This document shows positions 1 to 64,000 of a stretch of 64,000 nucleotides of DNA, piece by piece. The notes under the pieces are model-generated. The model did no database searches, was not told the origin of the DNA, and was given only the letters and a program-made list of their open reading frames with translations. Source of the stretch: an uncultured Nitrospirales bacterium (GTDB taxonomy: Bacteria; Nitrospirota; Nitrospiria; Nitrospirales; UBA8639); the NCBI GenBank assembly GCA_958295805.1, contig OY282373.1, positions 1,893,001-1,957,000 of the forward strand, read 5' to 3'. Made by a program: the position numbers and the translations under genes. Each line of letters opens with the position of its first letter. The stretch's first letter is position 1.

Positions 1-16
1 TTCAATTTTCTTCCCT

Positions 17-568
17 CTAATTCCCCTCTATGTTTTCTAAGGACACCATGTCGATTTCCTTGGATTTCAGTCTATATAACCTGAATTTCTTCTTGTATTT
101 CAGAAACTTGCTATTTGGTATTTGTTCCGTACTACCCATACAACCGTTATATTTTTCTTGTATGTTCTGCATCTTTTCATTCGCCACATCACTTGAATGC
201 TGATCGATACGCTTCTCAAGAAAATCTGCCTCTCTGATCCAATCTCCCCAAATGGCTACTGCTGACTCGTGCCGTGCTACTTTGTGCGTCCACTGAAATA
301 TAGTGCAATCCAGTGCCTGTACTATTGCTGTGACAAGAGGCAAGATAAAAATAAACGACAATATCAAATCACCCACCAACATTCCCCGATAATAAAAACC
401 AATTAGTGCGGCCAAAGTTACAGACAATAAAACAACAAAAAATTCTTTCCAGTTACGAAATCTGGCATATCTTTCTTTTAACTCCGAGTGAGAAAAACGG
501 CAAAGTTCCGCTTTTCCCCTCAGTTTTTTGAGAAATTCCTGATTTGATTGAACAGCGTCGTTTTGCAT
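17..568 (-). CDS. Two-TM SLATT-like effector of a CBASS operon
   Basis: Small membrane protein of 183 residues, and the last gene of the CBASS operon. An N-terminal basic helical region is followed by two hydrophobic segments (about residues 43-63 and 67-88), then a charged cytoplasmic helical tail. This is the layout of SLATT (SMODS/SLOG-associated two-TM) proteins, which are thought to form pores that kill the infected cell once a cyclic nucleotide is made. The family call rests on layout, the H-E-S-A-x3-W-G region after the second helix, and context. The frame can be extended three codons to a TTG, but ATG 568 is preferred; it lies directly after the stop of the ATPase gene, so translation is probably coupled. 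No strong Shine-Dalgarno is visible. Other two-TM effector families remain possible. Confidence 0.75.
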   Translation of the reverse strand: MQNDAVQSNQEFLKKLRGKAELCRFSHSELKERYARFRNWKEFFVVLLSVTLAALIGFYYRGMLVGDLILSFIFILPLVTAIVQALDCTIFQWTHKVARHESAVAIWGDWIREADFLEKRIDQHSSDVANEKMQNIQEKYNGCMGSTEQIPNSKFLKYKKKFRLYRLKSKEIDMVSLENIEGN

Positions 569-569
569 G

Positions 570-1460
570 TTAGTCAATACGAGGGCTTGGTTTCACGACC
601 AATGCTGCTTCTTTCAGAATGTCAAACGTTAATCCCTGATTCGGAAAGGCACGAGCAATAGCTTCTGGAAGAAATCGTAGACGAAAGTCTGAAAATGTAT
701 AACCATTATCTCCGTAATGACCCCCTGCTGAAGTCAAAGACGCTAATTCTCTTAGCTCTTTCGATGTCAACCCTATTCCTTGAAGATCATGTTTCAATAG
801 TTCCAGACACTCTTCTTCATTCGGTCGAGAAAATTCTATGTGTAACGCAGCACGCCTAACGACAGCCTGATCAATGACGTTTGCTCTATTCGTACACAGA
901 AACACAACCGCTCGGCCGCCTACCTGTCGAATTTCATCAATTTTCTGTATCAGTGTGTTGACGGCAGCCTTTTCTTCCTGGTGCATTTGTTCGGTAGACC
1001 TAAGCGATGCGATAGAATCTGCTTCGTCTATCAATAGAAAGGACAGGCGTCTTTTGCCTGCTTGAGTTGTCAAATTTTCAAAGGCATCTTGGATAAGTTG
1101 GCTCATTTCTCCATGTAACCCCTTGCCTCTCACGCGGGTACTCAGTTTGAGGAGGAAACCTTCTCTTTCCATTTCCTTTGTCAGTCGGTTTGCCGCACAC
1201 TCAGCCGTAACGGTTTTTCCCGTCCCAACATCCCCACTAAATAGAAAAAGCGGATATCTTTGTTGGATTACCTTACATAATGGGATAATTTGTTCGTAGT
1301 ACTTCTTACTCCACTCATCTACACGATCAGACATTAACACTACCATTAAATGGTTTTTCAATGCTTCATAATGTCTCTCAAAGCCGACAAGTGTTTCGGC
1401 AATATTTTCTAACTCACGTGACGGGAGTTCTCGCTGAGTATCAAACGTATCTTGTACCAT
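570..1460 (-). CDS. cap6: TRIP13/Pch2-like AAA+ ATPase (CBASS Cap6)
   Basis: A 296-residue AAA+ ATPase. Walker A GDVGTGKT is at residues 76-83, Walker B FLLIDEAD at 141-148, and a sensor-1-like C-T-N-R lies near 190. In type III CBASS the TRIP13-like protein (Cap6) remodels the closed HORMA partner and so switches off cyclic-nucleotide synthesis. The identification rests on the intact AAA+ core and on the position directly downstream of a HORMA gene and a CD-NTase gene. The ATG lies three bases after the HORMA stop, and the stop is almost contiguous with the effector start, so the four genes form one translationally coupled unit. Its size is close to known Cap6 proteins. Codons are AT-rich compared with the housekeeping genes to the right, consistent with horizontal acquisition. 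Confidence 0.9.
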   Translation of the reverse strand: MVQDTFDTQRELPSRELENIAETLVGFERHYEALKNHLMVVLMSDRVDEWSKKYYEQIIPLCKVIQQRYPLFLFSGDVGTGKTVTAECAANRLTKEMEREGFLLKLSTRVRGKGLHGEMSQLIQDAFENLTTQAGKRRLSFLLIDEADSIASLRSTEQMHQEEKAAVNTLIQKIDEIRQVGGRAVVFLCTNRANVIDQAVVRRAALHIEFSRPNEEECLELLKHDLQGIGLTSKELRELASLTSAGGHYGDNGYTFSDFRLRFLPEAIARAFPNQGLTFDILKEAALVVKPSPRID

Positions 1461-1464
1461 CGTT

Positions 1465-1956
1465 TTATCCCTTTAAGCCCACAAATGTATTCCGCTGTAA
1501 TCCGTAGTTATTGCTAGAATAGAGTCTGACCCCATCGTTTCGCATTCCAGAGTCATTGGTTGATAAGGATGATGGTCCCCAATTTAATTTTAACTTTCTT
1601 GATTGTTTAAGCTTTTCAAACTTTTGGTTATCAGAGCATTTAATAAGCACACATAGTGTGCCATTAGGTAAACGTGGCCACCTGTTCTCCCCCGGTCTTT
1701 GGGAATCTGATACTATGCCGCCTACCACGGAATATCGATAAACTCTGACCAAATGTCCATAGAAGTCATACAATTGTACATGAACGTCACTCAAGCACTC
1801 TTCTTGGGCCATTAGAAGTATGTCGTATGCATGATTTTGGGCATGCTCTAATCCCATTGCTTGTGTTCTTATAGCAAGCATTTGCAAGTTCGCCTGAAAA
1901 TTTTCGAAAACTTTACGAATATCTGTTCTAGTATATGTCTGCGTAATGGTGCTCAT
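1465..1956 (-). CDS. cap7: Bacterial HORMA-domain protein (CBASS Cap7)
   Basis: A 163-residue protein resembling bacterial HORMA proteins of CBASS. It starts with a Ser/Thr/Tyr-rich strand and a long helix, has a central L-x-D-F-x-G-x-x-V-R-x-Y region, an R-P-G-x-x-x-W-P motif and a C-terminal N-Y-G-L-Q-R segment. HORMA proteins bind peptide motifs, activate the CD-NTase, and are opened again by the TRIP13-like ATPase encoded next. The frame is open 16 codons further upstream, but ATG 1956 is chosen because AGGAGGAAC stands just before it and because it overlaps the CD-NTase stop as TAATG, a coupled stop/start. One HORMA gene is visible, so this is a single-HORMA type III system. Confidence 0.88.
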   Translation of the reverse strand: MSTITQTYTRTDIRKVFENFQANLQMLAIRTQAMGLEHAQNHAYDILLMAQEECLSDVHVQLYDFYGHLVRVYRYSVVGGIVSDSQRPGENRWPRLPNGTLCVLIKCSDNQKFEKLKQSRKLKLNWGPSSLSTNDSGMRNDGVRLYSSNNYGLQRNTFVGLKG

Positions 1957-2906
1957 TAGTGTTCCTCCTGAATGTTGAAGCTTGTCCCAAAGACTTCCTT
2001 CCACAAATTCAATGTCCTTCCGGCCTCTTGCACAGTTTGTGCATAAGAAATGGTTTCAAAGCCGGTTTCAGCCACTTCTACCACCTCATCCCATTCCCTC
2101 TCAGATAAACTGACCGTATTGTTCTCATTGTTTGTTGGATCTGCTATCCATGGGGCACTGCCCGCTCGTGGTCCAATAGCACATGAGAAATACACTTCGA
2201 CGGGATTACCGCTGCCGAAAAACTCGAAGAAGGTGATAATTGCCTGGTTTATCGAGAAGTCAGATATTCTTCCTGTCTCAATCAAATGTGCTACTGCCAA
2301 TTCAATTGAGAAAGAGGACAGTTCCAGTTCCTGGTAGTTTCTCCAACTTTTCAGGATGCGAACAATAGAAGTGAAATTCGAGCACCTGCCTTTTATTTTG
2401 CTTACGAAATCCAATTGCTTGTCAACGCTGGTTTTGAACTCACCTGAATGGAGCTTTTTTCGGGGTTGTCTGCCATAAGTCGTATTACCTTTTTCCGGGA
2501 TAAATGGCACGATATCAACCTCAAGGCCAGATCCTCTGAATACAACGCCGATAGTTTTTTGACCATCAGTAAAATCTGATCCTTGCTTGTTAGGATATGC
2601 TTTACACAGTACCTTAATGATTTCTTCTCGAAGTTCCTCTGCGTCAAATAAAGTATTTTCTTCAAGGTCCAGATAGAATACCATGTCTATATCAAGAGGA
2701 TAGTCTCCTTTTGATTCCAGGGCGGTGCCTTTCTTCCATGAGCCTGCTCTTCTTACCTTCGTCACTTTAGTTTTTTCCATACCATTTATAGCTTTAAGAA
2801 CATTGTTCTTTAAGTTATCAATCTGGCTTGCGTAAGAATTTTTTTTCTCTTGAGTGAGTTTAATTCGGCTGACGTAGTTGATTAGTTGTTGGTTTGTATA
2901 TTCCAT
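1956..2906 (-). CDS. CD-NTase (cGAS/DncV-like nucleotidyltransferase) of CBASS
   Basis: A 316-residue nucleotidyltransferase of the CD-NTase family, the enzyme that makes the cyclic oligonucleotide alarm signal in CBASS. The signature G-S-W-K-K-G-T-A-L is at residues 55-63, catalytic aspartates are D72 and D74 (L-D-I-D), and the third acidic residue is D131 in L-E-V-D-I-V-P-F. The helical C-terminal half is typical. Association with HORMA and TRIP13 genes suggests the CdnC/CdnD-type branch, but the clade and product cannot be fixed from sequence reading alone. ATG 2906 has a perfect AGGAGG six bases upstream. It is the first gene of the operon, and its promoter region carries an inverted repeat. 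Confidence 0.92.
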   Translation of the reverse strand: MEYTNQQLINYVSRIKLTQEKKNSYASQIDNLKNNVLKAINGMEKTKVTKVRRAGSWKKGTALESKGDYPLDIDMVFYLDLEENTLFDAEELREEIIKVLCKAYPNKQGSDFTDGQKTIGVVFRGSGLEVDIVPFIPEKGNTTYGRQPRKKLHSGEFKTSVDKQLDFVSKIKGRCSNFTSIVRILKSWRNYQELELSSFSIELAVAHLIETGRISDFSINQAIITFFEFFGSGNPVEVYFSCAIGPRAGSAPWIADPTNNENNTVSLSEREWDEVVEVAETGFETISYAQTVQEAGRTLNLWKEVFGTSFNIQEEH

Positions 2907-2958
2907 GAAACACCTCCTTTTGTGGTACTAATTTCAATCTCTATATTAAAAATTATGA

Positions 2959-2974
2959 CTATATTAAAATATAG
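2959..2974. promoter_or_regulatory. Inverted repeat overlapping the CBASS -10 box (candidate operator)
   Basis: CTATATT-AA-AATATAG is a 7+7 inverted repeat with a 2-base centre that covers the -10 box. A further CTATATT half-site lies at 2941-2947, downstream of the expected start of transcription. This is a plausible repressor or autoregulation site. No separate regulator gene is present in the visible part of the locus. Confidence 0.4.
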
Positions 2975-2989
2975 GCGTATTTGAGTCAA
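2961..2989 (-). promoter_or_regulatory. Sigma-70-type promoter of the CBASS operon
   Basis: Reading the minus strand, TTGACT (2989-2984) is followed after exactly 17 bases by TAATAT (2966-2961). Both are close to the vegetative consensus. Transcription would start near 2954, giving a leader of roughly 48 bases that ends in AGGAGG and the CD-NTase ATG. Confidence 0.65.
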
Positions 2990-3132
2990 GACACAGAACG
3001 AGAAAGTCTGATTTTGAATAATCAAGACCGATGATGTGCTCCTCTGCTCACGTGTTCGACGACATCGTTTATCCCGTCAGATAACCACGCCCCCGAAAAG
3101 ATCAAAAAGCACCGGAATGAAACGACGAGAAA

Positions 3133-4725
3133 TTATGAGGGCAACACGCGTTGATGGATGCGTTGAACCTGGGTCAGAACGGATCGATAGCGGGCGAGAA
3201 ATGCAGGGGCGGACGGCCAGCCCATGCGGATGGCACATTTTGCCAATTCGGCGGGCTGTAACGGGAGGGTGTGCGTTTGCAATTCATCAACCATCTGGAG
3301 TTTATGCTCGACGTCACGCAAAAACACATAGGCGTCGGTCAAGTCGCTGCAATCAGAGGCGGATAAAAGGCCGGCCTCTCTGAGGCGTTGAAGGCTTTTG
3401 AGCGTATTCGGTTCAAATAATCGCGGATGCTTGACAACGTGCGTGAGTTGCAGCGTCTGAACAAGAAATTCAACGTCCCGAATGCCGCCGGGACTGAGTT
3501 TCACGTTGCGTTCGCTCTCCCCTCTCCGTTTCACGTTCTGTTGAATCTGCACGCGGAGAGTACGAACCGTATCTCCGATGGTTTGATTCGTCCGTTCTTC
3601 TTGACCGATGATAAACGGTCGGATTTTTCTGAGAAACGCCTGACCCAAAGACCGTTGCCCCGCAATGGACCGCGCTTTGAACAACGCCAGGCGCTCCCAG
3701 GCTCTCCCCCGCGTCTGGTAGTATTTCACGGCTTCATGGGTCGAACACGCCAATGGTCCAACCGTCCCCTCAGGCCTCAATCGCATGTCGACTCGAAAGA
3801 CACGCCCCTCCGGCGTAGAAGCCGACAACACGTGGGTCAACTCCCTCGCCAGCATTTGAAAAAATGATTCACTGGAGAGACTCGTCCGTCCTTTCACGGT
3901 TTTCACGTGGCCGTGACTCGACGCGTATAAATAGATCAAGTCCACGTCAGAGCTGTAATTCAGTTCACGTCCACCCAATTTGCCCATTCCCAACACCACG
4001 AACCCGGTTTCAACGGTTGTCTCCCGGGGACCTTGATGATACGGAATTCCATATCGTCTCTGAAGGCGTTCATTGACGAGTTGATAGGCGGCATGGATCA
4101 CGAGTTCGGCAAGTTGCGACAGAGATTGAACCATTTCCCTCACTGACGAAACGCGAAAGAGATCACGTGCCCCGATACGCAGCATCTCACGGCGATGAAA
4201 GCGTCGAAGGGCGCCAAGTTTGTGCTCATGGGTCTTTACAAGATCAAGGGACTGCTGCAACGTGGCCTGGAGTCGATTTTTGACGGGTCGGGACTTGAGA
4301 ATGCGTTCTTCTTCAATCCAATAGATGAGCATGGGATCTCGTATGAGGGTTTCGGCCATCGCCGGACTGTTGCCAAACAGGATACAAACCAATTGCAAGA
4401 CAGGTGGAGCTTGCGCCAAAAAACTGAAGACCTGGGCTCTGGCTTTACCGGCATTGAGATACCGCTCCCATTCATTTAAGGCTTGATCCGGATCAGGCGT
4501 CGTTGAAACGGTTTGCAAAAGGTCGGGAAGAATCACGGCAAGGAGTTTTCGACTTCGGGGGTCGCCCGCCATAAGTTGAAGATTGGCGTCGGCTTTCTCC
4601 CAATCATGGAACCCATACGGGGACAACAACCGTGCCACATCCGAACGCGCCAGATCGGGCGACAGCAGAAGCGGTCGAGGATCCAAGCGTGAGGACGACG
4701 GTGATTGAGGAAACGTGGGCGTCAT
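3133..4725 (-). CDS. glnE: GlnE-type protein, adenylyl-removase (N-terminal) half
   Basis: A 530-residue protein equivalent to one half of the usual ~950-residue bifunctional GlnE, which controls glutamine synthetase by adenylylating and deadenylylating a tyrosine. It has G-M-G-K-L-G-G-R-E-L followed by S-S-D-V-D-L-I (D260, D262) and the third carboxylate D313 in V-D-M-R-L-R-P. It then has the helical P-G-G-I-R-D-V-E-F domain near residue 415 that ends each GlnE half. The S-S-D-x-D-L-I and V-D-M-R-L-R-P wording is that of the N-terminal adenylyl-removing half of E. coli GlnE rather than the C-terminal half. It is transcribed divergently from the other GlnE-type gene, with 78 bp between the starts. 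ATG 4725 is the only good start. Confidence 0.85.
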   Translation of the reverse strand: MTPTFPQSPSSSRLDPRPLLLSPDLARSDVARLLSPYGFHDWEKADANLQLMAGDPRSRKLLAVILPDLLQTVSTTPDPDQALNEWERYLNAGKARAQVFSFLAQAPPVLQLVCILFGNSPAMAETLIRDPMLIYWIEEERILKSRPVKNRLQATLQQSLDLVKTHEHKLGALRRFHRREMLRIGARDLFRVSSVREMVQSLSQLAELVIHAAYQLVNERLQRRYGIPYHQGPRETTVETGFVVLGMGKLGGRELNYSSDVDLIYLYASSHGHVKTVKGRTSLSSESFFQMLARELTHVLSASTPEGRVFRVDMRLRPEGTVGPLACSTHEAVKYYQTRGRAWERLALFKARSIAGQRSLGQAFLRKIRPFIIGQEERTNQTIGDTVRTLRVQIQQNVKRRGESERNVKLSPGGIRDVEFLVQTLQLTHVVKHPRLFEPNTLKSLQRLREAGLLSASDCSDLTDAYVFLRDVEHKLQMVDELQTHTLPLQPAELAKCAIRMGWPSAPAFLARYRSVLTQVQRIHQRVLPS

Positions 4726-4767
4726 GATCGTGAAGAGGTTTCTGATTATAGAAGAGGAAGAAAACCC

Positions 4768-4795
4768 TTACAATGGGAGAGTGTTAGAGTATACT
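4768..4795 (+). promoter_or_regulatory. Sigma-70-type promoter of the ACT-GlnE gene
   Basis: TTACAA (4768-4773), a 16-base spacer and TATACT (4790-4795) are close to consensus. The predicted transcription start (about 4802) is practically at ATG 4804, so the mRNA would be leaderless, or translation would begin at the in-frame ATG 4825. Confidence 0.5.
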
Positions 4796-4803
4796 GCCTA
4801 GTC

Positions 4804-7101
4804 ATGAGCAAGATACCGGAACCAATGGAAGTACAAAAGCGATGCCCTGACGTCGATCCGGCGATGATCGCCGACTTTCTGGGCCGCATGGATCCAGATT
4901 ATTTTTCACAATTTTCGCCTGCGACGATTGCCGCACACGTGGCCTTGGCCGACACCTTGACCCTGGACCAACCCTGTGCGCTTCAGTTTCAACGAAACAA
5001 GGGGACGAACCATTACCAACTGACGGTTGTCGCGTACGATTATTTTTCGGAATTCGCCGCCATCTGCGGGTTACTGGCGGCCTACCGTCTCGACATTCGC
5101 GAAGCCGATATTTTTACCTACCTGGATCAACCCGCTCCTTCCCGCGACCCTGCGTTGCAACCCTCAATTCGTATGCGACGAAACCGGCTGATCCGTCGAC
5201 CTGCTCCGCGAGCCGGTCTCTCAAGAAAAAAAGTCGTGGACGTGTTTCGAGTCCAGGCCTTATCGGGTAGAGCGTTCCCTGCCAAGGTTCAGAAAGAACT
5301 GTCTCGGGAATTGACCGAACTGCTTCGATTGCTCGAGTCCCGTAAAACGCAAGAGGCACGACGTTGGATCAATTGGAAAATCGTACAAACTCTCGGGAAA
5401 AGACCGCCGCGTCTCTCGGACCACATCCAGCCGATCAAGCTCCATTTCAACAATGAACGTTCTCCACGAGAAACGGTCATAGACATCCGCGCCGTTGATT
5501 CTCCCGCCTTTCTCTATACATTTGCGAATGCTTTGACCATGAGAGGAATGTATTTGTCGAAAGCCACAATTGACGGAGACGGGACAAACGTACGCAATCG
5601 TTTTTTTGTCACCGGTCAGCACGGACGGAAAATCGTGACGACGCGGGAGCAACAGGAATTAACCGTCGCCGCGGTCCTTATCAAAGAATTTACCCATTCC
5701 CTCACCTGGGCGCCGGATCCCGGCAGCGCATTGGATCATTTTGATCAGTTTCTCGACCAGATACTGGAAAACCGTTCCACCACGCGACACGTGAACTGGC
5801 TCACTCGTAAAGATTCGTTGGCGAATCTCGCACGACTCTTTGGAACAAGCAACTTCCTCTGGGAAGACGTTCTTCGCCGACAACACGCCAACCTTTTGCC
5901 CATCATTCAAAACGTTCACGCGAAACAGGTGCCGTCATCAAAAACGCACCTTTCCCATACGTTAAGGACCAGACTCAAACGACACAAACAATCCGACGCC
6001 CGAAAAGCAGCCTTGAATCAATTCAAGGATGCCGAGATGTTCCGCATCGATCTCCACCACATTCTCAAAGGAACCCCTCTCCCCGAATTTTCAACGTCGC
6101 TGACGAACCTCGCCGAAGTGATCCTGGAACAAGCCCTCAGAGAAACTCAGACGGTGCTCACGCATTCGATCACGCCGTCTCCCGTCGTGAAAGGAACCTC
6201 CGTCAGCATCTGTGGCTTAGGCAAGCTGGGAGGTTGTGAACTGGGGTATGCCTCTGACGTTGAGATTATCTTCGTGTACGACGTTCATCCGAAGACGCCC
6301 TCTGCCCAGAAGCCGATCATTGGTGAATATTACGAACGGCTCGTCCAGGAGTTTCTCCATTGGATCGAGGCAAAACAGGAAGGAATCTTTCAAGTTGATA
6401 CCCGCCTTCGGCCCCATGGAGAAAAAGGCCTCTTGGCTTCTTCCCTGGAAGAAATCAAACGATACTACGGTCCCGGCGGCGGGTCCGCACCCTTCGAACG
6501 GCAAGCATGGCTGAAACTGCGACGCGTTGCGGGAGACGCGACGTTGGGCCGAAAAATAGAGGACTACCGGGATACATTCGTCTACGGCAATGAGCCCTGG
6601 CCTTTAGAGACGGCGATCCATTTACGACGGCGGCAGATGCGAGAACTGGTTCCTCCAGGCAAGATTCACGCGAAATACAGCCCGGGCGGACTCATTGACC
6701 TTGAATATACCGCACAATACCTTCAATTACTCCATGGACACCGTGAGCCCGCTCTCCGGACCACCAACACGCTCCAGGCGCTCAAAGCCCTCCGTGAGAC
6801 CAATCATCTCTCACGTCGGGACGCCGCAACGTTGACGGATGATTACCTGTTCATGCGGAAGGTCATTGACGGATTACGCATTGTGAGAGGACACGCCAAA
6901 GACTTGGTGCTGCCGCACTCAGGATCGGAAAACATGATCTCGCTCGCCCGAAGACTCGGGTATATCACCGACGTGTGGAAAGATGGAGCACGAGCGTTTG
7001 AACGGGAACTGCACGAACGAATGACTCGCTCACACGCAATTTTTGTCAAGCTCTTTCAAGCGAATCGATGGAAAGGGGAAAAAACAAGGAAGAGAAAATA
7101 A
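4804..7101 (+). CDS. ACT-domain GlnE-type adenylyltransferase half
   Basis: A 765-residue protein. The C-terminal ~320 residues are a GlnE nucleotidyltransferase plus its helical domain: G-L-G-K-L-G-G-C-E-L, then S-D-V-E (D485, E487), D532 in V-D-T-R-L-R-P, and a P-G-G-L-I-D-L-E-Y segment. The second acidic residue is Glu where GlnE normally has Asp. The N-terminal ~440 residues are not GlnE-like. They contain two ACT-like segments (about 70-105 and 220-270; the second reads V-I-D-I-R-A-V-D-S-P-A-F-L-Y) resembling the ligand-sensing ACT domains of GlnD. It probably supplies the adenylyl-transfer half missing from the divergent neighbour, with built-in glutamine sensing; this is inference. The frame continues upstream to a TTG at 4705, but that start would overlap the divergent gene and precede the promoter. 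Confidence 0.8.
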   Translation: MSKIPEPMEVQKRCPDVDPAMIADFLGRMDPDYFSQFSPATIAAHVALADTLTLDQPCALQFQRNKGTNHYQLTVVAYDYFSEFAAICGLLAAYRLDIREADIFTYLDQPAPSRDPALQPSIRMRRNRLIRRPAPRAGLSRKKVVDVFRVQALSGRAFPAKVQKELSRELTELLRLLESRKTQEARRWINWKIVQTLGKRPPRLSDHIQPIKLHFNNERSPRETVIDIRAVDSPAFLYTFANALTMRGMYLSKATIDGDGTNVRNRFFVTGQHGRKIVTTREQQELTVAAVLIKEFTHSLTWAPDPGSALDHFDQFLDQILENRSTTRHVNWLTRKDSLANLARLFGTSNFLWEDVLRRQHANLLPIIQNVHAKQVPSSKTHLSHTLRTRLKRHKQSDARKAALNQFKDAEMFRIDLHHILKGTPLPEFSTSLTNLAEVILEQALRETQTVLTHSITPSPVVKGTSVSICGLGKLGGCELGYASDVEIIFVYDVHPKTPSAQKPIIGEYYERLVQEFLHWIEAKQEGIFQVDTRLRPHGEKGLLASSLEEIKRYYGPGGGSAPFERQAWLKLRRVAGDATLGRKIEDYRDTFVYGNEPWPLETAIHLRRRQMRELVPPGKIHAKYSPGGLIDLEYTAQYLQLLHGHREPALRTTNTLQALKALRETNHLSRRDAATLTDDYLFMRKVIDGLRIVRGHAKDLVLPHSGSENMISLARRLGYITDVWKDGARAFERELHERMTRSHAIFVKLFQANRWKGEKTRKRK

Positions 7102-7117
7102 GAAAGAACAGGACGGC

Positions 7118-7390
7118 CTACGGTATCAGCCTTACCAAAGCGACTGTTACACCAACAATACTGGCGGCCATAACCCAAAGGTGCCGGTAGAGAACTTTGA
7201 AGTCACCTGCCACATCGGCCCTCAATCCCGCTATTTCTGTGCGGATTTCAGCAATATCCGCTTTCGTCGCTACATTTTCGCCCATAGCGTCGCCGACTGT
7301 AGCAACCACGGCTTCGGCTTGGACCTCCTCGAATCCAGCCTTTTTGAGCGCCTTCACGGCCTTATACGTGTCGAATGCGATTGTGGTCAT
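7118..7390 (-). CDS. Small coiled-coil membrane protein (DUF1640-like)
   Basis: A 90-residue protein. An N-terminal helical segment mentions A-V-K-A-L-K-K-A-G-F and is followed by a T-K-A-D-I-A-E-I-R coiled coil and one C-terminal membrane helix (about residues 68-88). This is the architecture of DUF1640/CCDC90-like proteins, often found in pairs or as small orphan genes; their molecular role is not established. The start ATG 7390 has GAGGTGG upstream. It is convergent with the ACT-GlnE gene and lies directly downstream of a decayed gene. A longer relative of the same design, with expanded repeats, is at 22086-22706. Confidence 0.7.
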   Translation of the reverse strand: MTTIAFDTYKAVKALKKAGFEEVQAEAVVATVGDAMGENVATKADIAEIRTEIAGLRADVAGDFKVLYRHLWVMAASIVGVTVALVRLIP

Positions 7391-7430
7391 ACTACCACCT
7401 CACTCTGCTACGAACGGCCCGAGGAAAGTT

Positions 7431-7801
7431 TCAATGTACAGTCAGTCCAGACCATTGGAACCGTTCCAAATTTTCTAGAAACCCTTCAACGTCATTGGGC
7501 GAGTACACTTTAACACAATCGGGTGGAAGGTTCAGCTTTGAAACCAAGTCAGCCCAGCGCCCACATGGGTTAGTGTTGCCCGGCGTGAACCATTTTTCTC
7601 GCTCAATGACTTTGAACGCGTTTCATTCAATAGGGAAACAATGTTCTCCGATCTCACTCAAAAAGGACTGTATTGCCCTGAGCAATGCGCCTGAATTTGC
7701 AGCGACTTCTAAAACATGTGTCCATGAGAACAGTAGAGTTCCGTTCTTTTTGAAACACTCCTTGCATTCATCTGAATGTCTGCGACCGACAAACTGCCGC
7801 G
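7431..7801 (-). pseudogene. Decayed PIN-like gene, 5'-truncated with an internal stop
   Basis: The minus strand holds one continuous reading frame from the end of glnA to a TGA at 7431-7433, broken only by a TGA at 7623-7625. It begins in mid-protein without a usable start. Read through the stop, it gives about 122 codons of ordinary-looking protein: a F-S-W-T-H-V-L-E-V-A helix, then C-F-P-I-E-(stop)-N-A-F-K-V-I-E-R-E, then a compact C-terminus with W-S-G-L. The internal TGA could be a single change from TGG. The H-V-L-E and I-E-R-E spacing resembles uncharacterised PIN-like ribonuclease proteins, but that assignment is weak. The plus-strand ORF across the region is the shadow. Confidence 0.6.
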
Positions 7802-9211
7802 TTAAACATCGTAGTACAAAAAGAATTCATGTGGATGAGGCCGAATTCTGACCTGATCAACTTCATTCTCCCGTTTGTAGCCGATCCAGGCTTCCACCAG
7901 GTCTTCGCTGAAGACGCCTCCTTTCAACAAGAATTGATGGTCATTTTCTAAATTGGTCAAGGCCTCGTCCAAACTTGAGGGAACGGTGGGAATATTAGCC
8001 GCTTCTTCCGGTGCTAAATCATAGAGATTTTTGTCCATGGCTTCGCCCGGGTCGATTTTATTCTGAATGCCGTCAAGTCCCGCCATTAACATCGCGCTGA
8101 ACGCCAAGTAGAAGTTGGCGGAAGGATCAGGAAATCTCACCTCAATGCGTTTGGCTTTGGGATTGGGAGAATACATCGGAATCCGGATGCCGGCCGATCG
8201 ATTCCGGCTCGAATACGCCAACAACACGGGAGCTTCAAACCCGGGCGTCAACCGTTTATACGAATTGGTCGTCGGATTCGTAAACGACGCCAAGGCCGGC
8301 GCGTGTTTCAGCACTCCGCCGATGTAATACAAACACGTTTCGGACACGCCGGCGTATTCTTTGCCGGCGAACATCGGTTTTCCGCCTTTCCATATACTTT
8401 GATGCGTGTGCATCCCCGTCCCGTTATCCTGGAATAAGGGTTTCGGCATGAACGTCGCGGTTTTGTCGTGACGCCGGGCCACGTTCTTGACGATGTATTT
8501 ATACATCATCATTTTGTCGGCCATCGCCAGTAACGAATCAAAGCGAAGGTCGATTTCAGCCTGTCCGGCCGTGGCCACTTCGTGATGATGTTTTTCAACG
8601 TAAAGCCCGGCCTTCTCCATTTCCCGGACCATCTCGGAGCGGATATCCTGTTGCGTATCCGTCGGAGCAACTGGGAAATAGCCTTCCTTGTGCCGAGGAC
8701 GCGATCCTAAATTGTGCCCTTCTTCTCCAGAGTTCCAGATGCCTTCCTCCGAATCAATAAAATAGTATCCGGAGTGACTGTTCTGATCGTAACTGGCATG
8801 ATCAAAAATAAAGAACTCGGCTTCAGGCCCCCAATACGAAATGTCTCCGATTTTGGTGCTCTTGAGATATTGTTCCGCTCGTTGAGCCACCCCCCGCGGG
8901 TCCCGTTCATAACCGGCCCGGGAGATCGGTTCCTGCACGTCACACACCACGCTGAGCGTAGGAATTTCCGTAAACGGATCCAACCTGACGGTGTTCGGAT
9001 CGGGAACCACCAACATGTCACTATTTTGAATCGCTTTCCACCCCCGGATGGAGGATCCGTCAAATCCTGCTCCCTCTTTGAACAGATCAAGAGTGAATTC
9101 ACAGGTCGGAATAGAAAAATGCTGCCACGTCCCCGCCAAATCCACGAATTTCAAATCAACCATTTCCACTTTGTTCTTTTTTGCAAAATCCAACGCTTCA
9201 CGCGGAGTCAT
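7802..9211 (-). CDS. glnA: Glutamine synthetase type I
   Basis: A 469-residue GSI enzyme, which makes glutamine from glutamate, ammonia and ATP as a dodecamer. It has F-D-G-S-S-I-R-G-W in the N-terminal domain, the M-H-T-H-Q-S ATP/metal region, N-R-S-A-G-I-R-I-P in the active site, and the adenylylation loop K-N-L-Y-D-L with the target tyrosine exactly at residue 397, as in E. coli. That fits control by the two GlnE-type genes 3 kb away. ATG 9211 is preceded by AGGAGGTAGGG. It is last in the porin-amt2-glnK-amt1-glnA series, with a 120-bp gap from amt1 that could hold its own promoter. No sigma-54 site was found in that gap. Confidence 0.98.
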
Positions 9212-9331
9212 TCCCTACCTCCTTCTCCACAAAATAGTTACGTTCAAGGCCAAGACGCTGACGGGAACGCCGTTTTCGAGACGGGTCCGTTCACGCCGTC
9301 CGTTCAACTCACCAACCAGTACCTGCGACCG

Positions 9332-10639
9332 TCATCCCCATCGGGAATACGCACGTTCATCATGCTGGCTCAAATCCAGTCCCACTTCCTCATCTCTTGA
9401 TGAAACCCGAAGGCCAACGGTCAGATCCACGATTTTCAAAATAACGTAGGTGCCCACAAAGGCAAACAGCACCGTGACAACGGCCAATATCAGTTGAACC
9501 TTGAATTGTCCGGGATTTCCGAAAAATAATCCCTGCGCGCCCACGGAAGCCAACAACCCCGTCGCCAATATTCCGGTGAAGCCGCCGACTCCATGAATAC
9601 CCACCACGTCGAGCGAATCATCGTACCCGAGCTTGATTTTCCAGAGGACGGCCACATAACAGATGACGCCCGCAACCAATCCAATCACTAAAGCCGACAA
9701 GGGCGCGACAAATCCGGCCGCCGGAGTCACGGTGGCCAACCCCGCGATAATGCCGCTCGCCAAGCCGAGCATGGTTGGTTTGCCGGTCCGGATCCATTCC
9801 GCCACCATCCAACTGATCCCACCGGCACACGCCGCAATGTGCGTGGCCACGAACGCCACCGCGGCCCCACCATTGGCACCCAGGGCGCTGCCGGCGTTAA
9901 ATCCAAACCACCCGAACCACAACAATCCGGTTCCCATGACCGTCATGGGAAGATTGTGAGGAGGCATGGGCTCAACCCCGTAGTTTCTGCGCTTTCCCAA
10001 CACCAAGGCACAGGCGAGGGCCGCAAACCCGGAACTGATGTGAACGACCGCCCCTCCGGCAAAGTCCAGCGCGCCCATTTCTGCCAGCCATCCTCCACCC
10101 CACACCCAATGAGCCAACGGCGAATAAATGAAGATTGACCAGAGCACGGCAAAGAGGAGCAACGCCGTAAATTTCATCCGCTCGGCAAAGCTGCCGGTAA
10201 TCAACGCCACCGTAATGGCGGCAAACATCAGTTGAAACACCATGAACACTAAATGAGGAATACCCGTGCCCGGATAGGCTTCTTCGCCGACCCCCAGCAA
10301 ACCGATAAATTCGAGGCCGCCGATCACTCCGCCGACGTCAGTGCCGAAGGCCAGGGAATATCCCACCAGCACCCATACAATACTGATCAGGCACAGGATA
10401 ATGGCTGTGTGCATGAGCGTCCCGAGGATATTTTTACTTCGGACAAGCCCGCCGTAAAACAGAGCCAATCCCGGCAAGGTCATACAGAGCACGAACGCCG
10501 AAGACACCAGAACCCACGCCGTATTTCCCGTATCAATGGCCTCCGGTGTTCCGTCCTGGGCCCATCCATCTGCAAGACCGCAGCAGAAACTCAGCACCAC
10601 AACCAAAAACCACGTGAATGAGACGGTTGATTGCTTCAC
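9332..10639 (-). CDS. amtB: Ammonium transporter, first copy
   Basis: A 435-residue Amt/MEP/Rh channel in the inner membrane, with a cleavable signal-like N-terminus and about 11 membrane helices. The pore histidines are present in V-V-H-I-S-S-G and G-I-H-G-V-G-G, and the N-terminal A-W-V-L-V-S-S and F-Y-G-G-L-V-R motifs are typical. The C-terminal tail (V-G-L-D-L-S-Q-H-D-E-R-A-Y) is the region that couples to PII. The start is GTG 10639 with AAGGTGAA upstream. It lies between glnB/K and glnA; a close paralogue lies on the other side of the PII gene. Ammonium or ammonia conduction gated by PII is expected. Confidence 0.96.
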   Translation of the reverse strand: MKQSTVSFTWFLVVVLSFCCGLADGWAQDGTPEAIDTGNTAWVLVSSAFVLCMTLPGLALFYGGLVRSKNILGTLMHTAIILCLISIVWVLVGYSLAFGTDVGGVIGGLEFIGLLGVGEEAYPGTGIPHLVFMVFQLMFAAITVALITGSFAERMKFTALLLFAVLWSIFIYSPLAHWVWGGGWLAEMGALDFAGGAVVHISSGFAALACALVLGKRRNYGVEPMPPHNLPMTVMGTGLLWFGWFGFNAGSALGANGGAAVAFVATHIAACAGGISWMVAEWIRTGKPTMLGLASGIIAGLATVTPAAGFVAPLSALVIGLVAGVICYVAVLWKIKLGYDDSLDVVGIHGVGGFTGILATGLLASVGAQGLFFGNPGQFKVQLILAVVTVLFAFVGTYVILKIVDLTVGLRVSSRDEEVGLDLSQHDERAYSRWG

Positions 10640-10718
10640 GGTTTCACCTTGGGTTAAAAGTTATCGCTGGTTGATTCCTCAGTCAGTCGGCCAACGCCAA
10701 CCAATGGAGAACAGCCGG

Positions 10719-11072
<354 letters not shown>

Positions 11073-11171
11073 TCAAGATGGAAAATAGTAGCGGAAAGGC
11101 ATAACCGATCCGTTGACGGCTCGTTCATGCCTCCCACTTTTCATTTCATGGATCAATCTGAAACGATCGAC

Positions 11172-12479
11172 TTACGCATAAGCCCGTTCGTTGTGTTCAC
11201 TCAGATCCAGTCCGATCACCTCGTCCTCTTTGCTCACGCGAAGCCCTATCAACGTGTCCAGCACTTTAAGAATAATAAACGTGCCCACAAAGGAAAAGAC
11301 CCACGTGGCTCCCACGCCCACGACCTGAATAAGGACCTGCCCCGGGTTTCCAAAAAACAATCCCGTTCCCCCGCCCACGCTGGCAAAGAGTCCGGTGGCA
11401 ATCGCCCCCCAGGTTCCTCCGATCCCGTGAATACCCAGCACGTCAAGGGCATCATCATAACCGAATTTGGATTTCCACACCACGGCCAGATAACAGAACA
11501 CTCCGGCGCCCACGCCGATCCACAACGCAGAAATCGGGCCGACAAAACCCGCGGCAGGTGTAATCGCCACCAACCCGGCAATGGCGCCGCTGGCTCCGCC
11601 CAGGACGGTCGGTTTCCCGCGATAGCTCCATTCCACGGCCAGCCAGGCCAGGACGCCGGCAGACGTCGCCACGTGCGTCGCGACGAACGCCCCCGCTGCA
11701 ACCCCATCGGCCGCCAGGGCGCTCCCCGCGTTAAATCCAAACCACCCCACCCATAATAACGCCGCCCCCACGACCGTAAAAGGCAGATTATGGGGAAGCA
11801 TGATATTTTCGTGCCCGTAGCCGTGCCGTTTACCCAGGACTAACGCCGCGGCCAAGGCTGCCACGCCGGAACTGATGTGTACGACGGTGCCGCCGGCAAA
11901 ATCCAGTGCCCCTAATTCGCCTAACCATCCGCCGCCCCAGACCCAATGGGCCAGTGGCGAATAGATCAAGGTCACCCACAGCACCGCAAACAGCACGTAG
12001 GCTCCGAATTTCATGCGTTCCGCAATGGCCCCGCTGATCAGGGCCACCGTAATGCCTGCAAACATAAGTTGAAACACCATGAACGCAAGATGCGGGACGG
12101 CAGTCCCGGGAAAGGCTTCTGGGCCTACGCCGTTTGACCACAAAAAGTCAAAAGCGCCGATGACGCCGCCCACGTCCGTGCCGAAGGCAATCGTGTAGCC
12201 CCACAACACCCAGACCACGCTGACCACGCACACGGAAATCAAACTGTACATCATCGTGCTCAGCACGTTTTTATTCCGAACCATCCCACCGTAAAACAGA
12301 GCCAGGCCCGGAATGGTCATGGCCAGCACCAACGCCGAAGACGTCAAAAGCCATCCCGTATCCCCGGCGCTGATTGGTGCGCTTCCTTCATCCGCCAAGG
12401 CTGACCCGGCGAAACAGGAAAGTATGAAGACTGAAAAGAATACACTTATATGTTTTGTGAAAGCTCTTGTGTTCTCCAT
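11172..12479 (-). CDS. amtB: Ammonium transporter, second copy
   Basis: A 435-residue Amt protein very similar in plan to the copy at 9332-10639, with the same pore motifs (V-V-H-I-S-S-G, G-I-H-G-I-G-G), signal-like N-terminus and PII-contacting tail ending H-N-E-R-A-Y-A. The two probably arose by duplication, but their N-termini and many loop residues differ, so they may have different affinity or expression. It sits 27 bp downstream of the porin gene and is almost certainly co-transcribed with it. ATG 12479 has an AGGAGGAAG-type site upstream, inside the short gap. Confidence 0.96.
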   Translation of the reverse strand: MENTRAFTKHISVFFSVFILSCFAGSALADEGSAPISAGDTGWLLTSSALVLAMTIPGLALFYGGMVRNKNVLSTMMYSLISVCVVSVVWVLWGYTIAFGTDVGGVIGAFDFLWSNGVGPEAFPGTAVPHLAFMVFQLMFAGITVALISGAIAERMKFGAYVLFAVLWVTLIYSPLAHWVWGGGWLGELGALDFAGGTVVHISSGVAALAAALVLGKRHGYGHENIMLPHNLPFTVVGAALLWVGWFGFNAGSALAADGVAAGAFVATHVATSAGVLAWLAVEWSYRGKPTVLGGASGAIAGLVAITPAAGFVGPISALWIGVGAGVFCYLAVVWKSKFGYDDALDVLGIHGIGGTWGAIATGLFASVGGGTGLFFGNPGQVLIQVVGVGATWVFSFVGTFIILKVLDTLIGLRVSKEDEVIGLDLSEHNERAYA

Positions 12480-12506
12480 GTTCTTCCTCCTCTCTGCAGG
12501 GCTTCC

Positions 12507-13739
12507 CTAAAAGAGGAAGATCGCTTCCGCGGCTAAGGTTGATTGATTATTGCCTACCCCGGCACCATCCTGAAACGTGCGTCGATCAGATTTGTCGTAT
12601 CGGAATTCCGCTCGTGTAATTAAATTGGGAACCGGCTTGTATTGCAGGGTCCACGTCGTTTCCCACAATGTTTGGTCGTTTGCGGCTCCCTCGGGGCAAG
12701 CCATGGCATTACCACCACCCCCTCCGCAAGAGAAAAAGCCCGCTGCATCTTCAAAGACTTCCCCGCGGACGTGGAGTCCCCACTGCTCAGTAAAGTCATA
12801 AATGAAATATCCCGCGACCCCGTTCCAACGGGCATTGGCCCCTTGTGTAATTCCGCTCTCTTCGCGGGATTTTCCTCTATCGAAAGTCCTCCTCGAATTA
12901 GCCTGATTTCCGTAATAGCCTTCAAGCACGAGTTCCAGTTGATCGGTGACCTGCATGTCGAGAATCCCGCCGACCTGCACACGATCCGCATCTTTTTCCC
13001 CTCTTATACCCTCAGGCCCCCAAAACCCGAACAACGAAATCCCGACGTTATCCATGGGCGTAAGAGAAAGCAGGGCTTCGATGGATTTGCTGCTGTTGTT
13101 ATCGGCTTGCAGGCCGGTAAAAGAGTTAATGGCACTGGCGGAAAACGAGACACTGTCGGTAAAGTCATACGATGCCCGAAGACCGGTCACGGTAAAGGGT
13201 TCTCCTATGCCGAACAGAAAGGACCGGGAAAAATTTGGATTAAGCGGGCTTTCAATCACTTCATAGCCGATCAGCGTGTTCATCCGGCCGGCTTGAAACG
13301 TCACGCCGTTCTCAATCGGCGCAATGTATTGCACGTACGCTTCCTGAAAATCGAATTCGTCTTTCCCGGTATTTCCGCCGGTAAATTTCGCGTCTTCACC
13401 AGCGTTCAGCTTCACGCGGAAGCCCGCCCGGTCCGTCAGGGCACCTTCGGAACTGGCGACTTTCTCCAGGACAATCTGCGCCATGTTGGGCCGAAAGGAA
13501 TTGGCATCGCCGTCGAAACTTCGACTGCTGTTCACTCCGGTAGAAGGATTGTTGAAGTTTTGAGTATAAGAGGCTTCCACGTAACCGTAGAGAGAAAGAT
13601 CCAATTTCTTCGCCAAAGATGGATCGTCATCTTCAGCCAGGACGATGGAACTCGCCATTGGGGAAAGAAGCACAATCACGCACACGGTACTTACTACAAG
13701 AAAGAGGGGTATCACCCGCATCATCAGCGACTTCATCAT
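12507..13739 (-). CDS. Outer-membrane porin, beta-barrel (OmpL-like family)
   Basis: A 410-residue secreted protein: a signal peptide of about 30 residues is followed by D-L-S-L-Y-G-Y-V-E-A-S-Y at the first strand, alternating strands throughout, and the C-terminal L-A-A-E-A-I-F-L-F ending in Phe that outer-membrane barrels need. It belongs to the outer-membrane beta-barrel (porin-2/OmpL-like) type. Its position as first gene before amt2 suggests that it lets small nitrogen compounds or ions into the periplasm; that is inference. The frame runs 21 codons further upstream, but ATG 13739 has AAGGAG at the right distance and begins a good signal peptide. Confidence 0.85.
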   Translation of the reverse strand: MMKSLMMRVIPLFLVVSTVCVIVLLSPMASSIVLAEDDDPSLAKKLDLSLYGYVEASYTQNFNNPSTGVNSSRSFDGDANSFRPNMAQIVLEKVASSEGALTDRAGFRVKLNAGEDAKFTGGNTGKDEFDFQEAYVQYIAPIENGVTFQAGRMNTLIGYEVIESPLNPNFSRSFLFGIGEPFTVTGLRASYDFTDSVSFSASAINSFTGLQADNNSSKSIEALLSLTPMDNVGISLFGFWGPEGIRGEKDADRVQVGGILDMQVTDQLELVLEGYYGNQANSRRTFDRGKSREESGITQGANARWNGVAGYFIYDFTEQWGLHVRGEVFEDAAGFFSCGGGGGNAMACPEGAANDQTLWETTWTLQYKPVPNLITRAEFRYDKSDRRTFQDGAGVGNNQSTLAAEAIFLF

Positions 13740-13862
13740 GTTCAAATTCTCCTTGTCCTCGCTAGCACACGTTGATGTTAGGGAGATGAACTCACCGCAC
13801 ACTTCCTTGTGCGCGTCTCCGTGCGAGTGGAGGGTTGATCCTTGAAATCCTCCCCTCGCGTC

Positions 13863-13903
13863 ATAAAAAAAGCCCTCAACCGTTCATCATTGGCTGAGGA
13901 CTT
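13863..13903 (-). terminator. Intrinsic terminator or attenuator ahead of the porin-amt operon
   Basis: Read on the minus strand, AAGTCCTCAGCC pairs with GGTTGAGGGCTT (12-bp stem with G-U pairs) around a 10-base loop and is followed by a run of seven T. It ends transcripts of the DUF2061 gene, or, if the porin promoter lies upstream of 13903, acts as an attenuator in the porin leader. Confidence 0.65.
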
Positions 13904-14061
13904 CTTCGTCCACCTGAAATTCAACTTTCACCCTCAAGACACCAGTGTCCTGAATTCGCCGTCTTGTACCAGCAGCTTTGTGAATTGTCAAGAGAAAATG
14001 GAAGGTGCCTCATGGTTCCGTCGTTATGGGAAGCTTGTCGGCTCCATTCAACAATCTCGCG

Positions 14062-14283
14062 TTAAGGCGAAGTCACCGTGGGGAGAATTCGGCCCCACGT
14101 CAGACGTTGCCACACTCGTTCATGCCCCCAATACAAGCCGACTTTGACGAGAGAATCGCTGAATCCAACCACGGCGGCCGCGGCCAACTCGCCGGAATAC
14201 AAAAAGACCACGCTCGTCGTCACCAGGGTTGCCAAGACCCTCCAACTGATGCCTTTGACCACGCTCCGAAGATGTGTATCCAT
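14062..14283 (-). CDS. DUF2061 family small membrane protein
   Basis: A 73-residue inner-membrane protein with two hydrophobic segments (about residues 12-31 and 34-54). It has the family's S-W-R-V-L-A-T-L-V-T-T at the start and G-L-Y-W-G-H-E-R-V-W near the end. DUF2061 proteins are common small membrane proteins, sometimes found with sulfate-assimilation genes; their function is not known. ATG 14283 is the natural start. The gene stands alone between tRNA-Ala and the terminator at 13863-13903. Confidence 0.85.
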   Translation of the reverse strand: MDTHLRSVVKGISWRVLATLVTTSVVFLYSGELAAAAVVGFSDSLVKVGLYWGHERVWQRLTWGRILPTVTSP

Positions 14284-14442
14284 GGACCACTCCTTAGTGA
14301 GGCGTACCGAAGATCATGCGCTTGTTCTTGAATGTCCGGGGCCGAGGAGAGGGAGAACCTTCGATACGGTCGTACAATGCTCTCAGGGTGTGTCGATCCA
14401 ACACATTGACGACGGCACTTCGGACCTCAAAAAGGAGGAATC

Positions 14443-14518
14443 TGGTGGAGGGCAGGGGACTTGAACCCCCGACCCCAACGTTGCGAACGTTGTGCTCTCC
14501 CAACTGAGCTAGCCCCCC
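14443..14518 (-). tRNA. tRNA-Ala (CGC)
   Basis: On the minus strand a complete cloverleaf can be folded: acceptor GGGGGGC/GCCCTCC, D arm GCTCAGTTGGGAGAGC, anticodon stem CAACG/CGTTG with loop TTCGCAA (anticodon CGC), T arm with GGTTCAAGTCC, discriminator A and an encoded CCA. Confidence 0.95.
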
Positions 14519-14556
14519 ACGCACGTTTTTGATGCCGAGACGCCTTTGACACAACG

Positions 14557-15222
14557 TCACTCTATCAAAAGGGTCTCCGGCCTGCAATCAAGTGACTCAT
14601 GACGTATGTGGACCCTCTGCCCTTTTACCCGGATCCGCCCCTCTGCAAACAGTTGGATCGCTTCGGGCAACAGTCGATGCTCTTCCTTGAGAATGCGGTC
14701 GGACAGGGCGTCCACGGTATCATCTTCATGCACCGGCACGGCGCGTTGCAGGATAATCGGTCCCTCATCAACGGTTTCCGTGACGAAATGAACGGTGCAG
14801 CCGGCAACTTTCACCCCATGGTCCAATGCTTGTCGTTGGGCGTTCAACCCGGGAAAACTCGGCAACAAGGAAGGATGAACGTTCATCATGCGCCATTCAT
14901 AGGCGCGAATGAGCACCGGCGTGACAATCTTCATGTACCCCGCCAGGATGACGAATTCAACCTCGTACCGCTTCAACTGCTCCAGGAGTTGCCGGTCATA
15001 CGCCTCTCGAGGGTCCGGCGCGTCCGCCACTGATTTCGGATCAAGAAAAACGGATGGAACGCCGTGACGCTCCGCACGCGCCAACGCCGGAGCCCGCTCT
15101 TTGTTACCGATCACCACGGCCACGTTCGCCGTGATGGTTTCAGCCTCGATCGCGTCAATGATGGCTTGAAGATTAGAGCCGCGGCCCGAGGCAAGCACGC
15201 CGAGACGAATCATACGCGTCAT
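14557..15222 (-). CDS. purN: Phosphoribosylglycinamide formyltransferase
   Basis: A 221-residue GAR transformylase, the folate-dependent third step of purine synthesis. It shows L-A-S-G-R-G-S-N-L-Q at the phosphate-binding start, a catalytic N-V-H-P-S-L-L-P-S-F-P-G segment containing Asn and His, and D-E-G-P-I-I with the conserved aspartate. The frame is open 48 codons upstream of ATG 15222, but the family begins just here and AAAGGA precedes it; the extension would run into the ntrX gene. It is 44 bp downstream of ntrX, so perhaps co-transcribed with the regulators. Confidence 0.96.
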   Translation of the reverse strand: MTRMIRLGVLASGRGSNLQAIIDAIEAETITANVAVVIGNKERAPALARAERHGVPSVFLDPKSVADAPDPREAYDRQLLEQLKRYEVEFVILAGYMKIVTPVLIRAYEWRMMNVHPSLLPSFPGLNAQRQALDHGVKVAGCTVHFVTETVDEGPIILQRAVPVHEDDTVDALSDRILKEEHRLLPEAIQLFAEGRIRVKGQRVHIRHESLDCRPETLLIE

Positions 15223-15266
15223 GATTCCTTTACGTGACGGAAGCGGAAGATGCTGAGCAGGGACGT

Positions 15267-16640
15267 TCAGTGTTCCGAGCGAAGCTCGACGTTCAGCAGT
15301 TTGATTTTTCTGTGCAAGTGACTGCGTTCGATTTTCAAGTCCTCCGCGGTCTTCGAGATGTTCCACCCGTTTTCTCGCAAACGAATCGCGATATAGTCCC
15401 GTTCAAAGGCCTTTCTTGCCTCACGCAGAGAATCATACGCCTCCGTCGGACTGACCCAAGTCACGGAGCCCGCGGAGGAGCCGGGCATGAACGGCAACAC
15501 GTCGGCAACGTCTATGGGCGTCTTAGGAACCATAATCATCAAACGTTCGACTTGGTTGCGAAGTTCTCGAATGTTGCCCGGCCACTCATGACGGGCTAAG
15601 ACGTTCAAGGCTCCCGTGGTAATTTCTTTCAGCTTGACCCCCTGCTCTTCCGCGTGAATTTTCAAAAAATGTCGGGTCAACGTCGGAATGTCTTCACGTC
15701 TGGCACGAAGGGGCGGCACCTCAATGGGCAAGACGTTCACTCGATAATACAGATCTTCCCGGAAATTCCCTTTCTCAATTTCCTGACGAAGATCTTTATT
15801 GGACGCGGCGATGACGCGGACGTTGACTTTTATCAGTTTATTCCCCCCTACCCGCGTAAACTGTTGCTCTTGTAACACGCGAAGCAGCTTGGCCTGCGTG
15901 GCTAAACTCATGTCGCCGATTTCGTCGAGAAACAGCGTCCCGCCGTCCGCCGAATCAAATTTGCCTCGCTTTTGAGCCACGGCTCCCGTAAACGCGCCGC
16001 GTTCATGCCCGAACAATTCGGTCTCGATCAACGTCTCGGGAATCGCCGCGCAATTCACTTCGACAAAAGGACGTTGATCGCGCAGGCTTTGCCGGTGAAT
16101 GGCTCGAGCCACCAACTCCTTCCCCGTGCCGTTTTCTCCAAAAATCAGGACGCGGCTGTGCGTTGGAGCCGCAGCCGCAATTTGTTCCCGTAGTTTGTTC
16201 ATGACGGAAGAATCGCCGACTAATTGCAAATGGCGTTCAACCTGAATGCGGAAGTTGAGATTTTCTTCTTCAAGTTTGCGCTGGTGCAGGGCGTTCCGAA
16301 CAAGAATCGTGATTTTTTCGCTGTCCAGCGGCTTTTCCAGGTAGTCATACGCGCCGAGCTTCGTGGCTTGCACCGCGGTTTCAATGGACCCATGCCCGGA
16401 CATCACGATCACCATCATGTTTGGAAATTGATGCCTCACGCGCTTCAAAACTTCCAAGCCGTCGAGATCCGGCATCCAGATGTCAAGAAACACCAAATCC
16501 GGCGGGTCCTGTCGAATGACGTCCAAGGCGTCCGCGCCATTTTTCGCCGAGGTGACCTGATACCCTTCGTCTTCCAGAAGTTCGCTCAACGTTTTCAAGA
16601 TACCCGGCTCATCATCCACAATACAGATCGTGTCCGACAT
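15267..16640 (-). CDS. ntrX: NtrX/NtrC-type sigma-54 response regulator
   Basis: A 457-residue transcription activator. The receiver domain has phospho-acceptor D53 in F-L-D-I-W-M-P. The AAA+ domain has Walker A G-E-N-G-T-G-K-E at 168-175 and G-A-F-T-G-A at 215-220, the loop that contacts sigma-54. The C-terminal Fis-type helix-turn-helix reads I-S-K-T-A-E-D-L-K-I. The upstream kinase gene is NtrY-like, so NtrX is the best name, although NtrC-family members are hard to separate. Targets may include the nitrogen genes in this window, but no clear -24/-12 site was seen before glnA or the amt genes. Confidence 0.9.
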   Translation of the reverse strand: MSDTICIVDDEPGILKTLSELLEDEGYQVTSAKNGADALDVIRQDPPDLVFLDIWMPDLDGLEVLKRVRHQFPNMMVIVMSGHGSIETAVQATKLGAYDYLEKPLDSEKITILVRNALHQRKLEEENLNFRIQVERHLQLVGDSSVMNKLREQIAAAAPTHSRVLIFGENGTGKELVARAIHRQSLRDQRPFVEVNCAAIPETLIETELFGHERGAFTGAVAQKRGKFDSADGGTLFLDEIGDMSLATQAKLLRVLQEQQFTRVGGNKLIKVNVRVIAASNKDLRQEIEKGNFREDLYYRVNVLPIEVPPLRARREDIPTLTRHFLKIHAEEQGVKLKEITTGALNVLARHEWPGNIRELRNQVERLMIMVPKTPIDVADVLPFMPGSSAGSVTWVSPTEAYDSLREARKAFERDYIAIRLRENGWNISKTAEDLKIERSHLHRKIKLLNVELRSEH

Positions 16641-16752
16641 ACTTACTTACTCCTCAATGCTCATGAACGTCAGAAACATCAAGAACGTTTGATCTTTTCA
16701 CGTCACCCCGCGTTTCCGCGGATCATACCGCCAAACGCCGTCGTGCGAAGCG

Positions 16753-19029
16753 TCAGGCGATGGGAAGCTCAATGCTGAACAGGGTCCCATGGGGACGACG
16801 ATTGGCGACCTGAATCCTCCCGTTGTGGTCGGTCACGATGCGATGGACGATCGCCAATCCAAGTCCGGTGCCCCGCCGGTTTTTTGAAAAATACGGGACA
16901 AACAATTTCTCCTGATCTTCTTGACGGATCCCCGGTCCTTCATCTGCGACGGTGACGCGAACTCGTTGGTGCTTCCACTCCATCTCCGTCGTGACCCGGA
17001 TGCGCCCTTTCTGTTTCATGGCTTGAATGGCGTTATCAAACAAATTCACAAACACGCGACGCATTTGTTCCCGGTCGAGGTTGATCGGCGGGACGGAAGA
17101 ATCAAGGGACAACGTCACCTCCACGTCATGGTGCCCGCCCCGATAGAGCGCCGTCACGTTTTCAATCACGTCGTGCAACGATTCTTTGGTCACGTGCGGC
17201 GCGGGCATTCTCGCAAAATTCGAAAATTCATCAACCATTCGCTTCAAGCTTCCGACCTCACTGACGATCACGCTCGTTGATTGATCGAAAATGCCTTGAA
17301 AATCTGGAGAGTTTTCAAAAAACTTCTTTCGCAGCCGCTGGGCCGAGAGTTGGATCGGCGTGAGAGGATTTTTGATTTCATGCGCAATGCGTTGGGCCAC
17401 TTCCTGCCACGCCGCGGTTTTCTGTGCCTTGATGAGTTCCGTTCGATCTTCAAAGACCAGCACGAATCCCAAGTCTTGACCGCCTTTATCGCGCATCCTG
17501 GAAAGATTGAGGCCAATGGTGAGAAGCTTTCCCTGGACTTCCATCTGCCCTTCGATCGTTAAACTCTCACGGCCGTCAAGTAAAATGCGATCATACGCTT
17601 CCTGGAAGAGCGTGAACTGATGCGACTTACAGACGTCAGACGCCGATGACCCAAGCACGGCGTCGGCTCCCACGCCTAAAATTCGTTCGGCGGAATGATT
17701 AAACCGCGTCACGATGCCGCGTGTATCAATCGACAGCACGCCCGACGCAATCGTATCCACCACCGCTTCCATATACGCTCGACGTCGATCAGCTTCGACG
17801 TTCGATCGCATGAGGGCATCTTTGCTGCTTGCCAGATCCGTGGTCATGTCGTTGAACGAGTCAACCAACGTCCCGATTTCATCAGTCGCGTTGACGGCCA
17901 CTCTCACGTTGAGTTCTCCCCTGGCCACGGCTTCCGTCCCTTCGGCAAGCTTCTGAATCGGCACCGTAATCCCTTGTGCCACGTAAAACCCGAACCAGGT
18001 CGCGCTGAACAACAGCAAGACGGTGACAATCGCCACAAATAAATACGCCCCCACTTTAATCGGATTTTCCAAAGCCTTGATCTGCAAAAAATCCGTATAT
18101 TGTCGGGTAATGCCTTCCATTTTGGTAAGGAACGATTCAGGGACGTAGGTGTTGACCACCACCACGCCGTCAATGTCGCCGTCTCGGACGTTGGAGGAAA
18201 TGGGCACCGCGGCACGGATCAGCCGGCCCACGCGTGCGACTTGGAAAGCCGTCAACTCCCCTTTCTCCAAGGCATCCAAAACAAGTTGCCCGACCGGCAC
18301 GCTAAAGACCTCCGTGGGGGTCGCCGGGTCAACGATCCGCACAAGGTTTTCCAGTTTGGGGGAAAAGACCTCAATGGCCGTCAGGTCCAATTCCGCTCGC
18401 TTCCGAGTCATGACCGCCATCAATAACTCGTGATGCGCCGGCCGCAGGAAATCTTCACGATAGATTTCCTGGCTGATGGCCTGGGCGCTTTTGACCGCCA
18501 GGGACTCCTGCCGCTCATGATACAGCGTGGCCAATTCTTTAGAATCCTTCAGAACCTCTTCGACGTGATTGTTAAACCAGACCTTCATCACTTCATTAAT
18601 CACCCCGCTGGCCACAACTGCCAGGAGCACGGTCGGAACCAAAGAAAACCCGATGAACGCGGCAATCAATTTCGTACGAAATCCCGACCCGAACATCCGG
18701 TGTCGTTTCTCAAAATAGGCTTTGATTAAATTCCGAGACAACAGGAGCGTCAGCACGACCAGACCGACCACGTCCAAATAGACGAGGAACAACACCAACG
18801 CATAACTGGGACTGGGCAGGAGCGAGTCCGTCTTCCCGCCTCCGACCACGCCGTATTGGGCGTAGTACAAGGTCAAGAGGACGCACGGAATCAAGAAGAG
18901 CAGGACGATCCAGACCGGCTTCAAATGAAGACGTTGGGCGTGAGAACCGGACTCATCTTCACGAATGAGCCGTTCCTTCAACTTCACGGAAGGAAAGAGA
19001 CGTGGAGCAAATTTGGAAGAGGTCGCCAT
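16753..19029 (-). CDS. ntrY: NtrY-like membrane sensor histidine kinase
   Basis: A 758-residue kinase. The N-terminal third has four likely membrane segments around a ~190-residue extracytoplasmic region, followed by HAMP (near residue 350), PAS (about 405-510), the HisKA box A-H-E-I-K-N-P-L-T-P with the phospho-histidine, and a HATPase domain with D-E-G-P-G-I and G-T-G-L-G-L-A. This multi-helix plus HAMP-PAS plan is that of NtrY. It lies 112 bp upstream of ntrX on the same strand and presumably phosphorylates it. ATG 19029 is the clear start. The signal sensed cannot be read from the sequence; nitrogen status and envelope or redox cues are known for relatives. Confidence 0.9.
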   Translation of the reverse strand: MATSSKFAPRLFPSVKLKERLIREDESGSHAQRLHLKPVWIVLLFLIPCVLLTLYYAQYGVVGGGKTDSLLPSPSYALVLFLVYLDVVGLVVLTLLLSRNLIKAYFEKRHRMFGSGFRTKLIAAFIGFSLVPTVLLAVVASGVINEVMKVWFNNHVEEVLKDSKELATLYHERQESLAVKSAQAISQEIYREDFLRPAHHELLMAVMTRKRAELDLTAIEVFSPKLENLVRIVDPATPTEVFSVPVGQLVLDALEKGELTAFQVARVGRLIRAAVPISSNVRDGDIDGVVVVNTYVPESFLTKMEGITRQYTDFLQIKALENPIKVGAYLFVAIVTVLLLFSATWFGFYVAQGITVPIQKLAEGTEAVARGELNVRVAVNATDEIGTLVDSFNDMTTDLASSKDALMRSNVEADRRRAYMEAVVDTIASGVLSIDTRGIVTRFNHSAERILGVGADAVLGSSASDVCKSHQFTLFQEAYDRILLDGRESLTIEGQMEVQGKLLTIGLNLSRMRDKGGQDLGFVLVFEDRTELIKAQKTAAWQEVAQRIAHEIKNPLTPIQLSAQRLRKKFFENSPDFQGIFDQSTSVIVSEVGSLKRMVDEFSNFARMPAPHVTKESLHDVIENVTALYRGGHHDVEVTLSLDSSVPPINLDREQMRRVFVNLFDNAIQAMKQKGRIRVTTEMEWKHQRVRVTVADEGPGIRQEDQEKLFVPYFSKNRRGTGLGLAIVHRIVTDHNGRIQVANRRPHGTLFSIELPIA

Positions 19030-19111
19030 TCCTCTCTCACGGATTAAACGGGAGTTGACTCACGGCCGCTGGCCTGAGTGTACGGCAAAGACGAGACGGG
19101 AACAATGAAAA

Positions 19112-19522
19112 TTATGAAGATGGCGCAGCGCCTGAAGCCGACTCGACGTATTTCATCCGCAAGGTGTACAGCATGTCACGAATCACGGTCGCTTCTTCTT
19201 CAGTCAGATTGCCTTTGGTTTTTTCCTCTAGGAGGGAAAGAATATCGATGATTTCTTTCGCTTGCGGCAAGTTCACGCCGGGCGCGGGTTGATCGGGTGA
19301 GAATTGTTCACCCATCAACATCAAGGCAGAGGTGCCTAAAGAGAAAATAAAGGATGAAAAGGAGAGGGGCGGTGCCGGTTCCGACGGCCCTGCATCAGGC
19401 GGGTGAGGCGTCGTGGTGGTGGGGTCCGTTGAGGGTTCCGCAACGGGCTTGGAAACCGACTCTTCCCGGGATTGACCACGCTTATCCCGAATAACGAATC
19501 CTGTCTCCTCAGTTTCACCCAT
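19112..19522 (-). CDS. DUF1844 family protein
   Basis: A 136-residue protein. A low-complexity Pro/Thr/Glu-rich N-terminal half is followed by the DUF1844 core: F-S-S-F-I-F-S-L-G-T-S-A-L-M-L-M-G, then A-K-E-I-I-D-I-L-S-L-L-E-E-K-T-K-G-N-L and a C-terminal helix. The family is widespread, often near translation or envelope genes, and of unknown function. ATG 19522 is the second methionine codon of the frame; the first is a TTG. It lies 82 bp upstream of ntrY on the same strand and may be its first operon partner. Confidence 0.8.
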   Translation of the reverse strand: MGETEETGFVIRDKRGQSREESVSKPVAEPSTDPTTTTPHPPDAGPSEPAPPLSFSSFIFSLGTSALMLMGEQFSPDQPAPGVNLPQAKEIIDILSLLEEKTKGNLTEEEATVIRDMLYTLRMKYVESASGAAPSS

Positions 19523-19680
19523 CAACGATCTCCAAAGCCGACCGGCTCATCAGACGCAACATCGTCAACCGTATCACAATCCACCCATACCCGCAACACA
19601 CCCCTGGATTCCCGTTTGCACGAGAATGACAAGAGGGGGAGCAGAAAATAACTGGCGGCTGGCAGAACACGCTGGATCTG

Positions 19681-20222
19681 TCATTCCCGACGTTCTTAAT
19701 CGGGAATCCAAGCCAGGAAAGAACTGGAAACTGGCAAGGCATAACTGAGGGCTGACAGGGCATGACTGGGGCCGGGCAAAACACGACTGAGTCTGTCATT
19801 CCCGACGTTACTAATCGGGAATCCAAGTCAAGAAATAACTGGGAACTGGCAAGGCAGGCCTGAGGGAGACAGGGCATGACTGGAGCCGGGCAAAACACGG
19901 CTGGGCCTGTCATTCCCGACGTTCTTAATCGGGAATCCAAGTCAGGAAAGAACTGGAAACTGGCAAGGCATGACTAAGGGAGGCAGGGCATGACTGGGGC
20001 CGGGCAGAACACGGCTGAGTCTGTCATTCCCGACGTTCTTAATCGGGAATCCAAGTCAGGAAATAACTGGAAACTGGCAAGGCATAACTGAGGGCTGACA
20101 GGGCATGACTGGGGCCGGGCAAAACACGGCTGAGTCTGTCATTCCCGACGTTCTTAATCGGGAATCCAAGTCAGGAAAGAACTGGAAACTGGCAAGGCAT
20201 GACTAAGGGAGGCAGGGCATGA
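19681..20222. repeat. Five tandem ~115-bp repeats carrying a REP-like palindrome
   Basis: Units begin at 19681, 19796, 19910, 20024 and 20139; the fifth is incomplete at its right end. Each starts with TCATTCCCGA, 9 bases, TCGGGAATCC, a perfect 8+8 inverted repeat; the spacer in copy 2 differs slightly. The remainder is a near-identical linker with ACTGG/GGCAAGGC and GGCATGACTGGGGCCGG words. An isolated related palindrome lies at 19604-19630. The block fills most of 19526-20376, and no protein-coding gene is credible there. Confidence 0.9.
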
Positions 20223-20376
20223 TAAAGACTAGCGGCACGTGACAGAACGAGAAAGTCGATTGAAGCAGACCTTGAAACAGGGTATCCTAGCCGTCACGTT
20301 GCTCTGACGCCCATGAACGCCCAACCGTCCAACGAACGCGTGAACCCCACTCACCCACGGCCGATTGGCTTTGCCG

Positions 20377-21261
20377 ATGTCTCAAGCCTTTAACGATCTC
20401 GTCACCGTCGTGGCACGGCTGCGCTCTCCGCAGGGATGCCCCTGGGACGTGAAACAAACCCATGAATCCCTGAAACCGTACCTCCTTGAAGAAACCTATG
20501 AAGTCCTTGACGCGCTTGACCACAACGACCCACGCCATCTCCGTGAAGAACTGGGCGATCTCCTGCTCCAAATCCTGCTCCACGCTCACATTGAAGACGA
20601 GCAGCACAATTTTGACGTCGAAGACGTCATCAAAGACTTGACGCAGAAACTCATCCGACGGCATCCCCACGTCTTTACCGCCGAATCTCGAAAATCGCCA
20701 AAGCTCAATTCCGACCAGGTACTCAGTCAATGGGAAACCATCAAACAAGCCGAACGTTCCGCCAACCAAGGACGTGATTCCATCCTGGAAGGAATCCCTG
20801 CGTCACTTCCCGCCCTGTTAAAGGCGTATCAAATGCAGAAGCGGGCTTCCCGCGTCGGGTTCGACTGGGAAACCTCGGAACAAGTCGTTGAAAAACTGAA
20901 CGAAGAATTAGAGGAACTCAAGGTGGAAACAACCCGTGCGCACCAGGCACCGGAACCCGACGCCGCTGCACCCGGGTCGGAAACACAAGCGGCCGTTGAA
21001 CGTGAATTCGGAGACGTGTTATTCACCATGGTCAACGTCGCACGATTTCTCTCGATCAACCCGGAGGAAGCTCTCCGAAAGGCAAACACCCGCTTTCAAT
21101 CGCGTTTTCAATCCATGGAACAGCAGGCCGCTCAAGAGCGACGCCCCCTTCAAGGCATGAGTGCCATGGAATGGGACGCCTTATGGAACGCGGCCAAAAA
21201 GCAGGAAACCATCGAGACTCACTCAACGCCCACAACCCGCAGCAACCAGGACCATGCCTGA
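20377..21261 (+). CDS. mazG: Nucleoside triphosphate pyrophosphohydrolase MazG
   Basis: A 294-residue MazG with two tandem all-alpha NTP-PPase domains. The first has C-P-W-D at residues 22-25, E-E-T-Y-E-V and the E-E-L-G-D-L-L-L-Q helix. The second has E-E-L-E-E-L and E-F-G-D-V-L-F-T around residues 180-220. It removes pyrophosphate from non-canonical or excess nucleotides. A 20-residue Ala/Pro-rich linker lies inside the second domain. The first ATG in the frame (20377) is chosen over the TTG at 20365. The next gene overlaps its stop by 8 bp, showing translational coupling. The tandem repeats lie immediately upstream. Confidence 0.95.
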   Translation: MSQAFNDLVTVVARLRSPQGCPWDVKQTHESLKPYLLEETYEVLDALDHNDPRHLREELGDLLLQILLHAHIEDEQHNFDVEDVIKDLTQKLIRRHPHVFTAESRKSPKLNSDQVLSQWETIKQAERSANQGRDSILEGIPASLPALLKAYQMQKRASRVGFDWETSEQVVEKLNEELEELKVETTRAHQAPEPDAAAPGSETQAAVEREFGDVLFTMVNVARFLSINPEEALRKANTRFQSRFQSMEQQAAQERRPLQGMSAMEWDALWNAAKKQETIETHSTPTTRSNQDHA

Positions 21262-21886
21262 CTCAGACAACAATGAACAGAACCGGCGCGTCGGCTTGCA
21301 CCCGGCGATCGTGATCTTCGGGGTTATTATCGGACTCTGGATATTCATTCAAGCGATTATCCCCAAGTCCAAAGACGTTCAACCGCCACAGAGTACCAGC
21401 GCACGATCGGAAAAAGCTGCAACGTTACTCAAAGACGCCAAATCCGCGCTGGTGCCCACGTTCAAAGTCACGGCACACGTTGAAGGAATGAACGCGGTCA
21501 GTCTGCTGGTCCCTCAACAAACCACCGACAGCCAGATCGTCGCCTTGCTCACCCACCTGAAGGAGGCGAGAACGAACGGGGACCTCTCGTCACAAATTCC
21601 TGCGACGACCCCGGGGAACAACGTTGACGAATTTGCCGTCGCCGACGTGTACATCTTTTCCGATCCTCAATACGCCGTGACCGAGGCCATTGAAATTCTA
21701 TCCGTCGGCGCCCATGCCCCAGGCGACTTTTACCAGAGCACCATTCCCTTTGAGGTTGCCATGGAACAGGTTCGCGGCCACTACACCGTCAACCTGAACG
21801 ACAAAACCCACCCCGAACGCGCCTCTCTCGGCCTGGCAGAAGAAGCCACCGGCCTCTACTCAAAACGCTACCAGCCATTGTTTTAA
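21254..21886 (+). CDS. Unknown single-TM protein coupled to mazG
   Basis: A 210-residue protein that I do not recognise. A short basic cytoplasmic tail is followed by one membrane helix (about residues 15-35) and a soluble extracytoplasmic part of about 170 residues. That part contains V-A-D-V-Y-I-F-S-D-P-Q-Y-A-V-T and ends in Y-S-K-R-Y-Q-P-L-F. The ATG overlaps the mazG stop by 8 bp, so the pair is one unit. The longer frame into mazG is ignored because its N-terminal part would duplicate coding. A role in the envelope is suggested only by topology. Confidence 0.75.
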   Translation: MPDSDNNEQNRRVGLHPAIVIFGVIIGLWIFIQAIIPKSKDVQPPQSTSARSEKAATLLKDAKSALVPTFKVTAHVEGMNAVSLLVPQQTTDSQIVALLTHLKEARTNGDLSSQIPATTPGNNVDEFAVADVYIFSDPQYAVTEAIEILSVGAHAPGDFYQSTIPFEVAMEQVRGHYTVNLNDKTHPERASLGLAEEATGLYSKRYQPLF

Positions 21887-21944
21887 GAGAAAAGCATCGG
21901 GCGGTCTCTCCTGTCTCTTGGAAAGAAAGGGGATGTGGATTCAC

Positions 21945-21964
21945 ATTCCTGCTTTCGCAGGAAT
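21945..21964. repeat. REP-like palindrome
   Basis: ATTCCTGCTTTCGCAGGAAT, a 20-base inverted repeat followed by GACGAGG. It is the same family as the ATTCCCG(N)CGGGAAT elements elsewhere in this stretch. It lies in the 199-bp gap between the mazG pair and the coiled-coil gene, where nothing else is visible. Confidence 0.7.
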
Positions 21965-22085
21965 GACGAGGTTGGCGCTGCTGCCAACACATGAGGAAAC
22001 GTTGACAGGTTTTACAAAACAAACCGGATAGAGTGGACGTAGACAGCCGCTTGCATAAGCCGACCCCATGGGGTAGAGTGCGCCC

Positions 22086-22706
22086 GTGATTATTGATACC
22101 TTGAAGCTGAAGACCAAACTTGAGCACGCCGGCCTGGACGACCAAGTCGCCGTCGCGATTGCCGACGCTTTAGGCAATGCCGACTTTGACCAACTCGCCA
22201 CGAAGACCGATCTCAAAATTGAAATCGACACCCTCAGAACTGACATCCAGACCGAAATCACTAGCGTCAGGGCCGAAATCGACACCCTCAGAACTGACAT
22301 CCAGACCGAAATCACTAGCGTCAGGGCCGAAATCGCCACCCTCAGAACTGACATCCGGACCGAAATCACTAGCGTCAGGGCCGAAATCGCCACCCTCAGA
22401 ACTGACATCCAGACCGAAATCACTAGCGTCAAGGCCGACATCGCCACCCTCAAGACCGACTTCCAAACCCAAATCACTACCCTCAAGGCCGACATCCAAA
22501 CCCAAATCGCTAGCGTTAAGACCGACTTCCAAACCCAAATCACTACCCTCAAGGCCGACATCCAAACCCAAATCGCTAGCGTTAAGGCCGACATCGCCGA
22601 TGTCAAAACCGACCTCTACAAGGCGCTCTACAAGGCGTTGTGGATTCAATGGGGATCAATCGTGGCGGCCGTCTCCGCCATCGCCGCCATCTCAAAACTC
22701 TTCTAA
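22086..22706 (+). CDS. Coiled-coil membrane protein with expanded repeats (DUF1640-like)
   Basis: A 206-residue protein. After an N-terminal helical part (K-L-E-H-A-G-L-D-D-Q) comes T-K-T-D-L and then a long repeated coiled coil. The unit of about 18 residues (D-T-L-R-T-D-I-Q-T-E-I-T-S-V-R-A-E-I) recurs about four times, followed by shorter T-L-K-x-D-x-Q-T-Q-I units, and the protein ends in one membrane helix (about 184-203). The DNA repeats are nearly identical (54 bp), so the array has expanded recently. It is a longer paralogue in plan of the 90-residue gene at 7118-7390. The start is GTG 22086 with a weak ribosome site; an ATG start is not available. Function unknown. Confidence 0.75.
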   Translation: MIIDTLKLKTKLEHAGLDDQVAVAIADALGNADFDQLATKTDLKIEIDTLRTDIQTEITSVRAEIDTLRTDIQTEITSVRAEIATLRTDIRTEITSVRAEIATLRTDIQTEITSVKADIATLKTDFQTQITTLKADIQTQIASVKTDFQTQITTLKADIQTQIASVKADIADVKTDLYKALYKALWIQWGSIVAAVSAIAAISKLF

Positions 22707-22791
22707 AGTCCGGCTCACTCGCCGCATCTGCCGTACCGACTAAGCCGGGTGCCCACAATCTGCATTCCTCTACTCCCTTCCAAAAAATCGT

Positions 22792-22874
22792 CATTCCCGT
22801 GCAAACAGGAATGACAGTCGGGGTCTGGAACAGATGTGGAAAAGACGCGAGATTCCCGCCTACGCGGGAATGAC
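22792..22874. repeat. Two REP-like palindromes
   Basis: CATTCCCGTGCAAACAGGAATG at 22792-22813 and GATTCCCGCC-TAC-GCGGGAATGAC at 22851-22874. Both are followed by AC/GACAG. They belong to the palindrome family also found at 19604, 21945, 26801 and 30720. Confidence 0.75.
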
Positions 22875-22919
22875 AGAGAAATGGAATGATGCAAAGATCT
22901 CGACAAAAGGAAGAAAACG

Positions 22920-22980
22920 TTCCCCTCCCCTTTCTCCCCTCTCCCCTGGCGGGAGAGGGCCAGGGTGAGGGGGAGAAAGG
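22920..22980. repeat. C/G-rich hairpin repeat
   Basis: CCCTCTCCC-CTGGC-GGGAGAGGG followed by a GGGTGAGGG tail. A related copy (without the full loop) lies at 26839-26943. Both copies sit a fixed distance downstream of the TPR genes and can fold into a strong hairpin. Because the T-tract is missing, they are more likely repeat elements than simple terminators. Nothing else is seen in 22707-23055. Confidence 0.6.
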
Positions 22981-23055
22981 CTAAGAGCACAATCTCTCAA
23001 CGTCAACGACTCCAAGAATACGCCGCCCCATCAGCCTGTTCACACGGCACCCCGC

Positions 23056-26000
23056 CTATGGTGTCAGCATCTCCTTGATGTCATCCGGTAATTGAACGTG
23101 AGATTGCTGCTCAAAATCCGAGACACTCCCAAACGTGGAAGAGAAGAACTCCGCAATGGGCGCTCCCCTTTCCTTGGCAGCAGTCAAATCTGATCTGGCT
23201 TTGCCCCATTCTCTCAGGCATAACCAAGCTTCACCGCGATTGTAATAGGCTTCAGCAAAATCCTTTTTCCGTTCAATCGCCTTGGTGTAGTCCTGGATGG
23301 CGTGGTCATTATCGCCTTTTTCCCCGTAAGCATTGCCGCGATTGTTATAGGCTTCGGCATCGTCCGGGTTCAGGTCAATCGCTTTGGTGTAGTCCTGAAT
23401 GGCCCGGTCATGATCGCCTTTCTCCCCATAAGCAAGGCCGCGATTGTTGTAGGCTGCGGCCAAGTCCGGTTTCAGGTCAATCGCCTTGGTGTAGTCCTCA
23501 ATGGCCCGGTCATGATCGCCTTTCTCCCCGTAAGCATTGCCGCGATTGTTATAGGCTGCGGCCAAGTCCGGGTTCAGGTCAATCGCCTTGGTGTAGTCCT
23601 CAATGGCGTGGTCATGATCGCCTTTCTCCCCGCAAGCATTGCCGCGATTGTTATAGGCCTCGGCATAATCCGGGTTCAGGTCAATCGCTTTATCGTAGTC
23701 CTGGATGGCCCGGTCATGATCGCCTTTCTCCCCGCAAGCATTGCCGCGATTGTAATAGGCCTCGGCATAGTCCGGGTTCAGGTCAATCGCTTTGGTGTAG
23801 TCCTGGATAGCCCGGTCATGATCGCCTTTCGCCCCGTAAGCATTGCCGCGATTGGTATAGGCCTCGGCCAAGTCCGGGTTCAGGTCAATCGCTTTATCGT
23901 AGTCCTGGATAGCCCGGTCATGATCGCCTTTCGCCCCGTAAGCAACACCGCGATTGTTATAGGCTTTGGCATAATCCGGTTTCAGGTCAATCGCTTTGGT
24001 GTAGTCCTCAATGGTGTGGTCATGATCGCCTTTCGCCCCATAAGCAACACCGCGATTGTTATAGGCCTCGGCATCGTCCGGGTTCAGGTCAATCGCTTTA
24101 TCGTAGTCCTGGATGGCCCGGTCATGATCGCCCTTCGCCCCATAAGCAACACCGCGATTGTTATAGGCTACGGCATAGTCCGGTTTCAGGTTAATCGCTT
24201 TGTCGTAGTCCTGGATGGCGTGGTCATGATCGCCTCTCTTCCCGCAAGTAACACCACGATTGTAATAGGCTTCGGCATCGTCCGGTTTTAGGTCAATCGC
24301 TTTATCGAAGTCCTGGATAGCATAGTCATGATCGCCTTTCGCCCCGTAAGCAAGGCCGCGATTGGTATAGGCCTTGGCATAATCCGGGTTCAGGTCAATC
24401 GCTTTGGTGTAGTCCTGGATAGCCCGGTCATGATCGCCTTTCGCCCCGTAAGCAAGGCCGCGATTGTAATAGGCTTCGGCATAGTCCGGGTTCAGGTCAA
24501 TCGCTTTGGTGTAGTCCTGGATGGCCCGGTCATGATCGCCTTTCGACCCGTAAGCAACACCGCGATTGTTATAGGCTTCAGCACCGTCCGGGTTCAGGTC
24601 AATCGCTTTGGTGTAGTCCTGGATGGCCCGGTCATGATCGCCTTTCGCCCCGTAAGCAACACCACGATTGTTATAGGCTTTGGCATAATCCGTGTTCAGG
24701 TCAATCACTTTGGTGTAGTCCTGGATGGCCCGGTCATGATCGCCTTTCGCCCCATAAGCAACACCGCGATTGTAATAGGCTTCGGCATCGTCCGGTTTCA
24801 GGTCAATCGCTTTGTCGTAGTCCTCAATAGCGTGGTCATGATCGCCTTTCGTCCAGCAAGCATTGCCGCGATTGGTATAGGCCTCGGCATAGTCCGGTTT
24901 CAGGTCAATCGCTTTATCGTAGTCCTGGATAGCCCGGTCATGATCGCCTTTCGCCCGGTAAGCAATACCGCGATTGTTATAGGCCTCGGCATAATCCGGT
25001 TTCAGGTCAATCGCTTTGGTGTAGTCCTGGATGGCTCGGCCATGATCGCCTTTCGCCCCGTAAGCATTGCCGCGATTGGTATAGGCCTCGACATCGTCCG
25101 GTTTCAGGTCAATCGCTTTATCGTAGTCCTGAATGGCCTGGCCATGATCGCCTTTCGTCCCGTAAGCAAGGCCGCGATTGTTATAGGCTACGGCATAGTC
25201 CGGTTTCAGGTTAATCGCTTTGTCGTAGTCCTGGATGGCGTGGTCATGATCGCCTTTCGCCCAGTAAGCATTGCCGCGATTGTAATAGGCCTCGGCATAG
25301 TCCGGGTTCAGGGCAATCGCCTTGGTGTAGTCCTCAATGGCGTGGTCATGATCGCCTTTCACCCAGTAAGCAAGGCCGCGATTGTAATAGGCTGCGGCCA
25401 AGTCCGGTTTCAGGGCAATCGCTTTGTCGTAGTCCTGGATGGCATGGTCATGATCGCCTTTCGCCCAGTAAGCATTGCCACGATTGTAATAGGACTCGGC
25501 ATCGTCCGGTTTCAGGTCAATCGCTTTCGTGTAGTCCTCAATGGCGTGGTCATGATCGCCTTTCGCCCAGTAAGCATTGCCACGATTGTTGTAGGCTGCG
25601 GCCAAGTCCGGTTTCAGGTCAATCGCTTTGGTGGAGTCCTGGATGGCATGGTCATGATCGCCTTTCGCCCGGTAAGCAAGGCCGCGATTGTAATAAGCTG
25701 CGGCAGCATCCGGCTTCCGTTCAATCGCTTTATCGTAGTCCTGGATGGCCCGGTCATGATCGCCCCGTTGGTGTGCCTCAACTCCACGGCGGAAATATCC
25801 TTCGGCATCAAGAGTAGCATAGGGGACATTGTGTCGTTGGGTGTAGGCAAAGCCAACAAAATCAGGGAAGAGGAATTCTTCATGGATGTCGTGTATTTCT
25901 TTCAGTTCTTGCCGTATCTGGTCTTTGCTTTCTGATTCGATGATTATCTTTTCAGAAGGCAGTTGCTCCGACGCGGAAGGGCGGCCGAAGAGAAACAGGG

Positions 26001-26628
26001 AATGTTGCGCGGTTATGCGCTCGTTCAAGTGTGCCGGAGTCCAATACCAGAAGTTTGGTTTATCCTGGGATGTCTCGAAAGTTCTTCGTTCTCGAGATTT
26101 CGTCCCCTGATCTTCATCCGTATTGGTCTCACGAGTTTTGAATCTGAGGATATTTTCTATTGATTGCTTTTCTATATCCGGCGGCGCTATTGCCAAAAAG
26201 GCTTTCTCATCAGCCGTGTTGACAACAAACACTTTGCCACCCGAGTCATCCGATCCCGTTTTTTCACAGGCGAACCATAAGGCAACAAGAGCATTGAGTG
26301 TGAAATCGATGAGACAAGTTGCAGCCCCATAATGCCGGAGATTGGCGAGGAGTTCCAATTCATCTAACGGCTTTCCCTCTCGCTTGTCATAGTTTTTCAG
26401 TTTGCATTTCTCCAGCAGGTTCTTGTGATACTCGATGAAGGACCAATCGGCTACTCTGTTTGGGTTTATGGAATTCTTCAGACGGCGTTCCGCTGAAGAC
26501 TCCAAGCACCAACCTTCATTTTCCTGGCCGCGAAAGGCTAAGACAGAATTGCGCCACTGTTCTTTTATTCTTGAGACCTGCTCAAGATATTCAGCGACGT
26601 TTTTAACTTGCCTCTCCTGCGCACTCAC
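23056..26628 (-). CDS. FRG-domain protein with ~25 TPR repeats
   Basis: A 1190-residue protein. An N-terminal FRG domain (about residues 10-265) has A-F-R-G-Q at 31-35, R-H-Y-G-A-A-T-C-L-I-D-F-T near 98-110 and a W-F-A-C motif. It is followed by about 25 TPR units of 34 residues (K-G-D-H-D-x-A-I-Q-D-Y-x-K-A-I-D) and a tail ending L-P-D-D-I-K-E-M-L-T-P. FRG domains are found in bacterial defence and toxin-like proteins; their activity is not settled. The 102-bp repeat units are nearly identical, so unit number may vary. The tail is almost the same as in the TIR-TPR gene. Start: GTG 26628 is preceded by GGAGGGA and begins just before the FRG domain; an ATG at 26709 would add 27 residues. Confidence 0.85.
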   Translation of the reverse strand: MSAQERQVKNVAEYLEQVSRIKEQWRNSVLAFRGQENEGWCLESSAERRLKNSINPNRVADWSFIEYHKNLLEKCKLKNYDKREGKPLDELELLANLRHYGAATCLIDFTLNALVALWFACEKTGSDDSGGKVFVVNTADEKAFLAIAPPDIEKQSIENILRFKTRETNTDEDQGTKSRERRTFETSQDKPNFWYWTPAHLNERITAQHSLFLFGRPSASEQLPSEKIIIESESKDQIRQELKEIHDIHEEFLFPDFVGFAYTQRHNVPYATLDAEGYFRRGVEAHQRGDHDRAIQDYDKAIERKPDAAAAYYNRGLAYRAKGDHDHAIQDSTKAIDLKPDLAAAYNNRGNAYWAKGDHDHAIEDYTKAIDLKPDDAESYYNRGNAYWAKGDHDHAIQDYDKAIALKPDLAAAYYNRGLAYWVKGDHDHAIEDYTKAIALNPDYAEAYYNRGNAYWAKGDHDHAIQDYDKAINLKPDYAVAYNNRGLAYGTKGDHGQAIQDYDKAIDLKPDDVEAYTNRGNAYGAKGDHGRAIQDYTKAIDLKPDYAEAYNNRGIAYRAKGDHDRAIQDYDKAIDLKPDYAEAYTNRGNACWTKGDHDHAIEDYDKAIDLKPDDAEAYYNRGVAYGAKGDHDRAIQDYTKVIDLNTDYAKAYNNRGVAYGAKGDHDRAIQDYTKAIDLNPDGAEAYNNRGVAYGSKGDHDRAIQDYTKAIDLNPDYAEAYYNRGLAYGAKGDHDRAIQDYTKAIDLNPDYAKAYTNRGLAYGAKGDHDYAIQDFDKAIDLKPDDAEAYYNRGVTCGKRGDHDHAIQDYDKAINLKPDYAVAYNNRGVAYGAKGDHDRAIQDYDKAIDLNPDDAEAYNNRGVAYGAKGDHDHTIEDYTKAIDLKPDYAKAYNNRGVAYGAKGDHDRAIQDYDKAIDLNPDLAEAYTNRGNAYGAKGDHDRAIQDYTKAIDLNPDYAEAYYNRGNACGEKGDHDRAIQDYDKAIDLNPDYAEAYNNRGNACGEKGDHDHAIEDYTKAIDLNPDLAAAYNNRGNAYGEKGDHDRAIEDYTKAIDLKPDLAAAYNNRGLAYGEKGDHDRAIQDYTKAIDLNPDDAEAYNNRGNAYGEKGDNDHAIQDYTKAIERKKDFAEAYYNRGEAWLCLREWGKARSDLTAAKERGAPIAEFFSSTFGSVSDFEQQSHVQLPDDIKEMLTP

Positions 26629-26800
26629 TTTGTCACTCCCTCCACTGCCACGATTTCTGTTGGGGTCAAAACGCAGAACGGTTAGAAAAAGCCGTTCCCT
26701 GCGCGGCATAACATCCTAATTGCCTGCCGGATGCTTACGTTAAATTCTGCAAAAATCTCGCTCCAGATGGGTATGAATGGCATGAGTTCGGCAAAAACTG

Positions 26801-26943
26801 GATTCCCGCCTACGCGGGAATGACAGAGAAGGAAAAAACGTTCCCCTCCCCTTTCTCCCCTCTCCCTTGATCTTCTCCCCTGCCGGGTCCCTCTTATCCC
26901 CTTTCCCCTCGGGAGAGGGCTAGGGTGAGGGCAGAAAGGCTAA
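26801..26943. repeat. REP-like palindrome and C/G-rich hairpin repeat, second copy
   Basis: GATTCCCGCC-TAC-GCGGGAATGAC at 26801-26824, identical in its arms to 22851-22874, is followed by a pyrimidine-rich stretch and GGGAGAGGGCTAGGGTGAGGG at 26911-26931. No gene is seen in 26710-27008; the space consists of these repeat elements. Confidence 0.75.
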
Positions 26944-27165
26944 GCCCACAATCTCTCAACAACTCCAAGAATACGCTGCCCCATCAGACTGTTCCCACGG
27001 CACCCCGCCTATGGTGTCAGCATCTCCTTGATGTCATCCGGTAATTGAACGTGATATTTCTGCTCAAAATTCGAGATATTCCCAAAGGTGGAAGAGAAGA
27101 ACTTCGCAATGGGGACTCCCCCTTCCTTGGCAGCAGTCAAATCTGATCTGGCTTGGTCCCATTTT
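26801..27165. repeat. Copy of the 22851-23220 segment (duplication of TPR gene 3' end and downstream DNA)
   Basis: The REP palindrome, the hairpin repeat, the intergenic words AAGGCTAAG, ACAATCTCTCAAC and CCAAGAATACG, and the last ~150 bases of each TPR gene occur in the same order at both places. The FRG-TPR gene's upstream boundary therefore sits against a copy of its own downstream region, as left by a segmental duplication. Confidence 0.8.
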
Positions 27166-28616
27166 TTCAGAAATAACCACGTCACGCCACGATTGTAATA
27201 GGCCACGGCATTATCCGGCATCAGTTCAATCGCCCTGTCGTAGTCATGAATAGCCCGGTCATGATCGCCTTTCGCCCCGTAAGCAAGGCCGCGATTGTAA
27301 TAGGCTTCAGCACCGTCCGGGTTCCGTTCAATCGCTTTATCGTAGTCCTGGATAGCCCGGTCATGATCGCCTTTCGCCCCGTAAGCAACACCGCGATTGT
27401 TATAGGCCTCGGCATAGTCCGGTTTCAGGGCAATCGCTTTGGTGTAGTCCTGGATGGCGTGGTCATGATCGCCTTTCGCCCCGTAAGCATTGCCGCGATT
27501 GTTATAGGCTTCGGCATAGTCCGGTTTCAGGGCAATCGCTTTGGTGTAGTCCTGGATGGCGCGGTCATGATCGCCTTTCGCCCTGTAAGCAATGCCGCGA
27601 TTGTAATAGGCCTCGGCATCATCCGGGTTCCGTTCAATCGCCTCGCTGTAGTCCTGGATAGCCCGGTCATAATTGCCTTTCGCCCCGTAAGCAATACCGC
27701 GATTATTATAGGCTTCGGCTAAGTCCGGGTTCCGTTCAATCGCTTTGTTAAAGTCCTGGATGGCCCGGTCATAATCGCCTTTCGCCCCGTAAGCAATACC
27801 GCGATTATTATAGGCTCCGGCTAAGTCCGGGTTCCGTTCAATCGCTTTGTTAAAGTCCTGGATGGCCCGGTCATAATCGCCTTTCGTTCTGTAAGCATTG
27901 CCGCGATTGTTATAGGCCGTAGCCAAATCCGGTTTCAAGGCAATCGCCCTGTCGTAATTTTGAATAGCTTGGGCAAGTTCGTCTTTACGGCCGTAAGCAA
28001 CGCCGCGATTGTTGTAGACAGCGACATCGTCCGGGTTCAGTTTGATTGCATGTGAATAGGCTTCTATTGCTTTTTCTACTTGACCCAGCATTAGCAGGAA
28101 GTTGCCCTGTTGTCGCGCCAAGCCAGCTAGAAGTTCTTGTTGGTCTTCTCGGGTTGAGACGGTTCTTGTCTGAGAGTCAACAACTTTTCGGATTCCATCA
28201 ACGACACTTTGCCAACCTTTGCTTTCAGGTTGCCATTCGTTGATGGGCTTGCCTTCGTCAGGAAGGGCTTGGAATTCGCTGAGTTGATGATTTTGCCAAT
28301 CGCAACTTTCAAGGATGATGGGAACCGTGCGTATCGTCACTTCTTTCCCTTTTGCCAATTCCAATGCTTCAGACAATTCTTTGTTACAGTTTGTAGAGGC
28401 AAGACTGTCGGCGGAGACAAGGTAGAGCAGGATATCTGAATCGGTAAGATTATTGGAGATTGCTTCTCTCCATTTGTCACCCGGGAGAATTTCGTCGTCG
28501 CGCCAAATTGTGACTCTGTTTTCATCTGTCAGTACAGAAAGGCGCTTTATCAATTCATCCTTTGCTTCTGTATTCTTATGCGAGTAGGTAATGAATAATT
28601 TGAGTGGTTCGCTCAT
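27009..28616 (-). CDS. TIR-domain protein with ~10 TPR repeats
   Basis: A 535-residue protein. The TIR domain (about 1-150) has L-F-I-T-Y-S-H near the start, I-W-R-D-D-E-I-L-P-G-D-K-W, S-D-I-L-L-Y-L-V-S and C-N-K-E with the likely catalytic glutamate E80, so it may hydrolyse NAD+. About ten TPR units follow, the later ones almost identical to those of the FRG-TPR gene, and the last ~50 residues are shared. The ATG overlaps the methylase stop by four bases (ATGA), so the gene is translated as the last member of the helicase/ParA/methylase operon. TIR proteins are common abortive-infection effectors; here the TPR array could be the sensor or scaffold. Confidence 0.9.
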   Translation of the reverse strand: MSEPLKLFITYSHKNTEAKDELIKRLSVLTDENRVTIWRDDEILPGDKWREAISNNLTDSDILLYLVSADSLASTNCNKELSEALELAKGKEVTIRTVPIILESCDWQNHQLSEFQALPDEGKPINEWQPESKGWQSVVDGIRKVVDSQTRTVSTREDQQELLAGLARQQGNFLLMLGQVEKAIEAYSHAIKLNPDDVAVYNNRGVAYGRKDELAQAIQNYDRAIALKPDLATAYNNRGNAYRTKGDYDRAIQDFNKAIERNPDLAGAYNNRGIAYGAKGDYDRAIQDFNKAIERNPDLAEAYNNRGIAYGAKGNYDRAIQDYSEAIERNPDDAEAYYNRGIAYRAKGDHDRAIQDYTKAIALKPDYAEAYNNRGNAYGAKGDHDHAIQDYTKAIALKPDYAEAYNNRGVAYGAKGDHDRAIQDYDKAIERNPDGAEAYYNRGLAYGAKGDHDRAIHDYDRAIELMPDNAVAYYNRGVTWLFLKKWDQARSDLTAAKEGGVPIAKFFSSTFGNISNFEQKYHVQLPDDIKEMLTP

Positions 28617-31600
28617 TTTCTTTTCTCCACGGTGACGATTTCTTCTTCCGTCAGCCCGTACAGCCCATAGACCAGGCGATCTATCTCCGTTTCCGGCTTG
28701 GTGGTGTCTGCCGATGGGTCGGACGCTTTGGTTTGCAGGATGTGGTCAACCAGACGGATGAACGGGCGCTGCTTCGCGGCGGGGATTTTGGGGATGGGGA
28801 GACGTTCAACGGTTACTATCGTCCATTCCGTCAGTCCCATTCCGGTCGTTGCCGCTGTGTTCTGAACGAACCAAGTAATCAAGGAACTGTTCAAAATAGC
28901 GCAAAGGTATTTCAGTGAGTTCCCCGTCATAATATAACCTTTGTTGTTGCAGTAAGTTTCCTCATCTGAATAGGCAAATCGCCCTACTTTTGCCATATCT
29001 GCCCACAACAGCTTTTCCTTGGCGAAATCCTCGTGGTAGGCGCAGTTGCGGAGGTTGTACGGTGTCTTGCCCTTGTCCTGACGCTTTTCCAGTTGTGGAT
29101 AGAACTGGTCCAGATGGTTTTTGACGGCTAGGTAGTCATCAACCTCGATGGCGGGAACATTGCCGTATCCGTTGTGCGTATCAATCAGGGACAAGTCAGC
29201 ACACTTCGCTTGGTAACGCTGAATGTCCCGTCCCCGCAGCACGGGTTTGATAATCTCGGATGACTTCGGGTCTGCCGCAACCAACGCTTGCTTGGTCGCA
29301 TCGTCAATGATGAAGGCATCATTGAGTCCAGTCGTTACCCCGCGATTGATAGTCACGTCCCACTCTTTCAACGGCGTTCCAGCGGTTTCCATCTTGTCCA
29401 TAATGGACTGTTCTCTGGCCGACAACGCACTCCACGGCCTTTCGCCCTGCGTCCGCAACGGCCCCCAGAGGCTCTCGGTTGGCGGAAAAGTCTTGTCGGA
29501 CAGGCGGTCCATGTCCACTGCCTTGCCGGCTTCATCACTTTTGCCGCTACGCGCCATCAGGATGTTGGTGTCAACAATGGCGTTTTCAAACACGTCCTTG
29601 CCCATTTCCAGCAGGCGAAGGGGCGTGTGCCGTTCGGCGAACCAGCGACGGGTCTTCTTGCCGTATTCCGCTTTCAGCCAGCTATTGGACGTAATGTAGG
29701 ACAGCAGGCCGCGTTGTGGCGTGAGCAGGAGGCAAGCCTTTTCATAGAAAAGTTGGTAGATGTCGCCGGTGCTGGCGAAGGTTTCAAAGCCGGCGTCCTT
29801 GTAGAGCCGTCCCAGTTCTCCGCGGTTTTTCTGCAACTGGATGTAGGGCGGGTTGCCGATGACCACGTCGAAGCCTTTGGTGACGCCGAACATGTATTCG
29901 GGGTCGCACCAGTCGGCGCGGGCGTTTTGGTCGTAGGGATCCCAGTTGGCGATTTTGTCGGCGGCAGCGGCTTGATAACCAAGTTCCAGCAATGCGGCGG
30001 CCAAGTCATCCCGCAGTTCCTTGTCCTTCGCACGATATTTCCGCTTCGTGTCGCGCGTGGTGGCGTGGAAGTGTCGTTCACGGTTGGCGGTCAATTCCTG
30101 CTCCAACTTCGGTACGGCGTTGGTTTGCCCCAGCGTCAGTTGGGCCGGTTTCTCCAGTGCCAGAAGCGTATTGGCGGCGACGAAGCGGGTTTCCAGGTTG
30201 GGCAGGGGTTTGATGCCGTAGTTGTCTGTGGCCTTGTCGGTCGGCTCTTGTTCAATGGCCAGGGAGATAAAGAAGCGGAGTTTGGCGATCTGGCTGGCGA
30301 CGGGCTGGATGTCTACGCCGTAGATGCTGTTTTGAATGAGGTACAGTTTGCGCCCGAAGTCGGAGTCGCGGTAGTGCTCGAAGGTGGCGCTGATTTCGTC
30401 TAGTTCGGCGTCGCGTTCTTGTCGGTTTTGCGTGTTGAAGGCAGATGCGGCTTTTTGGCCGGCCAAGTCTTTTTGGAGTGTTTCCCAGCGCGTGTTGTCG
30501 GGGTCGAGGCGGCGGAGGGCGAGGGTCAGTTTGTGCAGGATGCCCATCGGGAAGGCGCCGGAGCCTACGGCGGGGTCAAGGACTTTGATTGTGGCAATGG
30601 CTTGGATGATGTCCTCTCGCTCCGTGGGGGTGAAGAGGTCTTCGGCGTCGTCGAAGGGGTCGGTGTAGTCCAGGAGGTAGCGGATGCGTTGTTGCCAGTG
30701 GTTGGTGTGGGTGTCGGATGGATTCCCGCTTAAGACTGCGGGAATGACAGGAGGGGGAGCGGGAATGACGGGGGTGGAGGCGAAAGGTTGGGGGATGGAG
30801 GCGGCAGGTTGGATGGCAGAGGCGGCAGATTGGACGGCGGAGGCGGCAGGCTGGGAGGAGGAGGCGGCAGGTTGGGCGGCGGAGACGGCAGGTTGGGCGG
30901 CAGAGGCGGAAGGCTGGGGGGCGGAGGCGGCAGGTGGGGCGGTGGAGACAAAAGGCTGGGCGGCAGAGGTGGAAGGTTGGGGGGTGGTTTGTTGTTTCTG
31001 CTCGTGGGGGCCGGCGGTGTTGGTCGGGTGGGTGTTTTCCGACAGATAGGCGGTCAGGGCTTCGTCTACCATGTAGTCTACTACGGCGCGGGGGGTGTAG
31101 TAGGAGCCGGTTTGCTTGCGGGCGGTGTCGCGGGTTTCCGGGTTGTAGGCGGCCAGCAGGTTTTCAAAGACTTTGCCCAGGAGTTCCGGGTCCAGCGCGA
31201 CTTCCTGCTCCGCGGGGGTGTTCTCTTCTACGGTGAACTTGTATTTGTCGAACAGGGTTATCAAGCCCGGATTGTCCTTGTCCCGGCTGAAGAACAGGCG
31301 GTTGGGAATGGAGTAGCCGCTGCGTGATCTGGGGTTGTCGGTGAAGCAGTCGATGCGCCACCCACCGTCACGGGTGGCCGCTTCGGTGTCCAGGCAATCG
31401 AACAGGCCGCCGTTGATGAAGGGCGTCCGGCGGAACAATTTCAACAGTTTTTCCGGGTCGCGCATTTCTGCCTTGTAGCGGTAGCGGGAGAAGTCGCGGT
31501 GGGTGTCGTGGGTTTCTTTGCTGAATCCGCGTTTGTTGATTTCGGTGTTCAGCGTGGCGAAAAACAGGTTTTGCAGCACGGCCCGGTAATAGGAATCGCC

Positions 31601-32506
31601 GGCGTCCGGGTCATAGCCTTCCAACAGGTCGGCGATTCGGGTCTCGTTGAACAGGTCGTCGGCAATCAGCCCTTTTTCTTTGATGAACCAGACGAACAGC
31701 AGGCGCGTGATGAGGCGGATGACGTGTTCTTCGGGCTTGAGGGTGTTCGCTTCGTCGGTGGGGAAACTGGCCGTTGTGACGGCGCGCTCGAACCAGGTGA
31801 ACAAGTCTTTGTAGAACTGCCTGTTGAGTTCCTCGGTATCCAGCACGGCCAGCCACGCGGCCAGCAGGCCGTCAAAGTTGCGCGGTTTGTTGTGACCGTC
31901 TGCCCACTCCAGCCGCTTGGACAGGGATAACTCTAGGAGAACGTCAAGGTGGGCGCGATGGGGTTTGCTGGTGTCGATTTCTCGTATCAGCGACACGTTG
32001 CCCAGGACGTCGCGGCTTTCGTCGCGTTTGTGCTGGCGGCGGTTGATGACGGCAATGGAGAGCTTGCCGTCGTAGCTGAACGTCACCATCACCGGCATGG
32101 GAAACAGGCGGTTGATCTGGCGTGCGATGGTGGCGAGGTCGGTCCTTGAATACCGGGGACCGCTCAATTCGATGGCGAAAAAGAGATAGGACCGCGTCTG
32201 GCTCGCGTTGATTGCCGCGTCCTGAAACAGCCCCTTATGCTCGCTCAGTTCTTCGTCCGTGAATTGAAAGAGCAGGTCGGCCTGTTTCCAGTCCGTGAAC
32301 TTCGCCTTGTCCGCATTGAGGTTTTTGCCCGAATGAGATTCGGCGATCTCCCGAAAGGCTTGCGGGTCGGCCCCGGGTATTGCCTGCGTCCTGTCGCTCG
32401 AATACCCCAGCGCGTTCAGCAGCGCCAAGTTGGAGGCGCGAAACTGCCGCGTATCGAAAGTGTTGAGAGCAGCTTGAATGGATGCGTAGAGGGATTCAGA
32501 CGGCAT
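28613..32506 (-). CDS. Large Eco57I-type DNA methylase (type IIG/PglX/DrmMI-like)
   Basis: A 1297-residue N6-adenine methylase-type protein. It has a K-Q-T-G-S-Y-Y-T-P-R motif at 465-474, SAM motif I L-D-P-A-V-G-S-G-A-F at 643-652, catalytic I-G-N-P-P-Y at 883-888, and a C-terminal target-recognition-like region. No clear PD-(D/E)xK nuclease motif was found, so it may be a modification-only enzyme like BREX PglX or DISARM DrmMI. Between the two methylase motifs is a ~100-residue Ala/Pro/Gln/Ser repeat tract (about 495-597) that includes a REP palindrome. The ATG is 7 bp after a possible 40-residue ORF, and the stop overlaps the TIR-TPR start by four bases. Confidence 0.88.
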   Translation of the reverse strand: MPSESLYASIQAALNTFDTRQFRASNLALLNALGYSSDRTQAIPGADPQAFREIAESHSGKNLNADKAKFTDWKQADLLFQFTDEELSEHKGLFQDAAINASQTRSYLFFAIELSGPRYSRTDLATIARQINRLFPMPVMVTFSYDGKLSIAVINRRQHKRDESRDVLGNVSLIREIDTSKPHRAHLDVLLELSLSKRLEWADGHNKPRNFDGLLAAWLAVLDTEELNRQFYKDLFTWFERAVTTASFPTDEANTLKPEEHVIRLITRLLFVWFIKEKGLIADDLFNETRIADLLEGYDPDAGDSYYRAVLQNLFFATLNTEINKRGFSKETHDTHRDFSRYRYKAEMRDPEKLLKLFRRTPFINGGLFDCLDTEAATRDGGWRIDCFTDNPRSRSGYSIPNRLFFSRDKDNPGLITLFDKYKFTVEENTPAEQEVALDPELLGKVFENLLAAYNPETRDTARKQTGSYYTPRAVVDYMVDEALTAYLSENTHPTNTAGPHEQKQQTTPQPSTSAAQPFVSTAPPAASAPQPSASAAQPAVSAAQPAASSSQPAASAVQSAASAIQPAASIPQPFASTPVIPAPPPVIPAVLSGNPSDTHTNHWQQRIRYLLDYTDPFDDAEDLFTPTEREDIIQAIATIKVLDPAVGSGAFPMGILHKLTLALRRLDPDNTRWETLQKDLAGQKAASAFNTQNRQERDAELDEISATFEHYRDSDFGRKLYLIQNSIYGVDIQPVASQIAKLRFFISLAIEQEPTDKATDNYGIKPLPNLETRFVAANTLLALEKPAQLTLGQTNAVPKLEQELTANRERHFHATTRDTKRKYRAKDKELRDDLAAALLELGYQAAAADKIANWDPYDQNARADWCDPEYMFGVTKGFDVVIGNPPYIQLQKNRGELGRLYKDAGFETFASTGDIYQLFYEKACLLLTPQRGLLSYITSNSWLKAEYGKKTRRWFAERHTPLRLLEMGKDVFENAIVDTNILMARSGKSDEAGKAVDMDRLSDKTFPPTESLWGPLRTQGERPWSALSAREQSIMDKMETAGTPLKEWDVTINRGVTTGLNDAFIIDDATKQALVAADPKSSEIIKPVLRGRDIQRYQAKCADLSLIDTHNGYGNVPAIEVDDYLAVKNHLDQFYPQLEKRQDKGKTPYNLRNCAYHEDFAKEKLLWADMAKVGRFAYSDEETYCNNKGYIMTGNSLKYLCAILNSSLITWFVQNTAATTGMGLTEWTIVTVERLPIPKIPAAKQRPFIRLVDHILQTKASDPSADTTKPETEIDRLVYGLYGLTEEEIVTVEKRK
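30720..30990. repeat. In-frame REP palindrome plus 24-bp tandem repeats inside the methylase gene
   Basis: GATTCCCGCTTA-AGAC-TGCGGGAATGAC at 30721-30747 is a REP-like palindrome read as part of the coding sequence. Next to it, 30775-30985 is a tandem array with a period near 24 bp (GGCGGCAGGTTGG words) that encodes the repeated A-A-S-A-x-Q-P motif. The period is a multiple of three, so length changes would keep the frame. Confidence 0.8.
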
Positions 32507-32512
32507 GGGCTG

Positions 32513-32635
32513 CTAGGTCCGAAACAGATGCTGCAAGATATTGGACCTCTTTTCAGCGGTCCTGGCGACCTCTTCCAGCGGCTCTATCTGATTCTTGGAA
32601 AGTATGATGCGCGACGGCAGCACGTTACCCTTCAC
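32513..32635 (-). CDS. Possible 40-residue small protein between ParA and the methylase
   Basis: A frame from GTG 32635, overlapping the last 11 bases of the ParA gene, to a TAG seven bases before the methylase ATG. It encodes a basic/amphipathic peptide with R-I-I-L-S-K-N-Q-I-E-P-L-E-E-V-A-R-T-A-E-K-type sequence. Composition and the tight fit between the two genes argue for a real coupled ORF, but there is no strong ribosome site and the length is short. I do not recognise it. Confidence 0.4.
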   Translation of the reverse strand: MKGNVLPSRIILSKNQIEPLEEVARTAEKRSNILQHLFRT

Positions 32636-33641
32636 AAAACTTGACTCTCTCCAGGATCTTCTTAGCCAAAACCTCGAAATCGTGGCGGGCGTCGCTGGCT
32701 GCAGCGGCGTGGCTGCCGATGGCTCCGTCGGCCGTGGTAAGACGAAATATGGGCTTGCGTGCTTCCTGAGCCATGGGCACCAGGCTCCGATAGTGCTTGA
32801 CGGTAGCCAGAGCATGTTCTGCATCTTGTTCCGGCGTCGGAGGGTAAGAGCCCGTGTGGTCCCCGAGCAGATTCCGGGCGTATTCTTCCGGCATTCGGTT
32901 CACCCACTGGTCATACGCCTTAACCGGCCGGTTCAAGCGCACGCCGTGCTGCTGTACCACGTAGCCAATGGTTTGCATACGCCCACTCGGCAAGGGAAAC
33001 GCCGGTTGTGCCCAGTTGTCTTTTCGCTGCTTCCAGTCCAGTCTCCACCGGTTCAGGGTTGGGCCAAGGTTTCGCAGGCCTTGGAGGGAAAACAGATCTG
33101 CGCCCAACGGAACAACGACGTGATCGGTTGCTATCAACGCCGAGCGGTTGATGGCGCCGAAATTGGGACCCACGTCGGCCAGAATGATGGAAGCGTCCAT
33201 CTGTTTAGCTCCGGCCTGCATGACGATGGAAAACGCCGTCAAGATACGAAACGGGCGGTACAAGCTGCTGGAACCCAATGCCGCGGGCCATTCCGTCGAT
33301 AGGGTATCTTCAAATCCGGCCAACGCCAAATCTCCTGGTATCAGGCTCAGTTCGGGCGTGATGCGTTCGAGAATCGGGAGGCGGACGTCGCCAACTTCCG
33401 TCAGCGGCTGGACGCATTGCATGATGGTTTGGCCGGACTCGGGCAAGCCATTGTCTCTTTCCCACAGCTTCTGCAACCGCGCTTCATCCAGAAATCCAGC
33501 GGTGAGATTTGCCTGCGGGTCCAGGTCGCATGCCAGCACCCGCTGCCCGAGGTCGGAGAGCATCCATGCCAGATGATAGACCAGCGAGGTTTTCCCAACG
33601 CCGCCCTTGTTGTTGAAGAAGGTCAAAACGGGCACACTCAC
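32625..33641 (-). CDS. ParA/Soj-like ATPase
   Basis: A 338-residue ATPase of the deviant-Walker ParA/MinD superfamily: F-F-N-N-K-G-G-V-G-K-T-S at residues 8-19, C-D-L-D-P-Q-A-N near 39-46, and I-I-L-A-D-V-G-P-N-F as the Walker B region. Unlike plasmid ParA it has no ParB partner beside it. It lies within a helicase/methylase operon, where ParA-like proteins may organise the complex on DNA or the nucleoid. The start is GTG 33641, which overlaps the AlbA_2 stop as GTGA. Confidence 0.88.
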   Translation of the reverse strand: MSVPVLTFFNNKGGVGKTSLVYHLAWMLSDLGQRVLACDLDPQANLTAGFLDEARLQKLWERDNGLPESGQTIMQCVQPLTEVGDVRLPILERITPELSLIPGDLALAGFEDTLSTEWPAALGSSSLYRPFRILTAFSIVMQAGAKQMDASIILADVGPNFGAINRSALIATDHVVVPLGADLFSLQGLRNLGPTLNRWRLDWKQRKDNWAQPAFPLPSGRMQTIGYVVQQHGVRLNRPVKAYDQWVNRMPEEYARNLLGDHTGSYPPTPEQDAEHALATVKHYRSLVPMAQEARKPIFRLTTADGAIGSHAAAASDARHDFEVLAKKILERVKFCEG

Positions 33642-34864
33642 GTTCCTGCCTCCTGACTGACTTCCGTAGCCTTTATCGTTACCCGCACGTGCGCGTCACC
33701 CACGTCGAATTCCGGTTCCGGATGGCCGGCTGCTTTCAGAAGCTTTCTGGATATGAGTATGCCCACTCCAAAACGCTGAACGTAGCCGAGTGTTCTCATC
33801 GCGTCTGCCAGATTAGGGTTGCGGTAATCAGTAAATCCACTCTGACCGAAATTCTCGGCGTTGACCGTCCCGAATGGACCACCGGGACTGATGACCTCAA
33901 TGCGGTCGTTGAACCAACTGATACGGACGGGGGCATTGGTTCCTTCATACGTTCTGTGCATGACCGCGTTTCGGACAATCTGTTGGATGGCTTCAATGGG
34001 GTAGAGTTCCGTCCGGCGTTCGACGAAACTTGTGGTGAAATCGATTGCCGTACGATTGTGGGATCTCAATTTGTTATCCAGCCGGTGGAGCAAATCCGGG
34101 ATTGCGCCGCGTATTGCCTCGCCGTCAAGAATATCGTCCGTGAGTTGGCGTCCGTTAATTCTGAGGAATTGCACGTACGCGCCGGGCAGGAAATCCTGCG
34201 GATTCTTTCCAATGGTCAGAATGCCCAACACGGTCGCGATGGGCTGATCTGCGGCAGCGATCATTTTTGTCGCGGCCAGTTGCTCATTCAGACTGCGATC
34301 ATTGGCGATCAGTATTTCTTCGGAAAAGGCCTGGACCAGGTATTCGTTCTTAAACTGGGTCAGGTTGAGGTCAGACGGGCCGGCGATGGAAATGGGCTGA
34401 ACGTCGAAAGGGCAGTCTCCGTGCCGCCGCTTTTCATTGAGCATGCGTTCATCTTGCGCCGTCGCAATGCCCCGTCGCGGGCCAATGCGGACATAGATCA
34501 CTCCTTTGTAACGAACCGGCGGTGAGTTGGACGGCTGCACCGTGACCACGGCAATTTCTTTTCCTTGCAGCCTGCATTTTTGCACCGTCATCGATGGTGG
34601 GGGTACGATGTTACCGTCGGTTTTCATATCGGCCAACTGTTCGAGTAACTGGTCAGTCACCGACAGATCACCTATCGTTTTGTCATTTCTTATTCCTACG
34701 AAAACGACTCCAGGTTTCTTGTGGCCGGGCAAGTCATTGGCAAAAGCGCAAATGGCTTCCCTGATCCTTGAGGGATTGGCAGCGGACAACGATTCTTTGA
34801 ACTCAATGCAGTCAGATTCACCCGCTTCAATTATTTTCAGCAACTCCTTATCCGTAAACGGCAT
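33638..34864 (-). CDS. AlbA_2 DNA-binding / HATPase-like (RecG-like regulator) protein
   Basis: A 408-residue protein. The N-terminal AlbA_2 (Schlafen-type) domain has C-I-E-F-K-E-S-L near residue 20, F-V-G-I-R-N-D near 53 and the R-Y-K-G-V-I-Y-V-R strand near 115. A middle helical region is followed by a C-terminal GHKL/HATPase_4-like domain (Q-Q-I-V-R-N-A-V-M-H-R-T, then N-D-R-I-E-V-I-S-P-G-G). Such proteins are usually annotated as putative transcriptional regulators or ATP-dependent DNA helicases related to RecG, without helicase motifs. It overlaps the helicase gene by 17 bp and the ParA gene by 4 bp, so it is co-translated with both. Its role could be DNA binding or regulation of the operon. 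Confidence 0.82.
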   Translation of the reverse strand: MPFTDKELLKIIEAGESDCIEFKESLSAANPSRIREAICAFANDLPGHKKPGVVFVGIRNDKTIGDLSVTDQLLEQLADMKTDGNIVPPPSMTVQKCRLQGKEIAVVTVQPSNSPPVRYKGVIYVRIGPRRGIATAQDERMLNEKRRHGDCPFDVQPISIAGPSDLNLTQFKNEYLVQAFSEEILIANDRSLNEQLAATKMIAAADQPIATVLGILTIGKNPQDFLPGAYVQFLRINGRQLTDDILDGEAIRGAIPDLLHRLDNKLRSHNRTAIDFTTSFVERRTELYPIEAIQQIVRNAVMHRTYEGTNAPVRISWFNDRIEVISPGGPFGTVNAENFGQSGFTDYRNPNLADAMRTLGYVQRFGVGILISRKLLKAAGHPEPEFDVGDAHVRVTIKATEVSQEAGT

Positions 34865-37800
34865 GGTGCTCCCCGCTCATTCCACTTTGCCCAGCGTCAA
34901 TTTTGCTTTCAAGAACAATCAGCCAAGTCATCAACTCGTATGCCTCCTCAAAGTCCGACGGCGCCTCGCTCCGGTTCGGCAACCTGCCGTCGCGTCCTGA
35001 GAACACGTTCACCATGGCGCGTTTGCTGAACGTGTGCTTGATGGATTCGAGGGCTTTTTTGATGAGGCCGTCGTAGTGGGTCATGTCGGCGCCACCCCGA
35101 GTTCTGGCGTCAAACAGGTCACATAAGTCCTCGAAGGCCGAGGCGTGTCCTGCTGTAAGGTCCCGCAACAGGTTCAAGGCCTGTTTTGGCTGCGCGAAGG
35201 TCAACCGGACGGTCCCGTCGTCCAGGACGTACATCAGGTAGTACCGTCCCAACGGGTTGATGTCTTCCGCGCTGCCTTTGTCCGGTGGGGAGACGCTGGC
35301 CGGGACGGGCAACCGGCCGGTCTCCCTTCCTTCATTTTGCTCTCGATGTCGGAGGCAGAAGATGACGCCCGGTTGCGCCATCGGGTTGTCGGCCTTGGGC
35401 GGCACGACGGCGTACAATCCGGTGTTCGCTTCTTCCAGTTCGGCGCGTCGCGATTCAAGAAACTGCAACAGATCAAGCCGGAACTCGTCCAACGAGAAGT
35501 CGGACAACGTGACGCCGTCGTTGAAATCTTCGAGGTCAAGGATTTCGTTCTTCAGTCGTTCCAGTTGCCGATTGCGGAACAAAAGGTCCTTGGAAATGAG
35601 TTCTTCAAGCTGCTCGTCTTCCAGCAAGTTGTCCGTCTGCGTGGCGGACAGGTCAACGAGCGCCATGCGCGCCTCCACGCGATGCTTGACGTTGAGGTAA
35701 CGATCCAGGTCCGCCACGGGCCAGAAGTTGATTAAATGGACGGCTTCGTTGCGGGAACCAATGCGGTCAATGCGTCCGAACCGTTGAATGATGCGGACGG
35801 GATTCCAGTGAATATCGTAGTTAATCAGCAGATCGCAGTCCTGCAAGTTCTGACCCTCTGAGATACAGTCCGTTGCCATGAGCACGTCGATTTCTTCCTC
35901 CTGCGGGAAATGAGATTGAGCCGCCCGGTTTTTCGAGATCGGGCTGAAATTCGTCAGAACGTCGTCGTAATCCGACCCGCCCAGGGTCGTGTTGTTGCCA
36001 CCGTCGCCGCAAATCAGCGCGGCATGAGCGCCCTGCTCCCGAACGCTCTCAAGCAGGTGCTTGTACAGATACCGGGCCGTGTCGGCAAACGCCGTAAAGA
36101 TGAGCACCTTGCGGTTCTTCCGTCCGTCTTTCGTCGTGGTCGGGTTCGTCATTTTCTTTGCAATTTCTTGCTTGAGTTCTGCCAGTTTTGCGTCCCGTGC
36201 CGCTGTAATGACTTTCGTTTTATCCCGAAGATAGTGAAGCTGCGTTCGATCATGGCTGACGGCTTGACGCCACTTTGGAATATCGACGTGGCCCAAGTGG
36301 AACTTCCGCTTCCCACCCACGACAAAATCGTTGTCTTCCAGTTCAGGATCGTCCAGGTCCTCCGGCATCATGGCGTCGTAATCAACTTCCGGGTTGGCTT
36401 CCGCGTGCGCTTCAAATTCCGAGAACTTGTTCTCAAGCGCATCAATTTTGCCGATTGTTCTCGAAAGCGTCAGGCGAAAGGAATCCACCGAGCTTTCGAG
36501 CCGCTTGAGCAGGTTGACCTTCATCATGCTGATCAGGATTGTCTCGCGGCCTTCCTGGGTGAAGCCGCTGAAGATTTCGTTCTGATACGTGTTCCTGATC
36601 GGCTCCGGCAGGTCGGCGCGAAGATGCCGGGTCGGGTTGTAGAGGGCGAGCGTCAGCTTGCCGATTTCTTTATCCAGTTCCTCAAACGACAGGTAACGAT
36701 CATTCAGGTCTATGGAAGGGTGAATCGAGCGTGGGGCGGGACGGCGTGGAAATTCGCCGATTCTGGCCATCTCGTCCTTGTAGTATCGTTGAATCTGTTT
36801 GCGGGAACGAGCGATGCTCAATCCGTCGAGCAGTTTGAAAAAGTCGCCGCCGATTGTCTGTAAGAGGTCGCGGTTGTTCCTTTGTGCCGGCGGTTGTTTC
36901 GACCAGTTCGTAAACTGTTTCTGTGCCTTGCGGGTCGTCTCTTTGACGGACTGGATTTCAAGACTCTCGTGGAACGCCACGTCTGCCGATGAATCGCGCG
37001 TCACGTCGCCGCCGGCAATGAACGAGATTTGATTGCGCAAGTCGGACAGCTCGTTGTTCACCGGCGTGGCCGAGAGCAGCAGGACTTTTGTTCTGATACC
37101 CTTGGCGATCATTTCATTGATGAGTTTCTCGTAGCGCGTCTGCCTGGGTTCCTCTCCCTTTCCCGGCGTTTGCTTCGCCCTGGCGTTGTTTCGGAAATTG
37201 TGCGATTCGTCAATGACCAGGAGATCATAGTTTCCCCAGTTCAGGGTTTCGAGGTCGATGCCGTCCACTTCCCCGCTTTCCCGTGAGAGATCTGTATGCG
37301 AGAGCACGTCGTATCTGAACCGGTCGTCGTTAAACGGATTCAAGGCGCTGTTGGTGCGATAGACCGTCCAGTTCCGGCGCAACTTCTTGGGACACAACAC
37401 CAACACGCGCTCGTTCTTCAATTCAAAATACTTGATAACCGCCAAGGCGGTGAACGTCTTTCCCAGCCCGACGCTATCGGCGAGCACGCAGCCGTTCAGG
37501 GATCGAATTTTGTTGATGACTGCTTTCGCGCCGTCCTTCTGAAACGCGTACAGCGTTTGCCAGATGCGGGTATCGGGTAGCGCGATCCTGTTCAGATCGG
37601 CTTCCGCGGTTCTTTCGCCGTCAACGAAGTCCCGGAAGACGTGGAACAGCGTCAGGTAGTAGATGAACTCCGGCGCCTGGTCTGCATACAGGCGTTCCAA
37701 CTCGCTGAGCACGACCGCTTTCACGTCTTCGGTCAGGTCATTCTTCGACCACCACTCGTTGAACCACGCGAGCAGGTCTTCGCGGTCTCGATTGCCGTCC

Positions 37801-38279
37801 ACCACGAGGTTGAGTTCGACGTTGTTTCCGTTCTCACGAAGGCCCAGGCCCGGGACGGTGAAATTGGAGCTGCCGATCAGGGCGTGCGCGACCTCACCAT
37901 TCTGAACGTGGTACATTTTCCCGTGCAGGAAACTCGTTCGTTTGACTGAACGAATCTCGACTTTCTGTTTGATCCAGTCGGCGCAGTCCTTGGCGAGTTT
38001 TCGTTGGGAGAGTTGGTTCCCGAGTTCAAGTCCCTCCTCGGTGAGCCTGAACGCTTTTGACGCCTTCTGATCCCGACCCAAGCTGCTGAGAAACTTAGGT
38101 TCTCCAAAAAGAAATCGAAGACGCTGAATCTGATTCAGCTTGTTCCTCAGGGCACCATACGCCTGGATGGTGAAATAGGCCGAGACGATGGACAGGTCGG
38201 TTCTCGCAGTCAAAAGACCGCCGACGTACTCTCCCGCCTTGCCCCTGGAGTGATTGTCTCGAATGCCTGACGCGCTCAT
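34848..38279 (-). CDS. PLD-domain/SNF2-family helicase
   Basis: A 1143-residue fusion, first gene of the defence-like operon. The N-terminus is a phospholipase-D-type nuclease fold with one HKD motif (H119, K121, then G-S-S-N-F at 136-140). The SNF2/superfamily-2 motor follows: A-D-S-V-G-L-G-K-T at 267-275, V-I-D-E-S-H-N-F around 355-362, a T-D-C-I-S-E-G-Q-N-L box and Q-R-F-G-R-I-D-R-I-G for motif VI. This recalls DISARM and related systems, where SNF2 helicases and PLD proteins occur separately, but no DrmA or DrmB gene is here. ATG 38279 is used; an upstream TTG at 38291 has a better GAGGCGGGGG site and is an alternative. Confidence 0.88.
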   Translation of the reverse strand: MSASGIRDNHSRGKAGEYVGGLLTARTDLSIVSAYFTIQAYGALRNKLNQIQRLRFLFGEPKFLSSLGRDQKASKAFRLTEEGLELGNQLSQRKLAKDCADWIKQKVEIRSVKRTSFLHGKMYHVQNGEVAHALIGSSNFTVPGLGLRENGNNVELNLVVDGNRDREDLLAWFNEWWSKNDLTEDVKAVVLSELERLYADQAPEFIYYLTLFHVFRDFVDGERTAEADLNRIALPDTRIWQTLYAFQKDGAKAVINKIRSLNGCVLADSVGLGKTFTALAVIKYFELKNERVLVLCPKKLRRNWTVYRTNSALNPFNDDRFRYDVLSHTDLSRESGEVDGIDLETLNWGNYDLLVIDESHNFRNNARAKQTPGKGEEPRQTRYEKLINEMIAKGIRTKVLLLSATPVNNELSDLRNQISFIAGGDVTRDSSADVAFHESLEIQSVKETTRKAQKQFTNWSKQPPAQRNNRDLLQTIGGDFFKLLDGLSIARSRKQIQRYYKDEMARIGEFPRRPAPRSIHPSIDLNDRYLSFEELDKEIGKLTLALYNPTRHLRADLPEPIRNTYQNEIFSGFTQEGRETILISMMKVNLLKRLESSVDSFRLTLSRTIGKIDALENKFSEFEAHAEANPEVDYDAMMPEDLDDPELEDNDFVVGGKRKFHLGHVDIPKWRQAVSHDRTQLHYLRDKTKVITAARDAKLAELKQEIAKKMTNPTTTKDGRKNRKVLIFTAFADTARYLYKHLLESVREQGAHAALICGDGGNNTTLGGSDYDDVLTNFSPISKNRAAQSHFPQEEEIDVLMATDCISEGQNLQDCDLLINYDIHWNPVRIIQRFGRIDRIGSRNEAVHLINFWPVADLDRYLNVKHRVEARMALVDLSATQTDNLLEDEQLEELISKDLLFRNRQLERLKNEILDLEDFNDGVTLSDFSLDEFRLDLLQFLESRRAELEEANTGLYAVVPPKADNPMAQPGVIFCLRHREQNEGRETGRLPVPASVSPPDKGSAEDINPLGRYYLMYVLDDGTVRLTFAQPKQALNLLRDLTAGHASAFEDLCDLFDARTRGGADMTHYDGLIKKALESIKHTFSKRAMVNVFSGRDGRLPNRSEAPSDFEEAYELMTWLIVLESKIDAGQSGMSGEHHAVYG

Positions 38280-38306
38280 GGTTGGAATCAAGGATACCCC
38301 CGCCTC

Positions 38307-38336
38307 TTGACACTGTTTAATCCCAGTGAATATCCT
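38307..38336 (+). promoter_or_regulatory. Sigma-70-type promoter ahead of the OmpH-like gene
   Basis: TTGACA (38307-38312), an 18-base spacer and TATCCT (38331-38336), with transcription expected near 38343, about 100 bases before the gene. It lies in the divergent region between the helicase operon and the OmpH-like gene. Confidence 0.45.
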
Positions 38337-38444
38337 TCTACGTTTGAGGTTAATTCATCAAGGCAACTCGTTTCCAGAAACACGTTGGTTCCCACCGTCA
38401 CCCTAACCATTCACGCATTGTTTGTTCCCAAGAAGGAGTACCGT

Positions 38445-39020
38445 ATGAGCAAAGGAGTTTGTCAGTTGACTGCACGCAACGCAACCACAAGGTTCCTGTC
38501 GCTGTTGGGCGTCTGTCTCTTCTTCAATCTGTTTGTCGGCCTTCCCTCCGGGTTCGGCCAAGAATCGTTCAAAGTGGGTATCCTGGACCCTCAAGCCGTG
38601 ATCGAAAAATCCATTTCCGGGAAAAAGGTTCTTTCCACGCTGAAGGAACATGCGACCGTTCGTCAAAAGTTGTTGGCGTCCGACGAAGAGGAATTAAAGA
38701 AAATCCAGGACCAACTGCAGAAGGGCGCGAAGTCTGAAGCCGAGACGAAAGAGTTGCAGGGCCAGTTTCAAAACCGACTCGATGACTATCAAAAACGCGC
38801 CAAAGAGTTTCAACAGGAAATGGCACTCAAGCAACAGGAAATGGTGTTGGAATTTATGAACAAAATCGAGACGGCCACCCAAGCCGTGTCGGAACGGCAC
38901 GACTTTTCACTGGTTATCGATAAGGGAAGCGAGAAGACGCTGAAAATCGTCCTCTTTGCGGCAAAAGGCTTGGATATCACCGATGAAGTCGTGAAGGAGG
39001 TCAATCAGCGGTATAAGTGA
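38445..39020 (+). CDS. OmpH/Skp-family periplasmic chaperone
   Basis: A 191-residue secreted protein. A long basic N-terminus and hydrophobic signal segment (to about residue 40) are followed by V-G-I-L-D-P-Q-A-V-I-E, a long charged coiled coil (about 70-150) and a C-terminal V-I-D-K-G-S-E-K. This is the jellyfish-like Skp plan; Skp carries unfolded outer-membrane proteins across the periplasm. The frame extends upstream, but ATG 38445 is preceded by AAGGAG at good spacing. It is followed by two tRNA genes on the opposite strand. Skp is usually beside bamA/lpxD; that neighbourhood is absent, so this may be an accessory copy. Confidence 0.82.
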   Translation: MSKGVCQLTARNATTRFLSLLGVCLFFNLFVGLPSGFGQESFKVGILDPQAVIEKSISGKKVLSTLKEHATVRQKLLASDEEELKKIQDQLQKGAKSEAETKELQGQFQNRLDDYQKRAKEFQQEMALKQQEMVLEFMNKIETATQAVSERHDFSLVIDKGSEKTLKIVLFAAKGLDITDEVVKEVNQRYK

Positions 39021-39032
39021 CGCGCCGAGAAA

Positions 39033-39109
39033 TGGCGCGCCCGGCAGGATTCGAACCTGCGACCCTCGGCTTAGAAGGCCGATGCTCTATCCAACTGAGC
39101 TACGGGCGC
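39033..39109 (-). tRNA. tRNA-Arg (TCT)
   Basis: Minus-strand cloverleaf: acceptor GCGCCCG/CGGGCGC, D arm GCTCAGTTGGATAGAGC, anticodon stem TCGGC/GCCGA with loop CTTCTAA (anticodon TCT), T loop GTTCGAATC, discriminator G and an encoded CCA. It lies close to the right end of the 22-38 kb accessory stretch. Confidence 0.95.
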
Positions 39110-39192
39110 ACGTGAAAAGGGAAGGAGAAGACCTGGTGATGAGCAATCGAGCCACGGCGCGTCAGCCCGAGGAAGAAACGTGACGATTTCAC

Positions 39193-39259
<67 letters not shown>

Positions 39260-39269
<10 letters not shown>

Positions 39270-39874
39270 ACGTTGTTCTCACGCGCAAGTTTTCGTTTCA
39301 ATACCGCTTTGGCTTTGACCAATGCCCGTCCACGATGACTGATTCGATTCTTCTGGTCAAGTGTCAACTCCGCTAAGGTTTTCCCTAAGTCCGGGACGAG
39401 AAAGATCGGATCGTAACCAAACCCGTGGTCGCCGGAACCCTGGTCCGCGATGCGACCGTCTAAGACTCCTTCTACAAGTTCGACTGACGCGGCGGGCTCG
39501 GCAATGGCCACGACCGTTATGAATCGCGCGCCGCGTTGGTCCGCCGGAACGCCACGTAGCGCGTCCAACAATTTTCGACAATTCTCCGCATAGGTGGCAC
39601 GTTCGCCGGCGAAACGGGCGGCAAAAACGCCCGGACGGCCGCCCAAGGCGTCAACTTCCAAACCGGTATCATCGGCAAGCGTCAGCTTTCCCGTAAACTG
39701 CGCAATCACGCTGGCTTTTTTACTCGCGTTGGCGTGGCATGTGTCACCGTCTTCAATCACGGCCGGTGCCGCGGGAACGTCGTCTAACGAACGAATCGTC
39801 ACGTCGAGATCACGCAACAGCGCCGTGATTTCCCGTTGTTTATCCCGATTTCCCGTCGCGAGTACCAATTCCAC
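39260..39874 (-). CDS. rdgB: XTP/dITP pyrophosphatase (RdgB/HAM1)
   Basis: A 204-residue non-canonical purine NTP pyrophosphatase, removing dITP and XTP from the nucleotide pool. It has L-A-T-G-N-R-D-K at residues 5-12, [11 protein letters not shown] near 67-76, G-V-F-A-A-R-F-A-G, and G-F-G-Y-D-P-I-F-L. The TAG stop (39260-39262) lies within the acceptor/linker bases of tRNA-Pro, so the gene and the two tRNAs are likely transcribed together. ATG 39874 is the start. Together with mazG, the MutY-type enzyme and the Nudix gene, it adds to the window's nucleotide-quality genes. Confidence 0.97.
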
Positions 39875-40025
39875 GTCGTACCAGTTGATGTCATTCTGAG
39901 CCGCAGGCGAAGCATCCAGGGCAAAGGCTGAGATTCTTCGTCACACGTTCCTCAGAATGACGTTATGAAATCGCTCTTTGTGATTGAGGATTGAAGCAAT
40001 CGATGCTCCTCACAACACTGAAAGG

Positions 40026-40769
40026 CTATCCGATACGGCCCACGTGATCTTTTTGCAGGGTGATGAGGTGCTGGATACCAGCCCATCCCAACGTCAAAAA
40101 ATGGTCCAGTTCCTCTTTATCAAATAACCCGCGTTCAGCGGTCCCTTGCACCTCGACTAAGCGACCCCGGCCGGTCATCACGAGATTCATGTCAACTTCA
40201 GCCTTGGAATCTTCTTCGTAACACAGATCAACCAAGGCTTCTCCATCCACCCGTCCGATACTGATGGCCGCAAGATAATCCAGCAGGGGCACGTTCTTCA
40301 GAACCTTCTTCTTCCGCAATTTGTCAAAGGCATCGGCCAAGGCCATAAACGCCCCGGTAATCGAGGCGGTTCGCGTGCCGCCGTCGGCTTGAATGACGTC
40401 GCAATCAATCCAGATGGTGCGCTCACCCATGCACGTCATGTCCGTCACCGCACGTAAGGCGCGCCCCACGAGCCGCTGAATCTCCAACGTCCGGCCGCCT
40501 TGCTTGCCCCGAGAGGCTTCGCGTTGCGTCCGGTCGTGGGTCGCCCGCGGCAGCATGGCATATTCAGCCGTGACCCAGCCTTGCCCTTTATCCCGCAAAA
40601 ATGGCGGAACCTTTTCTTCAATCGAAGCCGTACAAATAACCTTCGTGTCCCCCATTTCCATCAGGACGGACCCATCGGCATATTTGATAAACGGTCTGGT
40701 GACGTTGACCGGCCGAATTTCATCCGGTCGGCGTCCATCTCTTCGGCGCAACGGTGCCGTTCCATTCAT
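40026..40769 (-). CDS. rph: Ribonuclease PH
   Basis: A 247-residue phosphorolytic 3' exoribonuclease that trims tRNA 3' ends. It has [12 protein letters not shown] at the start, [16 protein letters not shown]-x-R-E and the phosphate-site [11 protein letters not shown] near residue 135. The frame is open to 40859, but the family begins near here; ATG 40769 is preceded by GGAAAGGAAG and is chosen, with ATG 40775 as a close alternative. It is upstream of rdgB (about 150 bp), the usual rph-rdgB pairing. Confidence 0.96.
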
Positions 40770-40871
40770 AACCATCTTCCTTTCCATCATGATTCCAAAG
40801 GGCGCGATTATAGTGGCACCGTCGAAAAAAGAGCAAACCTTTTCGGACGATCCACGCACGTTCTCTCATCT

Positions 40872-41081
40872 TCACTCTTCTTCATCCGTCTGCGTGCATT
40901 CCCGTTCGGCGCGTCGTCGGGCTCGCTGTTTTTTCGCGGCGACCGCTCGCACAATCAAAAGGCCGACAATCACGAACGCCACGCCCCCGACGAACAGTTC
41001 TTCATTGGGAAACACATACGGCATGAACGGAGAGTAAGAAAAGCCGCCATCCAACCGCAAGTCCCCCCGCGGTGGCTTCAT
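40872..41081 (-). CDS. Unknown small single-TM protein
   Basis: A 69-residue protein with one membrane helix (about residues 30-50, E-L-F-V-G-G-V-A-F-V-I-V-G-L-L-I) and a highly charged C-terminal tail rich in Arg then Glu. I do not recognise it. It lies upstream of rph on the same strand and divergent from serS. The ATG lies 62 bp from the serS ATG, so the two may share a regulatory region. Confidence 0.6.
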   Translation of the reverse strand: MKPPRGDLRLDGGFSYSPFMPYVFPNEELFVGGVAFVIVGLLIVRAVAAKKQRARRRAERECTQTDEEE

Positions 41082-41125
41082 TGACTGATTTTTTGACAGG
41101 TGTTAAATGTTGCTCATCCGTTTAA

Positions 41126-42427
<1,302 letters not shown>

Positions 42428-42485
42428 CCTCAAACTGACCATCGGGTATGAGCAACATCCGTCTTTCAAACAAGGAGTGGCTATC

Positions 42486-42731
42486 GTGAGCGTGAAGAAA
42501 CACATCCAACGTTGTACCTGTCTACTGGCTGGCGTGCTGATCGTGGGCGGATGTAGCATGACGCCCTCCCACACCTCGTGGTCGAAACCCGGGGCCTCAA
42601 CGGATGAATTTGAACGGGTCAGCGCCGAATGTGAACAGGACCCGGGCATCAGCGGCCTAAAGGGAGCAGCGAGCTACGACGTCTGTATGCAGAAGCACGG
42701 ATGGTTCTTAGTAGAAGAACCCGTGCAATAA
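42486..42731 (+). CDS. Small lipoprotein
   Basis: An 81-residue protein. A basic N-terminus and hydrophobic stretch end in a lipobox-like L-I-V-G-G-C (Cys near residue 23), followed by a short mature part with C-E-Q-D and a C-terminal C-M-Q-K-H-G-W. The start is GTG 42486 with AAGGAG eight bases upstream; the frame extends through serS on the same strand but that part is a shadow. It resembles the small secreted or outer-membrane lipoproteins with conserved Cys pairs; I do not recognise the family. Confidence 0.72.
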   Translation: MSVKKHIQRCTCLLAGVLIVGGCSMTPSHTSWSKPGASTDEFERVSAECEQDPGISGLKGAASYDVCMQKHGWFLVEEPVQ

Positions 42732-42741
42732 AGGGCAGAAC

Positions 42742-42829
42742 GGAGGGGTGCTGGAGTGGACGATCAGGCCGGTCTTGAAAACCGGAGTCCTTCACGGGAC
42801 CGTGGGTTCGAATCCCACCCCCTCCGCCA
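42742..42829 (+). tRNA. tRNA-Ser (TGA)
   Basis: Plus-strand class II tRNA of 88 bases: acceptor GGAGGGG/CCCCTCC, anticodon stem CCGGT/ACCGG with loop CTTGAAA (anticodon TGA), a long variable arm around AGTCCTTCACGGGACC, T arm GTGGG/CCCAC, discriminator G and encoded CCA. It is just downstream of serS. Confidence 0.96.
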
Positions 42830-42924
42830 GTCACGCAAGGCATGAGAACCATAACGTTGGTATTGCTGGCATCTCTGTAAACGGCCTGCCCCAGCGGACG
42901 TAGGGTCGTTTCCGTTGCGGATGC

Positions 42925-43596
42925 TCACCGCCGGACGTAAAGCAACTCACAGGCTTCACAATAGCCGTCAATCCGACCTTGGTGAAACGCCGAGGCCAAT
43001 TGCCGCGTGACCCATTCCGTGCCTTCTTGACCGCCGCGGCCGCCAACCCCTTGGGACAACATCATCTGGAGGGCAACGTCCAACAATCGTTCTCTTCGCT
43101 CATCCATCTCAGGCGTCACAATGGCATTGATCGTGCGCGTGGCCTGACGCTTCACAATATCTTCGCAAAATTTATCATAGCCCAGTTGCGCAACGGTGCC
43201 TTCTCGAATGGTGGCCAACTCCCGTTTGACCAGAGACAGATTGCTCATCAAGTACCGAAAGATTTCCAATCGTCCTTCCTCCCACAACTTTTTCTCCATG
43301 CCCTCAAGGATCACTCCGGGGGGCATCGTTTCGTCGGCGGGCTCCGGCGCAAAATCGGATTTTCGACCCTGACCGCCGAATCGGATCCGTTCGTATGATT
43401 TCCTGGCCTCCGGGTCGCCAAGCACTTCATACGCGGCATTGATTTCCCGAATTTTCTCTTCTACGCTCTTGTCGCCTTGATTCCGGTCCGGATGATATTT
43501 GAAGGCAAGTTTGCGATAGGCCACCTTGATCTCTTCGTCCGAGGCCTGCGGCGTTACTTCCAGAGTGGCGTAATAGTCAAGATGGATTCGTGCCAT
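42925..43596 (-). CDS. J-domain (DnaJ-like) co-chaperone
   Basis: A 223-residue protein. The N-terminal J domain (about 5-70) has Y-Y-A-T-L-E-V, Y-R-K-L-A-F-K-Y-H-P-D-R-N with the essential H-P-D at 34-36, and I-N-A-A-Y-E-V-L-G-D. The G/F and zinc-finger regions of DnaJ are absent; instead a unique ~150-residue helical C-terminus ends in a C-E-A-C motif. It is therefore a specialised DnaK partner. ATG 43596 is the start, with AAGGAGT a little far upstream. Confidence 0.85.
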   Translation of the reverse strand: MARIHLDYYATLEVTPQASDEEIKVAYRKLAFKYHPDRNQGDKSVEEKIREINAAYEVLGDPEARKSYERIRFGGQGRKSDFAPEPADETMPPGVILEGMEKKLWEEGRLEIFRYLMSNLSLVKRELATIREGTVAQLGYDKFCEDIVKRQATRTINAIVTPEMDERRERLLDVALQMMLSQGVGGRGGQEGTEWVTRQLASAFHQGRIDGYCEACELLYVRR

Positions 43597-43875
43597 CAGT
43601 TCTCATTGACTCCTTGTGGTTCGATCATAACGAGAGCAGGATCATCGAACAAGCGTCATCCAGGCCGCCCCTCCGCTCTCTGTCGTCACAGAGGACGCCG
43701 CGTATTCGTCAATCCCGTTTTGCACGTTGGGTTCCGTGAAGCCTTTGACTTGCTCAAACAAATTTTTGGACAACGAACTGAGGAAACGATTATCCTCATC
43801 CCATCAGGACGATTCTTTTTTCCGTTTAGCAAAGAAGCCGGTAGGCCTTCTGCAACTCCAAAAAGAGAGCCATTT

Positions 43876-44388
43876 ATGCGAATCGTCTGGTGGGGATGGG
43901 CGCTCTCAGGCTTGGTGGTAGCGTTCCTCTCCGCCTCTCTTTTCCCGCCACTGCTCACGCACTCCCTTGAGACGACGTCGACCAGCGAAGACGTCACGAT
44001 CGAGCAACTCCTTCAATCTCCCGGTGAATACCATCACACGTTCATTCGAATCCGAGGAACCGTTACCCGACTGGAACTCCATCTCGACGAGACGAACCAC
44101 TTCATCAATTTTGTCTTTTTCTTAAAAACAGGGAACGATCGGGTGCTCGTCTTCGGACGCCATGATCGAACCTTCGGAGACGTTCAACTGACGACGGGAC
44201 GCACGGTGGAGGTTCAGGGTGTATTCTGGCAAGAACGGGAAGTTCAGGGACACACGTTGTTCAATCAGATCGAAGCCCACCACGTGACGTTCTATCCTCC
44301 GCTGACTCCCGATGAAGCATTTCATCGTCCTCAACGGCAGACGCTTTCCCTCGTCTTCTTTCGGGACAAATCACGTGGCAGTGGGTGA
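43876..44388 (+). CDS. Unknown membrane-anchored protein with an OB-like domain
   Basis: A 170-residue protein: an N-terminal membrane/signal helix, then about 110 residues of strand-rich sequence with I-R-I-R-G-T-V-T-R-L, V-L-V-F-G-R and V-E-V-Q-G-V-F-W. These have the pattern of an OB-fold tRNA/nucleic-acid-anticodon-type domain. I do not recognise it beyond that. The longer frame upstream is a shadow of the DnaJ region; ATG 43876 is the sensible start. It is convergent with the oxidoreductase gene. Confidence 0.65.
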   Translation: MRIVWWGWALSGLVVAFLSASLFPPLLTHSLETTSTSEDVTIEQLLQSPGEYHHTFIRIRGTVTRLELHLDETNHFINFVFFLKTGNDRVLVFGRHDRTFGDVQLTTGRTVEVQGVFWQEREVQGHTLFNQIEAHHVTFYPPLTPDEAFHRPQRQTLSLVFFRDKSRGSG

Positions 44389-44412
44389 CGGCGGAAAAGG
44401 TTCCGGCGTTCT

Positions 44413-45324
44413 TCACCACACTTCCGCTCGAAAACTGAGTGGGGTGACGTTTGCTTGATCGAACCCTCGAACGAGTTGATCCCGCGCCATCGAGTTGCCG
44501 CAAAACCGAACGTGGCACTGGTGGAGGGTTGGTTCCAACGCCAAGAGCGGATCGAGATTGACGCGCTCTTCGTTTCCGTCGTTCATCTCGACTCGCAGGA
44601 TCCGCCCCTTCGTGTGCGGCCAATCTTCCGGCCATTCACGGGTGACCACGGGATGATAGGAAAAACGTTGTGGATACCGGCGGGCCAAATCCAGCAACGC
44701 TTCGTGCTCCATCAACTGACGAGGATTTTTGACGCTCACGATGAGGCTGACGTGGCCACCTTCGGCGCCGTCATTGCTGCCGAACGCCTTGGCCTTCATG
44801 TGCGACACATACGACAAAAACGGCGTAAGCCCCGTGGATAGCGCCAACGCCACAATTTTCATGGAGGGCCACGTCTGATCCGATTCGAGGATCAGGTTGT
44901 TCCGTTCAATCGTCTCACTATTTTGATACACCACCAGTTCCGAACGCATGTCGTCATAATCCACGCGCACGTCGATGAAACCACCCGTGCGGAACAGTCG
45001 TTCCGGTTCATCCGTTTGCCACCAGGGAGAGGTATCGGCTTTCTCCTTGTGCGTATCATTGATAATTGTTTCCAGGACGCGAGGACCGTCTTCCGCGCCG
45101 TTGGATCGTGAATACATTCTGCGACGTTGCTTTTGCGTCCGTACACCAAACGGTTTAGCCAAAAACGCTGCTCCCGGCCGCATACGATCACGCACAGGGA
45201 CGGATCGACCATCGACCTCGAACGTTTCGGGCAAGGTCAAGGTCACCTTGCGCATCTCACCCGGATCGTATGTATACACGTCGGTTATCCGAGCCGGAAT
45301 AAACAATTCTCGCGGTCGATTCAT
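44413..45324 (-). CDS. Ferredoxin-NADP reductase-like flavoprotein
   Basis: A 303-residue oxidoreductase of the FNR superfamily. The front FAD-binding barrel carries R-M-Y-S-R near residue 70, which resembles the R-x-Y-S flavin motif. The NADP domain has A-L-S-T-G-L-T-P-F-L-S-Y (G-x-G-x-T/S-P loop) and F-C-G-N-S-M-A-R. It ends in F-R-A-E-V-W, like plant-type reductases ending near an aromatic residue. The electron partner is unknown. ATG 45324 has GAGGAG upstream; the GTG at 45333 would leave the site too close. Confidence 0.75.
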   Translation of the reverse strand: MNRPRELFIPARITDVYTYDPGEMRKVTLTLPETFEVDGRSVPVRDRMRPGAAFLAKPFGVRTQKQRRRMYSRSNGAEDGPRVLETIINDTHKEKADTSPWWQTDEPERLFRTGGFIDVRVDYDDMRSELVVYQNSETIERNNLILESDQTWPSMKIVALALSTGLTPFLSYVSHMKAKAFGSNDGAEGGHVSLIVSVKNPRQLMEHEALLDLARRYPQRFSYHPVVTREWPEDWPHTKGRILRVEMNDGNEERVNLDPLLALEPTLHQCHVRFCGNSMARDQLVRGFDQANVTPLSFRAEVW

Positions 45325-45407
45325 CACCGTCACGCTCCTCTCTCATTTTACATTATTCGGTGATCGTTCTAAGCGACGGGCCGAAGACTTTGCGGATGCG
45401 CTGCGTT

Positions 45408-45563
45408 TCAACTTCTGGTCTTTAGACGTGATGTCTCACCCATGTACCGAACGTGCAGCCCGTCAAAACGCTCAAAATCGCGGTCGTTGGTGAGAATCGC
45501 AGCAATGTCCAGTGTCTTGACACCTCGGAAAGGGTTCACTATATCATGGATTCCCCGTTTCAT
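45408..45563 (-). pseudogene. C-terminal remnant of a VapC-like PIN toxin gene
   Basis: The minus strand encodes about 51 codons: G-V-K-T-L-D-I-A-A-I-L-T-N-D-R-D-F-E-R-F, then L-H-V-R-Y-M-G and a short tail to TGA 45408-45410. The I-L-T-N-D-R-D-F segment is the last acidic cluster of PIN-domain nucleases such as VapC, which are about 130 residues long. The rest is missing, with no earlier in-frame PIN sequence and no antitoxin gene. It overlaps only the upstream region of the DUF3047 gene. Confidence 0.65.
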
Positions 45564-45591
45564 TCAGGAGTCATGCCCTGTTGGGAACCAC

Positions 45592-46350
45592 GTGAACGGC
45601 ATCCGACGGCAAACGTTGACGGCGACGCTGGGGTTGGGCTTGCTGGGGCTCCACGGCACGCTGTTCGCTCTCTCCAGTTCGACCGTGGAAGTGGGACGCT
45701 TCTCACGTGCCCAGGCCGGCGGGACTTACCCTGATTCCTGGAATGAATTAACGTTCAAAACGATCGAAACGCACACAGAATATTCTCTGGTGGAAGACGA
45801 CAACGTCGTGGTTCTCAAAGCCGTAAGCCAAGGCTCTGCTTCAGGATTGACGCGAGCGGTGAACATCGACCCCAGGACGTATCCCGTCGTTGAATGGCGG
45901 TGGAAGATCGAAAACGTTCTGAAAAACGGCGACGTCACCAGGAAAGACGGCGACGATTACCCGGCCAGGCTTTATATCACTTTTGCATACGACGGCGAGG
46001 CCGTTGGATTTTTCGAGCAAGCCCAGTACGAGGCGGCCCGTCTCATTTACGGAGAATATCCACCCATCGCAGCCGTCAATTACATCTGGGCAAGCAAAAG
46101 CCCGGTGGGAACCATGGTCCCCAATCCTTCTACCGACCGTGCTCAAATGATCGTGATTGAAAGCGGAACCGAGAAAATCGGTCAGTGGGTGCGCGAATCC
46201 CGCAATCTGTATGAGGATTATCAGAAGGCGTTCGGCGACGACCCGCCGCTGATTTCCGGAGTGGCGGTGATGACGGACACGGACGACACTCAGGAATCGG
46301 CCGTCGCCTATTACGGCGACATCGTCTTCAAGAAGTCACAAGACGATTAG
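45592..46350 (+). CDS. DUF3047 family secreted protein
   Basis: A 252-residue protein. The signal peptide (about residues 1-25, [10 protein letters not shown]) is followed by [25 protein letters not shown], and W-A-S-K-S-P-V-G-T and [11 protein letters not shown] motifs, which match DUF3047 proteins; their function is unknown. The GTG start at 45592 fits a signal peptide. The frame opens earlier, but upstream codons overlap the VapC remnant. The stop overlaps the metH stop on the other strand as TTAG. Confidence 0.82.
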
Positions 46351-49300
46351 CCCGCGGTATCGTACAGATTCGGCGAAAGCCACCGCTCGACGTCAACAAC
46401 GTCCATCTGCTTGCGCGCGGCGTATTCCGTGACTTGATCCCGATCAATTTTGCCGACGGCAAAATATTTGGCTTGGGGATGGGCAAAATAGAGGCCGCTG
46501 ACCGAGGCCGCCGGCAACATGGCAAACGTTTCCGTTAATTGAATGCCGATCAACCGTTCAGCCTTCAGCAGATCAAACAGGATTCGTTTTTCGGTGTGAT
46601 CCGGACACGCGGGATAGCCGGGAGCCGGACGGATTCCACGATAGCGTTCTTTGATTAACTCCTCATTTGACCAGTGTTCGTCTCGTCCATAGCCCCAGAC
46701 GTTGCGAACTTCTCGATGCAGCCATTCCGCAAACGCCTCAGCCAGTCTGTCGGCTAAGGCTTTCGCCATGATCGAGTTGTAATCATCGTGGTCGCTCTCG
46801 AACCGTTCACACAGGGCGTCGCTTCCAATCCCCGCGGTCACGGCAAACCCGCCCAGATAGTCAACGAGGCCCGTCGACTTGGGAGCGATAAAATCCGCGA
46901 GCGCGTAGTGTGCATTTCCTTCCGGTTTCTCGCTCTGCTGACGAAGTGTGTGAAAGACAGCAAGCACGTCTGAACGAGTCTCATCCTTATAGACTTCAAT
47001 GTCGTCTCCCACGCTGTTGGCCGGAAATAGTCCATACACGGCTTTAGCCGTGAGCAGACGATGATCGATAATGTCTTTGAGTAGACCCTGAGCGTCATCA
47101 AACAAATCTCTGGCCTTACTTCCGACGGTCGGATTTTCGAAAATCCTGGGGTATCGGCCCTTCAACTCCCACGCGTGGAAAAAAGGCGACCAGTCAATCA
47201 TCGGCACCAGAGCGTCCAACGGCTGCTCCTCAATCACCCAGGTTCCGACGGCGTTCGGGACGGCGATATCCGAGCGTTGCCAGTCGATCGCGGGGCGTCG
47301 CTTCCGCGCCTCTTCCAAGGGCAGCAACGTTTTCACGGCGCGTCCGTCTTCATAGGCGTCGCGCGTCTGCCGTTGTTGCCGCCGAATTGTTTCAACGAAC
47401 GCCGGCTTTGCTTCTTTGTTCAATAATTGCCGGACGACGTTCACCGCCAACGACGCATCCGACACGTGTATAACGGGCTCACGGTAGCCCGGGGCAATTT
47501 TGACGGCCGTGTGCGCCTTGCTCGTCGTGGCCCCACCGATGAGCAGTGGAATCGTCAATCCGTTGCGCGCCATTTCTTTCGCGTTGTACGCCATCTCATC
47601 CAAGGACGGGGTAATCAACCCGCTCAGACCGATCAGATCAACCCGTGCTTCCTCGGCTTTTCTTAAAATCTTCTCGCAGGGCACCATGACCCCAAGATCA
47701 ATCACGTCATAGTTGTTGCACCCCAACACCACCCCGACGATGTTTTTGCCGATGTCGTGAACGTCGCCTTTGACCGTGGCCAGCAACACCGTGCCCTGCG
47801 TGCTGCTTCCCGACGCATGCTTCTCGTGTTCCATGAAGGGCAACAAATAGGCCACGGCTTTTTTCATCACGCGCGCGCTTTTCACCACTTGCGGCAAAAA
47901 CATTTTTCCGGAACCGAATAAATCGCCGACGACGTTCATCCCGTCCATCAACGGCCCTTCGATGACCTTGATCGGCTTGTCGTATTGCCCGCGAGCCTCC
48001 TCGACGTCCTCCTCAACGTACTCGACGATTCCCTTGACCAACGCATGAGTAAGACGCGCGCCGACCGGTTCGTTTCTCCACGCCTCATCTTTCACCACCG
48101 ACGTTCCCTCCTGCTTCACGTTTTCGGCAAACGCAACGAGGCGTTCGGTGGCGTCGGGCCTTCGATTCAGCAACACGTCTTCAACCAGTGTCAGCAGCTC
48201 TTTGGGGATTTCTTCATACACGCCCAATTGACCGGCGTTGACAATGGCCATGTCCAGACCGGCTTGAACGGCGTGATACAGAAACGCCGAGTGCATGGCT
48301 TCACGCACCGTCTGATTCCCGCGGAAGGAGAACGAAATGTTGCTCACTCCCCCGCTGACCTTACAATGCGGCAACGTGGCTTTGATTTGCCGAGTGGCCT
48401 CAATGAAATTGACCGCATACACGTTATGCTCTTCAATGCCGGTGGCCACCGTCAGAACGTTCGGATCAAAAATAACGTCCTGGGCAGAAAATCCAACGTC
48501 CCGGGTCAGGATCGTATACGCTCGCGTACAGATGTCGATCTTGCGCGCAATGGTATCGGCCTGCCCTTGTTCATCAAAGGCCATCACCACCACGGCCGCC
48601 CCGTAGCGATTGATCAGGCCGGCCTGTTCCTTAAAGATCGCTTCGCCTTCTTTAAGGCTGATTGAATTCACCACGCCTTTGCCTTGCACGCATCGGAGCC
48701 CGGCTTCAATCACCGACCACTTCGAGCTGTCGATCATGATCGGAACGCGACAAATGTCCGGTTCCGCCGCAATAAGGTTCAGAAAATGCACCATGGCGTG
48801 TTCCGAATCCAACATGGCTTCGTCCATGTTGACGTCGATGATCTGAGCGCCTCCTTCTACCTGCTGCCGAGCCACCGACAGGGCTTCTTCAAACTCACCG
48901 TTGAGAATCAACTTGGCAAATTTCGGGGAACCCGTGACGTTCGTTCGCTCGCCGACGTTAATGAAGTTCCGTTCAGGCTGAATCGCCAACGGTTCCAAGC
49001 CACTCAAGCGCGTGACTCGATCCATCGGCACCACCGCATGGGGTTTGTGATTCCTCACGGCCTCGGCAATAGCCGCAACGTGTGCGGGCGTGCTCCCGCA
49101 ACATCCCCCCGCAATGTTCAACCAGCCGTTTCCGGAAAAATCACGCAAGTCCGCCGCCATGCGCTCGGGTGTTTCGTCGAATCCGCCGAAGGCGTTGGGC
49201 AAGCCCGCATTGGGATAGCAACTGACGTACACGGAGGCGATCCTGGAGAGTTCCTCAACGTAGGGGCGCATCTGTTTCGCACCCAACGCGCAGTTCAACC

Positions 49301-50039
49301 CGACGCTGAACGGTTGCGCATGGGCAATCGAATTCCAGAACGCTTCGATGGTTTGCCCCGACAAGGTCCGGCCGCTTTGATCCGCGATGGTCACGGACGC
49401 CATCACCGGCAGGTGTACGCCTCGGTCGTGGAAAAATTGATTGATTGCAAACAACGCGGCCTTCGCGTTGAGCGTATCGAAGATGGTTTCCACCAGCAGA
49501 AGATCGACGCCGCCGTCCACCAACCCCTGCACTTGTTCGTAGTAGGCTTCCCCTAACTGCTCAAACGTCACGGCTCGAAAGGCGGGATTATTCACGTCCG
49601 GCGACATGGAGGCCGTCCGATTGGTCGGCCCGATTGCTCCAGCCACGAATCGCGGCCGTGCGGGATCGTCGTTTCTCACCGCATCCACCGCTCGTCGTGC
49701 GACGGTGGCCCCCGCCAGATTTAACTCATACGCCACGTCCTCCAACTGATAGTCGGTCATGGAAATCGCATTGGCGTTAAATGTATTCGTTTCGATAATG
49801 TCCGCTCCGGCTTCCAGATATTCCTGATGGATTCCGGCAATGAGATCCGGTTGGGTGAGCACCAGCAAATCATTATTGCCTTTGACGTCGCAGGGATGAT
49901 CGGCAAATCGCGTTCCGCGAAAGTCGGCCTCATCCAAAGCGTGCCGTTGAACCATCGTACCCATGGCACCATCCAGCACGGCAATGCGCTGACTCAAAAT
50001 GTCCCGCAACCCGTCGATTGAATCCGGCGAATCTCGCAT
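46347..50039 (-). CDS. metH: Cobalamin-dependent methionine synthase
   Basis: A 1230-residue enzyme transferring methyl from methyl-tetrahydrofolate to homocysteine. The four modules are in order. The homocysteine domain has A-V-L-D-G-A-M-G-T at residues 17-25 and the zinc-binding G-G-C-C-G-S-T near residue 315. The pterin-binding domain follows. The B12 domain has D-V-H-D-I-G-K-N near 760, containing the cobalt-ligand histidine. The C-terminal SAM reactivation domain has [11 protein letters not shown]. Full family length and no visible defect. ATG 50039. No cobalamin or SAM riboswitch is recognised in the upstream gap (50040-50283). Confidence 0.98.
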
Positions 50040-50283
50040 CGAAGAAAAACTCCTGAGTAGAGGTTGTCAACTGAGACGTATGGACTGAGTGGCATTCAGG
50101 TCTGATACCATCGGATACACGTGGCCGACTATAACCGGTCTTTCAGACGTGGGTCAAAACCTTGTTCTTGGAAGGAAACCGTCGAACCTGCTCTATCTCA
50201 ACTCCAAGTACAACGTCGGCGAACGCGGCGTTCGCTTGACGAATTTTTCCCGGAGGGACTAGGATAAGGGAGTAGCGTGACCC

Positions 50284-51072
50284 ATGTTCATCCGTCCATT
50301 TCTTTGTCACTCCTTGACGATTGTCGGCACCTGCCTTGTCAGTCTCTTTCCGGGCACGTGGACTCACCCTCTTCACGCCGCGCCTTTTTTTGAAGACGGA
50401 TTTCTGGGCCTCACGAAACAAGAAGTCCATGAGAAACTCGGTACCCCTCATGCGATCCGCTCAAGGAAGGCCGCCCTTCGGGTGTTCAGTTATTATTCAT
50501 CCAATGACTGGGATAAATATTTCGGCAAGCTCGTCTCACCCGAAAACGGCGAGGACGTCTACACGTATGCACGCGACGGCGTGCAGGTCCGCTATTCGTT
50601 CGCCTATACGCCGGACCGCCGGGAGGATCGTGATTTTCCCACCTTGTACGTCAAACGGGTGGAAGTCGAATTTACCCCTGCGGTGACCATACAGACCATT
50701 CCAGAGCTCGTGCAGGAATTTCACCCTTCCAGCGACCTGGATGCTCCAGCCTTTCGATCCAATCTCTGGATTCTCCTGTTCAAAGGCCCGCCTTCTCAGG
50801 AGGCCGAACTCCTGGTGGATTGGAACAAGAAAGATTGGGAATGGTCGTTGGCGTATCAATTATTCGCCGTCACGGGTCTGCCCGATTATCTGACCCTCAA
50901 CTCCAAGATCGACCGTTTGGAATTGACCGTTCAAAGCCTGTCCCGTATCAGGAAAATCCGTCGTCATACCCACGAACCCATGCTGAACCCCTATTCCCAG
51001 AAATTTGCCAATCGCCCCCCGGAGCCGCCGAAACCTGAGAAAACCATTCCGGTTCCCGTCTACGCTGAATAA
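50284..51072 (+). CDS. Unknown secreted protein
   Basis: A 262-residue protein with a signal peptide (about residues 1-32), then F-F-E-D-G-F-L-G-L-T-K-Q-E-V, which resembles the start of SmpA/OmlA-type domains (the G-x-T-x-x-E-V turn), followed by strand-rich sequence and a proline-rich C-terminus. I do not recognise the family. ATG 50284 is the start. It is upstream of small envelope-type genes. Confidence 0.65.
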   Translation: MFIRPFLCHSLTIVGTCLVSLFPGTWTHPLHAAPFFEDGFLGLTKQEVHEKLGTPHAIRSRKAALRVFSYYSSNDWDKYFGKLVSPENGEDVYTYARDGVQVRYSFAYTPDRREDRDFPTLYVKRVEVEFTPAVTIQTIPELVQEFHPSSDLDAPAFRSNLWILLFKGPPSQEAELLVDWNKKDWEWSLAYQLFAVTGLPDYLTLNSKIDRLELTVQSLSRIRKIRRHTHEPMLNPYSQKFANRPPEPPKPEKTIPVPVYAE

Positions 51073-51105
51073 CTCAAACCCCGCGTCCTCCCAACGTTTC
51101 GCGCA

Positions 51106-51465
51106 TCACCGCTCCTCCAACCGGAGATCGTGCCGCTCCGTCAGCAACAAATACGCTTCACCCCACTGATTAGGGCTTTCAAGGCTCCAGTCCTCCTCCA
51201 CGCCCTCCTTCTTAAAACGCAACCCCCAGAGCCCGCCGAACACGACGTACGCGGCCCCACGCCCGGATTCTTCAACCGGTTGCACCATGGCCGGGCACTC
51301 GGGATCATCGTCATCAGCGGTCCACCCCACCACGTCGCACCATTCACCCCGCGAAGAATGCTCATAACTCTTAACTTGTCGAAGACGTTGCGCCGGTCCA
51401 AGTTCCTTAAACCGAAGGAACACCGACGTCTCGCAGTTCGGGTTCGACTCAACTTCAATAAACAC
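51106..51465 (-). CDS. Unknown 119-residue acidic protein
   Basis: A 119-residue protein without membrane segments. It has acidic, balanced composition (D-D-D-D-P-E-C-P-A-M), aromatic G-L-W-G-L-R-F and W-G-E-A-Y-L-L-L near the end. Start: GTG 51465 with GGAGGG at good distance. The opposite-strand frame is less protein-like and is treated as its shadow. I do not recognise it; it may be a small accessory protein. Confidence 0.55.
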   Translation of the reverse strand: MFIEVESNPNCETSVFLRFKELGPAQRLRQVKSYEHSSRGEWCDVVGWTADDDDPECPAMVQPVEESGRGAAYVVFGGLWGLRFKKEGVEEDWSLESPNQWGEAYLLLTERHDLRLEER

Positions 51466-51513
51466 CGACGGCCCTCCGTTGACGACGTTTGGAAACGGTT
51501 GTTAGACTTTTTT

Positions 51514-51954
51514 ATGGCTCCGTTCTCCAAAGACGCCGTACCCCCTTCGACGCTCCAACGTTCTCCCGACGACCCGTCTCCCGACGAAAAGAACTCCGCC
51601 ACCTCTCCATCAGTGCCATTGCCTTCTTTCCCGTGCCGACGCCCGGTTCGGGTGACTCTTTATACATTGTTGGGAGCTTTTGCCCTTCTCACGATCGCTT
51701 GGGGGATTCTGCCGGGCATCATGGATCCCACCTTTGAACAACACATCCAAAACAAAGAAGTCATCGCGGGCATGACCCGCGAGCAAGCCCTGGAAGCCTG
51801 GGGATCCCCCTACCAGATGAACGTCACGTATACCGACCGTGGGGTGCGGCGGGAAGAATGGGTCTACGAAGATTGGATTGACGCCGGCTCCGTTCGACAC
51901 CGCTATCTGTATTTTGAAGAGGGCGTTCTGGTGGGCGGATGGTATTATCAATAA
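51514..51954 (+). CDS. SmpA/OmlA (BamE)-like membrane protein
   Basis: A 146-residue protein. An unstructured Pro/Ser/Asp-rich N-terminus is followed by one membrane helix (about 48-68) and a small domain with V-I-A-G-M-T-R-E-Q-A-L-E-A-W-G-S-P, the motif of BamE/SmpA-type folds, then E-E-W-V-Y-E and Y-L-Y-F-E-E-G-V-L-V. BamE helps assemble outer-membrane proteins, but this protein lacks a lipobox, so it is a relative rather than BamE itself. ATG 51514; the long upstream frame is a shadow of the opposite-strand gene. Confidence 0.7.
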   Translation: MAPFSKDAVPPSTLQRSPDDPSPDEKNSATSPSVPLPSFPCRRPVRVTLYTLLGAFALLTIAWGILPGIMDPTFEQHIQNKEVIAGMTREQALEAWGSPYQMNVTYTDRGVRREEWVYEDWIDAGSVRHRYLYFEEGVLVGGWYYQ

Positions 51955-51967
51955 AAATAACCGGACG

Positions 51968-52213
51968 CTATCCCGCCGTATCCCAATCCGACGACGACGG
52001 TTCCTCCAATCGACTTAGCAGCACTTGCGCTCGGCCCAACTCTTCTTCCGGCACCAACACGACTCGGGTATTAAAAGGAATCGAGAGGCCCGGGTACAGA
52101 CTGCCGAAGTGATCATTCTGGACGAAAAAATCAATGTCGTTTCCGGTCAACAGGCTTCGAATGAGACACAATTCTCCCTCATCGTGGCATTCAATTAACT
52201 TCACCAGTCCCAC
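51968..52213 (-). CDS. DUF2007-type small protein
   Basis: An 81-residue protein: V-K-L-I-E-C-H-D-E-G-E-L-x-L-I-R-S-L-L near the start, a central G-S-L-Y-P-G-L-S and a C-terminal V-V-L-V-P-E-E-E-L-G-R-A-Q-x-L-L. These are features of the DUF2007 family of PII-like fold proteins, whose role is not known. The first start is GTG 52213; a second GTG nine bases inside is possible. It lies 12 bp downstream of the 96-residue gene upstream, likely one operon. Confidence 0.75.
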   Translation of the reverse strand: MGLVKLIECHDEGELCLIRSLLTGNDIDFFVQNDHFGSLYPGLSIPFNTRVVLVPEEELGRAQVLLSRLEEPSSSDWDTAG

Positions 52214-52225
52214 GTCTTCACCACG

Positions 52226-52516
52226 TCATGGAGTTTCTGTAATTTGGACGCGCCGCTCGCGTCGGTCACCGCCACTCACCACGAGAACCCGTTTCCACTC
52301 CCGAATCTGATACACCGCCCATGCGTTCGGTTCGCCTTTGAAAAACGCTTCGGGATCCTCACCTTTGGCACTTAAATACGTCGGCTCGGTAAATCCCTCG
52401 TCCAACGCGTAATCCATCAGGTTTTCCGTGGTCACCCCTTTTCCCCGTAGGGCCACGTCGGACAAAAACGTCAGGATTTCGTCGGGATTCGCTAAATGAA
52501 CCGGATCAAAAGCCAT
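52226..52516 (-). CDS. Unknown 96-residue protein
   Basis: A 96-residue soluble protein with a helical start (L-T-F-L-S-D-V-A-L-R-G-K-G-V) and a strand-rich end (W-A-V-Y-Q-I-R-E-W-K-R-V-L-V-V-S-G-G). I do not recognise a family. ATG 52516 has GAGGGAA upstream. It precedes the DUF2007 gene by 12 bp on the same strand, so the two are a small operon. Confidence 0.6.
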   Translation of the reverse strand: MAFDPVHLANPDEILTFLSDVALRGKGVTTENLMDYALDEGFTEPTYLSAKGEDPEAFFKGEPNAWAVYQIREWKRVLVVSGGDRRERRVQITETP

Positions 52517-52692
52517 GTTGCTTTTCCCTCATTTGTGGTATAACTGGAAACAGTGCATTGTAGGTTTGCCGAAACGAGAAAAGCAAATCACCTTCAAAGG
52601 CGACCGATCATCCATCTTCCGATTTCTTGTTCACGCATAAACCTGAAGTTCAACGCAAAACGAAATCCATCATCCTCTCCCCTACCGGTCTC

Positions 52693-53442
52693 ATGATCTG
52701 GAAATCTTCTGCTGACCAACTGCGTGAACGCATCTTTGACATCGTCGGCCGCAAACGGCATTGGTCTCTTCCCTACTTCAACGGCAGTACGGCCACCAAC
52801 GCGCAGCTCAACATTCACTTTCGCCAGGAATATGCGGTCTACATTCGAGATTTTTCCGTCCTCCTTGCTCGGATCATCGGGAAAAACCCTTCTTGGCGAA
52901 TCCGTCGCCATCTGGCGACGACCATTTATGAAGAAGAAACCGGCGGGCTGTCGCTCGGCAAACCACACCAGGAACTCTTTCTGCAAATGATGATCGGCCT
53001 TGGGTACAGCAGGGCTGAATTTCGTGACGTGGAACTGTTATCAAGCAGTTACGCGTATCGCGAATGGCTTGATGCCATCTGTGACCGGGAGGAATGGATC
53101 GTGGGCGCAGCCGTCCTGACCATTTTTGTGGAAGGCTCGGCAAATGACCGAGAAGAAGTCCACATGCAGAAAGCACCGAAACCCCAAGTGGAAATTGACG
53201 AGATTGTGCGCAAACATCCCCTTGTGGTCTATCATGGCCTCCTGCCGGAACACATGGATCTCGTTCGGGCATGCGAGATGATCGAACCCTGCAATCGATC
53301 CATCGTGTATGACCTGATTGCGCAAGAAGCCGTGGAGTTCGGAACGCAGACTCTTGTCCTGGAAAAATTAGAACAGGGCTTACAGGTCTGGCTTCAATAT
53401 CGCAACGGCATTGCGAGAGCATGCGGACTCAGGCAGGCGTAA
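52693..53442 (+). CDS. CADD/TenA-like haem-oxygenase-fold protein
   Basis: A 249-residue all-helical protein of the TenA/PqqC/CADD fold. It has R-Q-E-Y-A-V-Y-I-R-D-F near residue 47, I-Y-E-E-E-T-G-G around 78-85 and Y-H-G-L-L-P-E-H-M near 180. Glu and His at these places are the likely iron ligands. Members include non-haem iron enzymes such as CADD, which makes p-aminobenzoate from tyrosine in Chlamydia and has relatives in nitrifiers; the assignment here is inference. No strong ribosome site precedes ATG 52693; a TTG at 52627 would extend the N-terminus by 22 residues. Confidence 0.72.
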   Translation: MIWKSSADQLRERIFDIVGRKRHWSLPYFNGSTATNAQLNIHFRQEYAVYIRDFSVLLARIIGKNPSWRIRRHLATTIYEEETGGLSLGKPHQELFLQMMIGLGYSRAEFRDVELLSSSYAYREWLDAICDREEWIVGAAVLTIFVEGSANDREEVHMQKAPKPQVEIDEIVRKHPLVVYHGLLPEHMDLVRACEMIEPCNRSIVYDLIAQEAVEFGTQTLVLEKLEQGLQVWLQYRNGIARACGLRQA

Positions 53443-53474
53443 CGATCGTCCGACCCCGTCCAGGCTTCTGATTG

Positions 53475-53834
53475 TCAACGTGAGCCGGCCAGGGGAATGG
53501 AAACACGTTCACTGTCATGGTGCAACACGCCATGCGCCTGCAAACACGTCTGCGCCAAAGATACTCGAAAGACGGCCTCGTCATCTTTCGTGCCTTCAAC
53601 GTCTTCCCAATAATTCGCTGACAGAATCAAGGGGTTCCATTCCGCGGGTTGACGCAGGTCGCGGAGTAACGCACGAACGGGGTTGTTCAATGAACGATAG
53701 AATCGGAAAGTTTTTTGCTCCAATGCTTTCAGTTCTACCGAATTTTCCTGCAACAACAGTTTCAGAATCTCGATCTGGCGCTGGGCGATGACCCGTTTCT
53801 TTTTGCTCTCCAATCTGGTGAACAGGTCGTACAT
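53475..53834 (-). CDS. Unknown helical protein (possible HTH)
   Basis: A 119-residue protein with a basic helical first half (K-K-K-R-V-I-A-Q-R-Q-I-E-I-L-K-L-L-L, then L-N-N-P-V-R-A-L-L-R-D-L) that could form a winged-helix or HTH pair, and a less ordered tail. I do not recognise a family, and it may be a fragment of a longer gene because no ribosome site precedes ATG 53834. Convergent with the CADD-like gene. Confidence 0.45.
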   Translation of the reverse strand: MYDLFTRLESKKKRVIAQRQIEILKLLLQENSVELKALEQKTFRFYRSLNNPVRALLRDLRQPAEWNPLILSANYWEDVEGTKDDEAVFRVSLAQTCLQAHGVLHHDSERVSIPLAGSR

Positions 53835-54198
53835 GACGTCGCGGAAGAGGGCTTTGCGGCGGTATGTATTTTATTATCATGTTATTTCTTTTCATTTCGT
53901 TGATATATTTTTCTATCTATTTGAAAGTAAACAATATTTCTTCAATATAAACAGGATGATTTTATCCATATTTCAACGTTGTTTCAATGTATATCACAGT
54001 AGAATCTCTCTGAAATTTTTCGTAGCGGGCAAGCTTGCGTTCTCATGCGGGATATGTGGTATCGTTCAGCCTTGGTCAGTTGTGTGGAGCACGTGTTCAA
54101 TTCGGCGCCGGTTGAGGGTGACACCCTGAAGATGAGGACCGTTGGCCGACGCTTCAGATGTTACATGTCTGGAAATTCATAAGAAGGAGGACACACAC
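53835..54198. other. AT-rich intergenic region upstream of the beta-barrel gene
   Basis: About 360 bp without a convincing gene. Positions 53880-54020 are strikingly AT-rich compared with the flanks. The end contains an AAGGAGG ribosome site directly before ATG 54199. The region presumably holds the promoter of the beta-barrel gene; no single -35/-10 pair stands out. Confidence 0.5.
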
Positions 54199-55137
54199 AT
54201 GAGACGCTGGTATTCGATTGGCATCATCACTATGGCCACGTTTGTCTTAGCGCCTGGCCTCGTGCAGGCTGGTTCGGGGTTTTATTTCAGCAGTGAGATG
54301 GGCGCCAACTTCGCGCCGGGCATGGACATGAAGGGAACCGGCTACGACGGGTCCAGTGAGTGCGACGAGTACATCAACCCGTGGGCTCGTGAAAAATGCG
54401 CTGACGAGAGGACCGGCAACTCATGGTGGAATGACATGGACGGGGCCAAAGGCATTCTAGCCGGCGCGGCAGTGGGTTACCGATTGCGGGACCGCTACCC
54501 CGACAGCCCGTGGGGCCGCTTCCGTATTGAGTTGGAATATTTCTACCGGGAGTCGGAATACAATCAGACTTCCCCCGTTCGCTCCGCGACGGGGGCGAAT
54601 TCTGCCAAACTCGACGGAGAGATCGAACGGGCGACGGATCAGGTTGGCAGCCTCACGTCGCACAATCTGTTCGGGAACGTGTACTTCGACTTCATCAACG
54701 ACAGCCGCTTTACCCCCTATGTCGGGTTTGGGGCAGGCGCCGGCTTCACAAATATGGATTATGGGGGACTCTGGAAACGCAACAATGACTGGACGAAGAT
54801 CACAAGCGTGAGTGAAGACTGGAAGCCGAATCAGAGGACTAGGATTCGGCAGAACCTTGCCGGCACGGCCAGCAACGCCCAGACGGAACTCAGCGACACG
54901 CTGTTCGGCTACCAGATAGTGTTCGGGGTGGACTACGCGCTGACGGAATCGGTCTCTCTAGGTGCGAAGGGTCGCTGGGTCAACTTCGGCTCGTTCAGCG
55001 ATACGTTCGTCTGGGACCCGCTCAGGGACCACGCGCCCAACCGACGTAGAGATGGAAGCCAACCCGTGTTCGGCCAGATCGAGACCGACGACATCAGCCT
55101 GTTCGGCGTCACGCTGAACCTCAAGTACCATTTCTAG
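54199..55137 (+). CDS. Outer-membrane beta-barrel protein (OmpW/Ail-like size)
   Basis: A 312-residue secreted barrel: signal peptide (A-P-G-L-V-Q-A-G at about 17-24), G-F-Y-F-S-S-E-M-G-A-N-F as first strand, repeated amphipathic strands (F-R-I-E-L-E-Y-F-Y-R, Y-V-G-F-G-A-G-A-G-F), and a terminal L-K-Y-H-F ending in Phe, the outer-membrane signature. It is an eight-strand-type barrel with long loops. ATG 54199 has a strong AAGGAGG. Its function (adhesion, porin or channel) cannot be told; the neighbour downstream is a lipoprotein. Confidence 0.8.
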   Translation: MRRWYSIGIITMATFVLAPGLVQAGSGFYFSSEMGANFAPGMDMKGTGYDGSSECDEYINPWAREKCADERTGNSWWNDMDGAKGILAGAAVGYRLRDRYPDSPWGRFRIELEYFYRESEYNQTSPVRSATGANSAKLDGEIERATDQVGSLTSHNLFGNVYFDFINDSRFTPYVGFGAGAGFTNMDYGGLWKRNNDWTKITSVSEDWKPNQRTRIRQNLAGTASNAQTELSDTLFGYQIVFGVDYALTESVSLGAKGRWVNFGSFSDTFVWDPLRDHAPNRRRDGSQPVFGQIETDDISLFGVTLNLKYHF

Positions 55138-55171
55138 GGAGTCGGCGAGAAAAACCGTCCTATCTGATGCT

Positions 55172-56119
55172 ATGACGTCTGACCCACGAATCCCGTGCAT
55201 CGTAATGCTCGGCCTGTTGTGTCTCAATGGATGTCTGGGGACGCACCGAGTCGAGACATCCGTGTATGAAGGGTCTGAAGGAGCCGTGGTCCTGAGAGCC
55301 GTCCCCGTTGAATCACGAGCCGCGTCACATCCGGCCACCCTTTCGATTGACACGCTTGAAAAGGTTTTGCAAGGGATTCACGTTCGACAATCGGGCAGGC
55401 TTCTTCAACGCCTGTTGAACCGTGACGTGGCGCCGACTCCCCTGTTCGCCCCGTCTGCAATCAAATTGTTCGCCCCGCAGCTCCAACGCGCATTTTCTCG
55501 GGCAACGAGGAAAGAATCCGTCGTCATCCGGATGCCCGCACCGTCATCGTCAGATTTCAAAACCGTGACCGGCACGATGGTTGTCAACGAAAACACATTA
55601 CACGTCGCCTTTACCTTTTCAAACAAGGGATCGTTCACGCAAACTCAATCAAAAGCTACGCCAACCGACCATCGAGGATTTACAAGCCCCACTCTCGTCT
55701 TTCTGCCGAAAAATGCCGTTCTCAAGGAGGCTGAATCGCCTTGGTACACGAGCGCGCAAACTCGTCATCGCCTGCTCGTCGATTTGTCCTTGCTCACTTC
55801 GGCTGAAGGCGCTTCGTTCGCACGGGACAAGGAACCTGCGCCCCGCACTCAGGAATCAGTCCAGCCTCTTGCCGCACCCAACGTCACGCCTTCAGCCACG
55901 ACGGCACCGCCCAGGAAGCCGACCACGCCTCCGATCAAAGCATTTCGTTCATCCACGCTTCCATCCACCACGCCGCCAACCCCGAAGCCGGACGACTCAT
56001 CCTCAACCGTCGAAAAAGCCAAAGACCTCCTGGAAGAAATTCGATCTCTTCGGCGGGAATTGTTCAACGAGGCACAAACGATTGAACGCTCAAGAAAAGG
56101 AAAAGCTGACCCCCGTTAG
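55172..56119 (+). CDS. Unknown lipoprotein
   Basis: A 315-residue protein. The signal segment ends in L-L-C-L-N-G-C, a lipobox-like site with Cys near residue 21, followed by a strand-rich middle part and a Pro/Thr/Ser-rich region (about 235-285), then a short charged coiled coil (E-K-A-K-D-L-L-E-E-I-R-S-L-R-R-E). I do not recognise the family. It follows the beta-barrel gene on the same strand by 34 bp, so they may be an operon. Its stop overlaps the exonuclease stop on the other strand as TTAG. Confidence 0.65.
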   Translation: MTSDPRIPCIVMLGLLCLNGCLGTHRVETSVYEGSEGAVVLRAVPVESRAASHPATLSIDTLEKVLQGIHVRQSGRLLQRLLNRDVAPTPLFAPSAIKLFAPQLQRAFSRATRKESVVIRMPAPSSSDFKTVTGTMVVNENTLHVAFTFSNKGSFTQTQSKATPTDHRGFTSPTLVFLPKNAVLKEAESPWYTSAQTRHRLLVDLSLLTSAEGASFARDKEPAPRTQESVQPLAAPNVTPSATTAPPRKPTTPPIKAFRSSTLPSTTPPTPKPDDSSSTVEKAKDLLEEIRSLRRELFNEAQTIERSRKGKADPR

Positions 56120-56832
56120 CTCACGTTAATCAGTTGGGGATTGTTCAGAACGACGTCACGGCCGAGCGGGGAACGGAACGTCATGCGTTGGTAACAGGCA
56201 TACGTGACGTAGGTATCTTGCAGGCAATATTCTGCGATGGCTTTTCCCTGTCCCTGGTTCCACATTTCCGCCACGTGTTTGCCGCTTCCTGATTTTGTTT
56301 CGACTTGTAACGCCCGTGCCAACACGTCCAATTTGACCCATCCCCGCATGTCCCAGTTGCTCCACACGGCCATGGTGTCATACACGGGCTCCGTCCGAAA
56401 TCTGGCCAGATTAACGTCCATGGACGGTTTGACCCGATGAATAATCGAACGTTTCTTCAAGAACGGCAAATCAAACCCCAACCCATTGTGGGTGATAAAC
56501 AGGGAGGGTCGCAGTTCGCCCAACCGAGCCCAGAACCGGCGAAGGAGTTCGGCTTCATCGGCCCCATACCAGGACACGGCCTCTTGAGGCTCCATGGAGT
56601 CTGAAAACACCAGCAATCCGACGCACACGATACGGCTGAAGGTCCCGTCAAACGCCGATCGCTCATAGCGTTCCTCTTCTTTCTTCCGTTGCTCTTGAGC
56701 CTCCGCGTGAGCAAATAAATCCGACTTCTCATCTCCCTCGCCGGACTCCCGAGACGTCAAATCGATCCCGACCAGACGAGCCCATTCTTCTTGAGAAGCT
56801 TGGATGGTTTCTATGTCCAGCACCACCTTCAT
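56116..56832 (-). CDS. 3'-5' exonuclease (RNase H-like, DNA-pol-B-exo2 type)
   Basis: A 238-residue exonuclease. The DEDD-type motifs are V-L-D-I-E-T-I at residues 4-10 (Exo I), H-N-G-L-G-F-D-L-P-F-L-K-K-R near 115 (Exo II), and a C-L-Q-D-T-Y-V-T-Y-A segment near 208 for Exo III. This is the predicted 3'-5' exonuclease family PF10108-type, probably involved in DNA or RNA 3' processing. ATG 56832; the Nudix and MutY genes lie just upstream on the same strand (10-bp gap), making a DNA-maintenance group. Confidence 0.85.
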   Translation of the reverse strand: MKVVLDIETIQASQEEWARLVGIDLTSRESGEGDEKSDLFAHAEAQEQRKKEEERYERSAFDGTFSRIVCVGLLVFSDSMEPQEAVSWYGADEAELLRRFWARLGELRPSLFITHNGLGFDLPFLKKRSIIHRVKPSMDVNLARFRTEPVYDTMAVWSNWDMRGWVKLDVLARALQVETKSGSGKHVAEMWNQGQGKAIAEYCLQDTYVTYACYQRMTFRSPLGRDVVLNNPQLINVS

Positions 56833-56842
56833 ACGCGTCGAG

Positions 56843-57250
56843 TCACGAGCATCCGTTCGATTTCGTCAATTGAGCAATCACCGGTGCATCAGCAGGCGGA
56901 AATGAGTACGCGGTCAATTCCTCACCCTTCACCCACCGAAAATCAAGACAATCCAGAGCCAGCGGGTCACCATGGGAAAGTGAACACGTGAAAAAATGTA
57001 ATTGGACAATTTTTTCGGGATATTCATGGCGAGTCACGATCAACGGTCTCAGGACCGTGATCTCGACGCCCAATTCTTCAAGAACTTCACGCTGAACGCA
57101 CGCTTCAAACGTTTCGCCTTCTTCTCGCTTTCCCCCGGGAAACTCCCAATATCCACCCAAATGCACGTCGGTTTTCCGGCAGGTAATCAAATACCGTCCC
57201 CGGCGTTCAATCACGGCAGCCGCGACCTGAATAACCTCCTTGCCGTCCAT
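56843..57250 (-). CDS. Nudix hydrolase (MutT-like)
   Basis: A 135-residue Nudix protein with intact box: G-G-K-x5-E-x7-R-E-V-L-E-E-L-G starting near residue 40. The surrounding fold (V-I-Q-V-A-A-A-V-I at the start, G-Y-W-E-F-P-G-G-K) is MutT-like, so 8-oxo-dGTP sanitation is plausible. ATG 57250 is used. It lies 13 bp downstream of the MutY-type gene. MutY enzymes of many bacteria carry a MutT-like C-terminal domain; here the two are separate genes. Confidence 0.88.
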   Translation of the reverse strand: MDGKEVIQVAAAVIERRGRYLITCRKTDVHLGGYWEFPGGKREEGETFEACVQREVLEELGVEITVLRPLIVTRHEYPEKIVQLHFFTCSLSHGDPLALDCLDFRWVKGEELTAYSFPPADAPVIAQLTKSNGCS

Positions 57251-57262
57251 CAGCGCCAAACA

Positions 57263-57973
57263 CTAATTCGACGTGACCGGATACGCCTTGCAGAAGTCAC
57301 GCATGGGGCAATACAAGCAGTAGGGATTGCGCGCCGTACACGTGACCGCGCCAAAATCCATCAAGGCCTGATTAAAGTCATACCCCTTCCCCTTGGGGAT
57401 CAAGGTTTCCGACATGGCCCACAGTTTTGATTTCTGCTTTTTCGGATCGCCCGTTCCAAGAAACACCCGGTGAAGCACTCGCATCACGTTCGTATCGACA
57501 ATCGGCGCGTCTTCATGAAAGGCAAAGGCCCGAACCGCCCCGGACGTATAGCGACCGATTCCCTTCAGAGATTGCAGTTGTTGGGCATCGCGGGGAATCC
57601 GTCCTCCGTATTGCGCCACGGTTTCACACGCGATGCCGTGAAGACGATAGGGCCGAACGTTGTACCCAAGTGGATACCACGTCTCTCGAACTTCCTCCGG
57701 TTCAGCCTCGGCTAAATCCTTGAGCGTCGGATACTTTTCCAGAAACTCGTGGTATTTCGGAATGACGCGATCAACCTGGGTTTGCTGAAGCATGATCTCG
57801 GATACCAGAATTCTGTAGGGATCCGAGGTTCGACGCCAGGGCAGGTCGCGTCCGAATTCGTCATACCATTTCAGCAGACGAATTTGGAAACGACGTTTCA
57901 TCCCTCGCGGCAGAAGGGGTTGAGCAGCAAGAAACGCTTTGGAGCGTTTGGAAGGTTTGACTGGACGTTTCAT
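57263..57973 (-). CDS. mutY: A/G-specific adenine glycosylase, catalytic part (MutY-type)
   Basis: A 236-residue HhH-GPD glycosylase that removes adenine opposite 8-oxoguanine. L-P-W-R-R, S-E-I-M-L-Q-Q-T-Q-V (catalytic Glu) near residue 55, L-K-G-I-G-R-Y-T-S-G for the helix-hairpin-helix, D in I-V-D-T-N-V-M-R-V-L, and the Fe-S cluster C-T-A-R-N-P-Y-C-L-Y-C-P-M-R-D-F-C are all present. The usual ~110-residue C-terminal NUDIX-like recognition domain is missing; the protein stops shortly after the cluster. ATG 57973 begins the family region, while the 41-codon upstream extension from a TTG looks non-coding. Confidence 0.93.
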   Translation of the reverse strand: MKRPVKPSKRSKAFLAAQPLLPRGMKRRFQIRLLKWYDEFGRDLPWRRTSDPYRILVSEIMLQQTQVDRVIPKYHEFLEKYPTLKDLAEAEPEEVRETWYPLGYNVRPYRLHGIACETVAQYGGRIPRDAQQLQSLKGIGRYTSGAVRAFAFHEDAPIVDTNVMRVLHRVFLGTGDPKKQKSKLWAMSETLIPKGKGYDFNQALMDFGAVTCTARNPYCLYCPMRDFCKAYPVTSN

Positions 57974-58088
57974 CGGCCGTGGAGGGATTGTAGGGACGGA
58001 CGCAGACCAATGCAAGACAGGCGGAACCGCCGATAAACGGCTTTGTGCCGGCTGACGAAAACACAACGGACAAAAATTGCCGTCGCGT

Positions 58089-58850
58089 CTAGTCAACGAT
58101 CAGGCTCAAACACGTTGGGCCGGCCTCGGCTTTGGAAAACTCGGTCAATTCCACGCCCGTCACCGGGTAGCCGTGCGCCTGAATCAGATCCAACGTGCGT
58201 GGATAGGCGGCATTGCCGAGAATACCCGCGGGCAGACGCAACACGTTCGCGGCAACCGGTTCTTCGGGTGGGATGGATACCAGTCGGAACGGCTTCAAGG
58301 CATCTACGTCAAGCCAATCAGGGTTCACCAGTAACGTGTCATCGTCAAGCGGCGTACATGCCGTCTTCAAGTGCAGACATCCCTGGATGGGCAGAAGGTT
58401 CACGCCGTATCCCAACGGTTCCACGATGTCACGAAGCGCGTTGACTCCTGCACGATTCGTCCGTGCCGACGCTCCGACGTACAAATTTTTCCCAATCCGA
58501 AATACGTCACCGCCTTCGACCGTGGCATGTGGCGATACGTGAACAAGGCGACGATATCGAGACAAAACGGAGACGAGCAAGGCCGGTTCACCCTGCCGCG
58601 AAGCCGTACCCATGGAGGCGATCACCGCCAGTTCAGGCAGAATAATCGCGTTGTCTTCGATACACGCGCCGTCGGGAAAGGATTCTTCAGGCGGCAGGAT
58701 TTGAACGGTGACGCCCATGTTTTGCAGAGCATCACAGTATCCCCGGTGTTGTCGAAACGCCGACGGAAGATCAATTTCTTTGCGAGCCACGTGCGTGACT
58801 TCACAATGGATAAGCGACGATGCAGGCCGACGAACGAACGCGGTGGTCAT
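58089..58850 (-). CDS. DDAH-like amidinotransferase family enzyme
   Basis: A 253-residue protein of the dimethylarginine dimethylaminohydrolase / arginine deiminase-like superfamily. It has F-P-D-G-A-C-I-E-D near residue 58, E-G-G-D-V-F near 112, H-L-K-T-A-C-T-P-L near 160, and the near-C-terminal A-G-P-T-C-L-S-L with the nucleophilic cysteine at about 248. DDAH opens methylated arginines to citrulline; bacterial relatives may act on other guanidino compounds. ATG 58850. The mutY start is 115 bp downstream on the same strand. Confidence 0.88.
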   Translation of the reverse strand: MTTAFVRRPASSLIHCEVTHVARKEIDLPSAFRQHRGYCDALQNMGVTVQILPPEESFPDGACIEDNAIILPELAVIASMGTASRQGEPALLVSVLSRYRRLVHVSPHATVEGGDVFRIGKNLYVGASARTNRAGVNALRDIVEPLGYGVNLLPIQGCLHLKTACTPLDDDTLLVNPDWLDVDALKPFRLVSIPPEEPVAANVLRLPAGILGNAAYPRTLDLIQAHGYPVTGVELTEFSKAEAGPTCLSLIVD

Positions 58851-58961
58851 CCCGGCAATCTCCCTTATTTACAACTTCTTCATGGTAATTTCATATCAAT
58901 GTAATGGTGCCGTTCTATACTGAAACAACTTCGTCTAACTACACTGGTAAAGGAGAGATTC

Positions 58962-60434
58962 ATGGTCAAAGAAAAAAACTGGATGAAACAACTTTCCTTG
59001 CACTATCAAAAATGTCGGGACCTCTACCCTGCCGATCGACTCATGGCAGTCTTTGATATCGACGGCACCATCTTGGATATGCGCTACATGATGCTCTACG
59101 TGCTCAGGTCGTATGATCAACGACATCAGACCGATTTTTTCAAACACCTGACCATTGAGGACGTCACCGTCCACGAAAATCAGATGGCCGATTTATTGAA
59201 GACCCTGGTCTTCCCGCCAACGCTCAGAGATGAGGTGATGGCTTGGTACGTCGAACGTCGCTGGTCTTCCCATGCCATTCGTGAATCCCACCGTCCCTTT
59301 GAAGGCGTGATGGAGGTCATCCGATGGTTTCAGATGCAACCCAATACCGACGTTGGATTAAATACCGGCAGGCCCGAAACCATCAGAAGCGATACCCTGC
59401 GCTCCCTGAATTCGCTCGGCAACCACTACAAGGTCAGCTTCGTCAATGAGTTGCTGTACATGAATTCTTATGGATGGGACAAGAGCGTCCATCATTCCAA
59501 GCAGGAAGGAATCCGGTATTTTCAAAACAGAGGGTATCGCGTGTTCGGATTCATCGATAATGAGCCGGAAAATCTCTTAGCCGTCTCGGAATGCAACCCC
59601 GACGGCGACGTTCTTCTACTTCACGCCAATACGATCTTTGAATCCAAGCGTAAGCGATTGCCGTCCAACTCCATCAGCGGGAAAACGTATGATCTGACCG
59701 AACTCATTCACGAAAAAACCTTACCGCGTCACGTCCAGTTTGTCTGGCACGGGGTGAATGACGAGGTCAACTTGCGGCAATTCGTGACCTCCAACGTTCA
59801 ATGGGGCGAGTTCGACGTTCGCCTGGATCCGATGAACGCGCACGTCATACTCCGCCATGATTCTTTTGAAACGACGCCGTTGCAGGAGGAGGAACAGTTT
59901 TTCTTGTTTGAGGATGCCTTGGATTCCCTCCTGCAATTCGGAAAATCCATCAAACTTGACCTGAAGGAACCCGGCTTTCTCATTGAAAACGTGCTGACTC
60001 TGCTCCGACGCCGCCACGTGAGGAGTTCCGACCTCTGGTTTAATGGACAAGTGGACGTGCTCAAGCAGGAAGGATTTCGTGACTTGGCGAGTGCCTTTCC
60101 CGAAGCCGTCATCCAATGCCCCATCGACTTTCTGACGCCCATGATTATCGGCGTTCCTGAAAAGGCCAAGGAGACTCTCGCTTTGTTTCACGAGTGGGGC
60201 GTCAACCGTTTCTCAGTCGGCTGGGAAACGCCGGGTATGCACAAGCTGCTGAATCAGCTTGATGAATGGAATTTTGACGTCAATATTTATAACGTGCCCG
60301 ATCTGGAGTCATTCCTGAAAGCCGTGCTTCTCCAGCCAAAGTCGATCACCGCCGACTTTAATTTTCCGAAGTGGCACTATTTCGGCAGAGGATCCGGGCA
60401 AAATTGGGAGCACTACGAGTATTCAATACGTTAA
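58962..60434 (+). CDS. HAD phosphatase fused to a menorin/FAM151 (DUF2181) domain
   Basis: A 490-residue two-part protein. The N-terminal ~240 residues are a HAD-type hydrolase with F-D-I-D-G-T-I-L-D at 31-39, T-G-R-P near 136 and F-I-D-N-E-P-E-N near 205. The C-terminal ~220 residues start at H-V-Q-F-V-W-H-G-V-N-D and contain G-E-F-D-V-R-L-D, R-H-D-S, L-D-L-K-E-P; they match the TIM-barrel menorin/FAM151 family, relatives of phosphodiesterases. It may act on a phospholipid- or sugar-type phosphate. A strong AAGGAGA site precedes ATG 58962. Its stop overlaps the methyltransferase stop as TTAA. Confidence 0.82.
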   Translation: MVKEKNWMKQLSLHYQKCRDLYPADRLMAVFDIDGTILDMRYMMLYVLRSYDQRHQTDFFKHLTIEDVTVHENQMADLLKTLVFPPTLRDEVMAWYVERRWSSHAIRESHRPFEGVMEVIRWFQMQPNTDVGLNTGRPETIRSDTLRSLNSLGNHYKVSFVNELLYMNSYGWDKSVHHSKQEGIRYFQNRGYRVFGFIDNEPENLLAVSECNPDGDVLLLHANTIFESKRKRLPSNSISGKTYDLTELIHEKTLPRHVQFVWHGVNDEVNLRQFVTSNVQWGEFDVRLDPMNAHVILRHDSFETTPLQEEEQFFLFEDALDSLLQFGKSIKLDLKEPGFLIENVLTLLRRRHVRSSDLWFNGQVDVLKQEGFRDLASAFPEAVIQCPIDFLTPMIIGVPEKAKETLALFHEWGVNRFSVGWETPGMHKLLNQLDEWNFDVNIYNVPDLESFLKAVLLQPKSITADFNFPKWHYFGRGSGQNWEHYEYSIR

Positions 60435-61282
60435 ATTTTTTCTTGCCCGTGACATCCGGCAGTCGGAGCAAGAACGAACAACGTATTTTCATCCATCCAT
60501 TCAACGGTGTGCGGAAAAGCCTTTTTCAGATTGGTTTGAAAGACGGCTAAGGCGTTTTTCAATTCGTCTTCGGTATAGAGAGAAAACGTGGAATAATGCT
60601 TGGCGTGAACCTTTTCGACTAATTGCTGGACCGTCGCCCTTCGTTGATAGTGAAACGATTTGACCTGTTTCACCTTGACCCCGCCGATAGACTGGATCGT
60701 TTCTTCAATCTCATCCATTTCATACAATCGCGTTTCTTTTTCCAGGAAGAAGGGGAAATATTGTCCCCAGATGTTTCCCGCGTTCTGACTTCTCAAGCGG
60801 GTATACATGAAAATGTTTCCGTTGGTTTTGAGCAGCCTGACGGCATTTCTGACGAACTGAATCAAATCGAAATGATGAATCGCATTGAAGGTGAAGACGC
60901 AATCCAGGGAATGATCCTCCAGGGGAATATCGTTTCCATTCGCTCTGAGGGTTTGAAAGCGAAGGCACTGATGATGCGTCAAGTACTCGGCGACTTGCTG
61001 CAACATCGACTCGTTGACGTCGATACACGTTAAATGCAGGTTGTTGAGGTGCTGAAAAAGTAATAAGTCGTATCGCCCGGCCCCACATCCCACGTCCGCG
61101 GCTTTGACTCGTGGATAATCCTTCAAAATTTCGCTGATGAACAAAATGGGGTCGGGGTCGGTCAGTCGAATGTGTCGATAGGAAGGAGCCACGTGGGAAA
61201 AATGCTCATACATCGCCGGATTGCCCGCGATGATTTCCTCCTGAGTTTTTGGTTGCAGCATGAACGATAATCCGTTTTTCAC
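60431..61282 (-). CDS. SAM-dependent methyltransferase
   Basis: A 283-residue class I methyltransferase with A-D-V-G-C-G-A-G-R-Y-D (motif I) near residue 64, C-I-D-V-N-E-S-M-L near 87, F-N-A-I-H-H-F near 132 and a long helical C-terminus. The substrate is unknown; position between the HAD-menorin gene and ino1 suggests a lipid or small inositol compound. The start is GTG 61282 or ATG 61261; GTG is shown because TTGAAGA precedes it, and the ATG version would lack only seven residues. Confidence 0.82.
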   Translation of the reverse strand: MKNGLSFMLQPKTQEEIIAGNPAMYEHFSHVAPSYRHIRLTDPDPILFISEILKDYPRVKAADVGCGAGRYDLLLFQHLNNLHLTCIDVNESMLQQVAEYLTHHQCLRFQTLRANGNDIPLEDHSLDCVFTFNAIHHFDLIQFVRNAVRLLKTNGNIFMYTRLRSQNAGNIWGQYFPFFLEKETRLYEMDEIEETIQSIGGVKVKQVKSFHYQRRATVQQLVEKVHAKHYSTFSLYTEDELKNALAVFQTNLKKAFPHTVEWMDENTLFVLAPTAGCHGQEKI

Positions 61283-61321
61283 TCTTCAAGAACGTCTCTC
61301 ATGGACCGGCGACGCCACTCA

Positions 61322-62422
61322 TCAATTCCGTTCTCCGTGAATAAATGCCTGGGTCATTTGATAGGCTTCACTATCAGCGAACTGTTCTGGCGGGTGTTTG
61401 CAAAAATAGGCGGAAGGCGCGATCAACACCCCGCCCTGGCCGCGTTCAAGCGCCAATTTGGCGCACCGGATGGAATCAATGGCCACCCCAGCCGAATTCG
61501 GTGAATCTTCGACGGACAGCCGCAGTTCAAGATTCATCGGCACGTCACCGAACAGTTTTCCTTCCATGCGGATGAAACAGACCTTATTGTCTTTTTGCCA
61601 CGCCACGTAGTCACTCGGGCCAATGTGGATGTCTTCATGGTTCAAGCGCCGGGCCGTGACGGACTGCACGGCTTCGGTTTTCGATTCCTTTTTCGAAACC
61701 AGACGGCTGTGATTCAGCATATTGAGGAAATCCGTGTTGCCTCCGGTATTCAACTGATACGTCCTCTCCAATCGCACTCCCCGCTTCTTGAAGAGGTCCG
61801 TCAGCGTCCGATGCGTAATGGTAGCCCCCAGTTGCGCCTTGATATCGTCGCCAATGAGGGGAAGATTTTTCTCTTGAAATCGCTTCGCCCAGAGCGCGTC
61901 ACTGGCGATGAATACCGGAATATTGTTGACAAAGGCAACCTCGGCCTCAAGCGCACAGTCCGCATAAAACCGGGTAGCCCGTTCCGAGCCGACGGGCAGG
62001 TAATTCAGCAGAACCTCCGTCCCTGAAGCTTTTAAGATCCGGACCACGTCTTCCTTGGTCGGTTCAGGCTCACTCCCCACGACAAAGGTATACGCATCCG
62101 GGTATTCACTCATGTGTTGGGAAACGCCGTCCAAAACCTTTCCCATCCCGACTTTGACGCCCGTCTTTGGTAAATCTGCACAAAACACCGTGGTGCAGTT
62201 GGGTTCGGCAAAGACGGCTTCGTTCACGTCCTGCCCGACCTTGCGTCCGTCAATGTCAAAAGCCGCCACAACCTCAACGTCGGAAGGCCGATACCCACCT
62301 ATCTCCCAGTGCATCAAGCCGACGGCGTCATCAGGGTTTTTATCACGGTAGTAACAGATACCTTGAATGAGTGAACTGGCACAATTTCCAATGCCGACGA
62401 TTGCCACGTGGATTTTACCCAT
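61322..62422 (-). CDS. ino1: Myo-inositol-1-phosphate synthase (prokaryotic type)
   Basis: A 366-residue NAD-dependent synthase converting glucose-6-phosphate to inositol-1-phosphate. V-A-I-V-G-I-G-N-C-A-S-S at residues 6-17 binds NAD. L-N-Y-L-P-V-G-S-E near 139, I-G-D-D-I-K-A-Q-L-G-A-T near 190 and N-T-G-G-N-T-D-F-L-N-M are typical of the bacterial/actinobacterial type. It precedes the methyltransferase by 39 bp on the same strand, so an inositol-related pathway with the HAD-menorin gene nearby is likely. ATG 62422. Confidence 0.95.
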   Translation of the reverse strand: MGKIHVAIVGIGNCASSLIQGICYYRDKNPDDAVGLMHWEIGGYRPSDVEVVAAFDIDGRKVGQDVNEAVFAEPNCTTVFCADLPKTGVKVGMGKVLDGVSQHMSEYPDAYTFVVGSEPEPTKEDVVRILKASGTEVLLNYLPVGSERATRFYADCALEAEVAFVNNIPVFIASDALWAKRFQEKNLPLIGDDIKAQLGATITHRTLTDLFKKRGVRLERTYQLNTGGNTDFLNMLNHSRLVSKKESKTEAVQSVTARRLNHEDIHIGPSDYVAWQKDNKVCFIRMEGKLFGDVPMNLELRLSVEDSPNSAGVAIDSIRCAKLALERGQGGVLIAPSAYFCKHPPEQFADSEAYQMTQAFIHGERN

Positions 62423-62710
62423 AGACCGAATACTCCCAAATGAACGTTATGAAGAAACCTCTAGGATTTCACGGTTGAACCTACACTTTACACGCGTAAG
62501 GGCAACGAGCAGTTCAGGATACAGGGCGGCGATTGGTCAGTGTCGCGCCCAACTTCCAAACGAGACATCTCAGAGCGCCGGGCGGATTGCAGGCGAATCT
62601 TGAGGAAAGGAGAACTATATCCTGTCAAGAAATAAGCGTCAAGACTTTTCAAATCCATGCAAGAGGATCAAAACCTGCGCTCGGGCGAAGGGCATTGCAA
62701 GACGTGACTG

Positions 62711-64000
62711 TCATTTCGATTGGCTGCGCCGCTCTGTTTGATAGTTCTGTTCTTGCTCTATGAGCAGGCTGAGTTGTTGATGTCCGTCATCCAGCGGGAC
62801 GGAGCCTGACGACGTGAATTCTCTCAGTTCGTACAGTCGTTTCATCATCTTCGCAACGTTGATGAAAGAAAGTCGGCGCAGGATATCAACCGTGATTGGA
62901 CGCTTGGAGTCCTGGAATACAAGTGACCAGAGGAAGCGTTGTGCCGGGTTTGCATTGAGGAGATCACAGAGTAACCAAGCTTCTCTTTCGCACTTGCAGG
63001 GTATCGAATAGCACGTGTCATCAACCATGACGGGACGACCGTTGTGAGGGGAAACAACGACAAACGTGAAAGATTTATAGAGCCCTGATAGCGCAACCTT
63101 CCACGGTGCAAAAGAATAATCGCCGACTCCAAAAATGCTGAATCGTGGACGATTCTGATAGATTGAGCTTTTCCGTGAATCCAGCTTATCAGAGTGATCC
63201 TCAAGGTATTTCCACGTCTTAGGAGCCACGTCCCTGATCCAACTGGTGTCATCGCCGGTACGGCGTTGCGTGACTAAAACCACCTTACGCGGCGTTGTCC
63301 TCCGATTCCCTAAATCTGAAGACTTCAGAAGAGGATACAGAAAATCTTCCTCAAGTTCGACGGCCTCACCCAGTCCATTCACAAAGCGTCCATTCCATCG
63401 TGAAAACTCCATCACCTTGGACGCATCATGCTTAACACCTGATCGCCAAGTATAAGGGGAACCGCCGTCCAGTTCTCGAAAGTTCATATAGGTCTCGACG
63501 TCCGAAACGAGACTTCCATCAACCAATCCAAATTCCGTCATCCTGGAATCCACGTTGAGACTGGAATAGACCGCGGCAACGCGATCTTCCGTACGTTTCC
63601 CAGAAGCGAAAAACAAACAGGCGTCAACGGCAACGTCAAAATGCTTTTTTGCATCAATGCCAAACAACTTGGACGACTCAAGTCCGCCTTCATTCTTCCA
63701 AAAATGGCGTAAGATTTTCCTGGCGGTCATGGTTTTACAAAGCATGGCAATGGCTCCTGATTCGGGCAATGCCTCAATCAGGCGAATCAGCATCCACTCG
63801 GCTACGTCGAAATTCGATTTCCCCGTTTTCGTATCAAAACCCCGGAGCCGCTGAAAGTTCGCTTTCTTCGGCAAATTGTTGCTGCCCAGAATGCCCTGCT
63901 CGGAATTCGTGATCCAGGGAGGATTGCCGAGAACCAGAATTCTGTGCAACTTCTCTTTTCTGAGCACTTGATTCCAGTCAGCCGAAAAAAAATCTTGTTG
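62711..64000 (-). CDS. DNA methyltransferase, 5' end outside the window
   Basis: The frame is open to the window edge, so at least 430 residues are seen. The visible part starts at D-F-F-S-A-D-W-N-Q and then has V-L-G-N-P-P-W (N-P-P-W catalytic motif IV of N6-adenine methylases), A-M-L-C-K-T-M-T-A-R and a ~250-residue target-recognition-type remainder. The start is unknown, since the frame continues past the GTG at 63967. It is probably a restriction-modification or BREX-type methylase and likely marks another defence region extending to the right. Only one defined motif is visible, so the subclass is open. Confidence 0.75.
   Translation of the reverse strand, partial: QQDFFSADWNQVLRKEKLHRILVLGNPPWITNSEQGILGSNNLPKKANFQRLRGFDTKTGKSNFDVAEWMLIRLIEALPESGAIAMLCKTMTARKILRHFWKNEGGLESSKLFGIDAKKHFDVAVDACLFFASGKRTEDRVAAVYSSLNVDSRMTEFGLVDGSLVSDVETYMNFRELDGGSPYTWRSGVKHDASKVMEFSRWNGRFVNGLGEAVELEEDFLYPLLKSSDLGNRRTTPRKVVLVTQRRTGDDTSWIRDVAPKTWKYLEDHSDKLDSRKSSIYQNRPRFSIFGVGDYSFAPWKVALSGLYKSFTFVVVSPHNGRPVMVDDTCYSIPCKCEREAWLLCDLLNANPAQRFLWSLVFQDSKRPITVDILRRLSFINVAKMMKRLYELREFTSSGSVPLDDGHQQLSLLIEQEQNYQTERRSQSK

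Follow-up and report, generated by a model that had tools for sequence, protein, structure and literature searches.

Bifunctional GlnE is the textbook pair of opposing enzymes in one chain, and the way in which signals pass between its two halves has raised long-standing questions. In this protein (E. coli b3053; PRK11072), an adenylyl-removase (AR) unit and an adenylyltransferase (AT) unit, both built of a nucleotidyltransferase unit and a helical domain, lie in a single polypeptide of ~900-1000 aa and have a D-x-D motif. GlnE attaches AMP to Tyr397 of GlnA and takes it off again, under the control of PII and glutamine. Another relative considered here is GlnD, the PII uridylyltransferase/uridylyl-removing enzyme, in which a nucleotidyltransferase domain and an HD domain are followed by two C-terminal ACT domains.

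The locus described here lies in a window of 64,000 nucleotides from an uncultured Nitrospirales bacterium. It contains the same nucleotidyltransferase units and helical domains as GlnE and, as in the case of GlnE, adjoins nitrogen-control genes. In contrast to GlnE, each half has its own gene, the genes are on opposite strands, the AT protein has an ACT head (we call it ACT-AT), and its motif is D-x-E. The features are listed in Table 1.

Table 1. Positions of the features of the AR/ACT-AT locus within the window.
Feature	Position	Strand	Description
AR gene	3133-4725	-	530 aa; putative stand-alone GlnE adenylyl-removase unit
Back-to-back promoter block (predicted)	4745-4795	.	ATTATA-N-TTACAA-N-TATACT
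ACT-AT gene	4804-7101	+	765 aa from ATG; ACT region fused to GlnE adenylyltransferase unit
Regulatory region, residues 1-320	4804-5763	+	homologous to GlnD C-terminus
D485-V486-E487 codons	6256-6264	+	altered metal-binding pair
glnA	7802-9211	-	PF00120 1.5e-135, single match in genome; sole glutamine synthetase found
amtB-type ammonium transporter, first copy	9332-10639	-	from sequence; conserved neighbour in most f1 loci
glnK/PII	10719-11057	-	sole PII found in genome; T-loop Tyr51 present
amtB-type ammonium transporter, second copy	11172-12479	-	from sequence; conserved neighbourhood

The first-pass annotation had proposed that the GlnE activities are divided between two divergent genes, and both open reading frames were indeed found, on opposite strands. 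An alternative start of ACT-AT, a TTG at 4705, gives 798 aa. The HMM search that had been suggested for both halves matched PF03710 (GlnE) of Pfam to the AR gene (2.9e-71) and to the ACT-AT gene (2.2e-39), and PF08335 to both proteins (3.2e-30 for AR). Both proteins missed the NCBIfam GlnE cut-off of 487 bits (371.8 and 196.7). Since both are below curated GlnE cut-offs, annotation may misname or miss them. Genome-wide, the PF03710 search found only these two genes and the nucleotidyltransferase domain of GlnD. That is, it revealed no full-length GlnE in this complete, single-contig genome, and it was the presence of such a gene that would have spoken against the split.

It is hardly conceivable that an assembly break or a frameshift cut one ordinary glnE in two. 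We rejected this explanation because the AR and AT genes are on opposite strands, the genome is on a single contig, and the same gene pair is present in dozens of independent assemblies. The pair recurs in many genomes at ~40-70% identity, and thus it is no chance occurrence.

The annotation had also regarded the 530-residue half as removase-like and the 765-residue half as transferase-like, and had proposed a phylogeny against the two halves of GlnE. In a maximum-likelihood tree with the halves of ordinary GlnE, AR joined the N-terminal ones and ACT-AT the C-terminal ones (support 100/99.6), which bears out this assignment. The derivation of both genes from one GlnE half was rejected, since the tree groups them with opposite halves. 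To represent GlnE of other phyla, we used E. coli and chromosome-like records of a plasmid collection, and two actinobacterial C-halves were left out of this tree. In the first tree (104 rows), these two C-halves fell on the N side, likely due to long-branch trouble, and the support for the placement of AT was weak, at 75. The AT stem branch is long, at 1.2 changes per site.

The AR protein consists of a nucleotidyltransferase domain with D260-x-D262 and a GlnD_UR_UTase helical domain. It keeps the DxD motif, the third Asp and the AR signature GGIR(D/E)xEF. The Arg of this signature was present in 27/27 N-halves of GlnE and in all 37 AR sequences having that column, and never in C-halves or AT. 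Judging from these motifs and the tree, the 530-aa protein is the N-terminal AR unit of GlnE, with a predicted removase activity.

The GlnE adenylyltransferase unit of ACT-AT spans residues ~325-750. Whereas the C-terminal AT unit of GlnE has an Asp-x-Asp metal pair, ACT-AT has D485-x-E487, the motif reading S484-D485-V486-E487 in the 765-aa numbering. The annotation had located the replacement of the usual Asp by E487 correctly, and our comparison extends it to the whole clade: D-x-E was read in 71/71 ACT-AT sequences and in 0/92 other GlnE units, D-x-D being kept in 27 N-halves, in 26/26 C-halves and in 39 AR. We therefore rejected the idea that E487 represents random decay in a single genome. 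Further changes are fixed in the ACT-AT clade alone, namely W to F564, A to L572 and F to Y635.

A Glu in place of Asp at a catalytic metal position might mean that ACT-AT is catalytically dead and a mere regulatory partner of GlnA or AR, GlnA never being adenylylated here. We think this very improbable. The three catalytic acidic positions, K624 and E634 are acidic or invariant in ACT-AT despite ~40% identity (D485, E487, D532 and K624 are invariant), and a uniform replacement in all 71 sequences is not expected of a dead enzyme. In addition, kanamycin nucleotidyltransferase ANT(4'), which likewise performs adenylyl transfer, holds Mg2+ by Asp50 and Glu52 (PMC4631478). By this analogy, D-x-E is compatible with metal binding and need not abolish it, although ANT(4') is a small antibiotic-modifying enzyme and its structural match to the ACT-AT model was marginal (1kny, E 1.2). 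That model, built from a 37-sequence alignment, had a pLDDT of 82.9; an earlier shallow-alignment model (65.6) was discarded. The predicted structure matched the E. coli GlnE domains 1v4a and 3k7d. Most likely, E487 still binds metal and the active site has been re-tuned by several linked changes.

The N-terminal region of ACT-AT is made up of a helical segment, ACT1 (~58-152) and ACT2 (~212-300). Residues ~1-320 correspond to the post-HD linker, ACT1 and ACT2 of GlnD, as indicated by comparison with GlnD C-termini (HHalign probability 99.75%, E 2.7e-27), by the TIGR01693 match (6e-20) and by BLASTP against the genome's own GlnD (E 6e-8). The predicted structure has two ACT-type sheets, and ACT-like structures were among its weaker matches. 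The protein differs from GlnD in that the ACT domains precede the catalytic unit instead of following it, and Pfam found no HD domain in it.

The annotation had spoken of ACT-like sensing domains. The domains are real and have their homologue in the C-terminus of GlnD, but the part concerning sensing is less secure. The Gly of the ACT ligand loop, between beta1 and alpha1, hardly varies and falls at the ligand site of the archetype (PMC3173338). In GlnD it was present in 23/23 sequences for ACT2 and 21/23 for ACT1, whereas in ACT-AT it is mostly replaced in both domains (A in 33/37 for ACT2; S or A in 36/37 for ACT1), so that sensing of glutamine by ACT-AT is not assured. Plant ACR11 and ACR12 also have GlnD-like tandem ACT domains, and for ACR11 an interaction with the glutamine synthetase of plastids has been reported (PMC3173338, PMC12702975). 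These plant proteins are described as regulatory two-ACT repeat proteins, with the ligand-loop Gly kept and their role debated. The loss of Gly from ACT1 and ACT2 makes it a serious possibility, which we put somewhat below an even chance, that the ACT domains form a surface for dimerisation or for the docking of GlnA, AR or PII, with no amino-acid binding and no direct metabolite sensing. On the other hand, apart from this Gly the loops show very strong conservation (YDYFSEF, D(S/T)PAFLY), as is expected for an altered ligand site too. Such a docking role can hold together with a modification cycle divided between AR and ACT-AT.

A survey of 396 Nitrospirota genomes gave 142 strong ACT-AT matches, all of them in the class Nitrospiria; full-length GlnE, of 925-1070 aa, was found in other classes. 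Among the genomes listed, those without AT were also without AR. From these sequence comparisons, the two-in-one GlnE appears to have been replaced across Nitrospiria by separate, neighbouring AR and ACT-AT genes. In the literature library searched, nothing relevant turned up on GlnE with ACT domains or on GlnE in Nitrospira, and no paper on the arrangement was found.

The gene order AR-AT-glnA-amtB-PII-amtB is kept in most loci of the family f1, and an intact true GlnD is encoded elsewhere in the genome. The adenylylation-site Tyr of GlnA is conserved and aligns with E. coli Tyr397. The same Tyr is present in genomes without both AR and AT; thus its conservation is no proof of adenylylation, and we dropped it as a diagnostic.

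These neighbours bear on another explanation, according to which ACT-AT, a nucleotidyltransferase derived from a GlnE C-half, has changed its substrate (e.g. to PII or a transporter) or its NTP, and AR acts alone or on another modified protein. The changes at E487, F564, L572 and Y635, fixed in this clade only, the long stem branch, and the presence of PII and AmtB nearby would suit it. Nevertheless, AR, the presumed reverse enzyme, has ordinary active-site motifs, the two genes are lost together and adjoin the sole glnA, and the intact GlnD already serves PII. We therefore consider a changed substrate unlikely.

Between the two genes, the promoter scan predicted a -10 element of the AR gene (TATAAT on the minus strand) and one of the AT gene (TATACT on the plus strand), with a single central TTACAA/TTGTAA between them. 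The pattern had one exact match in the window and none in 100 shuffles. It was found in 23 of 267 genomes of the class, with one match each, and a reversed-pattern control gave 0; all 20 matches checked adjoin an AR gene. This block, common to both genes, is conserved in f1. Adjacent genes on opposite strands, with the common block in f1, would permit separate transcription, perhaps with competition between the AR and AT promoters.

Taken together, it is probable that in Nitrospiria the glutamine synthetase (GS) modification cycle is divided between two enzymes under separate control, AT receiving an additional regulatory input. AR would take AMP off GlnA, and ACT-AT would put AMP on it at the conserved Tyr. 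The GlnD-like head may feed a signal, such as glutamine, a different small molecule or a partner protein, straight into the 'off' reaction alongside PII. The AR reaction probably remains coupled to PII/PII-UMP, because GlnD is intact and there is still a single PII that has Tyr51. This suggests that the 'off' and 'on' reactions are open to independent control. The sequences themselves show the homology, the split, the ACT fusion, the conservation across the class, the co-loss and the fixed D-x-E; the two catalytic activities, GlnA as their target, the direction of ACT regulation and the promoter competition we infer. Several lines of evidence favour the split cycle: the tree placement, the lack of another GlnE, the AR signature, the invariant AT catalytic residues, the GlnD-type homology, the GlnE-like fold, the conserved f1 neighbourhood, the co-loss of AR and AT, and the retention of the GlnA Tyr, PII Tyr51 and GlnD. 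The Asp/Glu Mg2+ precedent also favours the split cycle, as does a study of other bacteria in which isolated C-terminal AT domains of GlnE adenylylated GS in vivo (PMC9249168). The engineered uAT of that study, a truncated GlnE, resembles ACT-AT as a stand-alone AT domain that adenylylates GS, but it is artificial and has neither ACT domains nor a separate AR partner. The replaced ligand-loop Gly, the GlnA Tyr kept without AR and AT, the long AT stem, and the support of 75 with actinobacterial GlnE included weaken the proposal. A bolder version is rather doubtful: a class-wide switch in which the D-x-E AT would read a metabolite, maybe not glutamine, through its ACT domains largely independently of PII, while AR would compete for the promoter block.

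As AR and AT appear to be naturally separated, each half can be tested directly, together with its inputs. Nitrogen-release engineering, which now uses truncated GlnE, would also gain a natural stand-alone adenylyltransferase. Nitrospiria include nitrite oxidisers, comammox bacteria and their relatives, and the split bears on the control of nitrogen assimilation in bacteria living on ammonia or nitrite.

The host genome is a single contig of 2.90 Mb. The relatives found in databases were all from Nitrospirota, and from them we place the genome in the class Nitrospiria. As proposed in the first-pass annotation, GlnE is split into two head-to-head genes, for an adenylyl-removase unit (AR) and an adenylyltransferase unit with a GlnD-type ACT head (ACT-AT). 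Each product carried one GlnE nucleotidyltransferase domain, PF03710 (Pfam; AR, 2.9e-71; ACT-AT, 2.2e-39), with the adjoining helical domain PF08335. The two units that bifunctional GlnE holds in one chain are here two genes on opposite strands. On the NCBIfam model of bifunctional GlnE (946 positions) they mapped to opposite parts, AR to 69-436 and ACT-AT to 507-871, both scoring under the model's cut-off. A PF03710 search of the complete genome found no further GlnE, full-length or otherwise; the third match fell in a GlnD of the usual kind, which has HD and ACT domains beside the nucleotidyltransferase domain that was matched.

Features of the locus (positions in the window)
Feature	Position	Strand	Remarks
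CBASS-like anti-phage operon	17-2906	-	four genes; adjoins AR gene
AR gene	3133-4725	-	530 aa; head to head with ACT-AT gene
Promoter-like block	4745-4795		ATTATA-N-TTACAA-N-TATACT; AR-AT gap in family f1; conserved pattern
TATACT to AT start codon	4787-4806	+	-10 ends 8 bases before start codon
ACT-AT gene	4804-7101	+	765 aa from ATG 4804; head to head with AR gene

We cut full-length GlnE proteins from 19 genomes of other Nitrospirota lineages, from E. coli and from other bacteria into halves and aligned these with the Nitrospiria AR and ACT-AT proteins. A careful maximum-likelihood analysis of 64 units did not group the two genes with the same half: AR fell with the N-halves and ACT-AT, on a long stem, with the C-halves (separating branch support, 100/99.6). 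In a larger quick tree including two actinobacterial GlnE, support for the AT position was 75 and the actinobacterial C-halves were placed on the N side, which we take as long-branch trouble. Evidence independent of the tree agreed with the 64-unit result: every N-half, and every AR protein that covers the column, has the Arg of the GGIR signature, and none of the C-halves or AT proteins has it. In both trees the GlnE halves of one Nitrospirota locus (L099, genome G001) grouped with proteobacterial GlnE and not with other Nitrospirota, possibly through transfer.

The Asp-to-Glu change noticed earlier in the catalytic pair is real. In the alignment, D-x-D was found in all of the 27 N-halves, 26 C-halves and 39 AR proteins, and D-x-E in all 42 ACT-AT units, or 71/71 with more loci counted (some genomes occur in two collections). 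ACT-AT also differs from the other units by fixed changes of Trp to F564, Ala to L572 and Phe to Y635; the catalytic unit was thus altered as a set and has been maintained since. As for the suggestion that the change may alter metal binding or activity, kanamycin nucleotidyltransferase uses the same motif to bind Mg2+ (Asp50 and Glu52; PMC4631478), and by this analogy ACT-AT is probably active.

Residues 1-320 of ACT-AT matched the GlnD C-terminus, that is, the linker before ACT1 and the ACT domains (HHalign probability 99.75, E 2.7e-27; BLASTP against the host GlnD, E 6e-8). The predicted structure (pLDDT 82.9, pTM 0.79) matched the E. coli GlnE domains 1v4a and 3k7d, with weaker ACT-domain matches. 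The regulatory head is real and strongly conserved. The Gly of the ACT ligand loop, which is described as almost invariant and as falling at the Ser site in E. coli PGDH (PMC3173338), was present in GlnD (ACT2, 23/23; ACT1, 21/23) but mostly replaced in ACT-AT (ACT2, Ala in 33/37; ACT1, Ser or Ala in 36/37). The proposed ACT-like domains are homologous to those of GlnD, but their ligand, if any, may be other than glutamine. One genome of another class (G076) has two differing GlnD-like genes (L159 and L164).

In most loci of family f1 (the family with the promoter block in the AR-AT gap) that have enough flank, the order was AR(-) AT(+) glnA(-) amtB(-) PII(-) amtB(-). Wherever AR and AT were both read, they lay next to each other on opposite strands, divergent in most loci and convergent in five deep-branching ones (L118-L121 and L130), so their adjacency outlasted an orientation change. 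These five belong to families f5, f6, f8 and f9, and in L119 and L120 the 3' ends overlap by 4 bases. Beyond the AR gene, the CBASS-like operon encodes an oligonucleotide cyclase, a bacterial HORMA protein, a TRIP13-type ATPase and a two-transmembrane effector.

The exact block pattern occurred once in the window against none in 100 shuffles, and once each in 23/267 class genomes with no reversed-control matches; all 20 matches checked lay beside an AR gene. The pattern was derived from the sequences it describes, occurs in one family only and is degraded in most members of the genus to which the window belongs. We infer two outward -10 elements flanking a central block that could act as -35 for both, so that polymerase may be bound at one promoter at a time. 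Because the + strand -10 lies so near the start codon, with similar spacing in several relatives, the AT message may be near-leaderless.

Among 396 Nitrospirota genomes surveyed, 142 (a manual count from the search listing) had strong ACT-AT profile matches, all in the window's class; in other classes the profile matched only at positions of about 300-750, within full-length frames. The AR model matched 230/270 genomes of the class. Since the Nitrospiria genomes listed without AT also lack AR, and most retain GlnA and GlnD, AR and AT appear to have been lost jointly; a few genomes (G195, G214, G337) have AR without a clear AT. Fairly complete Nitrospiria genomes that lack both genes, among them G161, G243, G341, G315, G297 and G263, retain GlnD and GlnA with its Tyr. 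We found no description of the split arrangement in the open-paper literature, which is not proof of absence.

The host genome has one copy each of glnA, PII and GlnD. PII Tyr51 and the GlnA Tyr aligned with E. coli Tyr397 are retained, but the latter is no proof of modification, because it is also kept where AR and AT are absent. A stand-alone AT, as ACT-AT would be, is known from other bacteria to be able to function, since GlnE truncated to the AT domain adenylylates glutamine synthetase (PMC9249168). The simplest reading would be that the usual glutamine synthetase cycle is shared out over two proteins, with the AR reaction likely PII-linked and AT perhaps receiving an additional direct input.
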